Of a stretch of DNA of 45,326 nt, positions 1 to 45,326 are shown one piece after another. Numbering within the stretch: position 1 is the first letter of the stretch; the number at the start of each line of letters is the position of its first letter. Position numbers and translations under genes: made by a program. The notes beneath the pieces were generated by a model that saw only the letters and a program-made list of their open reading frames with translations, was not told the DNA's origin and did not search any database. This stretch comes from Erysipelotrichaceae bacterium (GTDB lineage Bacteria; Bacillota_I; Bacilli_A; Erysipelotrichales; Erysipelotrichaceae), in contig JAFZDT010000015.1 of NCBI GenBank assembly GCA_017561055.1, forward strand, positions 1 to 45,326, read 5' to 3'.

Positions 1-56
1 AGGAGAAAGTCTATTTTGACTTTCATTTTGTCGTCTAATTGTTTATAATGCATATG

Positions 57-90
57 GAGCTCCTTTTCGTCGGGTGAGCTCTTTTATTTT
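57..90 (+). terminator. Possible weak terminator for a gene left of the window
   Basis: GAGCTC at 57-62 can pair with GAGCTC at 76-81 across a 13-base loop, and TTTTATTTT follows. The stem is only 6 bp, so this is tentative. Confidence 0.35.
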
Positions 91-120
91 ACCAAAAAAC
101 CACACCCAGGTGGTGCGGTT
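91..120 (-). terminator. Inverted repeat with T-run on the minus strand
   Basis: Read on the minus strand, AACCGCACC, a 5-base loop and GGTGTGGTT form a near-perfect stem followed by four T residues. It lies beyond the hairpin at the end of the TetR-type gene and may be a second, back-up terminator. Confidence 0.45.
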
Positions 121-136
121 CAAATTTTAATTTAAG

Positions 137-166
137 AAAAAATCCCAGTATTTGCTGGGATTTTTT
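137..166. terminator. Bidirectional terminator after the TetR-type gene
   Basis: ATCCCAG and CTGGGAT form a 7-bp stem flanked by A-runs on the left and T-runs on the right, so it can work in both directions. It overlaps the stop codon of the minus-strand regulator. Confidence 0.75.
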
Positions 167-674
167 ATGTTAAGACACATTTAATAATATGAGCTAGTTG
201 TTTAATTGTTTTATCATCAGGGATTTTATTATTATCAAAAACACCTTTTATTCCATTTTCGATAAAAATAACTTTTAAGCGAAATGAATCATCGTCGACA
301 TTAGAGTTTTGTATAATTTCATGAATGATTCGATTCATGCCTTTTTGAGTAAATAAATATGATTTTGAACCCTTCATAAAGATGGTAGAATTCTCATTTT
401 GATAAAAAGTCATCATGCGTTTAATGATACTTTCTGGATTATCTAGAAAATCAGAAAATGGAGCCATTTTCTTAACGAAACATTCAATGTATTCATCTTC
501 TAAAGTAGAAATAAAATGTTCAATATTATCGTAATGTAAATAAAATGATAAACGATTTATTTCAGCCTTTTGAGTTAACTCACTTACGGTTATTTCATAA
601 ATATCTTTTGTTTTTCCTAATTCATAAAGAGCATTTCTAAGTAAATTTTCTGTTCTGGTGTATCGCATGTCCAT
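165..674 (-). CDS. TetR/AcrR-family transcriptional regulator
   Basis: The product is 169 aa, a usual TetR length. The N-terminal ~55 residues form a TetR-type helix-turn-helix (ITVSELTQKAEINRLSFYLH, residues about 28-47), with the recognition helix followed by a Tyr/His-containing turn typical of the family. The C-terminal all-helical part is the expected effector-binding and dimerisation region and gives no clue to the ligand. The gene is divergent from the dehydrogenase at 806, and the 131-bp space between them holds inverted ATTAACA/TGTTAAT motifs. The simplest reading is that it represses the dehydrogenase and possibly itself. The family is clear, the target is inferred. Confidence 0.8.
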   Translation of the reverse strand: MDMRYTRTENLLRNALYELGKTKDIYEITVSELTQKAEINRLSFYLHYDNIEHFISTLEDEYIECFVKKMAPFSDFLDNPESIIKRMMTFYQNENSTIFMKGSKSYLFTQKGMNRIIHEIIQNSNVDDDSFRLKVIFIENGIKGVFDNNKIPDDKTIKQLAHIIKCVLT

Positions 675-805
675 ATAATTACCTCTACAATTTTCAAACT
701 GTGATAAATAATTAACACATGTAAAATGTTGTTAATTGTTTGTAAATTTAAATAAATTATAATCTAATTAATTAACAGGTGTCAATTAAAGAAGGGGTGT
801 ACTAA
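675..805 (+). promoter_or_regulatory. Divergent control region with candidate TetR operator
   Basis: ATTAACA (711-717) and TGTTAAT (730-736) form an inverted repeat with a 12-base gap. A further ATTAACA at 771-777 is followed by AATTAA. A TATAAT -10 box for the dehydrogenase lies at 758-763, with a weak TTGTTT-like -35 near 737-742. The inverted repeat would overlap or abut the -35 box, which suits repression. Confidence 0.5.
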
Positions 806-1804
806 ATGAAACAAGCAATTTATTATGGGACAAAAGATGTTAAGATCATTGAAAATGCGATACCAGAAATTTCTGATAATGATGTTTTGGTAAAAAATCT
901 ATGCAGTGCTATTTGTGGCACGGATGTATTTGCATATTATCATTCTGGAGCGTTTGCGAGAATTAATCCTGGTGATGAATTTGGTCATGAAATGATTAGT
1001 GAAGTAGTAAAAGTAGGGAAAAATATCGATAGTGTTAAAGTAGGCCAAAGATTATATCCATTTCCAATCATGGCAAAAGCGAATCCAGCACGTTCTGGTA
1101 CTGTTGGAGGTTATAGTGAATATATCGTTTTACCAAGTTTTAGATTAGGCGTAAGTGCATTTTTGGTTGATGATAGTATTTCGGATGAGGCTGGATGTTT
1201 AATTGAACCATTAACTGTTGGTTGTCATGCGGCTAAAATTGCAAGACCGTCAAATGAGAAAAATGCTATAGTATTTGGAGCAGGTATGGTAGGTATGGCT
1301 TCTGCTTTAGGTTTAAACAAATTAGGTATAAAAGATGTTATAATTACAGATATTTCTGAAAAGAGACTAAAAATTGCTTCTGAGCTTGGATTTAAGACGT
1401 GCAATGTAGCAAATGAAAACTTAGTAGAATATGCTAAAGAAGTCTTCGGAGATTTTAGAGGGAAAATTAATTGTGATATTTTCGTAGATGCTGCTGGAGT
1501 AAAAAGTAATTTAGACTTATTCTTAGATAATGCAAAGTTTGGCGCAACTTTAAGTATTCCTTCTGTTTATCATTCAAAATATGAAATTGATTTAATGAAA
1601 GTAACGTTTGGACAATTTAATATTATTGGATCTCCTGCGTATGATATGGAGGATGTGAAAATTGTAATGGAAATGCTAAAAGAGTATGGAAAAGATGTAA
1701 CAAAATTAATTACTCATTCTTATACATTAGAAAATATTGAAGAAGCATTTGCGCAAGCTTCAAATGCAAAAGAGTCATTAAAAGTAATTATTGATTATAG
1801 ATAA
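806..1804 (+). CDS. Medium-chain zinc-type alcohol/polyol dehydrogenase
   Basis: The 332-aa product is a medium-chain dehydrogenase/reductase. The N-terminal catalytic domain has the CGTD motif (Cys37) and GHE (His61-Glu62), matching catalytic zinc ligands. The Rossmann domain carries GAGMVG near residue 155 followed by an acidic ITDIS segment, which suggests NAD(H). The lobe that usually binds structural zinc has no cysteines, so only the catalytic site appears present. Closest named relatives are galactitol-1-phosphate, sorbitol and threonine dehydrogenases, but the substrate cannot be read from the sequence. The start is supported by GAAGGGG upstream. The TetR-type gene opposite probably controls it. 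A terminator follows directly. Confidence 0.82.
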   Translation: MKQAIYYGTKDVKIIENAIPEISDNDVLVKNLCSAICGTDVFAYYHSGAFARINPGDEFGHEMISEVVKVGKNIDSVKVGQRLYPFPIMAKANPARSGTVGGYSEYIVLPSFRLGVSAFLVDDSISDEAGCLIEPLTVGCHAAKIARPSNEKNAIVFGAGMVGMASALGLNKLGIKDVIITDISEKRLKIASELGFKTCNVANENLVEYAKEVFGDFRGKINCDIFVDAAGVKSNLDLFLDNAKFGATLSIPSVYHSKYEIDLMKVTFGQFNIIGSPAYDMEDVKIVMEMLKEYGKDVTKLITHSYTLENIEEAFAQASNAKESLKVIIDYR

Positions 1805-1811
1805 TTTTAAG

Positions 1812-1843
1812 AAACGATATTCAATGATGAATATCGTTTTTTT
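1812..1843 (+). terminator. Rho-independent terminator after the dehydrogenase
   Basis: AACGATATTCA and TGAATATCGTT form an 11-bp stem with loop ATGA and a T-run. Confidence 0.88.
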
Positions 1844-1880
1844 ATATGCTAAAATATAAGTAATATTGGAGGAAATTAAT

Positions 1881-2837
1881 ATGCAAATTTGGAAAATTCA
1901 ACCAACATATAAAGATTATGTATGGGGTGGTACAAAATTAAAAGAAAGATATAATGTGGAAACTGAAAAAGAAATCGTAGGTGAAGTTTGGGCATTATCT
2001 TGTCATCCGGATGGACCTAACACAATTATGAATGGTGAATATGCTGGTAAGAAATTACAAGATGTTTTAGAAGATAAGAGTTTATGGGGTACTAGAGCTC
2101 AAGATTTTGAACGTTTCCCTATTTTAACTAAATTATTAGATGCTAAACAGCATTTATCAATTCAAGTACATCCAGATGATGAATTAGGATGGGAATTAGA
2201 AAAAGAATATGGTAAGACTGAAGCTTGGTATGTATTAGAAGCTGATGAAGGTTCTTTCTTGTATTATGGTTTAAATAAAGATATGACTGAAGAAGAATTT
2301 AAGGCTTCTATTGAGAATAATACTCTTTGTGATTTCTTAAATAAGGTTCCTGTTAAAAAGGGTGATACTTTATTTGTTAGTGCTGGTACAATTCATGCTT
2401 TATGTGCTGGTACAGTTATTATTGAAGTTCAACAAAACTCTAACACTACATATCGTATTTATGATCATGGTCGTGTTGGTGCTGATGGTAAACCTCGTGA
2501 ATTACATGTTGAAAAGAGTGTTAAGGCTAGTAATTTAAATAAAGTGGTTCCTAATACAAAACCTGCTGGTGAACCTGTTGAAAAAGATGGTGCAGTAGTA
2601 ACATTAATTGCGGAATGTAAATATTTTGTACAAGAATTATATGAAGTTAAAGAAAAAGCAATTATTCCTTTAGGTGAAGATAGTTTCCGTAACTTAATTG
2701 CTGTTTGTGGTAATGGTACATTAGTAGCTGATGGTGTTGAGTATGAAATTAAACAAGGTGAAAGTTATTTCTTACCTGCACAAGCTGGTGAAGTTACTGT
2801 TTTAGGTAATGTAGAAGTAATGGTAAGTAGAGTATAA
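1881..2837 (+). CDS. manA: Mannose-6-phosphate isomerase, class I
   Basis: This cytoplasmic zinc enzyme interconverts mannose 6-phosphate and fructose 6-phosphate. The 318-aa product carries the cupin-type metal motif QVHPDDE (residues about 91-97), the type I signature. Downstream segments TLFVSAGTIHAL and EVQQNSNTTYRIYDHGR are typical of short Bacillota ManA proteins. I chose the ATG at 1881 because GGAGG stands 8 bases upstream; an earlier in-frame TTG at 1866 would overlap that ribosome site. The acetyltransferase starts one base after the stop, so the two are co-transcribed. Confidence 0.93.
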   Translation: MQIWKIQPTYKDYVWGGTKLKERYNVETEKEIVGEVWALSCHPDGPNTIMNGEYAGKKLQDVLEDKSLWGTRAQDFERFPILTKLLDAKQHLSIQVHPDDELGWELEKEYGKTEAWYVLEADEGSFLYYGLNKDMTEEEFKASIENNTLCDFLNKVPVKKGDTLFVSAGTIHALCAGTVIIEVQQNSNTTYRIYDHGRVGADGKPRELHVEKSVKASNLNKVVPNTKPAGEPVEKDGAVVTLIAECKYFVQELYEVKEKAIIPLGEDSFRNLIAVCGNGTLVADGVEYEIKQGESYFLPAQAGEVTVLGNVEVMVSRV

Positions 2838-2838
2838 A

Positions 2839-3423
2839 ATGAAACAAGTTCCAATGAATAAGTGGTATGATGCGAATTTTGATGAGGAATTAGTAAAGCT
2901 TCGTGAAAGAGCTGATGATTTATGTTTTGCGTATAATCATACCCAACCATCTGATCATAAAAGAAAAGATGAGATTTTAAAGGAGTTGTTTCCGAATTTA
3001 GGAAAAGGTATTACTTTATTAGCTCCTATATATGTTGATTATGGTATGTATACTTCGATTGGTGATGAAACTTTTGTAAATCACAATGTATATTTTATGG
3101 ATGGTGGAACTATTACGATTGGTAATCATTGTTTTATTGGGCCTAATTGTGGATTTTATACAGCAAATCATCCATTGGTAGCTAGTGATCGTAATCTAGG
3201 ATATGAGATTGCGAAGCCAATTGTTATTGAGGATAATGTATGGATTGGTGCGGATGTTAGCATACTACCTGGAGTTACCATTGGTAAAGGTAGTGTGATT
3301 GGGGCTAAAAGTTTAGTAACAAAAGATGTTCCTGCTAATGTAGTTGCGTATGGGAATCCGTGTAGGGTGGTTAGAGAGATTACTGAAAAGGATAAAATTG
3401 AAGTAGGTGATTGTAATGAATAA
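2839..3423 (+). CDS. Sugar O-acetyltransferase, maltose/galactoside type
   Basis: The 194-aa product belongs to the LacA/Maa left-handed beta-helix acetyltransferases, which use acetyl-CoA to acetylate sugars. An N-terminal helical 'mac' segment (KWYDANFDEELVKLRERADD) precedes hexapeptide repeats such as IGNHCFIGPNCGFYTANHP, where the His is the expected catalytic base, and IGADVSILPGVTIGKGSVIGA. Length is normal. It sits between manA and an M42 peptidase in a tight cluster with a 1-base gap upstream and an 8-base overlap downstream. The acceptor sugar is not determined by sequence. Confidence 0.88.
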   Translation: MKQVPMNKWYDANFDEELVKLRERADDLCFAYNHTQPSDHKRKDEILKELFPNLGKGITLLAPIYVDYGMYTSIGDETFVNHNVYFMDGGTITIGNHCFIGPNCGFYTANHPLVASDRNLGYEIAKPIVIEDNVWIGADVSILPGVTIGKGSVIGAKSLVTKDVPANVVAYGNPCRVVREITEKDKIEVGDCNE

Positions 3424-4453
3424 AGAGTTTTTGTTTGATATATTGAGTACTGCTTCTCCAAGTGGTGATGAATTTACTTTACAAAAGAAAGTAATGGAAT
3501 ATACACAAACATTTGCGGATATTGTGGATACAGATGTGACGGGAAATGTCTATGCTAAATATATTTCTGCTGGTGATAAAAAAGTTATGTTATGTGGACA
3601 TATTGATGAGATTTCATTGATGGTTGTGAATTTTACTAGTGAAGGTTGTTTGAAAGTGATTCGTTCTGGTGGGGTTCGTGTTCCTACATATTTTGGTCAA
3701 AAGGTACGTATTCTTACGAAGAATGGTATTGTCTATGGTGCTGTTGGAGTATCTGATGATTTACTTAAAAATAAAGAAGTTTCTTGTGATGATTTGTGGA
3801 TTGATATTGGAGCAACTTCTAAAGAAGAGGCGATGTCTATCGTTTCTCATGGTGATTATGTCATCTTAGATACAGATGTTCGTCCACTATTAAATAATTG
3901 TATTACTGCTCGTGCTATGGATGATCGTATTGGTGCGTATATTGTTCTTGAAGCTATGAAGAAAGCTAAGGAAATGAAGGCTAAGGTTGATGTTGTAGCA
4001 GTGACAACAGTAGGGGAAGAGACAAGTGGCCGAGGTGCTTATTATGCTGGTGCTAATGAAAAGCCTGATTGTGCAATTATTGTGGATGTTACGTATGCGA
4101 GTGATGGTATTGGTGCAGGACAAGTTTATGGCGATATTAAGTTAAATGGTGGTCCTGTATTGTGTCATGGTTCTACAATTAATAGAAAATTAAATGACTT
4201 GTTAGAAGAAACAGCTAAGAAGCATAATATCAATATTCAATGGGAAGGTACTGGAGGAAATACATATACTGATGGTGATTCTTTATATAGAACAGGTGCT
4301 GGTGTTCCTTTTGCATTAGTATCGATTCCTTTACGTTATATGCATTCTCCTAGTGAAGTAGGAAGTTTGAAGGATATTGATGATTGCGTTGATTTGATTG
4401 CGAATTTCTTAGTTGATTTGGATGAAGATTTTGATTTGAATCCCTATAAATAA
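3416..4453 (+). CDS. M42-family metallo-aminopeptidase
   Basis: The 345-aa product is a di-metal M42 peptidase (glutamyl aminopeptidase/FrvX/YsdC group). Expected ligands and catalytic residues are visible: CGHIDE, ARAMDDR (bridging Asp), GEETSGRG (general-base and metal Glu) and the late YMHSPSEV His. It probably trims peptides or performs a related hydrolysis in the cytoplasm. The ATG at 3416 overlaps the end of the acetyltransferase gene by 8 bases, and AGGTG upstream serves as ribosome site; an upstream GTG at 3407 is less likely. A strong terminator follows. Confidence 0.88.
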   Translation: MNKEFLFDILSTASPSGDEFTLQKKVMEYTQTFADIVDTDVTGNVYAKYISAGDKKVMLCGHIDEISLMVVNFTSEGCLKVIRSGGVRVPTYFGQKVRILTKNGIVYGAVGVSDDLLKNKEVSCDDLWIDIGATSKEEAMSIVSHGDYVILDTDVRPLLNNCITARAMDDRIGAYIVLEAMKKAKEMKAKVDVVAVTTVGEETSGRGAYYAGANEKPDCAIIVDVTYASDGIGAGQVYGDIKLNGGPVLCHGSTINRKLNDLLEETAKKHNINIQWEGTGGNTYTDGDSLYRTGAGVPFALVSIPLRYMHSPSEVGSLKDIDDCVDLIANFLVDLDEDFDLNPYK

Positions 4454-4455
4454 GA

Positions 4456-4488
4456 AAAGTTGTTGGAGATAGTTCCAACAACTTTTTT
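4456..4488. terminator. Bidirectional terminator between M42 peptidase and smpB
   Basis: AAAGTTGTTGGA pairs with TCCAACAACTTT, with A-runs and T-runs on either side. It serves two converging transcripts and overlaps the smpB stop codon. Confidence 0.9.
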
Positions 4489-4936
4489 AGTATCTAACTT
4501 TCATTGCTTTTTCGATTTCTCTTTGAGCGTCTCTTTCTTTTAAAGTATTACGTTTATCGTGTAATTCTTTACCTTTTGCTAGAGCGATTTCCAATTTTGC
4601 ACGACCATCTTTTAAATATAAACGAGTCGGTACAATGGTGTAACCTTTAATCTTTACTTTTTGAGAAAGTCTACGAATTTCTAAACGGTGTAATAATAGT
4701 TTACGAAGTCTAGTTTCTTCATGGTTAAAGATATTTCCATGATCATATGCAGCGATATGCATATCACGAATATAGGCTTCATTATCAATGAAGTCAATAT
4801 AAGCATCTTTGAATTGTACTTTACCTTTACGAATAGATTTAATTTCTGTTCCTGTTAAAACCATTCCAGCTTCAATAAATTCTTCTAAGAAATAATCATG
4901 CCTTGCCTTTCGGTTTACGGCGATAACCTTTTCCAT
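4487..4936 (-). CDS. smpB: SsrA-binding protein SmpB
   Basis: SmpB binds tmRNA and brings it to stalled ribosomes with EF-Tu for trans-translation. The 149-aa product has the diagnostic N-terminus (VNRKARHDYFLEE), the GTEIKSIR core, and a basic C-terminal tail (KGKELHDKRNTLKERD...) that enters the mRNA channel. The start is supported by AGGAGAGAGG just upstream. Its 5' end overlaps rnr by 41 bases. It lies in the order secG-rnr-smpB, with ssrA itself about 6 kb away on the opposite strand. Confidence 0.96.
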   Translation of the reverse strand: MEKVIAVNRKARHDYFLEEFIEAGMVLTGTEIKSIRKGKVQFKDAYIDFIDNEAYIRDMHIAAYDHGNIFNHEETRLRKLLLHRLEIRRLSQKVKIKGYTIVPTRLYLKDGRAKLEIALAKGKELHDKRNTLKERDAQREIEKAMKVRY

Positions 4937-7034
4937 GTCCTCTCTCCTTTTCTACAAAAGCGAAGTCAACACTTTGAGTAAAGCGACTTGCTTTGATACA
5001 TTTAACTTTTACTTTTTGTCCAATGCGATACATTTTATGTGTTCTTTGACCAATCATAGCATAGGCTTCTTGTGAGAAGTTGTAGTGGTCATCACGCATT
5101 TCACTAACATGTACCAATCCTTCGATAGTATTTGGTAGTTCTACGAAAACACCGAAGTTTGTAATTCCGCTAATGATGCCATTAAAGATTTTACCAACTT
5201 GTGTTTCCATGTATTCTGCTTTTTTCATATCTTCTACTTCACGTTCTGCATCAACGGCATTGCGTTCTTGATAGGAAGTTTGTTGGGCCATGTCTTCAAG
5301 TAGTAGTATATCATGTTCTAATTGTTCTGTGTCAATGCATTGTTCAAATCCATATTTTCTTAGCATTCTATGTACAATTAAGTCAGGATATCTACGAATT
5401 GGTGAAGTAAAGTGTAAGTATTCATTTAATGCTAGACCAAAGTGACCTACACATGTTTTATCATATTTAGCTTTTGACATACTACGTAACATAGTGGTTG
5501 ATAAAATAGGATAAGCATCAGTATTGCGGCTTTCGTTTAATAATTCTTGGAATTGTTTTGGATATACACTTTGAATGCCACCATTCCATGTATAACCCAT
5601 AATTTTCGCAATGCGAACAAATTCTCTCATTTTCTTTAGAGATGGTTGTTCATGGATACGATATAAGCATGGGTATTCTAACCATTTCATGTGTTTAGCT
5701 ACACATTCATTAGCTGTTACCATGAAGTCTTCAATCATTTTCTCAGCATAATGTCGTTCGCGTACACGAATATCCGCAATCTTTCCTTGTTCATTTAATT
5801 CAATAATTGCTTCTGGTTTTTCGAAATCGATACTTCCATTACCTTCGCGTTTATTACGAATGATTTCTGATAATTGTGCCATAGCAATGATAGAATCATA
5901 AATATGTTTATATTTAGTGATTAAGCGATAATCACCGGCCAAGATGCGATTTACGTTGTTATAGGTCATACGTTCTGTAGAACGAATGATAGATGGGAAT
6001 AGTTGATAATTAAAAACATTTCCATCTTTATCAATGTCCATCTCACAAGTAATGGTTAAACGTTCTTCTTTAGGTTGTAATGAACAAATATCATTAGATA
6101 AGATATGTGGTAACATTGGCACCACTCTATCAACAACATAGACAGATGTAGAACGATTATAGGCTTCTTTGTCTAATGGAGTATTGGCTTGTACATAATG
6201 AGATACATCTGCAATGTGTACACCTAATCTAAAAGCTCCATCTTTTAAGCGTTTGATACTAATAGCGTCATCTAAGTCTTTGGCATCATCACCATCAATA
6301 GTAATAATGATTCTTCTTGTTAAGTCTTTGCGTTTGGTTCTTTCTTCATCACTAATTTGTTTAGTTAATGATTTTGCTTGTCGAATTACTTCGCTTGGAA
6401 ATTCTGCTTGAATATCATGTGCTAATAAGATACCTTGAATATCTACGCCTGGATCATTAATATGTCCAATGATTTGTTCAATTTCACACGTTAAAACAGA
6501 ACCGTAACTTAAGATTTTACAAATGACTTTATGACCATCAACTAATGGTAAGTCATTCATATTGGTAATCTTAATTGGATGTGTAATCGTTTCGCTATCA
6601 GGGATGAAGGTTAAACGATTGTTACGTTTGCGAATATTACCTACAATATTCTTTAGTTTATTTTTTACAATCTTATACACGCTACCTTCTACAGAACCAT
6701 CTTTATTGGTCCATACTTTAGCTAATACTTCATCTTCATCTAAAGCACCGTGTAAGTTTCGTTCGTGAATATAGACGCTTTGTTCTTCTCCATCTACAAA
6801 GCCAAAGCCTTTACGATTGATGCGTAGAATACCTTTTAGTAAATTAGAGTATTCTAAAAGTACCAATTCATGTTGATCTGTTTCTACAATTTCAAAATCA
6901 TCAATACATTGATTGATGGTTTTCATAAATAGAGTAAAGTCTTCTTTTGTTTCAATATGTAGTTCTTCTTTTAAATAACTGTAAGATACAGCTTTTTTTT
7001 GAATCGCTAATATGTCTAGGATTTTTTGTTTCAT
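4896..7034 (-). CDS. rnr: Ribonuclease R
   Basis: RNase R is a processive 3'-5' exoribonuclease that degrades structured RNA and assists in clearing defective mRNA during trans-translation. From the ATG at 7034 the product is 712 aa, normal for the family. In order it shows an N-terminal winged helix (~1-60), cold-shock/OB domains, the RNB catalytic domain with DGDDAKDLDDAIS, and a C-terminal S1 domain (IISGITNFGVFVELPNTIEG), then a short Lys/Arg-rich tail. AGGAGGA lies 7 bases before the chosen ATG; the frame stays open 12 codons further but that extension has no ribosome site. It overlaps smpB at its 3' end. Confidence 0.95.
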   Translation of the reverse strand: MKQKILDILAIQKKAVSYSYLKEELHIETKEDFTLFMKTINQCIDDFEIVETDQHELVLLEYSNLLKGILRINRKGFGFVDGEEQSVYIHERNLHGALDEDEVLAKVWTNKDGSVEGSVYKIVKNKLKNIVGNIRKRNNRLTFIPDSETITHPIKITNMNDLPLVDGHKVICKILSYGSVLTCEIEQIIGHINDPGVDIQGILLAHDIQAEFPSEVIRQAKSLTKQISDEERTKRKDLTRRIIITIDGDDAKDLDDAISIKRLKDGAFRLGVHIADVSHYVQANTPLDKEAYNRSTSVYVVDRVVPMLPHILSNDICSLQPKEERLTITCEMDIDKDGNVFNYQLFPSIIRSTERMTYNNVNRILAGDYRLITKYKHIYDSIIAMAQLSEIIRNKREGNGSIDFEKPEAIIELNEQGKIADIRVRERHYAEKMIEDFMVTANECVAKHMKWLEYPCLYRIHEQPSLKKMREFVRIAKIMGYTWNGGIQSVYPKQFQELLNESRNTDAYPILSTTMLRSMSKAKYDKTCVGHFGLALNEYLHFTSPIRRYPDLIVHRMLRKYGFEQCIDTEQLEHDILLLEDMAQQTSYQERNAVDAEREVEDMKKAEYMETQVGKIFNGIISGITNFGVFVELPNTIEGLVHVSEMRDDHYNFSQEAYAMIGQRTHKMYRIGQKVKVKCIKASRFTQSVDFAFVEKERGHGKGYRRKPKGKA

Positions 7035-7060
7035 AAAAATTCCTCCTTTGCACAAAAATA

Positions 7061-7082
7061 AAAAGGTCAATCATGACCTTTT
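7061..7082. terminator. Hairpin between secG and rnr
   Basis: AAAAGGTCA-ATCA-TGACCTTTT is a perfect inverted repeat lying just upstream of the rnr ribosome site. On the minus strand it is followed by a T-rich stretch, so it probably ends or attenuates transcription from secG into rnr-smpB. Confidence 0.65.
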
Positions 7083-7100
7083 ATCTTTTTCTACGAATTA

Positions 7101-7325
7101 CTAGTGTGCTAAGTTAATAGCAATAACTAAAGCAAAGAATACGAAACCTAAAATTAAAGTAGCGTTTGCGATAATTTTTTCTGGTCCACGTTCTTTAACG
7201 TTAGTAAATAGGTTAAGTCCGCTTCCACCTGTGAAAGCACCGCTCATACCTTCAGATTTACCACTTTGTAATAATGTTAGTAAAATGATAAGAATAGCCA
7301 CGATCAATAAGATAATGTCTAACAT
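7101..7325 (-). CDS. secG: Protein-export membrane protein SecG
   Basis: SecG is the small accessory subunit of the SecYEG translocon. The 74-aa product has two membrane segments (LDIILLIVAILIILLTLL and ANATLILGFVFFALVIAINL) joined by the diagnostic loop QSGKSEGMSGAFTGGSG. The ATG at 7325 has AGAGGAG 8 bases upstream; a GTG three codons earlier is possible but overlaps that site. secG followed by rnr and smpB is a common Bacillota order. Confidence 0.94.
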   Translation of the reverse strand: MLDIILLIVAILIILLTLLQSGKSEGMSGAFTGGSGLNLFTNVKERGPEKIIANATLILGFVFFALVIAINLAH

Positions 7326-7360
7326 GGGATACACTCCTCTCTGATTCTATATGCCCTAAC

Positions 7361-7389
7361 ATTATAGCAAATACCTTTTGTAAATACAA
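7361..7389 (-). promoter_or_regulatory. Sigma-A-type promoter for secG-rnr-smpB
   Basis: On the minus strand TTGTAT (7384-7389), a 17-base spacer and TATAAT (7361-7366) lie about 36 bases before the secG start. Confidence 0.7.
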
Positions 7390-7495
7390 CAAGAAATATT
7401 ATTGCATATATTCGACAAATAGTGACAGGATTATGGTTAGTATGTCCATATAATGAAAGTATCCATAAGTAGTGTGGTATAAAGGAAGCGAAAGT

Positions 7496-7636
7496 ATGAT
7501 GAAAGAAACGATTCGTTTCTTGTATTTATCAAATAGGTGTTCAGATAATGATTTGAATGTGTTTGAAAAATATGGGTATTTAAACGAAACAGAAAAATTG
7601 GACTTAATGAGTCAAAAGAAAAAAGTCACTATTTAG
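7496..7636 (+). CDS. Small hypothetical protein, 46 aa
   Basis: An ATGATG start preceded by AAAGGAAG at about 7 bases opens a 46-aa frame rich in charged residues. It begins MMKETIRFLYLSNRC and ends in a Lys-rich SQKKKVTI tail, with no membrane segment. The terminator overlaps its 3' end, so the last codons form the ascending stem. TATAAT at 7449-7454 is a possible -10 box. I recognise no family. The combination of ribosome site, frame and terminator makes it a reasonable short gene, although a structured leader remains possible. Confidence 0.5.
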   Translation: MMKETIRFLYLSNRCSDNDLNVFEKYGYLNETEKLDLMSQKKKVTI

Positions 7637-7645
7637 TGACTTTTT
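7619..7645. terminator. Bidirectional terminator between the 46-aa ORF and the DUF2207 gene
   Basis: AAAAAGTCACTA pairs with TAGTGACTTTTT almost without a loop, giving a strong stem with A- and T-runs on the two sides. It serves the converging small ORF and the DUF2207 gene. Confidence 0.85.
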
Positions 7646-7652
7646 GTATGTT

Positions 7653-9530
7653 TTACCAGCCGCCTCCGCCAGAGCCGCCAAATCCGCCTCCAGAGAAGCC
7701 TCCGCCAGATCCTCCACTAAATCCACCACTAGATTTTTCGGTTTGTGGTATATAGGTTGCGGCATTTTGGAATTGGTTCATGGAAGTGTTCATTCTTCTT
7801 GTTAGACGATGGAAATTATAGTCTGTACCATAGTAGGTGTACCAAGTACATGGTTCTAATTCTATGTCTTTGAAGTGTTCACTCCATACATCAGTAATAC
7901 CAAATGCATATGCATAAGGCAAGATATCATAGAAAATGGTTGGATTTTCTTTTACTAACATGTCTAAACGATCTTTTTCAGCAGTAAGAATAAAATCACG
8001 TAATCCTACAACTCGACCTAATAATTCATTTCCATATTTACTTCTTTGTCTCATATTCGCACTCATTAACATAATAGCTACGCATAATACTGCTTGAAGT
8101 GCTAATAGTGGAACAGGAATCATAGATTTAAAGATAACGTAACTAATCAATACAATAAGAATGGTAACAATACTTACAATCGCAATTGAAGCAATTTTAC
8201 TTCCAGTACTTGAAGAATACCAACGATTGAAACAATAAATTAAGATAGCTGTTAGTATCGCAATGACTGTAGCGTATATTCCAAATGTAATCATAGCCAC
8301 ATCAATAACAAGTATTTGAGCATATAATTGTATAGCAGTTGCGATTGCCAGTGGGAATCCAGCAACTAAACAAGTAAAGACTTGTAAGACTTTTGATTGA
8401 TAAATACGTTTTTCCTTAGTGCTAAATTTTTGTCCTACTTTTTCTATGGTTGCTTCAATGGTTTGATAGAAGGTTCCTTTTAATGAATCGGTTGTGACAG
8501 AATCACTAGTCGCGAACAATTTTGTGAACATATGTTTTTCATATACATTCTCTGTATCTGGTATATTCGTTAATTTATGGAAGATAAGTTCATTGGTTTG
8601 TTCATTATCTTCAATAGTTAGATATCCTTTTTGTGCCCAATAAAGAATTAAGGACACAACATCACGATTATCACAAACTCCATCAATCACATATCCAACT
8701 TCCGCACTATTTAAACCATCAGGTGCAGTAAATTCGATGACTGGAATTAGTGGTTCGTCTTTTCCTTTTTTAACAAAGATTAGAGCAATAATAGCTGTAA
8801 ATAGGATAGAAATTCCTAAAGCAATATAGTTATAAATTTCATAACTAGGGAAGTTGAAATAGTTATTCGGCAATTCAATCCATAAAGTAATAGGATTATT
8901 TTCAGCTAATTGTTTATTATAAGATCCTGTAATGGTATTTCCTCGATAACTATATGAGAAAATGTCATTGCTTTCTTTAACAATACCTTCAGGTGTATCA
9001 AAGACAATGGTATTCGCATCAATTTCTTTTGGCAAATGAATTCTAAAATGAATTTGATTAAAATAGGTGTCCCAATTATGAGAAATCAAATTATAGAATA
9101 GCATTTGTCTTCCATCTAAATCTAAGTCTTTAGTATGAAGAACATATTCGATACTGTATACTTCATTGTTAGATGCATAATAATATTCACTACCTAAACG
9201 AATTTGAACACCATCTGTATAATTTTCAATTAGATAATCATGATTAGAATTGACTTTAACATCAGTGATAGGAAAGTAATAATCTTTAACACTACCATCT
9301 TCCCACATCATTTCATATGCGGCAGGAATATCAATATAGATACCATGTAAAGCACCAGTGAAATTGGTATCAAAGGTTTCTTTTACATGGATTTCTCCAT
9401 TTTCTTTTACATCGAGTTCAATAGAGTATTCGTCAAAGTAGAATTCTTCATAGGCTCTTAATGGTTGAAAAAGGGAAAGTAATAAAAGAATACTAATACA
9501 TAGTAGAATTAATATTTTCTTAATTTTCAT
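7653..9530 (-). CDS. DUF2207 membrane protein with Gly-rich tail
   Basis: The 625-aa product begins with a signal/anchor (MKIKKILILLCISILLLLSL). An extracellular beta-rich region of about 200 residues matches the DUF2207 pattern (EYSIELDVKENGEIHVKETF; GIYIDIP). A membrane segment follows near residue 235, then a cytosolic region, a cluster of further membrane segments around 390-480, and a C-terminal tail of Gly, Ser and Phe ending in GGSGGGGW. This architecture is usual for the DUF2207 family, which is often encoded next to LemA, as here. The function is unknown; a cell-envelope role is inferred from topology. AAGGAGG supports the start. Confidence 0.85.
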   Translation of the reverse strand: MKIKKILILLCISILLLLSLFQPLRAYEEFYFDEYSIELDVKENGEIHVKETFDTNFTGALHGIYIDIPAAYEMMWEDGSVKDYYFPITDVKVNSNHDYLIENYTDGVQIRLGSEYYYASNNEVYSIEYVLHTKDLDLDGRQMLFYNLISHNWDTYFNQIHFRIHLPKEIDANTIVFDTPEGIVKESNDIFSYSYRGNTITGSYNKQLAENNPITLWIELPNNYFNFPSYEIYNYIALGISILFTAIIALIFVKKGKDEPLIPVIEFTAPDGLNSAEVGYVIDGVCDNRDVVSLILYWAQKGYLTIEDNEQTNELIFHKLTNIPDTENVYEKHMFTKLFATSDSVTTDSLKGTFYQTIEATIEKVGQKFSTKEKRIYQSKVLQVFTCLVAGFPLAIATAIQLYAQILVIDVAMITFGIYATVIAILTAILIYCFNRWYSSSTGSKIASIAIVSIVTILIVLISYVIFKSMIPVPLLALQAVLCVAIMLMSANMRQRSKYGNELLGRVVGLRDFILTAEKDRLDMLVKENPTIFYDILPYAYAFGITDVWSEHFKDIELEPCTWYTYYGTDYNFHRLTRRMNTSMNQFQNAATYIPQTEKSSGGFSGGSGGGFSGGGFGGSGGGGW

Positions 9531-9550
9531 AGTACCTCCTTGTAAAAAGG

Positions 9551-9570
9551 ACTATTGCGTAAGCAATAGT
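9551..9570 (-). terminator. Perfect hairpin between lemA and the DUF2207 gene
   Basis: ACTATTGC and GCAATAGT form a perfect 8-bp stem with a 4-base loop. On the minus strand CCTTTTT follows. It may partly terminate or process the lemA transcript before the DUF2207 gene, whose ribosome site comes immediately afterwards. Confidence 0.5.
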
Positions 9571-10119
9571 CTAGAATTGAACTTTAACGTTTTCTCTTTG
9601 TTTATCTTCATTAACCACAAATAATGGTTGTTTTTCAAATCCTGCAATATTCGCAACAATATTACTTGGAATTGTTTCACATTTTGTATTAAATTGTTTA
9701 ACCACTCCATTGTAGTATTTTCTAGAATTCGCAATTTCGTCTTCCATTCTTTGTAATTGATTTTGTAAATCAATGAAGTTTGTGTTTGCTTTCAACTCTG
9801 GATAGCTTTCCGCAAGTGCCATGAAACGACTTAATACACCAGATAATTGGTTATCTGATTCCATTTTTTCTGCTGGTGTAGTAGCTGACATTGCAGCATT
9901 TCTAGCTTTAATAACATTTTCAAGAGTTTCTGATTCATGTTTAGCATAACCTTTTACAGTTTCTACTAAATTTGGAATCAAATCATAACGTTTTACTAAG
10001 TAAACGTCCATTGTAGAGAATGCTTCCTCTACTTTATTTCGTAATTGAATAAATCCGTTGTAAGTTCCGATGAACCAAAGTGCAACGACAGCGATGATAA
10101 CTAATAGAATAATCCACAT
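9571..10119 (-). CDS. LemA family protein
   Basis: The 182-aa product has one N-terminal membrane helix (MWIILLVIIAVVALWFIGTY) and the LemA helical domain, including the recognisable YNGFIQLRNKVEEAFSTMDV and LIPNLVETVKGYA. Most of the protein is expected outside the membrane. I prefer the ATG at 10119, which is 9 bases after AAGGAG; the ATG three codons upstream directly abuts that ribosome site. The DUF2207 gene follows in the same direction, a common pairing. The biochemical role of LemA is not established. Confidence 0.9.
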   Translation of the reverse strand: MWIILLVIIAVVALWFIGTYNGFIQLRNKVEEAFSTMDVYLVKRYDLIPNLVETVKGYAKHESETLENVIKARNAAMSATTPAEKMESDNQLSGVLSRFMALAESYPELKANTNFIDLQNQLQRMEDEIANSRKYYNGVVKQFNTKCETIPSNIVANIAGFEKQPLFVVNEDKQRENVKVQF

Positions 10120-10147
10120 AAGTTTCATCTCCTTTCCTTATAATTAT

Positions 10148-10197
10148 ATTTTATTATGGATGACTTATGTGTGCAAGAAAAATAACTGTTGTATAAT
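10148..10197. promoter_or_regulatory. Divergent promoters for lemA and the ybaK-like gene
   Basis: On the minus strand TTGCAC (10171-10176), a 17-base spacer and TAAAAT (10148-10153) form a promoter for lemA. On the plus strand TATAAT at 10192-10197 is a -10 box for the ybaK-like gene, with only a weak -35 match. Confidence 0.6.
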
Positions 10198-10213
10198 AAA
10201 GGTGGTGATGATT

Positions 10214-10687
10214 ATGGCAGTAAAAACAAATGCGATGCGTTTATTAGATAAGTTAAAGGTAGAGTATGGTGTAGTTGAATATCCATGTAAAGAAGCAATG
10301 GATGGTATAGAAGTAGCGAAGATATTAAATGCGGATGTGAATTGTGTATTTAAAACATTGGTTACAATTGCGCCTAGTAAGAATCATTATGTGTTTATTC
10401 TACCAGCAAATAAGGAATTGGATTTAAAGTTGTGTGCAAAAGCAGTGAATGAAAAATCAATTTAAATGATTCCAATGAAGACTTTATTACCTACAACAGG
10501 TTATGTTCGTGGTGGTTGTTCACCTTTCGCAATGAAGAAGGTATTTCCAACGATTATTGATCAATCCATTGAAGAAGTAGACAAAGTATATGTATCTGGT
10601 GGGAAACTGGGTTTACAGTTGCATATTGCATCAAATGATTTAATTCGCTCTACAAATGCGCTGGTCACTAAAATTACCAGGGATTAA
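10214..10687 (+). pseudogene. ybaK: ybaK-type Cys-tRNA(Pro)/prolyl-tRNA deacylase interrupted by in-frame TAA
   Basis: YbaK-family enzymes clear mischarged Cys-tRNA(Pro). The frame from the ATG at 10214 (after GGTGGTG) runs 83 codons to a TAA at 10463-10465. It then continues in the same frame with ATG at 10466 for 73 more codons. Together they span about 157 residues, the usual family length, and the join falls inside a conserved stretch: EKSI before the stop, then MIPMKTLLPTTGYVRGGCSP after it. In relatives that position is commonly Glu, so GAA to TAA is the likely change. No other damage is visible. The second half begins with TAAATG and has no ribosome site of its own. It could be a recent pseudogene, a read-through product, a coupled split protein or a sequence error. 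Confidence 0.8.
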
Positions 10688-10694
10688 TTAGTAT

Positions 10695-10723
10695 TTGACT
10701 ATTAGTTTTGTTTAGTATATACT
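10695..10723 (+). promoter_or_regulatory. Sigma-A promoter of ssrA
   Basis: TTGACT (10695-10700), a 17-base spacer and TATACT (10718-10723) form a near-consensus promoter 19 bases before the mature 5' end of tmRNA. Confidence 0.82.
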
Positions 10724-10741
10724 TTGTTCGCATAGAAATCC

Positions 10742-11096
10742 GGGGGTGTCATGGTTTCGACAGGGTGACGTTGGATTTGGGCTGCAGTGGTGTGACTACC
10801 TAAAGGTCAACAAAAAATAACTGGAAACAATCAATTAAGTTTCGCTGCATAGTTAGCTCGCCGATAGAGCCAGCAGTCGTCTAGATAGGTTTGCCTTGGG
10901 GCTTATCATAGGCGCAAGATACTGAGGATAAGCGTGTTATATGGCTTCGGATATACCACGACGAAAATCTCACGAAGGACCATATATTTTCTGCTGTTTG
11001 TCACAGGGTATATGTGTTATCTTGATAAACTAAACTGTAGACGCCTGAATGTGGGACTCATTTTGGACAGGAGTTCGACTCTCCTCACCTCCACCA
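10742..11096 (+). ncRNA. ssrA: tmRNA (transfer-messenger RNA)
   Basis: tmRNA rescues stalled ribosomes with SmpB and EF-Tu. The 5' end GGGGGTG pairs with CACCTCC before the ACCA end (11093-11096), giving the tRNA-like acceptor stem. GGTTTCGACAGGGTGACG is the diagnostic 5' segment, and GTTCGACTCTCC is the T-arm. The length of 355 nt is normal. One open frame in the mRNA-like part ends in TAG at about 10852 and reads GQQKITGNNQLSFAA if the resume codon is GGT; the end of the tag is firmer than its first residue. The ssrA 3' end is an integration site here: copies of its last bases recur at 14.0, 15.7 and 20.1 kb. Confidence 0.96.
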
Positions 11097-11213
11097 TAAG
11101 ATATGCAAGTAAACTCTCTAGAATAAGTCTAGAGAGTTTTTTCTATGTTGTAATAATAGATATTTGTATGTATATGGTTTAAAATATGTATGTACAAATA
11201 TCGACGCATTCCA
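11081..11213. repeat. Direct repeat: ssrA 3' end (att) plus element left end, copy 1
   Basis: The last 16 bases of ssrA plus 117 downstream bases recur at 15699-15831 with the same length and 6 mismatches. The first 20 bases, CTCCTCACCTCCACCATAAG, are identical and are the presumed crossover region. The rest is the left end of an integrated element. It contains a terminator hairpin and a TGTACAA motif near 11191 that resembles the TGTACAATTAT motif found in the right ends, a possible integrase arm site. Confidence 0.8.
11111..11142 (+). terminator. Terminator now serving ssrA
   Basis: AAACTCTCTAGA-ATAAG-TCTAGAGAGTTT plus T-run. It belongs to the element left end, because the same hairpin follows the att copy at 15.7 kb. 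It therefore probably replaced the original ssrA terminator. Confidence 0.88.
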
Positions 11214-11217
11214 GCAA

Positions 11218-11295
11218 ACAATAAGTATAAATAATGTCATTAAAGGTGGTTTAGGAGGATGTGTACGGGATATTGCGTTCTTTGCGCCTCTCCAT
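11218..11295. repeat. Degenerate element right end with decayed att
   Basis: AATAAGTATAAATA (11220-11233) and GGTGGTTTAGGAGGATGTG (11246-11264) match the right ends upstream of the att copies at 14.0, 15.7 and 20.1 kb. The expected att that follows is reduced to GCGCCTCTCCATTG-like sequence. It comes directly after the left-end repeat with no genes between, as if an element had lost all its cargo. Confidence 0.55.
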
Positions 11296-11304
11296 TGAAC
11301 TAAT

Positions 11305-11329
11305 AAATCATCTGAAAAGGTGATTTTTT
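11305..11329 (+). terminator. Hairpin with T-run beside the degenerate att
   Basis: AATCATC-TGAAAA-GGTGATT followed by Ts. It closely resembles the hairpin at 14022-14046, which lies in the same place relative to the next att copy. The region 11097-11408 holds no credible gene apart from these element-end sequences. Confidence 0.6.
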
Positions 11330-11355
11330 AAATATAAAATTGTAAAATATTGAAA

Positions 11356-11384
11356 TTGTAGAGTGCATAAAAATGTGCTATAAT
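11356..11384 (+). promoter_or_regulatory. Promoter of the MATE/kinase-like fusion gene
   Basis: TTGTAG (11356-11361), a 17-base spacer and TATAAT (11379-11384), about 24 bases before the start codon. Confidence 0.65.
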
Positions 11385-11408
11385 CCATGGTCGGAGTGAG
11401 GTGTAAGT

Positions 11409-13409
11409 ATGGATGAAAATCGTTATTTAGGTGAAGAAAAGATTTCGAAGTTACTATTTAAGTTCTCTGTACCTTGTGTTGCAGGGTTATTAATTAGTGC
11501 TTTTTATAACATTGTTGACCAAATCTTTATTGGTAATAGTTCTCTTGGATATTTAGGGAATGCGGCTACAGGGGTATCTTTCCCAGTTATTTGTATTGCG
11601 AATGCATTTGCTTGGTGTATTGGTGATGGTGCTGCTAGTTTCTTGAGTATTTGTTCAGGTAGAAATGACAATGAGAGTGCACATAAGTGTGTGGGTACGG
11701 GTATTACAGTTACTACAATTCTTTCTATTTTATTATCTTTAGTGTGTTTAGTGTTTATTGAACCATTGATGAGTATGTTTGGTGCATCTAGTCAAACATT
11801 GGAAATGTCTATTAATTATTTTAGAATTGTATCTAATTTCTTCCCAGTATATTTATTAATGAATGTATTGAATAGTATGATTCGTGCAGATGGAAGTCCA
11901 TCTTATGCTATGAAGGGTATGTTAATTGGGGCTATTACAAACATTATTTTGGATCCAATTTTTATTTATGTATTAGATTGGGGTATTGAAGGTGCTGCTT
12001 GGGCAACAGTTATTGGTCAAACATTATCTTTCTTATTCTGTGCTATCTATTTTAGAAAACCAAAAACATTTAAGCTTACATTACCTAGCTTTAAACCAGA
12101 TGTAGATATTATGAGAACAACTGTTTCTTTAGGGGCTTCTACATTTGTGACTCAAATTTCAATTGTATTAGTATCATTAACTTGTAACATTATGTTAGCG
12201 AAATATGGAGCATTATCTATTTATGGACCAGATATTCCTATTTCTGTATTTAGTATTCAAACTAAGGTTTATACTATTGTATTAAGTGTAGTTACTGGTA
12301 TTGTATTGGGTGGACAACCAATCTTTGGTTATAACTATGGTGCTAGAAAATTAGATCGTGTTAAAGAACTATATATGACTGTATTAAAACTAACAATTAT
12401 TACAGGTGTAGTTGCGACTGTTTTCTGTCAGTTTTTTCCGAAACAAATCTTAAGTATCTTTGGTATTGGTAGTGAATTGTATTTAGAGTTTGGTATTAAG
12501 ACATTTAGAATTTATCTTTCTTTAATGACAATTACTGGATTAGTGAAGATGACAGCTGTATTCTTCCAATCTATTGGTAAATCAGTGTTTGCGGTAGCTG
12601 CTTCTTTAATTAGAGATATTGTTTGTTTCTGTGTATTGGCATTAACTTTACCAGCTATTTTAGAAAATCAAATGGCGGGTACTGGTATTAATGGTATCTT
12701 GATTGCGGCTCCGATTGCGGATGTTGTGGCTTTGATAGTGGTATTGGTATTAACTGTATCGTTCTTTAAACCATTGAAAAATACAGAAACTGAAGTTGTT
12801 GAGGAAGCACAATTACAAGATTCTAAAGAAGGTATTATTATTACTATTGGACGTGAACATGGCACAGGTGGTAAACAAATTGGTAAGTTGGTTGCGGATA
12901 TGTTGAATGTGCCTTTCTACTATAAAGAAATGACAGTATTGGCTGCACAACAAAGTGGTTTGGATAAAGAGTTCTTATCTGGATTGAATGAAAATTCTCC
13001 AAACATTTTACATGATTTATATTTAAGTACAAATGTAGTTCAGCAAGCTGTAATTGCTCAAGAAAAAGTAATTCGCTCGATTGCGGATAAGGGTGCTTGT
13101 GTAATTGTTGGTAGAGCTGCGGATTATATATTAAAAGATAGAGAGAATGTATTTAATGTATTCATTCATGCGCCTAAAGATTTCCGTGTGAAGAATATTA
13201 TGGAAATGTATGGTGATACAGAAGTAGAAGCTGAAGAAAATGTGCGTCATTCTGATGCGGCTCGTGCTTCTTATTATCGTAATGTAACATCACAAAAATG
13301 GGGTGATCCTCATCATATGGATTTATGTATTGATGCGTCTTTAGGAAGAGAAGTGTGTGCAAAAATTATTTGTGATGCGGCATTAGCGGCTTATAAAAAA
13401 GTAGATTAG
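11409..13409 (+). CDS. MATE-family transporter fused to a cytidylate-kinase-like domain
   Basis: The 666-aa product has two parts. Residues ~1-455 are a MATE/MOP-type 12-helix exporter, starting with LLFKFSVPCVAGLLISAFYN and IVDQIFIGN and including the repeat-related GQPIFGYNYGA. After a short Glu-rich linker (~455-475), residues ~476-666 form a P-loop domain of the cytidylate-kinase-like family. Its glycine-rich loop GREHGTGGK is at 481-489, with the typical VPFYYKEM after it and CVIVGRAADYIL further on. MATE transporters move drugs or metabolites using ion gradients; the kinase-like domain has no assigned substrate, so coupling is speculative. The frame is continuous through the join, so this is a true fusion. 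It lies between decayed and intact ssrA att copies and may be element cargo. Confidence 0.88.
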   Translation: MDENRYLGEEKISKLLFKFSVPCVAGLLISAFYNIVDQIFIGNSSLGYLGNAATGVSFPVICIANAFAWCIGDGAASFLSICSGRNDNESAHKCVGTGITVTTILSILLSLVCLVFIEPLMSMFGASSQTLEMSINYFRIVSNFFPVYLLMNVLNSMIRADGSPSYAMKGMLIGAITNIILDPIFIYVLDWGIEGAAWATVIGQTLSFLFCAIYFRKPKTFKLTLPSFKPDVDIMRTTVSLGASTFVTQISIVLVSLTCNIMLAKYGALSIYGPDIPISVFSIQTKVYTIVLSVVTGIVLGGQPIFGYNYGARKLDRVKELYMTVLKLTIITGVVATVFCQFFPKQILSIFGIGSELYLEFGIKTFRIYLSLMTITGLVKMTAVFFQSIGKSVFAVAASLIRDIVCFCVLALTLPAILENQMAGTGINGILIAAPIADVVALIVVLVLTVSFFKPLKNTETEVVEEAQLQDSKEGIIITIGREHGTGGKQIGKLVADMLNVPFYYKEMTVLAAQQSGLDKEFLSGLNENSPNILHDLYLSTNVVQQAVIAQEKVIRSIADKGACVIVGRAADYILKDRENVFNVFIHAPKDFRVKNIMEMYGDTEVEAEENVRHSDAARASYYRNVTSQKWGDPHHMDLCIDASLGREVCAKIICDAALAAYKKVD

Positions 13410-13418
13410 ATTTTTTAG

Positions 13419-13444
13419 AGATTTTCTTTGAAAAATCTTTTTTT
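13419..13444 (+). terminator. Terminator after the MATE/kinase-like fusion
   Basis: AGATTTT and AAAATCT form a 7-bp stem followed by seven Ts. Confidence 0.75.
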
Positions 13445-13503
13445 GTTTTCATACAGGTGGTGGAAATTTTCATTAATATTTTCATTAAAATTTGTTTTTT
13501 TTT

Positions 13504-13626
13504 CTATTGGCTGATAGTACTTGGAGATCTGTGCAATATTCTAGCAATTTCGCGGATGGATACTTTTGATTTTTTTAATTGTGCTATAACTGTTCTTTCA
13601 TTTATGTTAAGATGTTGATAGTTCAT
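13504..13626 (-). pseudogene. IS30-family transposase N-terminal remnant
   Basis: A 40-codon minus-strand frame starts after AGGAGG and reads MNYQHLNINERTVIAQL, then KSKVSIREIARILHRSPSTI. This is the HTH domain found at the N-terminus of IS30-type transposases, where ARILGRSPSTISREI is typical. The frame ends in TAG straight after ISQ, exactly where ISRE would continue. The following bases are an A-rich tract with no DDE catalytic domain. It is therefore a decayed insertion-sequence stub in the island, not an active element. A short standalone HTH regulator is a less likely alternative. Confidence 0.72.
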
Positions 13627-13672
13627 AGGTCCTCCTGATAAATGTGGTTTGGTCGCTTACATTATATCATTT

Positions 13673-13691
13673 GGTTCTATGAACCTTTTTT
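13673..13691 (+). terminator. Small hairpin with T-run upstream of the IS30 stub
   Basis: GGTTC-TAT-GAACC followed by TTTTTT. It may be a terminator or part of an insertion-sequence end. Confidence 0.4.
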
Positions 13692-13776
13692 ATATTGTGT
13701 TGCACTTATTATGATAATTTATCAATACAAAATATTCCATTGTAATTTTGTGCTATATTTTGTAATAATTCTATTT

Positions 13777-14014
13777 GGAGTGCGGTGAAAAGTGATAGTC
13801 ATAGGTAATAGCATATGCAAAAAGAATCAGTAAAATTGTCGTTTAAAGTATTGGTGTTTGCATTATTCGTGAGCAAAATTTTGAGCAAATAAAAATGAAA
13901 AGATATGTACAATTATGGACTATAATGGTAAATAACAAGTATAAATAAAGGTCTTTAAGGTGGTTTAAAAGGATGTGTACTAAATATTACCTATATCCTC
14001 ACCTCCACCATAAG
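13777..14014. repeat. Element right end and att copy (R1)
   Basis: About 238 bp align with 15480-15718 over the full length. Shared landmarks are GCAAAATTTTGAGCAAA, TATGTACAATTATGGAC, AAGTATAAATA and GGTGGTTTA, ending with CCTCACCTCCACCATAAG (13997-14014), which is identical to the ssrA 3' end. No integrase frame of useful length is present. The stretch 13410-14096 otherwise holds only the IS30 stub and hairpins. Confidence 0.8.
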
Positions 14015-14021
14015 CAATTTT

Positions 14022-14046
14022 AATCACCTATAACGGTGATTTTTTT
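14022..14046 (+). terminator. Hairpin just inside the second element's left end
   Basis: AATCACC-TATAAC-GGTGATT plus T-run, resembling the hairpin at 11305-11329. TATAAT at 14055-14060 then serves as a possible -10 box for the gene at 14097. Confidence 0.75.
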
Positions 14047-14096
14047 ATTTATGATATAATAATTACATATAAGAAATACAAAAGGTGGTGCATATC

Positions 14097-15389
14097 ATGA
14101 TTGAAAGATGGGATGAGATGTTTGGTAAAGCATTTTATTTGGAGATTACAAATAAAGAAAGACGATTTTTAGCACTAAATTCCATCGAAGATAGTTGGGA
14201 TGTAACACAATTTAATAGCAAAACGAATTTATGGTATAAAAGAACAACTGTATTTTGGGAAGACAATATTATTAAAAAGGTTATACACGAAGAAAAAAGA
14301 GTATCTAATGATGTTGTAACTTTTGTAATATATAGAGAATTTGATACAAAGTTATTAACTGAAAATAGAGAGTGGATACTTCCTTTAACATCAAGAGGGA
14401 AGAAAAAGAAGGTTAATGCTACAAATATAATGGCCGTTACTCCTTTTGGATGTGTTTTCCATTTTTATTTAGAAACTTTACATTCTATAGATGTTGGTAT
14501 TGATGTGTTTAATTGTAGAAATAATAAAGTGCTTGCTATTGGAGAAGAAGAAAAAATTCATAAAATTACGAACGATAAAGATTTTCATGATTTTATGAAT
14601 TATTATATGGCAACGTGTCCTGAAAATTACTTTGATAAAATTAAAGAACTTAGAGACAATAAACACGTAACTGTAAAATATAAAGTAGGTGATGTGTTTA
14701 GAATGGAGATAGACAGATTTCATTATGGATATGGGATAATAACAGGTAAAATCAAAGATATTCTAAAATGGAAGGAATTACCAGAAAAACATAGTTTGAG
14801 AACTTTGATGATGGTACCTATTATGGTTAGATATTATGATATTTGTACAACTTCTGAAAGTTTATCTGATGAAGACTTAACAAATATACCATTAAGTAGA
14901 GTAGATATATGTGGTGATAATGACATCATTTGGGGAACACATAAAATTATTGGACATAAAGAATTAAATGTGGATGATATAGAATTTAATCTAGTTTGTA
15001 CAAGGTTTCAAGAATTCAATAAACATGTTACGACACATACATATGATTCTCTAGTTGCTGATGGAATAGTTAAATCTCCAAATAACTATAAATTGTATGT
15101 GGAATGGGGGATGGCTTCAGCATTTATTGACGACAATCAAATTTCACCAAAATTAAAAGAATATTTAGTTGATTATAAATCTCCTCATGGTGGAGTAAAT
15201 ATGTCAATTAGAAATTTAGGAAAAAAAGGGTATAAATACAAGTATAATTTGTTGAATCAAGAAAATAGTAAAATACGCGAAGAAATTTTTAGATGTTTAC
15301 AGTTAAGTTCTAATGCAAGCTTTGATGATTTTGCGATACAGTTTGGCGGTTTGACTAAAGAGCAAATATTAAAGAAATTACAATCTTAG
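14097..15389 (+). CDS. Hypothetical protein with an Imm26-like segment
   Basis: The 430-aa soluble product has no signal peptide or membrane segment. Residues ~195-305, starting KYKVGDVFRMEIDRFHYGYG, resemble the immunity protein 26 (Imm26) pattern, in which GDVF is followed by hydrophobic residues and RYGYG. Imm26 proteins are found in polymorphic-toxin loci, so an immunity or defence role is possible but not shown. The N-terminal ~190 residues and the C-terminal ~120 residues match nothing I know; the C-terminus ends in a helical segment (FDDFAIQFGGLTKEQILKKL). AGGTGG supports the ATG at 14097. It is the only gene between two ssrA att copies, so it is the sole cargo of that remnant. Confidence 0.6.
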   Translation: MIERWDEMFGKAFYLEITNKERRFLALNSIEDSWDVTQFNSKTNLWYKRTTVFWEDNIIKKVIHEEKRVSNDVVTFVIYREFDTKLLTENREWILPLTSRGKKKKVNATNIMAVTPFGCVFHFYLETLHSIDVGIDVFNCRNNKVLAIGEEEKIHKITNDKDFHDFMNYYMATCPENYFDKIKELRDNKHVTVKYKVGDVFRMEIDRFHYGYGIITGKIKDILKWKELPEKHSLRTLMMVPIMVRYYDICTTSESLSDEDLTNIPLSRVDICGDNDIIWGTHKIIGHKELNVDDIEFNLVCTRFQEFNKHVTTHTYDSLVADGIVKSPNNYKLYVEWGMASAFIDDNQISPKLKEYLVDYKSPHGGVNMSIRNLGKKGYKYKYNLLNQENSKIREEIFRCLQLSSNASFDDFAIQFGGLTKEQILKKLQS

Positions 15390-15479
15390 ATTCTGAATGT
15401 AATTTTTGGAATATGATATTAAAGAGATAATCATATGTGACATATATATAGTTCACCACATTTTTCACCACAAATTAAT

Positions 15480-15718
15480 GGACTACGGTGAAAAAGTAAT
15501 AGTCATAGACAGTAGCATATGGAAAAAGAACCAATAAAATTGTCGTTTAAATTATTAGTGTTTGTATTATTTGTGAGCAAAATTTTGAGCAAAAAATAAT
15601 GAAAAAATATGTACAATTATGGACTATAATGGTAAATAATAAGTATAAATAAGGGTCTTTAAGGTGGTTTAGAAGGATGTGTACTGAATATTACCTATCT
15701 CCTCACCTCCACCATAAG
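15480..15718. repeat. Element right end and att copy (R2)
   Basis: This is the counterpart of 13777-14014. It ends with CTCCTCACCTCCACCATAAG (15699-15718), identical to the ssrA 3' end. TGTACAATTAT occurs near 15610 and again in the next element's left end near 15810, suggesting arm-type sites on both sides of the crossover. Confidence 0.82.
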
Positions 15719-15831
15719 ATATGCAAGTAAACTCTCTAGAATAAGTCTAGGGAGTTTTTTCTATGATGTAATAATAGATATTTGTATATATATGGTTTAA
15801 AATATGTATGTACAATTATCACCGCATTCCA
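15699..15831. repeat. Direct repeat: att plus element left end, copy 2
   Basis: This 133-bp segment repeats 11081-11213 with 6 mismatches and no gaps, including the terminator stem at 15729-15760 with one base changed. It shows that an element of the same family starts here and carries the three-gene operon downstream. From 15832 to 15947 I see no other gene, only the operon leader. Confidence 0.82.
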
Positions 15832-15947
15832 ATGTGAAGAATATATTAGCAACATTTGTTTTTTTAATCTAGAGTAAAGAGTGATTTGCTCTTTTTGAAA
15901 TAACTGATAAAATAAATTTAAAGACATAAGTATTGGAGGCTTTGATT

Positions 15948-16334
15948 ATGGATAATAATAAACACTATAATAGTTTGAATTTCAAGAAAGAAGAAATTCA
16001 ATTAGCGACAGGATATATTTCGACAACGACAATATATTTCGAAATAGAAAAAGTATATGTAGTAATTGAGGCTAAGGGACATATAGAATTTTATAATCAA
16101 GAAAAAGAGATATTAGCATCTTTGGATTTGCCAAAACAAACAGGTGGCAGAGAAGTTTATAGTACGGTTATTTGTTCTAGTATGGATGATGTGATTTGTA
16201 TGGAATATCCAATTGTAAAATGGATTGATAATTATCCACATTGCGATGGAGAACATGATCGTTGGGATTTAGTAACTATTGGTCATCATAAAGTTTATTT
16301 TAACTTACATACAAATGAAGTGACTTGTGAATAA
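15948..16334 (+). CDS. Unknown 128-aa protein, first gene of the TS-N/EF-Tu-like operon
   Basis: I do not recognise this protein. It is soluble, with no signal peptide or membrane helix. Alternating hydrophobic and polar residues suggest a mostly beta fold (TTIYFEIEKVYVVIEAKGHIEFY). The C-terminal third is rich in Trp, His and Asp: KWIDNYPHCDGEHDRWDLV, followed by the strand-like HHKVYFNLHTNEVTC. The Cys/His/Asp cluster could bind a metal, but this is a guess. GGAGG stands 8 bases before the ATG. The next gene starts 12 bases after the stop, so the three genes form one operon. The element left end lies immediately upstream. Confidence 0.72.
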   Translation: MDNNKHYNSLNFKKEEIQLATGYISTTTIYFEIEKVYVVIEAKGHIEFYNQEKEILASLDLPKQTGGREVYSTVICSSMDDVICMEYPIVKWIDNYPHCDGEHDRWDLVTIGHHKVYFNLHTNEVTCE

Positions 16335-16346
16335 GTGGTGAGTCAT

Positions 16347-18098
16347 ATGAAGATTTATGCTTATGACATACGTCGTTTGTCTTTAGAATCCAATCGAGGT
16401 ATGATGGACTGTAAAAAGGCATTAAAAATGTTTGATGGTGATGCAGAGAAAGCTTATCAATGGTTGTTGGAAAATACCAAAGAACGTGAAAATGATGAAG
16501 ATGTAATAGAAGAATCTATTTTGATTGAGAAAATTGAAGTAGAAGAAAACTTTACACATGAAGAGAGAATTCAAAAGGGATTAGAGTTTTTGCGTGCGAA
16601 AAAGTATAAAGAGTTTAAGAATATTTTAAAACCGATTGCTGAATCAAACAAAGATGCTGCATTGCTATTGATGAATGATTCTTATAGAAATAAAATAGCT
16701 TTAGGTGATTATTTAGAGTATAAAGAAATGGCTATGAAGTTACAGCATCCATTGGCGTTTTATCATGAAGGAATATTAGCACTAAAACAAATTCATCATC
16801 ATGAAATTGCCTTTTCTAATTTTGTAAAAGCATATCAGTATGGTTATTCTGAAGCGAAAAATTATATTTATAAATTGTATGATGTTTTGAAAGAAAAATA
16901 TAATAAACGAAATATTTATCAATATCATTCTATGGATGTTGATCCCTTTATGTTTTCTTGTATATATAATGAAACAATAAAAGAACATTACATTAAGTAT
17001 CTAAAAGATCAATGTGTTAGCGAAAAATTAATAAGAATGTGGAATTATCAAAATTTCCAAAATAAAACGCGAAAAATATTAGCGGATTTTAAGTTTAATA
17101 CAATCTTGTATAATATTTTTAAAAGTAATGATTCATTAACATATACTACTAAAAATGGTGTTGTAGATTTTGATGAGGGAATGCGTACTCTTGTATGTTC
17201 ATGTGATGAAGATATTATTAATTATTTTAATCAAACTTTTGATTCAATTATCATTTCGACCTTTCCTAGCATAGGTTTCGAAGTAGAACCATTGATGAAA
17301 ATGAAAATCTATAATCGATTGGATATAAAGGAATATTTAATGAATCATTATTATATGAGTCATTTGAATAATGTGTTTAAAAATGTGTATGCTGAAAGTA
17401 TTATTGATTCACTAAAACTATATGAACCTTATCGAAAAAATAAATTAATTACTCAGCAAGCAGAAAGTTTAGCTTTTTTACAATCACAAATAATAGCATA
17501 TGAAGAATGTATGAGATTACATAAGCAAACTTGTAATCGTTTTTTAGCATTACATTTTTTATGGGCTATGAGTGAAAAGACGAGTTTCCATTTTTATGAT
17601 TATTTACAAATGGCAAAAGAAGAAATTCTATCTTTGGATAAACAATTTATAGCGATTCGAGATGCGTATCTTGAACAATTGAAATTGTCAGAATATAAGA
17701 ATAAGTTGTGGTGTCAAGGTGTGCATTATAATGAACAAAGAAGGATTGCTTATTTAAGAAATAAACTTATATGGAATACAAAATATAATTTAGATATACA
17801 TGAAACAAAATTAAAGGAAATGATTAATAAAAATCATTTTGATGTTTTTATAGAAGATATTATTGCTTATTCTATTTCTCAAGATGAAAATATCTTTATT
17901 TTGTCTAAAGATAAGTTATATTCCAATCATTTTAAAAAGAGTGTATCATTGAAAGATTTAATTTGTTTAAAGATGGATGAGCAAAGACGAGTGTATGCGT
18001 TATATAGATCTAATGAAATACAAATTGTTATTCGAGAAAACGGCTTTGGATTGGTATCATTGATTGAATCTATCAATGAGCTAGTATTGTATTTGTAG
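16347..18098 (+). CDS. Protein with N-terminal EF-Ts-like TS-N/UBA domain, helical repeats and C-terminal PH-like segment
   Basis: The 583-aa product starts with a domain very like the EF-Ts N-terminus: residues ~5-45 include IRRLSLESNRGMMDCKKAL and DGDAEKAYQWLLEN, where EF-Ts has RTGAGMMDCKKAL. The rest of EF-Ts is absent. After an acidic linker (~47-70), residues ~75-180 look like TPR/Sel1-type helical hairpins (HPLAFYHEGILALKQI). A long helical middle of unknown type follows. The last ~85 residues (from ~499, FIEDIIAYSISQDENIFILS) appear to be a PH-like strand-rich domain resembling the N-terminus of the next protein. The gene lies 13 bases before the next start, with AGGAGG over its stop codon. 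Function unknown. The pairing with an EF-Tu-like protein suggests a translation-linked role. Confidence 0.72.
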   Translation: MKIYAYDIRRLSLESNRGMMDCKKALKMFDGDAEKAYQWLLENTKERENDEDVIEESILIEKIEVEENFTHEERIQKGLEFLRAKKYKEFKNILKPIAESNKDAALLLMNDSYRNKIALGDYLEYKEMAMKLQHPLAFYHEGILALKQIHHHEIAFSNFVKAYQYGYSEAKNYIYKLYDVLKEKYNKRNIYQYHSMDVDPFMFSCIYNETIKEHYIKYLKDQCVSEKLIRMWNYQNFQNKTRKILADFKFNTILYNIFKSNDSLTYTTKNGVVDFDEGMRTLVCSCDEDIINYFNQTFDSIIISTFPSIGFEVEPLMKMKIYNRLDIKEYLMNHYYMSHLNNVFKNVYAESIIDSLKLYEPYRKNKLITQQAESLAFLQSQIIAYEECMRLHKQTCNRFLALHFLWAMSEKTSFHFYDYLQMAKEEILSLDKQFIAIRDAYLEQLKLSEYKNKLWCQGVHYNEQRRIAYLRNKLIWNTKYNLDIHETKLKEMINKNHFDVFIEDIIAYSISQDENIFILSKDKLYSNHFKKSVSLKDLICLKMDEQRRVYALYRSNEIQIVIRENGFGLVSLIESINELVLYL

Positions 18099-18111
18099 GA
18101 GGTTGTTTGAG

Positions 18112-19935
18112 ATGAAGGTAAAAGAATATGAAAAGTTAATTCAACAACATCCTAGTTTTGTTTTGAAAAAGGATTTAGAACCTAACAAAATTCAAAATAT
18201 TAGAAATAATGTGGCTAGAGATATATTTGAAGATGATATTATTGCATTTTCGGATGTTTCTTTGTTTCGTAATGCAAAAAAAGGAGTATTAATTACAAAA
18301 TCAGCAATTTATCAAGATGATAAGTTACCTTTCAAAGGTGTTAAAGAAATTGACCGCATATTTATAGATAAAAATCATATCTTGTTATCATTTGTTTATA
18401 ATGATAATTCAAAAAAAGAAATGAAAGTTACAATCACTACCAAACAAATGTTATTTGTGAATGTCTTACAACAAATTGTTGAGAGACATAATAAAGAATT
18501 ACAACAAACAAAAGTGAATGATAAACCTAAAGCAAAAAAAGAAAATGTGGAGAAAACAGTTTTAAAAAGAATTAGTGATAAGATTGTTAATATCATTATT
18601 TTAGGTGGAAATGGTTCAGGTAAGAAAACAGTTAGAGATGCATTAATTAAAGAATTAAAAATTACTCAATTCCAAGAAGTTGACTCTAAGATGGCAAATA
18701 TTAGTTTAATAGAGGTGTACGGAAACGAATGTACATTTCAATTATTTTGTATTGATGAAGATGAAGAAGTAATAGAAATGTTTACCAATGCAATTAAGAA
18801 TGTAGATTGTGCGATTATTGTTAGTGATATACAGAAAACAGAAGATGATGATGCAATTATTAGCTTGCGTGAGATTTCTAAAGCGAATCCTAAATTTATA
18901 GTTTATTACTTTAACAAGTGTGATGAGTTAGAAAAAGAAGAACTTGAAGAGCGTTTGGATCAAGAGAAAATGATGGTTCATGATTATGTTAAAGATTTTT
19001 ATGACGGTGATTTTACTTTTGATTATGGTAGTGCTGAGAATGAACAATCTATTACTGTTTTTAGAAATATTTTATCTAAAATTCCAGAGACAAGAATCAA
19101 GAAATTTAAGAATGTAAGGCAATATTTACAGGATTTTGTGGACAGTAACTTGCTGAATTATAGTTATGAAGATGTTGCTATTGTACAAGAATATAATAAT
19201 GATAATAAATTTTGGAGTTCAGATGTGTTGAATAAGCTTGCTGATTATAAATATCATATGAATGGAGAATATTATTATCGATTAGCTTTAGATTATTTAG
19301 ATAAGAAAGATTCTACAAGTGCACAAAAGAATCTTATTATGGCTTCGTTATTCCATCATGCTCCTTCTATGTACAAACTAGGGAATATAGAAGAAGCGGC
19401 AAGTTTGTGGTATCACGATGCGATGTTAACAATGTATGAGAACAGTGGAGGAGAACAAAAACAAGATTGGTATAATCGAATACATACAGAATATGAGCCA
19501 GGTTATAAAAAAGTAGCTTGTATAAATAATGTGGATAAAAATGTATGTGTGTATTGTGGTAATTGTGTTCGTGCGTGTTGTAAAAATGCAATACATTTTG
19601 TAGATGGCACAATAATGGTGGATACCCAGAACTGTGTGGGATGTGCTGAATGTATAGATGATTGTCCGTATGGATATATTCATTATTATTATATAAGAAT
19701 TAAAAAAGGTGGGCCGGATTATACTGTGCAAATTAATCATAATACATGTGATCAATGTGGAGTATGTGTTACAGAGTGTCCAATTAAAGTATTCTCTATT
19801 GTAAATCAGCAAGTAGAGACATTTGATGATTTGTGTATTGGCTGTGGATATTGTACAGATATATGTCCTTGTGAAGCAATTACAGTAATTAGCAAAAATG
19901 CTGTGGGAAAGGAAAATGAAGAAATCTTGAATTAA
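18112..19935 (+). CDS. PH-like / EF-Tu-like GTPase / Sel1-like / four-[4Fe-4S] protein
   Basis: The 607-aa product combines parts I have not seen together. Residues ~38-125 are a PH-like strand-rich segment (IFEDDIIAFSDVSL, GVLITKSAIY). A Lys-rich linker follows (~125-150). Residues ~155-325 resemble the EF-Tu G domain: P-loop GGNGSGKKT (165-173), NKCD (268-271) and GSA (306-308) in the right order and spacing. However, the Mg2+-binding Thr of GKTT is Lys172, and the DCPGH switch-II motif is replaced by IDEDEE (214-219), so GTP may bind without normal hydrolysis. Residues ~380-440 look Sel1/TPR-like. Four CxxCxxCxxxC motifs follow, at Cys479-489, 508-518, 546-556 and 575-585, three of them ending in Pro. 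This is enough for four [4Fe-4S] clusters. There is no signal peptide, so it is cytoplasmic. It is the last gene of the island operon. Confidence 0.75.
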   Translation: MKVKEYEKLIQQHPSFVLKKDLEPNKIQNIRNNVARDIFEDDIIAFSDVSLFRNAKKGVLITKSAIYQDDKLPFKGVKEIDRIFIDKNHILLSFVYNDNSKKEMKVTITTKQMLFVNVLQQIVERHNKELQQTKVNDKPKAKKENVEKTVLKRISDKIVNIIILGGNGSGKKTVRDALIKELKITQFQEVDSKMANISLIEVYGNECTFQLFCIDEDEEVIEMFTNAIKNVDCAIIVSDIQKTEDDDAIISLREISKANPKFIVYYFNKCDELEKEELEERLDQEKMMVHDYVKDFYDGDFTFDYGSAENEQSITVFRNILSKIPETRIKKFKNVRQYLQDFVDSNLLNYSYEDVAIVQEYNNDNKFWSSDVLNKLADYKYHMNGEYYYRLALDYLDKKDSTSAQKNLIMASLFHHAPSMYKLGNIEEAASLWYHDAMLTMYENSGGEQKQDWYNRIHTEYEPGYKKVACINNVDKNVCVYCGNCVRACCKNAIHFVDGTIMVDTQNCVGCAECIDDCPYGYIHYYYIRIKKGGPDYTVQINHNTCDQCGVCVTECPIKVFSIVNQQVETFDDLCIGCGYCTDICPCEAITVISKNAVGKENEEILN

Positions 19936-19958
19936 ATAATAAGGTGAAGATTATATGT

Positions 19959-20114
19959 AATTGTTGTTATTTGTGAACAAATTTTTGAACAAATAAAAAT
20001 GAAAAGATATGTATAATTATGGACCATAATGGTAAATAATAAGTATAAATAGAGGTATTTAAGGTGGTATAGAGGAATATGTACTGAATGTTACCTATCT
20101 TCTCACCTCCACCA
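19959..20114. repeat. Element right end and diverged att copy (R3)
   Basis: TTATTTGTGAACAAATTTTTGAAC, with positions 19967-19990 aligning to the right ends at 13.87 and 15.57 kb, is followed by GGTAAATAATAAGTATAAAT and TCTCACCTCCACCA (20101-20114). It is more diverged than R1 and R2, so probably the oldest insertion. Chromosomal sequence resumes after it. Confidence 0.75.
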
Positions 20115-20124
20115 AGAGTAAAAT

Positions 20125-20147
20125 AACGCCTAGAAATAGGCGTTTTT
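20125..20147 (+). terminator. Probable original ssrA terminator, displaced
   Basis: AACGCCTA-GAAA-TAGGCGTT with a T-run lies 10 bases after the last att copy. That is where the ssrA terminator would stand if the 9 kb of elements were removed. Confidence 0.75.
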
Positions 20148-20183
20148 ATATTGTGTTGAGAAGATTTATTAATTAATACATAC

Positions 20184-20210
20184 AAAAAAAGACTTCATGA
20201 ATATGAAGTC
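20184..20210 (-). terminator. Terminator of the rubredoxin gene
   Basis: GACTTCAT-GAAT-ATGAAGTC is a perfect hairpin; on the minus strand it is followed by seven Ts. Confidence 0.85.
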
Positions 20211-20219
20211 TAATTTTAA

Positions 20220-20375
20220 TTATTGTTCACTGAAATTTTCTTTTCCAACAAAGCATAATGGGCATTCAAAGTCTTCTGGAAGATCTTCAAACTTTGTTCC
20301 TGGAGCGATTCCTTGTTCTGGAACTCCTACTTCCTCATCATATACCCATCCGCAAATATCACATACATGTTTCAT
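20220..20375 (-). CDS. Rubredoxin
   Basis: This 51-aa one-electron carrier binds one Fe through four Cys. CDICGWVYDEEVG provides Cys5 and Cys8, and ECPLC provides Cys38 and Cys41. The APGTKFEDLPEDF segment between them is a family signature, with Phe where most rubredoxins have Trp before the second Cys pair. AGGAGG stands before the ATG. It probably serves oxidative-stress or other redox partners in an anaerobe; no partner gene is adjacent. A perfect palindrome covers the likely promoter. Confidence 0.93.
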   Translation of the reverse strand: MKHVCDICGWVYDEEVGVPEQGIAPGTKFEDLPEDFECPLCFVGKENFSEQ

Positions 20376-20395
20376 GTTTAAATTCCTCCTTGTTA

Positions 20396-20412
20396 TGGTT
20401 ATATAATAACCA
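20396..20412 (-). promoter_or_regulatory. Palindromic operator candidate upstream of rubredoxin
   Basis: TGGTTAT-TAT-ATAACCA is a perfect 17-bp inverted repeat, 21 bases before the start codon. It contains a TATTAT-like -10 sequence on the minus strand, so a bound repressor would block the promoter. Confidence 0.5.
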
Positions 20413-20453
20413 AGGTGTCGAAATTTAGAAAGAAATATGCTCGGGATATTTTT

Positions 20454-21818
20454 TTATGAAATATCATCTGGCATTTGCTTGATTTCATGAATAACATTAC
20501 GTGAAAGTAGAACGACAATAATCATACTAATCCAATCACATAATGGTTGTACCAATTGGAATCCAGTAGTTCCAAATACTCTTGGAAGAATGATGATTAA
20601 TGGGCAATAGATAATGCCTTGGCGTAAGATGGATGTTAAGAATGAATAATTGCCTTTTCCCATAGCTTGGAAGTTTCCAGCTAAAATTTGATAAATACCA
20701 ATAACTGGAATTCCTAGTGCATAGAATTTTAAAATGCTTTTTCCTGTTTCAATTAATTGTGCATCCGGTGTAATAATGCGTAAAACAAGGTGTGGTAGCA
20801 TAAAGAATAGTGATGCCATAATACAACAATATACTGTGGTAAATAGTAATGATTTCTTTAAGGCTTCTATTAAACGTTTCTTGTTTTTAGCACCATAGTT
20901 GAATGAAGCGAATGGTTGATAACCATGTCCCATTCCAATGACTACAAAGTTAGCGAGGTGTTGTCCTCTTCTTGCAATTCCTGCTGCCGCAACAAAATCA
21001 GTTCCAAATAGTGATGCGGATTTTGCGAATAATCCATAGGATAAACTTGGAAGTCCATTACGAATCAATACAGCAATACCTACATTCCATATTTCCTTAA
21101 CACTGGACCAATCCATTTTAAAGTTACCAAATTTCCAACGAATAACGGTTTTATGAGTAATTAAGCGATGAAGTAATAGGATTGTAGAAATTGCTTGTGC
21201 AATTACAGTTGCGAGTGCAGCACCACGTATTTTAAGTCCTAAACCAAAATTGAACATTAATAATGGATTTAATAGTGTGTTTATAATAATTTCAATGAAT
21301 AGAGTTTTCATTGGGAATTGTACATCCCCGCTATTTCTTAAAATATAGGAACAAATTTGTTTGAAAATAGCAAATGTTGCGCCCATAGTAAGAATTCGCA
21401 TATATTGATAGGCATATTCTATTACTTGTGGATCATCTGAAAATAAACCAACAGCTTGTCTTAAAATGGTGATTGCTATAATGAAAGCTAATGTAGAAAG
21501 AATGATTGCCATACCCATAGCTGTGGATACGGTTTTTCCTACTTTATCATCTTCTTTGGCTCCTAATAAACGTCCAATATAACTTCCAGCTCCTGCTCCA
21601 ATTCCGTCTCCAAATGCTTGAATAAGTACCATGATTGGTAGAGCGACGGTTGTTGCGGCTATCATAGCATTGTCTTTTAAATAACTAATACAAATCGTAT
21701 CAATAAGGTTATGAAGTGTCATTACTAGTGTAGAAGCAATTGAAGGTATTGCTAGAAATAGTAAAGCTTTGGTGACTGGTTCATCACGTAATATATGTAA
21801 CTGATTTTCTTGTTTCAT
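20454..21818 (-). CDS. MATE-family efflux transporter
   Basis: The 454-aa product is a full-length MATE/MOP-superfamily exporter with about 12 membrane helices. The N-terminus (KALLFLAIPSIASTLVMTLHNLIDTICISYL) and the GMGHGYQPFASFNYGA motif are typical. It is expected to export drugs or metabolites in exchange for Na+ or H+; the substrate cannot be read. It has no kinase-like extension, unlike the MATE protein at 11.4 kb, and the two are only distantly alike. It converges on nothing and lies upstream of the rubredoxin gene in the same direction. Confidence 0.9.
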   Translation of the reverse strand: MKQENQLHILRDEPVTKALLFLAIPSIASTLVMTLHNLIDTICISYLKDNAMIAATTVALPIMVLIQAFGDGIGAGAGSYIGRLLGAKEDDKVGKTVSTAMGMAIILSTLAFIIAITILRQAVGLFSDDPQVIEYAYQYMRILTMGATFAIFKQICSYILRNSGDVQFPMKTLFIEIIINTLLNPLLMFNFGLGLKIRGAALATVIAQAISTILLLHRLITHKTVIRWKFGNFKMDWSSVKEIWNVGIAVLIRNGLPSLSYGLFAKSASLFGTDFVAAAGIARRGQHLANFVVIGMGHGYQPFASFNYGAKNKKRLIEALKKSLLFTTVYCCIMASLFFMLPHLVLRIITPDAQLIETGKSILKFYALGIPVIGIYQILAGNFQAMGKGNYSFLTSILRQGIIYCPLIIILPRVFGTTGFQLVQPLCDWISMIIVVLLSRNVIHEIKQMPDDIS

Positions 21819-21983
21819 AATGATTACTCCATGTGTATCTATCGCTATCAGTATAGTTTATTTTTTAGCATGTAACAATAAGGTTAAGATACATTTGTCT
21901 CATGTTTTTAAATATAATTTTATGTATGTATGAAAATGAGATGTGTTACAATAACATTAACAAGACAAATAAGGAGTACATAT

Positions 21984-23054
21984 ATGAGCAAGTTATTAGA
22001 AATGAATGCAAAATTCCCACAAACTGAACTATGGACAGATTCTTTTCATGTGGATCATCATGAATATGGTTTAACACAAGGTATTACTGGTGTAACAACA
22101 AGTCCTACATGGGTAAGTCGTATGATGTTGAATGAGCCAGTAGAAGAACATGAAGCTGTGATTAAAATGTTACAAAAGGAACATCCTGAATATAATGAAC
22201 AGGAAATGACTTGGGCTTGGACTTTGGAAATGGGTAAAAGAAGAAGTAAGGTGATGTTGCCGTTGTGGAATGAGGGAAATCCGAAGAAAGGACGTTATTC
22301 TATTCAAACTTCTATCTATGATTATAATAATACAGACAAGATGGTTAAGATGGCTGAAGAAGTGCATGCATGTGGTCCAAATATGCAAGTAAAGCTTCCA
22401 GCAACAAAAGCGGGTATCTTGGCTATGGAAGAAGCGACTTATAGAGGCATTAGTGTTATGTCTACGATTTGTTATAGTGTGGATCAAGCGATTGCTTGTG
22501 CAGAAGCGATTGATAGAGGGATGGCTAGAAGAAGTGCTGAAGGGTTAAATAATGATATGTTAAATCCTGTTTGTGCGGTTCTTTTAGGTATGCAAGATGA
22601 TTGGCTAAAGCAATATTCTGAAGCTGAAGGTATTGTTGTGCATCCTGATGCATTGAGTTGGGGCGGCGTAGCTATTTGCAAGAAAGTATATAATATATAT
22701 AAAGAAAGAGGATATAAGACACGTGTATTAACGGCTTATTATCGTCATCAATTGCATTGGTCTGAATTTATTAGTGGAGATGTCATTATGACGATTCCTA
22801 CAAAATGGCAAAAACGTTTTGAAACATGTGATGTGGAAATTAAGGATTATATGAGCGTTCCTGTTGCGGATGATAAATTGCAACAATTAATGAAGTTGCC
22901 TCCATTTGTAAAAGCTTATACAGAAGGTTCTTTAACTTTGGATGATTTTAATGCTTTTCCACCAGTTACATTAACCGTTCATTATTTTACAGAAGAATAT
23001 GATAAGGCTGTGAAAAAGGTAAGAAATATTATGTTACCTAAGCCTATTAAATAA
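21984..23054 (+). CDS. Transaldolase-family protein
   Basis: The 356-aa product is a transaldolase-like TIM barrel. GVTTSPTW near residue 36 is the first-strand motif. VKLPAT holds the expected Schiff-base lysine, followed by GISVMSTICYSVDQA. It is longer than classical bacterial transaldolases and belongs to the broader family, so the sugar-phosphate substrate is uncertain. The ATG at 21984 follows AAGGAG; an upstream in-frame ATG at 21930 is not supported. TACAAT at 21947-21952 may be the -10 box. A glutaredoxin-like gene follows after 12 bases. Confidence 0.85.
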   Translation: MSKLLEMNAKFPQTELWTDSFHVDHHEYGLTQGITGVTTSPTWVSRMMLNEPVEEHEAVIKMLQKEHPEYNEQEMTWAWTLEMGKRRSKVMLPLWNEGNPKKGRYSIQTSIYDYNNTDKMVKMAEEVHACGPNMQVKLPATKAGILAMEEATYRGISVMSTICYSVDQAIACAEAIDRGMARRSAEGLNNDMLNPVCAVLLGMQDDWLKQYSEAEGIVVHPDALSWGGVAICKKVYNIYKERGYKTRVLTAYYRHQLHWSEFISGDVIMTIPTKWQKRFETCDVEIKDYMSVPVADDKLQQLMKLPPFVKAYTEGSLTLDDFNAFPPVTLTVHYFTEEYDKAVKKVRNIMLPKPIK

Positions 23055-23066
23055 AGAGGGATATGT

Positions 23067-23387
23067 ATGTTGAAAGTATATAGTAGTGATATTTGTGTCG
23101 ATTGTAGAAATTTTAAAGCCATTCAAAAGAATCGTGGTTTTGAAGTAGAGTATGTGGATATTACAGAGAATACGATGAATCTAAGAGAGTTTTTAGGCAT
23201 TCGTGATGGGTCATCTATTTTTGATGAAGTGAAACAACGTGGTGGTATTGGGATTCCACTATTTGTAATGGATGATAAGATGACATTTGATATTAATGAA
23301 GCGTTATCTTGGATGAATCAAAAACCAGTAGAAGATGATGAAATTGTTGAAAAGATTATGGCATGTAGTATTCATGGGTGTAAGTAA
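23067..23387 (+). CDS. Glutaredoxin-like protein
   Basis: The 106-aa product has a thioredoxin/glutaredoxin fold: VYSSDICVDCRNFK carries a CVDC active site, followed by the GIGIPLFVMDDKM segment where the cis-Pro is expected. A second CxxxxC pair is at the very C-terminus (ACSIHGCK). It probably reduces a disulfide or transfers electrons. It lies between transaldolase and an unknown gene with spacings of 12 and 2 bases, so it is co-transcribed with both. Confidence 0.85.
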   Translation: MLKVYSSDICVDCRNFKAIQKNRGFEVEYVDITENTMNLREFLGIRDGSSIFDEVKQRGGIGIPLFVMDDKMTFDINEALSWMNQKPVEDDEIVEKIMACSIHGCK

Positions 23388-23389
23388 GT

Positions 23390-24097
23390 ATGAAAATTAA
23401 AGGTGTAATCGAACAAGAGATTAAAGTTAGAGTAACTGATAAAGATGTTTGGAACAATAAAGAAGTGGTTGACTTTAGTTTATGGAATCAAGAATATGAT
23501 TTGCGTATGAAGGCTGAAGATCATATTGTTTTAAGTAGCGATGAAGTAGAAGTGTTGAATACTCATGTTACAAGTGAAGATATGATTATGGATGTGGATT
23601 TGGTAACTAGTAATATTCATGTGGTTCCTAATGGTGTAGAGTATGGGGAAGTGCTTATTGATTTCTATAATACCTATATTAAGGATAAGGAATGGAATCC
23701 GCTTGAAAAACTTGAAATTCGTGGAGGAAGTTTTGCTTGGAAACCATGGAAGAATAAAGTATGGATGCGTGTTGTTGAAGGTGATGTTATTTATCTAGCA
23801 CATTTTGAAAGTGTTGCTTTTAGATTGGCTGATGAAAAGATGATTGCGAAGTTGGCGGATATGCATTTTTATAAAGGGTTTGGTTGGGATCAGGTGCATA
23901 CAAAAGATGAAGATGGTATTCATTTTTATCTACCAACGATTGATGAGATTGGTAATGTAGAATGTTTAGATGATTCGTATATTCCGAATATTGATTTATC
24001 GATGTTATTTGATGAAACAACGACAGCTGTTGAAAAAGAGATGTTGGCTCGTTGTATAGTATTAACGTTTGAAGAATATGTAAAAAGGAATCGCTAG
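23390..24097 (+). CDS. Hypothetical protein, 235 aa
   Basis: I do not recognise the family. The protein is soluble and acidic. The N-terminal half alternates strands ([29 protein letters not shown]). The middle is rich in Trp ([16 protein letters not shown]), and the C-terminal part is helical ([19 protein letters not shown]). It starts 2 bases after the glutaredoxin-like gene and ends in a strong hairpin whose stem includes its last codons. Its 3' end overlaps the converging metK stop by 4 bases. Confidence 0.75.
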
Positions 24098-24114
24098 TTA
24101 GCTAGTGATTCCTT
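24085..24114. terminator. Bidirectional terminator at the metK convergence
   Basis: AAGGAATCGCTAG and CTAGTGATTCCTT form a 13-bp stem with one G-T pair and loop TTAG. Both stop codons lie inside it, and T-runs occur on the right. Confidence 0.85.
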
Positions 24115-25239
24115 AATTTTTTCTAATTTATCTAATTGTTCAAATGAAATGTGTAAATCTTCTCTTCCCATATGACCATAAGCAGCTAATTGCTTATACA
24201 TAGGAGTTTTTAGATGCAACTCATTGATAATATTCGCTACACGTAAATCGAAGTGTGTATTTACAATTTCATATAACTTACTCATTTCTACTTTATTGGT
24301 GTTATATGTATCAATGTGGATAGATACTGGTGTAGGAATACCGATAGCATATGCTACTTGTACTAAAGCTTTGTCACAAAGGTTTGCGGCTACTAAATGT
24401 TTCGCTACATAACGAGTATAATAAGCTCCACTTCTATCTACTTTAGATGGGTCCTTACCACTAAATGCGCCTCCACCATGAGGAGCATATCCACCATAAG
24501 TATCTACAATAATTTTTCTTCCTGTTAATCCAGCATCACCAATAGGTCCTCCAATAACAAATCTTCCTGTTGGATTGATATAAATTTTAGTGTTTTCGTC
24601 CATTAAATGTGCAGGAATAACTGCATCAATTACATGTTTTTTAATATCTGCTTTTAATATATCTAAATCAATAGAATCTAAGTGTTGATTGGAAACTACA
24701 ATAGTATCTACACGTTTGATTTCTTCATTATCATATTCTACAGATACTTGTGCTTTTCCATCTGGTCCTAGGTACGTTAGAGTGTCTTTTACTTCATCTA
24801 ATTTAGCACATAATTTAGATGCTAATTCAAATGATAATGGCATTAAGTTAGCTGTTTCATTACAAGCATAACCAAACATCATTCCTTGGTCACCTGCACC
24901 AATTTCTTCTTCACTTAAAGAAACACCTTGGTTAATATCTTGTGATTGTGTGCTTAGATGAACCAATACTTCGATTTCATCATATTTAAATCCCCATTCT
25001 GGACGCGTATAACCAATTTCTTTGATTGTTTCTCTAGCAATAGCTTCATAATCTACGATTGCACTGGTAGATACTTCTCCTGTAATAACTAATAAATTTT
25101 TTGATGTGACAGTCTCACATGCAACGTGAGCATGTGGATCTTGTGCTAAGATGGCATCCAAAATTGCATCTGATACTTGATCGGCTACTTTGTCTGGATG
25201 TCCTTTTGTTACTGATTCTGATGTAAAAATTGTTTTCAT
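24094..25239 (-). CDS. metK: S-adenosylmethionine synthetase
   Basis: MetK makes SAM from methionine and ATP. The 381-aa product shows the family signatures: [20 protein letters not shown] at the N-terminus, [12 protein letters not shown], and [16 protein letters not shown] with the phosphate-binding loop. Length is normal. It is monocistronic, with an S-box riboswitch and terminator in its leader, so high SAM should shut it down. CTCCT-type ribosome complement just upstream supports the ATG at 25239. Confidence 0.97.
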
Positions 25240-25265
25240 ATTTCATTCTCCTTTATTTTTCCCAA

Positions 25266-25293
25266 AATAAAAACCTCTTCAGAACAAAGAGGC
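25266..25293 (-). terminator. Riboswitch expression-platform terminator
   Basis: On the minus strand CCTCTT and AAGAGG form a stem followed by TTTTTATTTT, between the SAM-I aptamer and metK. Confidence 0.85.
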
Positions 25294-25299
25294 AAAGAA

Positions 25300-25410
25300 T
25301 GACTATTCTTTCCTCATCTTCCAGATTGCTCTGTAGGATTTAGCACCTTGTAATAACAGGTTGCCGGGTTTCATAGGGCCTATCCCTCCACCACTCTTGA
25401 TAAGGTTTTT
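25300..25410 (-). promoter_or_regulatory. SAM-I (S-box) riboswitch
   Basis: Read on the minus strand, the leader contains CTTATCAAGAGTGGTGGAGG, then the conserved CCCTATGAAACCCGGCAACC, and closes with AGATGAGG. These are the core S-box elements (P1 strand, kink-turn region and SAM-binding core). It controls metK by SAM-dependent termination. Confidence 0.95.
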
Positions 25411-25419
25411 ACTCGGACT

Positions 25420-25448
25420 ATATTACAGGAATTGAAATGGAATTGCAA
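25420..25448 (-). promoter_or_regulatory. Promoter of the metK leader
   Basis: On the minus strand TTGCAA (25443-25448), a 17-base spacer and TAATAT (25420-25425), just upstream of the riboswitch. Confidence 0.7.
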
Positions 25449-25540
25449 GAAGAAATTACAAAATATTTTATGAACTAGTTGAAGTGGTGGGTGAAACATA
25501 CTATATTGTAATTGAAAAGAATTATTCACAGGAGGTAATT

Positions 25541-26272
25541 ATGAGTATTCAAAATTATTTTGATATTTTACAAGAAAAACTACAAGCGTGTAGAGAAACA
25601 CAAAGTGAAAATATTAGAAAAGCTGCAGAAATGATTGTGGATTCACAATTAAAGGGTGGTAACTTTTATGTGTTTGGTACGGGTCATTCGCATATGATTG
25701 CGGAAGAACTATATACTCGTGCTGGAGGATTGGCATTTGTTAAAATTATCTTACCTCCTGAATTGATGTTACATCAAATGGTAGATAAGAGTACACAATT
25801 AGAACGTTTACCAGGATATGCGAAAGCAATTTTAGATTTGTATCCAATTGATGAGCGTGATGTGGTAATGATTATTTCGAATAGTGGGCGTAATAGTGTT
25901 CCAGTAGAAGTAGCGATGGAATTTAAAGCAAAAGGTGCACAAGTAATTGCGATTACTTCTATGCGACACTCTTCACAAGTAACATCACGTCAAAAAGATG
26001 GAAAGAAATTATATGAAGTTGCGGATTTAGTTTTGGATAATCAAGCAGTATTTGGTGATGCGGCCTATACACCAGAAGGTTATGATAAACCAGTTGCTGG
26101 AACTAGTGATTTTATTGGTATTGCCATTGTACAAACAATGGTTGTCGCAATTGTTGAGAGAATGTTGGAATTAGGGGAAGAACCTCCAGTATTTTTAAGT
26201 GCAAACATTGATGGTTCTGCAGAAAAGAATTTGAAGTGGGCATTAAAATATAATTTACGTGAGCCAAGATAG
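25541..26272 (+). CDS. SIS-domain sugar-phosphate-binding protein
   Basis: The 243-aa product is a SIS-domain protein of the UPF0309 type. VFGTGHSHMIAEELYTRAGG and IISNSGRNSVPVEVAM are the two phosphate-loop regions of the fold. It probably isomerises or binds a phosphosugar, or acts as a kinase-free sensor; the family is not well characterised. AGGAGGT supports the ATG at 25541 over an upstream GTG. A paralogue of identical length, clearly diverged, is at 29299-30030. Confidence 0.87.
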   Translation: MSIQNYFDILQEKLQACRETQSENIRKAAEMIVDSQLKGGNFYVFGTGHSHMIAEELYTRAGGLAFVKIILPPELMLHQMVDKSTQLERLPGYAKAILDLYPIDERDVVMIISNSGRNSVPVEVAMEFKAKGAQVIAITSMRHSSQVTSRQKDGKKLYEVADLVLDNQAVFGDAAYTPEGYDKPVAGTSDFIGIAIVQTMVVAIVERMLELGEEPPVFLSANIDGSAEKNLKWALKYNLREPR

Positions 26273-26321
26273 TGATTGCTATGAAACAAATGTGCTATAA
26301 TTTAGAAAAAGGAGATACTCT

Positions 26322-27188
26322 ATGAAATCTAAAGTTTATTTTTCAAAAACAATTAGTCCAGAAAAAGTATTGGAACTATACAAAATGTTAAATGTTGAAT
26401 TAAAAGGAAATGTAGCAATTAAGGTGCATTCAGGTGAAAAAGGTAATCAAAACTTCTTAAAACCAGATTTTTGGAAACCTACAATTGATTATGTTAAGGG
26501 TACAGTTGTTGAATGTAATACTGCATATGAAGGCGCAAGAAATACAACAAAACGTCATATTAAATTATTTAAGGATCATGGTTGGAGTGCTCATTTTCCA
26601 GTTGAAATCTTAGATGATGAAGGACCGGATAAAGTTTTAGAAATTCCTGATGGAAAACGTATTAAAAAGAATTATGTTGGTAAAAACATTGAAAAATATG
26701 ATTCAATGTTAGTATTATCACATTTTAAAGGTCATCCAAGTGGAGGATATGGTGGAGCATTAAAACAATTATCAATTGGAGTTGCCTCTAGTTTTGGTAA
26801 AGCCTATATTCATGGTGCTGGTGTTCCTGAAGAAAAATGGACAAGTGTTAGAGATCATTTCTTAGAATCAATGGCAGACGCTGCTAAAAGTGTTGTAGAA
26901 TATTTCTAAGGAAATATTGCATATGTAAATGTAATGAAAAACATGAGTGTGGATTGTGACTGTTGTGCAGTTGCGGAAGATCCATGTATTGCTGATATTG
27001 GTATCTTAGTATCACTAGATCCAATTGCTATTGACCAAGCATGTATTGATTTAGTGTATGCATGTTCAGACCCTGGTAAGCCACACTTAATTGAACGTAT
27101 TGAAAGCCGTAATGGTATTCATACAATTGAAGCTGCTAGTGAACATGGCTTCGGTAGTCGTGAATACGAATTAATTGAAGTAGAATAA
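26322..27188 (+). pseudogene. DUF362-family protein gene interrupted by an in-frame TAA
   Basis: The frame from ATG 26322 (after AAAGGAG) gives 195 aa up to TAA at 26907-26909. It then continues in the same register to 27188. Read through, the 288-position protein is a complete DUF362 protein: FKGHPSGGYGGALKQLSIG upstream, and the conserved DCDCCAVAEDPCIADIGIL and LDPIAIDQACIDLV downstream. The break falls in EYF-stop-GNIAYVNVM, where Lys or Glu is expected, so AAA or GAA to TAA. Nothing else is damaged. The second part could restart at 26934, but no ribosome site is visible there. DUF362 function is unknown; some members bind Fe-S clusters. It could be a pseudogene, a read-through product or a sequence error. 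Confidence 0.78.
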
Positions 27189-27209
27189 AAGCCTAGTTAT
27201 AGGCTTTTT
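27187..27209 (+). terminator. Terminator after the DUF362 gene
   Basis: AAAAGCCTA-GTTA-TAGGCTTTTT overlaps the stop codon. Confidence 0.85.
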
Positions 27210-27226
27210 ATTAGAAAGGAGTAAGT

Positions 27227-28213
27227 ATGCATTATCAAGAACTGTATTTTAAACAATATCCCTTAGGTACTATGCAAGACTATATAAAATATATATATCA
27301 AGCAACACTTGGTTCTGCACACTTAGTCGCTAATCAAGAAGATAATTATCAGTATTTAATTAAAGAATATGAAACGATAGAATATGATGAAGAACATATT
27401 CTGTTTGAAGAAATTAGTGAAGAACTAGTACGTGTACATTTAGAAGCTATTCCTAAAGCCTATCTTGCATATTATCATCATTTCTTTATGTTAAGTGTAG
27501 ATGTAAAAGAAGATAAACAAAAGTTAATGGATGCGTTGTTACATGCAGAGGATATTCCATTTTCTAAAGAAGAGTGGAATGCTTATGTTGAAGAATATAT
27601 TCAAAAAGGATGTCCTGTTATGAGACATAGTGAAATATTCAGAAAGCATTATCATCCACATTATCGCTTAATGAAAAAAGAATATATTCCATATATACAA
27701 TTATTAGATAAAGAAGGAATACTTGCGATTGATGGGCATAGTGCATCAGGAAAAAGTACATTAGCGAAATTGTTGAGTGAAGCTAAAGGATATCCTGTAA
27801 TATCTATGGATGAATTCTTTTTACAACCACATCAAAGAACTGAACAACGATCTGCAGAAATTGGTGGAAATATAGATTATGAACGTTTCTATCAAGAAGT
27901 TGTTTTAAATGTTAAGCAAACAATGATTACGTATCAAATATTTGATTGTAGTTGCATGTGTTTAACGGATAAAAAAACGATTGATATTTCAAAAGGTTTG
28001 ATTATCGAAGGATGTTATAGTCATCATCCATATTTTAAAGAATACATGGATTATAAAGTGTTTTTAAGTATTGATAAAGAAACACAAATTGCTCGTATTT
28101 TGAAACGTAATGGCGAGAAAATGCTTCAGCGTTTTGTGAATGAATGGATTCCTAAAGAAGATTTGTATTTTGAAACATTTCAAATCAAAGAAAAAGCGAA
28201 TATTATCTTATAA
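27227..28213 (+). CDS. Uridine-kinase-like P-loop protein with N-terminal extension
   Basis: The 328-aa product has a C-terminal nucleoside-kinase-like domain (~165-328). It has Walker A GHSASGKST near residue 170, the following SMDEFFLQP, typical of uridine kinase-like enzymes, and a lid-like region KRNGEKMLQRFVNEWIP. The first ~160 residues are an additional domain of unknown role with many Tyr and His (YLAYYHHFFMLS). This two-part arrangement probably phosphorylates a small metabolite; the substrate is not evident. AAAGGAG supports the start, and terminators flank it on both sides, so it is monocistronic. Confidence 0.8.
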   Translation: MHYQELYFKQYPLGTMQDYIKYIYQATLGSAHLVANQEDNYQYLIKEYETIEYDEEHILFEEISEELVRVHLEAIPKAYLAYYHHFFMLSVDVKEDKQKLMDALLHAEDIPFSKEEWNAYVEEYIQKGCPVMRHSEIFRKHYHPHYRLMKKEYIPYIQLLDKEGILAIDGHSASGKSTLAKLLSEAKGYPVISMDEFFLQPHQRTEQRSAEIGGNIDYERFYQEVVLNVKQTMITYQIFDCSCMCLTDKKTIDISKGLIIEGCYSHHPYFKEYMDYKVFLSIDKETQIARILKRNGEKMLQRFVNEWIPKEDLYFETFQIKEKANIIL

Positions 28214-28236
28214 CTCTGTGAAAACAGAGTTTTTTT
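28212..28236 (+). terminator. Terminator after the kinase-like gene
   Basis: AACTCTGT-GAAA-ACAGAGTT with a T-run, overlapping the stop codon. Confidence 0.88.
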
Positions 28237-28286
28237 ATTAAGAAAATAATGTACAATAAAGATAACAAATAGCGAGGTAATTAAAT

Positions 28287-29261
28287 ATGAAATTTGGAAT
28301 CATAGGAACAAACTTTGTGTCTGATTTCTTTATGGAAGGTGCTAAATTAGAACCTAAATGTGAAGTAGTAGCAGCATGTGGTGTATCAATGGAAAGATTG
28401 AATGCTTTTGTTGAAAAATATAATATTCCACAAAGCTTTACAGATTATAAAGAAATGGCTGAAGTAATTGATGCGGTGTATATTGCGACACCAAATGCAA
28501 AACACTTTGAAATGGCAAAATTCTTTTTGGAAAAGAAAATTCCAGTATTTTGTGAAAAACCATTAGCGAGTAATGCAAAAGAAGTAAATGAATTAGTAAG
28601 AATTGCAAAAGAAAATCAAGTATATTTCCACGAAGGGTTAGTATCATTGTATCAACCTAATTATCAAGTGATTAAAGATAATTTGCATCTAGTTGGAAAT
28701 TTAAGACAAGTGAATGTAAACTTCTCAAAATATTCTACAAGATATGATGCATTCTTACGTAATGAAAATCCAACGACATTTAGATTGGAATTATCAAATG
28801 GCGCAACAATGGATTTAGGAGTTTATTGTGTAGGATTTGCGATTGGTTTATTTGGTAAACCAAAGAAAATTTTAAGTACAGCATCAGTGTTGGAAAATGC
28901 GGCAGATGTAGCTGGTTCAACAATTTATGATTATGGTGATTATGTAGTAAGTTTAAATTATTCTAAAGTATGTGATGCAAATCCAGTAGCTGAAATTTGT
29001 GGTGAATTAGGAACGATTCGTATTAATCATCCAAGTTTATTAACAACAGTTACTTTTACAGATCGTCTAACAAAAGAAGTGAAGAATCTTGGTGTTGAAC
29101 AAAAACATAATTTCTATTATGAAATTAGTGAGATGATTGATCAAATTGAAAAAGGTCAATTAGAATCAAGAAGTGTACCTCTATCATTAAGTCAAGAAAT
29201 TCATGAAGTAATGACAGAAATGAGAAGACAGTCTGGTATTGTATTCCCAGCAGATAAATAA
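28287..29261 (+). CDS. Gfo/Idh/MocA-family oxidoreductase
   Basis: The 324-aa product is a cytoplasmic NAD(P)-dependent oxidoreductase acting on a sugar or inositol-like substrate. The Rossmann start GIIGTNFVSDFF and the family motif EKPLASNAKEV are clear. The C-terminal alpha/beta domain has DLGVYCVGFAIGLFG with the usual catalytic-region Tyr/Cys position. Length is typical. It is monocistronic, with TACAAT upstream as a possible -10 box and a terminator after it. The substrate is unknown. Confidence 0.9.
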   Translation: MKFGIIGTNFVSDFFMEGAKLEPKCEVVAACGVSMERLNAFVEKYNIPQSFTDYKEMAEVIDAVYIATPNAKHFEMAKFFLEKKIPVFCEKPLASNAKEVNELVRIAKENQVYFHEGLVSLYQPNYQVIKDNLHLVGNLRQVNVNFSKYSTRYDAFLRNENPTTFRLELSNGATMDLGVYCVGFAIGLFGKPKKILSTASVLENAADVAGSTIYDYGDYVVSLNYSKVCDANPVAEICGELGTIRINHPSLLTTVTFTDRLTKEVKNLGVEQKHNFYYEISEMIDQIEKGQLESRSVPLSLSQEIHEVMTEMRRQSGIVFPADK

Positions 29262-29262
29262 A

Positions 29263-29293
29263 AAATATCCAAGACATTTCGTCTTGGATATTT
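29263..29293. terminator. Bidirectional terminator between oxidoreductase and SIS gene
   Basis: AAATATCCAAGAC and GTCTTGGATATTT form a 13-bp stem with a 5-base loop between converging genes. Confidence 0.85.
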
Positions 29294-29298
29294 GCTTT

Positions 29299-30030
29299 TT
29301 ACCAACCAAATTCTTTGTAGTGTGGATATACTTCAGATTCGTTATAAGCAACACCACCAGGGAAGTTAGCACTCTTTAATAGTCTAGGTGTTTTACCACG
29401 TTTCATCATTTCTTCTAATACAACAGATGTAACTGACCATAAAATATAAGAACTTGCCAAACCACTAGCTGCAGCGAAGTTTGCTTCGATACCTTCTACT
29501 TCAAGCATTGCTTCAGCAGCAGGAGCACAGTTATCTAATGTTAAATCTACAAATTCATATAATTTTTTACCAGAAGAGTGAACAGCATCTACACTTTTAG
29601 CATAGCTCATACTACTCATGGCAATAACTTTGATTCCCATCTTTTTAGCTTCATAAGCTAAATCAACAACATGAGCTGTACGACCAGATACAGAACCAAC
29701 AAATAGCACATCGCCAGGTTTAATGGTAGAAGCTTTTAGTATATAAGCACCTAAACCTTCCATGTTTAAGTCCATATCACTACGATCTCTTTCTCTTGCA
29801 TCAGATACTACATCTAATTTGTAGTGGAATTTACGATAGAAAGCAGGTCCTCCACCACGGTTAAATAAATCCATTTCAATAGAATGGCAAATACCACTTA
29901 AATAGATATTTCCACCTGCATCAATGGTGTCGGCGATCATTTTACCCGCAGTAATGATATTTTCTCTTTGGGTAGTGTTAATGTCGTCAAATAATTGTTG
30001 AACTCGTTTTTGATAATCATCTAAAATCAT
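29299..30030 (-). CDS. SIS-domain protein, paralogue of the 25.5-kb gene
   Basis: The 243-aa product has the same layout as the SIS protein at 25541. It has GNIYLSGICHSIEMDLFNRGGG at the first phosphate loop (split here over residues ~40-61), VGSVSGRTAHVVDLA at the second, and DLTLDNCAP matching DLVLDNQAV in the paralogue. It probably binds a different phosphosugar. It is encoded alone and converges with the oxidoreductase gene. Confidence 0.85.
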   Translation of the reverse strand: MILDDYQKRVQQLFDDINTTQRENIITAGKMIADTIDAGGNIYLSGICHSIEMDLFNRGGGPAFYRKFHYKLDVVSDARERDRSDMDLNMEGLGAYILKASTIKPGDVLFVGSVSGRTAHVVDLAYEAKKMGIKVIAMSSMSYAKSVDAVHSSGKKLYEFVDLTLDNCAPAAEAMLEVEGIEANFAAASGLASSYILWSVTSVVLEEMMKRGKTPRLLKSANFPGGVAYNESEVYPHYKEFGW

Positions 30031-30137
30031 ATTGAATATCCTCTTTTCTAAATTTATTATATATTACAATCATATGGATGAATATATATTTTCATAAAAT
30101 AAATGATACAATATTCTATAAGAAAGAAGGCGATACC

Positions 30138-31061
30138 ATGTACATTCAATATCACAATTACATCATTCGTAATGCGGAAGAAAAAGATGCTGAAATATTA
30201 ACGAATTGGTGGAATGATGGTAAGGTTATGGAACATGCTGGATTTCCAAATGGTCTTCAAATTACTAAAGAAAAAGTGAAACAACAATTAGAAAAGCATG
30301 ATGATAATAATCGTAGATTGATTATGGAATATGATGGAGTTATGATTGGTGAAATGTGTTATACCCATCTTGGAGATGCTGTTGATATTGGTATTAAAAT
30401 ATGTAATTTTGATTATCAAAATCAGGGACATGGAAGAATCTTCTTAAGCATGTTAATTGAGAGATTGTTTCATAAAGGATATCAAAAGATTGTATTAGAT
30501 ACTATGATAGAAAATATTAGAGCGCAACATGTCTATGAAAGTTTAGGTTTTGTAAAACAGGGTGTAAAAATAGATTGTTGGAAAGACCAAGTAGGGAATA
30601 TGCGTAGTGCAGTGGATTATTGTTTGCACATGGATAATTTTAATAGTTATGTAACTGATGTTATGATTTTGGATATTGATGATGTTGATTGTGATAGTAT
30701 CTATCAAGAAATGAAGAATCTAGTATATACATATGAAGATTTATCTACAATAAATGTAGAATATGTAATGAATTGGATGTATAAAAAGGTACATAATCAT
30801 AAAGAATGGTATAAGAAAGTTATATATCAACATGATGTTGTCGGATATTATGCTATTAATGATGATGAACTTGAGGATTTTTATATTTTAGATGCTTATA
30901 GAGGTCAAGGTATTGGAACAAAAATAATGGAAGAATATATCCACTCAAATACATTGTGTGTATTTAAAAAGAATGAAAGGGCAATTGCTTTTTATCAACG
31001 ATTTGGTTTTGAAATTGTTGAAGAGATGAAGACTAGATATATTATGAAAAAAGGAAGGTAA
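30138..31061 (+). CDS. Tandem GNAT acetyltransferase
   Basis: The 307-aa product contains two GNAT domains. Residues ~1-168 form a RimJ/RimL-type domain with acetyl-CoA loop NQGHGRIFLSMLIERLF and ENIRAQHVYESLGF. Residues ~175-307 form a second domain with YRGQGIGTKIMEEYI and NERAIAFYQRFGF. Both keep the Q/RxxGxG/A loop, so both could bind acetyl-CoA. The acceptor is unknown. The ATG at 30138 follows a weak GAAGG site; an earlier in-frame ATG lacks one. It converges with the MntR-like gene. Confidence 0.85.
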   Translation: MYIQYHNYIIRNAEEKDAEILTNWWNDGKVMEHAGFPNGLQITKEKVKQQLEKHDDNNRRLIMEYDGVMIGEMCYTHLGDAVDIGIKICNFDYQNQGHGRIFLSMLIERLFHKGYQKIVLDTMIENIRAQHVYESLGFVKQGVKIDCWKDQVGNMRSAVDYCLHMDNFNSYVTDVMILDIDDVDCDSIYQEMKNLVYTYEDLSTINVEYVMNWMYKKVHNHKEWYKKVIYQHDVVGYYAINDDELEDFYILDAYRGQGIGTKIMEEYIHSNTLCVFKKNERAIAFYQRFGFEIVEEMKTRYIMKKGR

Positions 31062-31072
31062 TACCTTCCTTT
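31050..31072. terminator. Bidirectional terminator between GNAT and MntR-like genes
   Basis: AAAGGAAGGT-AAT-ACCTTCCTTT is a perfect inverted repeat covering the GNAT 3' end and ending at the stop of the regulator gene. Confidence 0.75.
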
Positions 31073-31433
31073 AAAATTTAGTGTGTTTTAAAATTGCTTC
31101 AAAGCTTTCATTACTCAATACATGCTCTAAACGACATGCATCTTCAGTAGCGATTTCAGGATCAACACCTAAAGCAATAAGCCATTTAGTTAGTAATGTA
31201 TGACGTTCATAAATCTTTTCGGCAATTTCTCTTCCTTTATCTAATAAAGTAATAGAACCATCTTGATCCATATGAATGTAACCATTTTCTCTTAAATTTC
31301 TCATAGCTACACTTACACTTGGTTTAGAAAATCCCATTTCATTTACGATATCAATTGAACGAACATGATGATTGCGATTTTGTAAGACTAAAATCGTTTC
31401 TAAATAGTTTTCTGCAGATTCTTGAATCTTCAT
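31071..31433 (-). CDS. DtxR/MntR-family metal-dependent regulator
   Basis: The 120-aa product has the N-terminal winged helix of the DtxR/MntR family (KIQESAENYLETIL, then VRSIDIVNEMGFSKPSVSVA). A dimerisation helix region follows, with ERHTLLTKWLIALGV and EDACRLEHVLS, which carries the usual His/Glu metal ligands. It has no SH3-like third domain, as in MntR. It probably senses Mn2+ or Fe2+. The ATG at 31433 follows GGTGG. A palindrome covering its own promoter suggests autoregulation. No metal transporter is adjacent. Confidence 0.88.
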   Translation of the reverse strand: MKIQESAENYLETILVLQNRNHHVRSIDIVNEMGFSKPSVSVAMRNLRENGYIHMDQDGSITLLDKGREIAEKIYERHTLLTKWLIALGVDPEIATEDACRLEHVLSNESFEAILKHTKF

Positions 31434-31446
31434 ATATACCACCACC

Positions 31447-31463
31447 TTGCTAAATTATAGCAA
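31447..31463 (-). promoter_or_regulatory. Palindromic operator overlapping the MntR-like gene promoter
   Basis: On the minus strand TTGCTA-TAATT-TAGCAA is a perfect 6+6 inverted repeat that includes a TATAAT -10 box. It sits 14 bases before the start codon. It is a good candidate for the regulator's own binding site. Confidence 0.55.
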
Positions 31464-31590
31464 TGTTATTTTGGTTTTTCAATCATAGTAACTGTGAATG
31501 TAGTATTTATACTTACTCAACAAAATCTTAATTCTAATATATGAATAGAATAATAGTATCTAGATGGTGAGAATATCTTTTTCGCTAATA

Positions 31591-32052
31591 CTATGATTCA
31601 TTTATGGTAAATAATTGAATGTAGAAATCGTAGGCTTTTTCACATTCTTCATAAGAAGTACTTGTTTCATTCATTAAAAACTTTACTGCTTCTTCTTTAG
31701 AAGGGAAGGATTTTAGAATGGTTGTTACTTCAGATATTCTATCTAATGCCATACTGAATTGTTCAAATGTAATATTCTTATCGCTTAAACAGTACAGTTT
31801 ATACTTTAACATTTCCATAAGATTGTTATTTGAGTCATCAACTAATCTTTCTCCAGCAAATAGTTCATTAATAGATATATTAAGAATTTTGCATAGAGGC
31901 TCATATAAAGAAGAATCGGGCAAACAATTTCCATTTTCCCATTTAGAAACTGATTTGTTTGTTGTGTTTAACATACTAGCAAGTTGTTCTTGGGTAATGC
32001 CTTTTTCTTTTCTACATTGTGCAATGAATTTACCAATGTTGATTTGATTCAT
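31591..32052 (-). CDS. XRE-family transcriptional regulator
   Basis: The 153-aa product has an N-terminal XRE helix-turn-helix (GKFIAQCRKEKGITQEQLAS followed by MLNTTNKSVSKWENG, residues ~5-45). A C-terminal ~80-residue helical region probably mediates dimerisation. AGGAGG stands before the ATG at 32052. An upstream in-frame ATG has no ribosome site. Targets are unknown. Confidence 0.87.
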   Translation of the reverse strand: MNQINIGKFIAQCRKEKGITQEQLASMLNTTNKSVSKWENGNCLPDSSLYEPLCKILNISINELFAGERLVDDSNNNLMEMLKYKLYCLSDKNITFEQFSMALDRISEVTTILKSFPSKEEAVKFLMNETSTSYEECEKAYDFYIQLFTINES

Positions 32053-32221
32053 AGAAGTACCTCCTTGTATCTTTATTATATAAGGAGATGTAATATATAA
32101 CACCCATTAAAAGTAGAATTCTGATAATAAAAAGTTCGAGCATATGATTTGAAGAAATATAAGTTTGATGTTAGATTATAGACAGTTAGAAAACTAACTC
32201 TTTATACGTCAAATAGAAAAT

Positions 32222-32311
32222 AAACCGTAATCAATCTAGGCGATCTCCTTTCTCTCATATTCACTAGATTGAATAGTACATGGCATGAGTACTAGAAAAT
32301 ACGGTTTTTTT
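32222..32311 (+). ncRNA. Candidate structured RNA: three-way junction with terminator
   Basis: The sequence can form three nested helices. P1 pairs AAACCGTA (32222-32229) with TACGGTTT (32300-32307). P2 pairs TCAATCTAG (32231-32239) with CTAGATTGA (32264-32272). P3 pairs TAGTAC (32274-32279) with GTACTA (32289-32294). A T-run follows P1 (to 32311). The P2 loop has CTCCTTTCTCTC, which could pair with Shine-Dalgarno sequences. It could be a small regulatory RNA or a leader of the amidase gene 57 bases downstream. I do not recognise it as a known riboswitch. The rest of the 315-base gap upstream (32053-32221) holds only a small AGTTAG/CTAACT hairpin. Confidence 0.55.
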
Positions 32312-32367
32312 CTTATTTTGGAACATAATACATCTTGTTGCATAGACTAGTATGAAAGAGGTGTTTT

Positions 32368-32937
32368 ATGGCAATCAAAATATTTGTGGATGCAGGACAT
32401 AATCCAGGAATTATTAATGCAGGAGCTAGTGTAAATGGTGTATTAGAAGCAGATGTAAATTTTAATGTCGGTAAATATTTAGGTGATATTTTAGAATTGG
32501 ATAATCGATTTGAAGTAAGGTTATCTAGAAATACAATTACAGAAGTCTTAGGGAATGATCGCAATAGTTCATTGCGTACAAGAGTAGAAATGGCAAATAA
32601 TTGGCCTGCAGATTACTTTTTAAGTATTCATTGCAATTACAACAATAATCCGAATATCAATGGTAGTGAAGTATATATTTATCGTGCAAATTCGCAAGCA
32701 CAATGGTTAGCAGAAGAAGTTTTATCTAGTTTGGTTAATGTAGTGCAAATGAATGATAACAATATTTATGTGGATCCTGATTTGTATGTGCTTCGAAATA
32801 CACGAATGCCTGCGAATTTAATTGAATTGGGATATTTAACGAATGTTAATGATTTTGAGAAATTGGTTAGTGAACAATTGTTGTATGCGATTGCGATATA
32901 TGTTGGATTGTTGCGATACTTTGGATTTTTGGAATAA
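32368..32937 (+). CDS. N-acetylmuramoyl-L-alanine amidase (Amidase_3)
   Basis: This Zn2+ amidase cleaves the MurNAc-L-Ala bond of peptidoglycan. The 189-aa product is a single Amidase_3 domain. VDAGHN gives the first His, EADVN the Glu, SIHCN the second His, and IELGYLTN the catalytic Glu. There is no signal peptide and no wall-binding domain, so export would need another route or it acts after lysis or in the cytoplasm, as with some phage-derived enzymes. GAGGTG supports the start. A structured RNA with its own terminator lies just upstream. Confidence 0.9.
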   Translation: MAIKIFVDAGHNPGIINAGASVNGVLEADVNFNVGKYLGDILELDNRFEVRLSRNTITEVLGNDRNSSLRTRVEMANNWPADYFLSIHCNYNNNPNINGSEVYIYRANSQAQWLAEEVLSSLVNVVQMNDNNIYVDPDLYVLRNTRMPANLIELGYLTNVNDFEKLVSEQLLYAIAIYVGLLRYFGFLE

Positions 32938-32938
32938 A

Positions 32939-32963
32939 AAAACAAGTTTTACAACTTGTTTTA
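32939..32963. terminator. Bidirectional terminator between amidase and GlsB/YeaQ gene
   Basis: AACAAGTT-TTAC-AACTTGTT with A- and T-runs on either side. Confidence 0.85.
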
Positions 32964-33200
32964 TTTTAAATATTTTTTAGCTAACCAAATACACAAACAG
33001 CTTCCTGCAACAGAAATGGCAATCCCACCAATGCTTAATGTTTTAGCAGAAATTCCTAAGAAACCAGCTAATAAGTTTCCTACAAATGAACCGCATACAC
33101 CAAGAATCATATTTCTTAACCATGTTCCTCTGCTATTCATAATTTCGCCAGCAATCCACCCGCATAGTGCGCCGACTGCAAGTCCGATAATTAATCCCAT
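32961..33200 (-). CDS. GlsB/YeaQ/YmgE-family membrane protein
   Basis: The 79-aa product is a small transglycosylase-associated-type membrane protein. GLIIGLAVGALCGWIAGEIM, NMILGVCGSFVGNLLAGFLG and an apolar C-terminus form about three helices rich in Gly, a family hallmark. Relatives respond to envelope stress. It starts 12 bases after the DUF1846 stop, with AGGAGG over that stop, so the two form an operon. Confidence 0.92.
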   Translation of the reverse strand: MGLIIGLAVGALCGWIAGEIMNSRGTWLRNMILGVCGSFVGNLLAGFLGISAKTLSIGGIAISVAGSCLCIWLAKKYLK

Positions 33201-33212
33201 ATAATTGACCTC

Positions 33213-34700
33213 CTAACGTTTGTGATATAACTTCTTGTGATGGTATTGAGCATCACAAGTCATGTTTACACCAAGTTTTCTAAAGATGTTCGCATCTTCT
33301 AAAGGTAAAATAACCGTTGAATGGCCTTCAGCACCTTTTAGTTTGCTTAATTGTTTCATTGCTAATTCAGCAACTGGATTTGTTGTAGCTGCGATACTTA
33401 AAGCAATTAACAATTCATCTGAATGTAATCTTGGATTATGGTTTCCTAAACAATCAATTTTTAAAGATTGAATTGGTTCAACAACACGTTTAGAAATTAA
33501 TTGTAATTCTGGATTGATACCACCTAATGCTTTTAAAGCATTTAAGATAACAGCAGCACTTGGCCCAAATAAACTAGATGTTTTACCAGTAACAATTGTT
33601 CCATCATTTAACTCAATAGCTAATGCAGGAGAACCAGTATCTTCTGCTTTTTGACGAGCAGCTAAAGCAACTTTGCGTTCATTTACATTTGTAGATGCTT
33701 GTTCCATTAGTAACTCGATTTTTTGGATAGAATCCATTTCTAAGTCACCTTGTTTATAAGAAACTAAAGCATGATAATATCTGCGAATGATTTCATTTTT
33801 ACTTGCTTGAATTGCAGCATCTTCATCTGTGATACAGAAACCAACCATATTGACACCCATATCAGTAGGTGATTTATATGGAGACTCCTCTTGAATGCGT
33901 TCAAAAATACGATTCAATACAGGGAATACTTCAACATCACGATTATAGTTAACAGCTAATTCTTGATAGGCTTCCAAATGGAATGGGTCAATCATATTGA
34001 CATCGTTTAAATCGGCAGTAGCTGCTTCATAAGCCAAATTCACAGGATGCTTTAATGGTAAATTCCAAATTGGGAATGTTTCAAATTTTGCATATCCTGA
34101 TTGAATACCGTGCTTATGATCATGATACATTTGAGAAATACAAGTAGCCATTTTTCCTGAACCAGGACCTGGTGCAGTAACAACCACTAATTGTTTCGTT
34201 GTTTCAATATATTCATTCTTTCCTAAACCATCTTCACTTACTACATAATCCACTTTTGTAGGATAACCATCAATTGGATAATGTAAATATACTTTAATTC
34301 CTTGTTTTTCTAATTGCTTTTTATAGGCAACTGCAGAAGGTTGGTTTGCAAATTGAGAAATAACTACACTACCTACATATAAGTTTAATTCTCTAAATGC
34401 ATCTAATAGACGATATACATCTTGATCGTAACTGATTCCTAAATCACTACGTGTTTTATTTTGTTCAATGCTATTAGCGCTAATGACAATAATAATTTCG
34501 ACATAGTCTGCTAATTTTGTTAACATGTGAATCTTATTATTAGGATCATATCCAGGTAATACTCTAGCAGCGTGGAAGTCATCGAAAATTTTACCGCCAA
34601 ATTCTAGGTATAATTTATGATTGAATTTACGAATACGTTCAAGGATTTTTTCTGTTTGTAATTCTAAATACTTGGTACTGTCAAATGCAATTTTATTCAT
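33213..34700 (-). CDS. DUF1846-family protein
   Basis: The 495-aa product matches the DUF1846 family, which is common in Bacillota and of full length here. Recognisable segments are [20 protein letters not shown], a P-loop-like [20 protein letters not shown], and [20 protein letters not shown] at the C-terminus. Structures of the family exist, but its function is not established. TATAAT on the minus strand at 34730-34735 is the likely -10 box. The GlsB/YeaQ gene follows in the same transcript. Confidence 0.94.
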
Positions 34701-34882
34701 ATGTTCACACCCCTATTCACAATACTCAAATTATACTAAAGGTAATTTATAAATGAAAGTGGAAAACGATTTTTTTGTTAGAAATATTTACCAATAGATG
34801 ATTGTGGATATAGAAAAATAAGAAATATATGTTGTAAATATAAGAAAAATAAGATACAATAAAGATGCAAGGAGGTAAGTGT

Positions 34883-35107
34883 ATGAAACAAATGGAAGCA
34901 AAGTTTTTACGCATGGGTGCTGGGTATGGATTTCTAGTCTTTCATGTAAGTTATGCGTTTTCTGTAAATAAGGAGGAGAAACGTTTCCTTTTACCTCAAT
35001 TTCTAAAAGGGCCGACACCAGATATGAATACTTGGGGTATTTTAACGTTAACGGATGATGATGAATTTGTTAGTTTTGAATATGATGGCAAAATGATGCG
35101 AAAATAG
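34883..35107 (+). CDS. Small tandem paralogue 1 (74 aa), C-terminally shortened
   Basis: I do not recognise the family, but this is one of three tandem relatives. All share EAKF or NAIF near the start, a hydrophobic turn, a basic NRF/PQF-type segment, P(D)M then LTLTDD, and DEFVSFEYDG. This copy ends MMRK straight after YDG and lacks the YLAL...PKE tail of the other two. AAGGAGG supports the ATG. No signal peptide or membrane helix is seen. TACAAT at 34855-34860 may be the -10 box for the group. Confidence 0.8.
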   Translation: MKQMEAKFLRMGAGYGFLVFHVSYAFSVNKEEKRFLLPQFLKGPTPDMNTWGILTLTDDDEFVSFEYDGKMMRK

Positions 35108-35122
35108 GAAAGGTGAATCATT

Positions 35123-35389
35123 ATGAAACAAAAAGAAGCTAAATTTATCCAAATGGGTGCAGGTGGACTTGGTGGTTTATTTGCGAAAACTGTATACGTA
35201 TTTGAAGTGGATGGTAGACAAGTTAAGTATAATTTCAATCGATTCTTATCAGGTGCGCAACCGGATATGAATACATTGGGCACATTAACAGTAACTGATG
35301 ATGAAGAGTTTGTGAGTTTTGAATATGATGGTGGATATTTGGCATTAATAACCAAAAAGAAACCATTAATTGAGATTCCAAAAGAATAG
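35123..35389 (+). CDS. Small tandem paralogue 2 (88 aa)
   Basis: Paralogue of the flanking genes. KTVYVFEVDGRQVKYNFNRF, PDMNTLGTLTVTDDEEF and the FVSFEYDGGYLAL region are shared with copy 3; the tail ends in EIPKE. It is predicted to be mostly beta and soluble. It starts 15 bases after copy 1, with GGAAAGG before the ATG. Unknown function; a duplicated lineage-specific gene. Confidence 0.82.
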   Translation: MKQKEAKFIQMGAGGLGGLFAKTVYVFEVDGRQVKYNFNRFLSGAQPDMNTLGTLTVTDDEEFVSFEYDGGYLALITKKKPLIEIPKE

Positions 35390-35437
35390 AGATATAATAT
35401 TTATATAGTATAGATAATGAAAGGAAAGGTGTAATTT

Positions 35438-35704
35438 ATGAAAAAAGTAAATGCTATATTTGAAATGATGAGCGCAGCAAGTATTAGTGGTTTTTTTGGC
35501 AAAACAGTATATGTGTTTAAAGTGGATGGTAAGCAAATCAAATATAATTTTAACCGTTTCCTTGCAGGAAATAATCCTGATATGCACACAGAAGGTATAT
35601 TAACTTTAAATGATCATGATGAGTTTGTTTCCTTTGATTATGATGGAGGATATTTGGCTTTAGAAAAGAGAAAACAACCTAGTATTGATATTCCAAAAGA
35701 ATAG
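35438..35704 (+). CDS. Small tandem paralogue 3 (88 aa)
   Basis: Copy 3 has exactly the length of copy 2. Shared segments are KTVYVFKVDGKQIKYNFNRF, PDMHTEGILTLNDHDEF and DYDGGYLALEKRKQP, ending in DIPKE. The N-terminus is the most diverged part (NAIFEMMSAASISGFF). GGAAAGG supports the ATG. It lies 48 bases after copy 2, and a membrane protein follows. Confidence 0.82.
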   Translation: MKKVNAIFEMMSAASISGFFGKTVYVFKVDGKQIKYNFNRFLAGNNPDMHTEGILTLNDHDEFVSFDYDGGYLALEKRKQPSIDIPKE

Positions 35705-35736
35705 TGTATTGTATATATAAGGAAAGGAGAATGAAA

Positions 35737-35958
35737 ATGAATCATAAGAAAAAGATGATAGGTCCAATTGTAGCATCGTGTTTCTTGGTTTTATATTTCA
35801 TTGTCTACTTTGGGGCTATTGTTTCAGTTGTTGATGGTATAACAAAATATTTATTAGGTATACTACCATTGGTATTTGTATTTATTATTATAAGAGTTTG
35901 TATGGAAAGAATTAAGGAAATTAAAGAGGGAGAAGAAGATGATCTTAGTAAATACTGA
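35737..35958 (+). CDS. Small membrane protein, 73 aa
   Basis: Two hydrophobic helices (GPIVASCFLVLYFIVYFGAI and YLLGILPLVFVFIIIRVCM) precede an acidic, basic-mixed tail (KEIKEGEEDDLSKY). I know no family. The ATG at 35737 is 7 bases after AAAGGAG; the ATG two codons earlier is too close to it. Its 3' end overlaps the YbjQ-like gene by 20 bases, so the pair is translationally coupled. Confidence 0.78.
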   Translation: MNHKKKMIGPIVASCFLVLYFIVYFGAIVSVVDGITKYLLGILPLVFVFIIIRVCMERIKEIKEGEEDDLSKY

Positions 35959-36253
35959 TTTTATTACAGGAAAAGAATTAGAAACGATTGGTTTGGTAAA
36001 GGGAAGCACAATTCAATCAAAACATCTTGGAAAAGATATTATGCAAGCATTCAAGATGATGGTTGGTGGTGAATTAAAAGCATATAATGAAATGATGAAT
36101 GAAGCTAGAGCTTTGGCTACTAAACGTATGGTACAAGAAGCAGAAAGTTTAGGCGCTGATGCGGTAATTAATATTCGTTATGCTTCAAGTGCTGTTATGC
36201 AAGGGGCTGCTGAAGTTATTGTATATGGTACAGCAGTTAAATTTGTTAAATAG
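35939..36253 (+). CDS. YbjQ/UPF0145-family protein
   Basis: The 104-aa product matches the YbjQ (UPF0145) heavy-metal-binding-like family. It has GLVKGSTIQSKHLGKDI near the start, the helical EARALATKRMVQEAESLGADAV, then INIRYASSAVMQGAAEVIVYGTA. These small proteins form homo-oligomers; the function is uncertain and the metal role is only by name. It overlaps the preceding membrane protein gene by 20 bases. A terminator follows at once. Confidence 0.9.
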   Translation: MILVNTDFITGKELETIGLVKGSTIQSKHLGKDIMQAFKMMVGGELKAYNEMMNEARALATKRMVQEAESLGADAVINIRYASSAVMQGAAEVIVYGTAVKFVK

Positions 36254-36278
36254 ATGGAAATATTATCCATCTTTTTTT
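36252..36278 (+). terminator. Terminator after the YbjQ-like gene
   Basis: AGATGGA-AATATTA-TCCATCT with a T-run over the stop codon. Confidence 0.85.
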
Positions 36279-36356
36279 GTGGGCATATGATTTGTATTGT
36301 GTCTTCTTATAGTGTATTCTACATAGTCAACTAAGTTGAATATAGGAGGAAAGTAT

Positions 36357-36473
36357 ATGAGTCAATATATTAAAAAAGTATTAAAAGATATAAAAAAAGA
36401 AGTTATATCTGGTAAAAATATAAATGGTGCTGAAGTTAGCGTGTTAGTGAATATTAGTAATATGATGCACTAA
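36357..36473 (+). CDS. Small hypothetical protein, 38 aa
   Basis: AGGAGG 7 bases before the ATG opens a 38-aa frame, MSQYIKKVLKDIKKEVI, then SGKNINGAEVSVLVNISNMMH. It is a basic amphipathic helix at first, ending in a more apolar part. Its own strong terminator follows 5 bases after the stop. The gene-like structure is convincing although I recognise no family; a secreted or antimicrobial peptide is possible but has no leader signature. Confidence 0.6.
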   Translation: MSQYIKKVLKDIKKEVISGKNINGAEVSVLVNISNMMH

Positions 36474-36478
36474 AAGAT

Positions 36479-36506
36479 AACATCTTGTGAAAGCAAGATG
36501 TTTTTT
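36479..36506 (+). terminator. Terminator after the 38-aa ORF
   Basis: AACATCTTG-TGAAAG-CAAGATGTT with a T-run. Confidence 0.88.
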
Positions 36507-36556
36507 ATTGGTAAAGTTTACTTGCATAAAAATTTCACAAAATTTTAACAGGGTAG

Positions 36557-36584
36557 TTGTAAACTATTAATATCATGATATAAT
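36557..36584 (+). promoter_or_regulatory. Promoter of the pyrimidine operon
   Basis: TTGTAA (36557-36562), a 16-base spacer and TATAAT (36579-36584) leave a leader of only ~25 bases before pyrB. There is no room for a PyrR-type attenuator. TATCATGATA (36571-36580) is a palindrome overlapping the -10 box and may be an operator. Confidence 0.65.
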
Positions 36585-36615
36585 ATTGACAATTTGGGCA
36601 TAAGGAGGAGATTGT

Positions 36616-37488
36616 ATGAAAAATTTGCTTCAACTTAGTACTCTATCAAAAGAAGAAATAATGGATATTTTAAACGACGCTATCAAGATGTCACAAGGTG
36701 AAGGATTGGATAGTTGCAAAGACAAAATCGTTGCGAACTTATTCTTTGAACCATCTACTAGAACTCAATATAGTTTCAATGTAGCTGAAGAAAAGTTAGG
36801 TTGTAAGGTGATTAGTTTCAATGCGGCAGCTTCTAGTCTTCAAAAAGGTGAATCTTTCTATGATACAGTGAAGACGTTTGAAAGTTTTGGAATTGATGCG
36901 GTAGTTATTCGTTCTAAACAAGATGAATACTACAAAGAATTGGTTGGAAGAATCTCTATTCCTATTTTAAATGCTGGTGATGGTGTAAAAGACCATCCGA
37001 CACAATCTTTATTAGATTTATTAACGATTTATCAAGAATATGGTAAATTCGAAGGATTAAAAATTGCGATTGTTGGGGATATTAAACATTCTCGTGTAGC
37101 ACATACAAATATTGAAGTTATGGAACGTTTGGGAATGACTTGTTATATTAGTGGTCCTGAAGAATATCGTGATGATGAATATACATATATTCCATTTGAT
37201 CAAGCAGTTGAAGAAATGGATATCCTTATGTTGTTACGTGTACAACATGAAAGACATGAAAAAGAAATGTCATTAAGTAAAGAAGAATATCATGCTCGTT
37301 ATGGTTTGACTATGGAGCGTGTACATAAAATGAAAGAGCATGCAATTATCATGCATCCAGCACCATTTAATCGTATGGTAGAAATTGCGGATGATGTAGT
37401 TGAATGCGATAAGAGTCGTATTTTCAAACAAGTAAATAATGGTGTTTATGTAAGAATGGCCGTAATTAGACGCGCTTTTGGAGGTTAA
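36616..37488 (+). CDS. pyrB: Aspartate carbamoyltransferase
   Basis: PyrB joins carbamoyl phosphate and aspartate, the first committed step of pyrimidine synthesis. The 290-aa product carries FFEPSTRTQYSFNVAEEKLG (carbamoyl-phosphate site), NAGDGVKDHPTQSLLDL, and MHPAPFNRMVEI. Slightly short for the family but complete. It heads the operon pyrB-C-carA-carB-K-D-F, the order known from Bacillus, with GGAGG before the start. No pyrI regulatory subunit gene is present. Confidence 0.95.
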   Translation: MKNLLQLSTLSKEEIMDILNDAIKMSQGEGLDSCKDKIVANLFFEPSTRTQYSFNVAEEKLGCKVISFNAAASSLQKGESFYDTVKTFESFGIDAVVIRSKQDEYYKELVGRISIPILNAGDGVKDHPTQSLLDLLTIYQEYGKFEGLKIAIVGDIKHSRVAHTNIEVMERLGMTCYISGPEEYRDDEYTYIPFDQAVEEMDILMLLRVQHERHEKEMSLSKEEYHARYGLTMERVHKMKEHAIIMHPAPFNRMVEIADDVVECDKSRIFKQVNNGVYVRMAVIRRAFGG

Positions 37489-37489
37489 T

Positions 37490-38776
37490 ATGATTCGATT
37501 ATTCAAAGATGGGAAATTATTTTATAAAGATCGCTTTCAAGATTTAGATTTCTTGATTGATGATGAAGGTAGAATTGTAATCGCTGATGCGATTGAATTA
37601 GATGATAATGATGTAGATGAAGTGATTGATTGTAGAGGCATTCATATAATGCCTGGTTTTATCGACCCACATGTTCACTTACGTCAACCTGGCTTTGAAT
37701 ATAAAGAGACAATAAAGACAGGAACGACTGCCGCTGCACATGGAGGTGTGACGACAGTTTTTGCTATGCCAAATTTGAAGCCTGTACCAGATTCTTTAGA
37801 AAATTTAGCTATTCAACAAGATGCAATTGATAAAGATGCAGTAGTAAAGGTATATCCAATTTGTGCAATTACAAAAGGACAAAAGAGTCGTTCAGAAGTA
37901 GGAGATATTGATACATTATCTCAAGCTTGTTTCTTATATTCAAATGATGGTGTAGGAGTACAAGATGAAGATACAATGCGCCAAGCAATGAAATTAGTAG
38001 AGAAAAATGATGGTGTCATCATTGCGCATTGTGAAGATGAAGATGAATTATTACCTGGTGGATGTGTTCACATGGGCAAAAAGGATAAAGAATATGGTTT
38101 AGTTGGTATCAATAGTGCTAGTGAATACAAACAAGTGCAACGTGATTTAAAACTAGTAGAAGAAACAGGATGCCAATATCATATTTGCCATATGTCTACT
38201 AAGGAAAGTGTTGAAGCTTTACGTGAAGCTAAGAAAAAAGGGTTGCCGGTTAGTGGAGAAGTAACGGTTCATCATTTATTGTTATGTGAAGATGATATTA
38301 CAGAGAATCATGGACGATTCAAAATGAATCCTCCATTACGTAGTAAAGAAGACCAAGAAGCATTAATTCGTGGTATTCAAGATGGTACCATCGAAATGAT
38401 TGCGACAGACCAAGCACCACACAGTGAGGAAGAAAAAAATTGTACAATGGATAAAGCAAAGATGGGGATTGTTTCTATTGAACGTTCTTTCGCACTTGTA
38501 TATACCTATTTAGTTAGAAAGGGAATCATTACATTAGAACAAGCAGTACGCTTAATGAGTTGTAATGCAGCAGAGATTTTCAGAATTCCAGGCGGGGAAA
38601 TTGTGAATTTTGAAAAATGTGATTTAGCTTTCTTCCATTTAAATACAAATGAAAAGATTAATGCATCTAAATTTGTATCCAAAGGAAAGAGTACACCTTT
38701 TGATAAAATGTATGTACAAGCTAAATGTGTAATGACAATTGTGGATGGAAAAATCGTATTTAGGAGGGATATTTAA
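37490..38776 (+). CDS. pyrC: Dihydroorotase
   Basis: PyrC closes N-carbamoyl-aspartate to dihydroorotate. The 428-aa product is a type I, zinc-dependent cyclic amidohydrolase: GFIDPHVHLRQPG holds the HxH metal ligands, later IAHCEDED and ICHMSTKESV give the two His ligands, and MIATDQAPHSEEEK contains the catalytic Asp. The ATG at 37490 lies one base after the pyrB stop, and GGAGG overlaps the pyrB end. It overlaps carA by one base (TAATG). Confidence 0.94.
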   Translation: MIRLFKDGKLFYKDRFQDLDFLIDDEGRIVIADAIELDDNDVDEVIDCRGIHIMPGFIDPHVHLRQPGFEYKETIKTGTTAAAHGGVTTVFAMPNLKPVPDSLENLAIQQDAIDKDAVVKVYPICAITKGQKSRSEVGDIDTLSQACFLYSNDGVGVQDEDTMRQAMKLVEKNDGVIIAHCEDEDELLPGGCVHMGKKDKEYGLVGINSASEYKQVQRDLKLVEETGCQYHICHMSTKESVEALREAKKKGLPVSGEVTVHHLLLCEDDITENHGRFKMNPPLRSKEDQEALIRGIQDGTIEMIATDQAPHSEEEKNCTMDKAKMGIVSIERSFALVYTYLVRKGIITLEQAVRLMSCNAAEIFRIPGGEIVNFEKCDLAFFHLNTNEKINASKFVSKGKSTPFDKMYVQAKCVMTIVDGKIVFRRDI

Positions 38777-39840
38777 TGAAAAGAAAATTAGTTCTTCAAA
38801 ATGGTATGGAATTTATTGGCCATGGGTTTGGAAGTTTCAAAGAAACAATTGCAGAATTAGTATTTAATACATCTGTAGTTGGATATCAAGAAATTCTAAG
38901 TGATCCAACCTATTATGGGCAAATGTTATGTATGACATATACCTTAATTGGTAACTATGGAATGATTGATGAAGATTATGATTCAAAAGTCATTGGACCA
39001 AAAGCATTAGTTGTACGTGAGTACAATGATAAGCCATCAAACTTCCGCTATACCAAGACATTAAATGAAGTATTAGAAGAAAATGATGTAGTAGGAATTA
39101 CACATGTCGATACTCGTCAATTAACAAGAGTGCTTCGTGAACAAGGTAGTATGTTAGGAATTATCTGTGACTTAGATGTAACAACAGAAGAAGCATTAGC
39201 TAAAATACAAGATTACATTGCGATTGAACATCCAGTATCACAAGTAAGTTGTCAAAAAGTATGGTATTCTCGTTGTCCAAATCCTAAGTACAATGTTGTG
39301 ACTGTAGATTGTGGTGCAGCTTATAACATGATTCGCGAATGGAATCATTTAGGTTGTAATGTAACAATCGTGCCATATAACACTAGCTATGAAAAAATCA
39401 TGGGTATGAATCCAGATGGTGTTGTGATTTCAATGGGACCTGGTAGTCCAGAAAACTGTAAAGAAGTGATTGAATTGATTCAAAAGATTCAAGGGAAAAA
39501 ACCAATGTTAGGTTTTGGATTAGGTTGTCAATTAATTGCTTTGGCTAATGGATTATCTGTTGAAAAATTAGTACATGGACATCGTGGATCAAGCTATCCA
39601 GTAAGAAATACAAAGACAAACAAAGTAGAAATTACATCACAAAATCATAGTTATGTAATTTCTAGTGGTAGTGATAACGTTCAAGTTACGTATGAAAATG
39701 TAATGGATCATACAATTGAAGGAATTGAAGTTGTTGATCAAAAATGTTTTGGTGTGCAATTCTACCCAACCAATACATTAGGAGTATCTCATGAATGTTA
39801 TCAACAATTTATTGAATATATGCAAAAAGGAGGGAACTAG
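38776..39840 (+). CDS. carA: Carbamoyl phosphate synthase small subunit with degenerate glutaminase site
   Basis: CarA normally hydrolyses glutamine and channels ammonia to CarB. The 354-aa product has the normal N-terminal domain ([35 protein letters not shown]) and the class I amidotransferase fold ([24 protein letters not shown]). The catalytic triad is missing. Where relatives have GxCLGHQ it reads GFGLGCQ, with Gly248 in place of the nucleophile Cys and Cys251 in place of the His. Where HPE is expected it reads YPT (Tyr330, Thr332). The DNA shows no frameshift, and all flanking residues are conserved. CarB should then depend on free ammonia, with CarA structural. It sits within the pyr operon with close spacing on both sides. 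Confidence 0.9.
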
Positions 39841-39842
39841 TC

Positions 39843-42800
39843 ATGCCAAGAAGAGAAGATATTAAACGTGTATTAGTGATTGGTTCTGGTCCGATTGTAA
39901 TTGGACAAGCTGCTGAGTTTGACTATGCTGGAACTCAAGCTTGTTTAGCATTAAAAGAAGAAGGATACGAAGTTATCTTGATTAACTCTAACCCTGCAAC
40001 AATTATGACAGATACAAATATTGCGGATAAAGTGTATATGGAACCATTAACATTAGAATATGTAAGCCGTATTATCCGTAAAGAAAGACCGCATGCGATT
40101 TTACCGACATTAGGTGGACAAACAGGTCTTAACTTAGCTATGCAATTAGCTAAAAAAGGTGTATTAGAAGAATGTCAATGTGAAATCTTAGGAACAAGTT
40201 TCCGTTCTATTCAAGAAGCTGAGGATAGAGAAGATTTCAAAAAGTTATGTGAACGTATCAATCAACCATGTTTGGAATCATTGATTGCTCATACAGTAGA
40301 AGAAATTGTAGCTTGTGCCAATGAAATTGGTTATCCTGTTGTACTTCGTCCAGCTTTCACATTAGGTGGAACTGGTGGAGGTTTTGCTTATAATGATGAC
40401 GATGCAAGAAGTATTGGTAAAAATGCATTAAAGTTATCACCAGTAAGTGAAGTATTAGTTGAAAAATCAATTAAAGGATATAAAGAAATTGAATTTGAAG
40501 TTATGCGTGACAAAAACGATACAGCAATCGTTATTTGTAGCATGGAAAATATTGACCCTGTAGGTGTTCATACAGGAGATAGTATGGTAGTAGCGCCTGC
40601 ACAAACACTATCTCAAAAAGAATACAATTTATTAGCAAACTCTGCTTTAGCTATTATTCGTGAATTAAAGATTGAAGGTGGATGTAACGTACAATTTGCG
40701 TTAGACCCATTCTCATTCCAATACTTCGTAATCGAAGTAAATCCACGTGTATCTCGTAGTTCTGCATTAGCATCTAAAGCTACAGGATATCCAATTGCTA
40801 GAGTAAGTTCTAAGATTGCGGTTGGTTTAACATTAGATGAAATTCAATTAGGAAAAGTATGTGCAGCATTTGCGCCTACAGTAGACTACGTAGTAACAAA
40901 AGTAGCTCGTTTCCCATTCGATAAATTTACAAAAGCGGATCGTACATTAAGTACGCAAATGAAAGCGACTGGGGAAGTTATGAGTATTGGTCGCACAATG
41001 GAAGAGTCTTTATTAAAAGCGATTCGTAGTTTGGAAATTGGTGTAGATCATTTATACTTAGAAAAATTTGATAGTTATACAACAGAAGAGTTGTTAAAGA
41101 GTATTGAAACAGCAACGGATGATCGTATCTATGCGATTGCGGAATTATTTAGACGTAAAGTAGATATGATGTTAATTAACAATGCAACAAAGATTGATGC
41201 ATTCTTCTTAGATAAGATTCATCATATTATTTCGGTTGAAGAAAAAGTAAAAGCAAATCCTAATGAAAAGTATTTACGTAAAGCTAAGAAGTTAGGTTTC
41301 TCTGATCGCTATTTAGCTAAGATTTATGGAATGACTGAATTAGAAATGTACCAATATCGTACAGGTTTAGGAATTCGTCCAGTGTATAAGATGATTGATA
41401 CTTGTGCTGGTGAATTTGATGGATATGTTCCTTATTTATATAGTACCTATGAAACTGAAAATGAATCTGTGGTTACAGATAAAGAATCAATTGTGGTATT
41501 AGGTTCAGGACCAATTCGTATTGGACAAGGAGTAGAATTCGATTATTCAACTGTACATGCGATTTGGGCAATTCAACAAGCTGGTTATGAAGCGATTGTT
41601 ATTAATAATAACCCAGAAACTGTTTCTACAGACTATTCAATTAGTGATAAGTTATATTTTGAACCTTTGTGTATTGAAGATGTAATGCATGTTATTGATT
41701 TAGAAAAACCAAAAGGTGTCATTGTGTCTTTAGGTGGTCAAACAGCAATTAACTTAACAGAACGTTTAACAAAATTGAATGTACCTATTATTGGTACCGA
41801 TCACTATGCGATTGAAAGAGCAGAAAACCGTGATTCTTTTGAAAAAGTAGTTAAAGAAACAGGTATTCCGCAACCAATTGGTCAAGCAGTAACAGATATT
41901 GAAACAGGTATCGAAGTTGCGAATAAGATTGGATATCCAGTATTGGTTCGTCCATCTTATGTATTAGGTGGCCGTGCAATGCAAATTGTGCATCATGATG
42001 AAGAATTAAGAGAATACTTAACAACGGCGGTTAAGATTGATAAAGATCAACCAGTATTAGTTGATAAATATATCAGTGGTACAGAAGTAGAAGTGGATGC
42101 TATTTGTGATGGTGTGGATGTATATATTCCAGGTATCATGCAATTGGTTGAAGCTACTGGGGTTCACTCAGGAGATTCTATGAGTGTATATCCTCCTTAT
42201 TCATTAAGTCAAAAAGTAAAAGATACGATTGCGGATTATACAGTGCGTTTAGGTTTAGCAATTGGCATTAAAGGATTATTTAATATTCAATTCATTGTGG
42301 ATTCTAATGATGAAGTGTCTGTAATTGAAGTAAATCCTCGTTCAAGTCGTAGTGTTCCATTCTTATCTAAATCTAGTGGAATTCCTATGGCTAATATTGC
42401 GACAAAAGTAATGTTGGGACAATCTTTAAAAGAACAAGGTTATGGCACAGAAGTTATGCCTGAGAAGAAACGTTTCTATGTTAAATCACCAACTTTCTCA
42501 TTCTCTAAATTACATGGATTGGATACTTACTTGTCTCCAGAAATGAAATCTACAGGGGAAGCAATTGGCTATGATGATACATTGAATCGTGCGTTATATA
42601 AGTCATTACAAGCAAGCAATTTACGTGTAGTGAACTATGGTACAGTGTTTGTGACTGTTGCGGATGCGGATAAAGAAAGAGCGTTACCATTAGTTAAACG
42701 TTTCTATGATTTAGGATTTAATATTGAAGCGACTTCTGGTACAGCAACTGCATTGAAAGAATATGGTATTCGTACACGCGTAAAACAAAAGATTTCAGAA

Positions 42801-43025
42801 AATTCAGAGGAAATTTTAGAATCTATTCGTAAAGGTCATATTACCTATATTATTAATACGGTAACACCTTCTGATAGTAAGATGTCACAAAGTAAAGATG
42901 GATATTTAATTCGTAGAACTGCGGTAGAAAATAATGTTACGATCTTTACTTCATTAGATACAGTTAATGTATTGTTGAATATTTTAGAAGAAATCACAAT
43001 GCAAGTTTCTACAATTGATCAATAG
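39843..43025 (+). CDS. carB: Carbamoyl phosphate synthase large subunit
   Basis: CarB makes carbamoyl phosphate from bicarbonate, ammonia and 2 ATP. The 1060-aa product has two homologous ATP-grasp halves. The first starts [10 protein letters not shown]-like ([20 protein letters not shown]) and the second repeats at ~550 ([20 protein letters not shown]). [20 protein letters not shown] and [20 protein letters not shown] are the paired metal-binding segments. A C-terminal MGS-like allosteric domain follows (~930-1060). Full length. GGAGGG in the end of carA serves as ribosome site. Confidence 0.97.
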
Positions 43026-43034
43026 GAGGTACTT

Positions 43035-43784
43035 ATGAAATCGATTCAAAATTATGAAGTATTAAGTAATGAGTATCTAGCATTAGATATTTATAAGATG
43101 GTATTAAAGGGAGATAGTTCATGGATTACCAATCCTGGTCAATTTGTGAATATTACCATTGAGAATGCCTATTTAAAGCGTCCAATTAGTATTTGTGATT
43201 GGGATGAAAATAGTATCACTATTATTTATAAGGTAGTAGGTTTTGGTACAAAGCAATTATCACAAAAGAAAGTTGGAGATGTGATTGAGTGTTTAGTTGG
43301 TTTAGGTAATGGTTATGATATTGAAAATATCAATGAACCTGTTCTAGTCGTAGGTGGAGGAGTGGGGGTTCCTCCTATCTATGGACTAGCTAAATCATTG
43401 GTTAAAAAGGGAGTAGATGTGACTGCGATTTTAGCTTTCAATGGTCAAGAAAATGCCTTCTACTTAAAAGAGTTTGAAGATTTAGGTGTAAAACTACATG
43501 TTTGTACAATGGATGGAAGTTTGGGAACTAAGGGGTTTGCCTCTGATGTCATGAAGAATGAAAATCTATGTGATATGTTGTATATGGTGTGTGGTAATGT
43601 ACCAATGATGCAAAGTGTATTTAAAGCAAGTAATCATAATGGCTTCTTATCGTTTGAAGAACGTATGGGCTGTGGTTTTGGTGCTTGTATGGGATGTAGT
43701 TGTAAAACGTTAACTGGTTATAAACGTATTTGTAAAGAAGGACCAGTTATGAAGAGTGAGGAAATTCTATGGACGAAAGACTAA
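43035..43784 (+). CDS. pyrK: Dihydroorotate dehydrogenase electron-transfer subunit PyrK
   Basis: PyrK carries FAD and a [2Fe-2S] cluster and passes electrons from the PyrD FMN to NAD+. The 249-aa product shows an FAD-binding barrel (LKRPISICDWDEN), a nucleotide-binding half (VVGGGVGVPPIYGLAKSL) and the cluster motif CGFGACMGCSC with a fourth Cys in KRICKEGP. AGGAGG overlaps the carB end. Its last 16 bases overlap pyrD, which shows coupled translation of the type 1B heterotetramer. Confidence 0.95.
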   Translation: MKSIQNYEVLSNEYLALDIYKMVLKGDSSWITNPGQFVNITIENAYLKRPISICDWDENSITIIYKVVGFGTKQLSQKKVGDVIECLVGLGNGYDIENINEPVLVVGGGVGVPPIYGLAKSLVKKGVDVTAILAFNGQENAFYLKEFEDLGVKLHVCTMDGSLGTKGFASDVMKNENLCDMLYMVCGNVPMMQSVFKASNHNGFLSFEERMGCGFGACMGCSCKTLTGYKRICKEGPVMKSEEILWTKD

Positions 43785-44689
43785 AAGTAAAGTTAGGGAA
43801 TTGGGAATTGGATAATCCAATTATTCCAGCTAGTGGAACTTATGGGTTTGGTTATGAATTTTGTGAGTTCTATGACATTAATATTTTAGGTAGTATTGCG
43901 ACTAAAGGGACAACATTAGAACCTCGTTTTGGAAATCCTACACCACGTATTGCGGAATGTACTAGTGGTATGATCAACTCTGTAGGATTGCAAAATCCTG
44001 GTTTGGATGAAGTTATCAATGTAGAGTTTAAGAAATTAGCTGAAGTGTTCCATAAGAAAGTGGTTGCGAATGTTAGTGGATTCTCTATTGAAGAATATGT
44101 AGAATGTGCAAAACGTATGGATGCATGTGACATTGTTGGTATTATTGAAGTCAATATTTCTTGTCCAAATGTTAAGCATGGTGGTATGAGTTTTGGTACA
44201 GATCCTAAGGCGGCTTATGAAGTGACTAAAGCGGTTAAGGATGTTGTAAAAAATAAACCAGTATATATTAAATTAAGTCCGAATGTAACGGATATTGTGG
44301 CTATTGCGAAGGCTTGTGAAGAGGCTGGAGCTGATGGTATTAGTATGATTAATACACTATTGGGTTCTCGTTTTGATTTGAAAACAGGAAAACCAATTAT
44401 TGCGAATGTAATGGGTGGATTTAGTGGACCGGCTATTTTACCAGTTGCATTGCGTATGGTATATCAAGTGTATAAAGCGGTGAATATTCCAATCATAGGG
44501 ATTGGTGGAATATCTAAAGCGGAAGATGTAATTGAAATGATGTATGCGGGGGCAACAGCAGTTCAAATTGGAGCTGAGAATTGTCGTAATCCGTATGTAT
44601 GCAAGGAAATCATTGAACGCTTACCTCAACTCATGGATGAGTTGAAAATCAATACATTACAAGAAATTATCGGGAGGGCACACGTATGA
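43769..44689 (+). CDS. pyrD: Dihydroorotate dehydrogenase, type 1B catalytic subunit
   Basis: PyrD oxidises dihydroorotate to orotate using FMN. The 306-aa product has ASGTYGFG, NSVGLQNPGLDEV, the EVNISCPNVKHGG region with the class 1 active-site Cys nearby, and GIGGISKAEDVIEMMYAGA for FMN phosphate binding. Coupling to pyrK confirms type 1B (NAD+-dependent). The start overlaps pyrK by 16 bases and the stop overlaps pyrF by 4 (ATGA). Confidence 0.95.
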   Translation: MDERLKVKLGNWELDNPIIPASGTYGFGYEFCEFYDINILGSIATKGTTLEPRFGNPTPRIAECTSGMINSVGLQNPGLDEVINVEFKKLAEVFHKKVVANVSGFSIEEYVECAKRMDACDIVGIIEVNISCPNVKHGGMSFGTDPKAAYEVTKAVKDVVKNKPVYIKLSPNVTDIVAIAKACEEAGADGISMINTLLGSRFDLKTGKPIIANVMGGFSGPAILPVALRMVYQVYKAVNIPIIGIGGISKAEDVIEMMYAGATAVQIGAENCRNPYVCKEIIERLPQLMDELKINTLQEIIGRAHV

Positions 44690-45326
44690 GAGATGTAATT
44701 ATTGCATGTGATTTTTCAACAAAGGAACAAACATTAGCATTTTTAGACCAATTTACAACAGTAAAACCTTTTGTAAAGATTGGTATGGAATTGTATTATG
44801 CTGAAGGACCAGATATGGTTCGTGAAATTAAGGCTAGAGGACATAAGATTTTCTTAGACTTAAAATTACACGATATTCCAAATACTGTATATAAAGCTAT
44901 GAAAAATGTAGCAAAATTAGGCGTTGATATGACTAACTGTCATGCGGCTGGAACTATTGAAATGATGAAAGCTGCACAAAAGGCAATTGATGAAGTAAAT
45001 CCGGAAACTAAATTAATTGCGGTTACTCAATTAACGAGTACTAGTGAACAAATGATGCAAGAAGAATTATGGATTAACCATCCTATTAATGATACTGTAC
45101 AACACTATGCGAAAAATGCGCAATTAGCAGGTTTAGCAGGAGTTGTTTGTAGTCCGTTAGAAGCACATTTAGTGCAAGAAGTATGTGGGGAAGACTTTAT
45201 GACAGTTACTCCTGGTATTCGCTTTGATGATGCTTCTAAAGGGGATCAAAAGCGTGTTACAACACCAGCTATGGCTAAAGAGATTGGTTCTCACTTTATC
45301 GTTGTAGGACGTCCTATTACAGCTGC
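44686..45326 (+). CDS. pyrF: Orotidine 5'-phosphate decarboxylase (cut by the window end)
   Basis: PyrF decarboxylates OMP to UMP. The 213 codons in the window have IACDFSTKEQ at the start, the catalytic FLDLKLHDIPNTVYKA motif with its Lys-Asp network, and TPGIRFDD plus VVGRPITAA near the phosphate-binding end. The gene continues past 45326, probably by fewer than 30 codons. GGAGGG before the ATG; the start overlaps the pyrD stop by 4 bases. pyrE, if present, would be beyond the window. Confidence 0.95.
   Translation, partial: MRDVIIACDFSTKEQTLAFLDQFTTVKPFVKIGMELYYAEGPDMVREIKARGHKIFLDLKLHDIPNTVYKAMKNVAKLGVDMTNCHAAGTIEMMKAAQKAIDEVNPETKLIAVTQLTSTSEQMMQEELWINHPINDTVQHYAKNAQLAGLAGVVCSPLEAHLVQEVCGEDFMTVTPGIRFDDASKGDQKRVTTPAMAKEIGSHFIVVGRPITA

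Follow-up and report, generated by a model that had tools for sequence, protein, structure and literature searches.

What is encoded in the short intergenic stretch between a divergent regulator gene and an amidase gene in a 45,326-nucleotide piece of Erysipelotrichaceae DNA (contig JAFZDT010000015.1; hereafter the window)? A structured RNA had been proposed here from the letters alone and tied to the amidase gene, which raises the question of whether an RNA is made and on what it would act. We consider it probable that this block gives rise to a functional RNA, whatever its form, and put at roughly 0.5 the probability that it is an independently transcribed, trans-acting small RNA (sRNA) that would block Shine-Dalgarno (SD) sequences. 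The proposal held as far as it concerned an RNA candidate with a U-tract, a loop complementary to ribosome-binding sites (RBSs) and no Rfam family, whereas the link to the amidase did not.

Predicted fold of the RNA candidate

The sequence-only reading had placed three helices of 8, 9 and 6 bp around a junction ending in a T-run, and the predicted minimum-energy structure of the + strand at 32222–32307 consists of the same helices. P1 (8 bp) joins 32222–32229 to 32300–32307 (AAACCGTA/TACGGTTT), P2 (9 bp) joins 32231–32239 to 32264–32272 (TCAATCTAG/CTAGATTGA) and P3 (6 bp) joins 32274–32279 to 32289–32294 (TAGTAC/GTACTA), with pair probabilities mostly between 0.85 and 1.0. The P2 loop (32240–32263, 24 nt, GCGATCTCCTTTCTCTCATATTCA) is pyrimidine-rich. 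The structure has a predicted energy of −25.4 kcal/mol, compared with −14.0 ± 2.8 kcal/mol in dinucleotide shuffles (z = −4.06, with none of 200 shuffles as good); with the U-tail removed, z is −3.3 and none of 400 shuffles is as good. Among 1164 99-nt segments of the window with a GC fraction of at most 0.34, five are as well folded. The fold (z about −4), together with a covariance-model match in a congener, delimits a predicted small RNA of about 95–99 nt at 32215–32313 (+).

A terminator built into this structure had also been proposed, and here the outcome is divided. The T-run that completes P1 (32305–32311, TACGGTTTTTTTC) is present and reads as a putative intrinsic terminator, and the A/U tails at 32215–32220 and 32308–32313 lengthen P1 to 14 bp; however, a scan for compact terminators returned none, and the stem is long-range and weak, being the closing stem of a branched structure of ~90 nt with only three G–C pairs. 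We infer that P1 and the T-run form a putative terminator of the candidate RNA, with uncertain efficiency. The candidate combines a stable, conserved fold with a terminal U-tract, as would be expected of an sRNA. The + strand of the block holds no plausible protein, which also counts for an sRNA.

On the minus strand, a frame of 10–20 aa ending in ...TVYFLFDV and preceded by or containing GAGAAAGGAG might be translated as a leader peptide. It is retained in both species that carry the block and has an SD-like AGAAAGGAG some 10 nt upstream of a TTG, but both substitutions between the species are non-synonymous in this frame, no minus-strand promoter or downstream gene is evident, and both the T-run and the predicted fold agree with the + strand. 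We regard translation of this frame as extremely improbable.

Conservation of the block

The RNA locus occurs in two of 273 genomes of the family, the source genome and its congener G002 (contig C13), an Erysipelotrichaceae metagenome-assembled genome from roe deer rectum (record JAFULQ010000016.1). Aligning the two defines a conserved block at 32177–32312 (+), comprising the putative promoter/operator region and the RNA, with two substitutions in 136 bp, compared with 30 differences at 176 sites of flanking intergenic DNA (Fisher P = 2e-6). Conservation begins at 32175–32177, upstream of the interval originally proposed and at the edge of a palindrome, and ends just 3' of the T-run. The genes and spacers on either side differ by 14–24% between the two species (amidase gene 14%, regulator gene 24%). 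Given this contrast, the stretch from putative promoter to terminator looks selected, consistent with local purifying selection.

The argument rests on local contrast rather than absolute identity, since the window from ~33 kb onwards is mostly more than 97% identical to the congener. Most of 33034–45326 exceeds this value whereas 30–33 kb is about 85% identical, a pattern that may reflect recent exchange or differing constraint. A SAM riboswitch in the same window (25311–25406, − strand, upstream of an S-adenosylmethionine synthetase gene) is similarly conserved, with one change in 96 positions against the congener. Neither of the two substitutions in the block is compensatory, and one abolishes the outermost P2 pair (a terminal U–A). 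Covariation thus lends the helices no support, yet with two sequences and two substitutions there is hardly any variation in which it could appear.

Distribution and family searches

A covariance model was built from both copies. It scores the congener copy, itself part of the model, at 135 bits. Beyond the two copies it found nothing at E ≤ 0.01 in the genomes of the family (273) or of the order (316), with the tighter filters applied to large sets; DNA and loop-pattern searches of these genomes likewise gave the congener alone. Weak matches in genomes G074 and G061 (about 25 bits, E about 0.09) were taken as chance, as were loop-pattern matches in other genomes with two to three mismatches. 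Side matches by blastn within the source genome (contigs C122, C12 and C188) do not share the fold and appear to be chance or coding matches. DNA and pattern searches of phage, plasmid and viral-contig collections gave no homologue. The earlier statement that the element matches no known riboswitch consensus is borne out by Rfam (release 15), in which no family matches the candidate even at E ≤ 10.

The amidase gene and its probable own promoter

The downstream gene (32368–32937, +) encodes an Amidase_3 N-acetylmuramoyl-L-alanine amidase resembling CwlC and CwlD, with no evident signal peptide; the protein is closest to the model of the spore amidase CwlD, yet falls below the cut-off of that model. 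Between the T-run of the RNA and the gene, at 32323–32349 (+) and 19–45 bases before the ATG, lies a sigmaK/E-like promoter sequence, AC-N16-CATAGACTA. In Bacillus subtilis, mother-cell lysis involves the sigmaK-controlled amidases CwlC and CwlH, and the sigmaK promoter described for Clostridioides difficile has a −35 element AC and a −10 element CATATAAT (PMC3789822). The motif CATAnnnTA occurs within 60 bases upstream of 11 of 21 amidase genes, that of the window included (0.5 expected; no single one of 300 shuffles gave more than three), and CATA lies within the same distance of 19 of the 21. Within the family, and also in some Clostridia, this −10 motif precedes CwlC/CwlD-like orthologues (loci L035–L050 and L030–L034), including orthologues that have no RNA upstream. 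Two sigma factors of the source genome resemble SigE and SigK, each scoring under the family cut-off. The amidase has the appearance of an enzyme of the spore mother cell, and most likely possesses a sporulation promoter of its own between the RNA and the gene; the promoter analysis adds a conserved sporulation-type promoter for the CwlC-like amidases of the family.

The RNA could instead be a cis-acting leader, an attenuator or riboswitch in which a signal decides whether the P1 terminator forms and hence whether transcription reads through into the amidase gene. The element lies on the same strand, 55 bp upstream of the amidase, and a three-way junction in which P1 also serves as the terminator would suit ligand control. 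Since a conserved sporulation promoter that most likely serves the amidase lies downstream of that terminator, however, the RNA is not expected to be its leader. One amidase orthologue has the RNA upstream, while the others inspected, including that of another congener, do not; Rfam offers no match; and the amidase RBS ranks only 17th of 41 for pairing with the loop. The RNA probably does not control the adjacent amidase gene, and the claimed tie fails, as far as sequence can tell, on the conserved promoter 3' of the RNA, the orthologues that have no RNA and an RBS that is not a preferred partner; the attenuator or riboswitch mechanism we judge quite unlikely.

Palindrome, putative promoters and the XRE regulator

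The upstream edge of the conserved block is an imperfect 30-bp palindrome, TATAGA-C-AGTTAG-AAAA-CTAACT-C-TTTATA (32177–32206), which is identical in the congener, folds with −7.3 kcal/mol (4 of 400 shuffles as good) and is the only exact occurrence of AGTTAG-N4-CTAACT in the window. It could be an operator for the XRE regulator within a promoter, or the 5' hairpin of a longer RNA. A putative promoter overlaps it (TAGACA-18-TATACG, 32179–32208, +), with a predicted start near 32215; the sequence is identical in both species, matches at 9 of 12 positions with a weak −10, and fails the criteria of the promoter scan. A second candidate, CTGATA-16-TATGAT (32121–32148, +), reads GTGATA-17-TATGAT in the congener.

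From the latter promoter, a longer RNA of ~135 nt might start near 32177 or upstream, with the palindrome as its 5' hairpin. For the whole block the predicted folding energy is −33.3 kcal/mol (z = −4.35), its 5' part forming a hairpin of 12 bp on its own, and the TATGAT candidate is present in both species; the stretch between this promoter and the block is nevertheless poorly conserved, and 2.1 such sites are expected by chance in the region, so that the match lies within chance expectation. We hold this longer form to be unlikely.

The divergent gene (31591–32052, −) encodes an XRE-family regulator (Pfam HTH_19/HTH_3) with an orthologue (73%) in the congener. In both genomes that carry the RNA this gene is its neighbour, and the two lie between mntR and the amidase gene. 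In a third congener (G003), a DtxR/MntR-like gene directly adjoins the amidase gene with neither the XRE gene nor the RNA between them, which suggests that the two were acquired, or lost, as a single module. The RNA was also sought beside other XRE homologues: a full-length homologue in another genus (G084, 57%) sits after ftsZ with no RNA, and the copy in G116 is truncated by an inserted recombinase-like sequence. At about 1665–2900 of locus L103, from another genus, an XRE gene is apparently interrupted by a recombinase-bearing inserted element. Elsewhere, the source genome encodes (L101:1792–2016, −) a stand-alone 74-aa protein whose resemblance to the XRE regulator is confined to the C-terminal domain, the HTH being absent. 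Upstream of the XRE gene in the window, TAACACCCATnAnAAGTAGAATT (32095–32120) is kept even in the distant G084 homologue and could be the promoter of this gene or a site of autoregulation.

The proximity of the regulator also raises a function at the level of DNA, in which the palindrome and promoter region would be bound by the XRE regulator, and the hairpins would play a subordinate part or form a terminator that insulates adjacent transcription units. The start of the palindrome coincides exactly with the start of conservation, and the divergent regulator gene lies alongside, but the conserved sequence spans P1, P2 and P3 with both loops as well as the T-run (two changes in 98 bp), which exceeds what a terminator or operator would need. 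We consider such a function rather unlikely.

The P2 loop and its potential targets

The loop displays CUCCUUUCUCUC. The 3' end of Firmicutes 16S rRNA reads ...GAUCACCUCCUUUCU, which is why the loop resembles an anti-SD sequence; the 16S 3' end pattern was sought in four congeneric assemblies and was not found. The description of a pyrimidine-rich P2 loop with CTCCTTT, complementary to RBSs, is correct for the sequence. Of the sites complementary to the loop in the source genome, 20 of 29 precede an open frame at RBS distance, which fits SD blocking, though not with specificity: matches are no more frequent than those of a reversed control pattern, and no specific target stands out. The best match in the genome is GAGAAAGGAGA (L110), which precedes the frame of a membrane-type protein at least 263 aa long; the congener has GAGAAGGGAGA (L160). 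The L110 site is compatible with pairing, but we did not adopt it because sites of this sort occur no more often than control patterns. Pairing with the neighbouring RBSs is ordinary (amidase rank 17 and XRE regulator rank 21, of 41), and neither was retained as a target.

We favour the trans-acting sRNA and propose the following course of events. A small stand-alone RNA gene at 32177–32312 (+) would be transcribed from near 32215, by a promoter overlapping the palindrome, to the T-run after P1. The product, an RNA of ~95 nt, would adopt the predicted and locally conserved three-way junction, with its large P2 loop exposing CUCCUUUCUCUC. This loop would pair in trans with purine-rich SD sequences and hinder ribosome binding. 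From its position and co-occurrence, the divergent XRE regulator would be the likeliest controller, through the palindrome, and the amidase would be a separate sporulation gene with a promoter of its own. Several points speak against this reading: the promoter matches are weak, the terminator stem is weak and long-range, the loop has no UCCC motif, there is a single homologue with no compensatory change, and the outermost P2 pair is lost in the congener.

Comparison with known regulatory RNAs

Pairing of CU- or C-rich motifs with SD sequences is an established mode of sRNA action in low-GC Gram-positive bacteria (PMC4132741, PMC3861533), and an accessible UCCC motif defines the C-rich sRNAs of the RNAIII, RsaE, FsrA and LhrC type (PMC4132741). 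Like RNAIII, RsaE/RoxS, FsrA and LhrC, the candidate is a structured RNA that ends in a U-tract and exposes a pyrimidine-rich loop capable of pairing with SD sequences. Unlike them, it has CUCCUUU in place of UCCC in the P2 loop, carries a single large loop on a three-way junction, and has no Rfam match.

The csRNAs of streptococci also pair with the start codon, in the order SD–AUG. The candidate shares with them an intergenic location and a sequence complementary to RBSs, but its CAU and CUCCUU are arranged the wrong way round for this, and there is no CiaR-type regulator next to it; the sequence comparison here is the negative Rfam scan. With three-way-junction riboswitches that have terminators, it shares a P1–P2–P3 junction near a terminator, and differs in the absence of an Rfam match, in a downstream gene with apparently its own promoter and in its absence from most orthologous loci. 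A ligand- or protein-sensing RNA, its junction-closing helix serving as terminator stem and gained with a dedicated XRE regulator in one lineage, appears very unlikely.

Lineage-specific sRNAs are common, and a discovery of this kind is routine. A literature search on gut Erysipelotrichaceae-type bacteria surfaced no dedicated sRNA study. If transcribed, the candidate would represent an undescribed sRNA family in part of one genus of these uncultured bacteria, and would illustrate a young regulator-plus-sRNA module set between two older genes. Elsewhere in the window, three tandem paralogous small genes of about 75–88 aa, with no function assigned, occupy 34883–35704, and a tmRNA gene lies at 10742–11096 (+).
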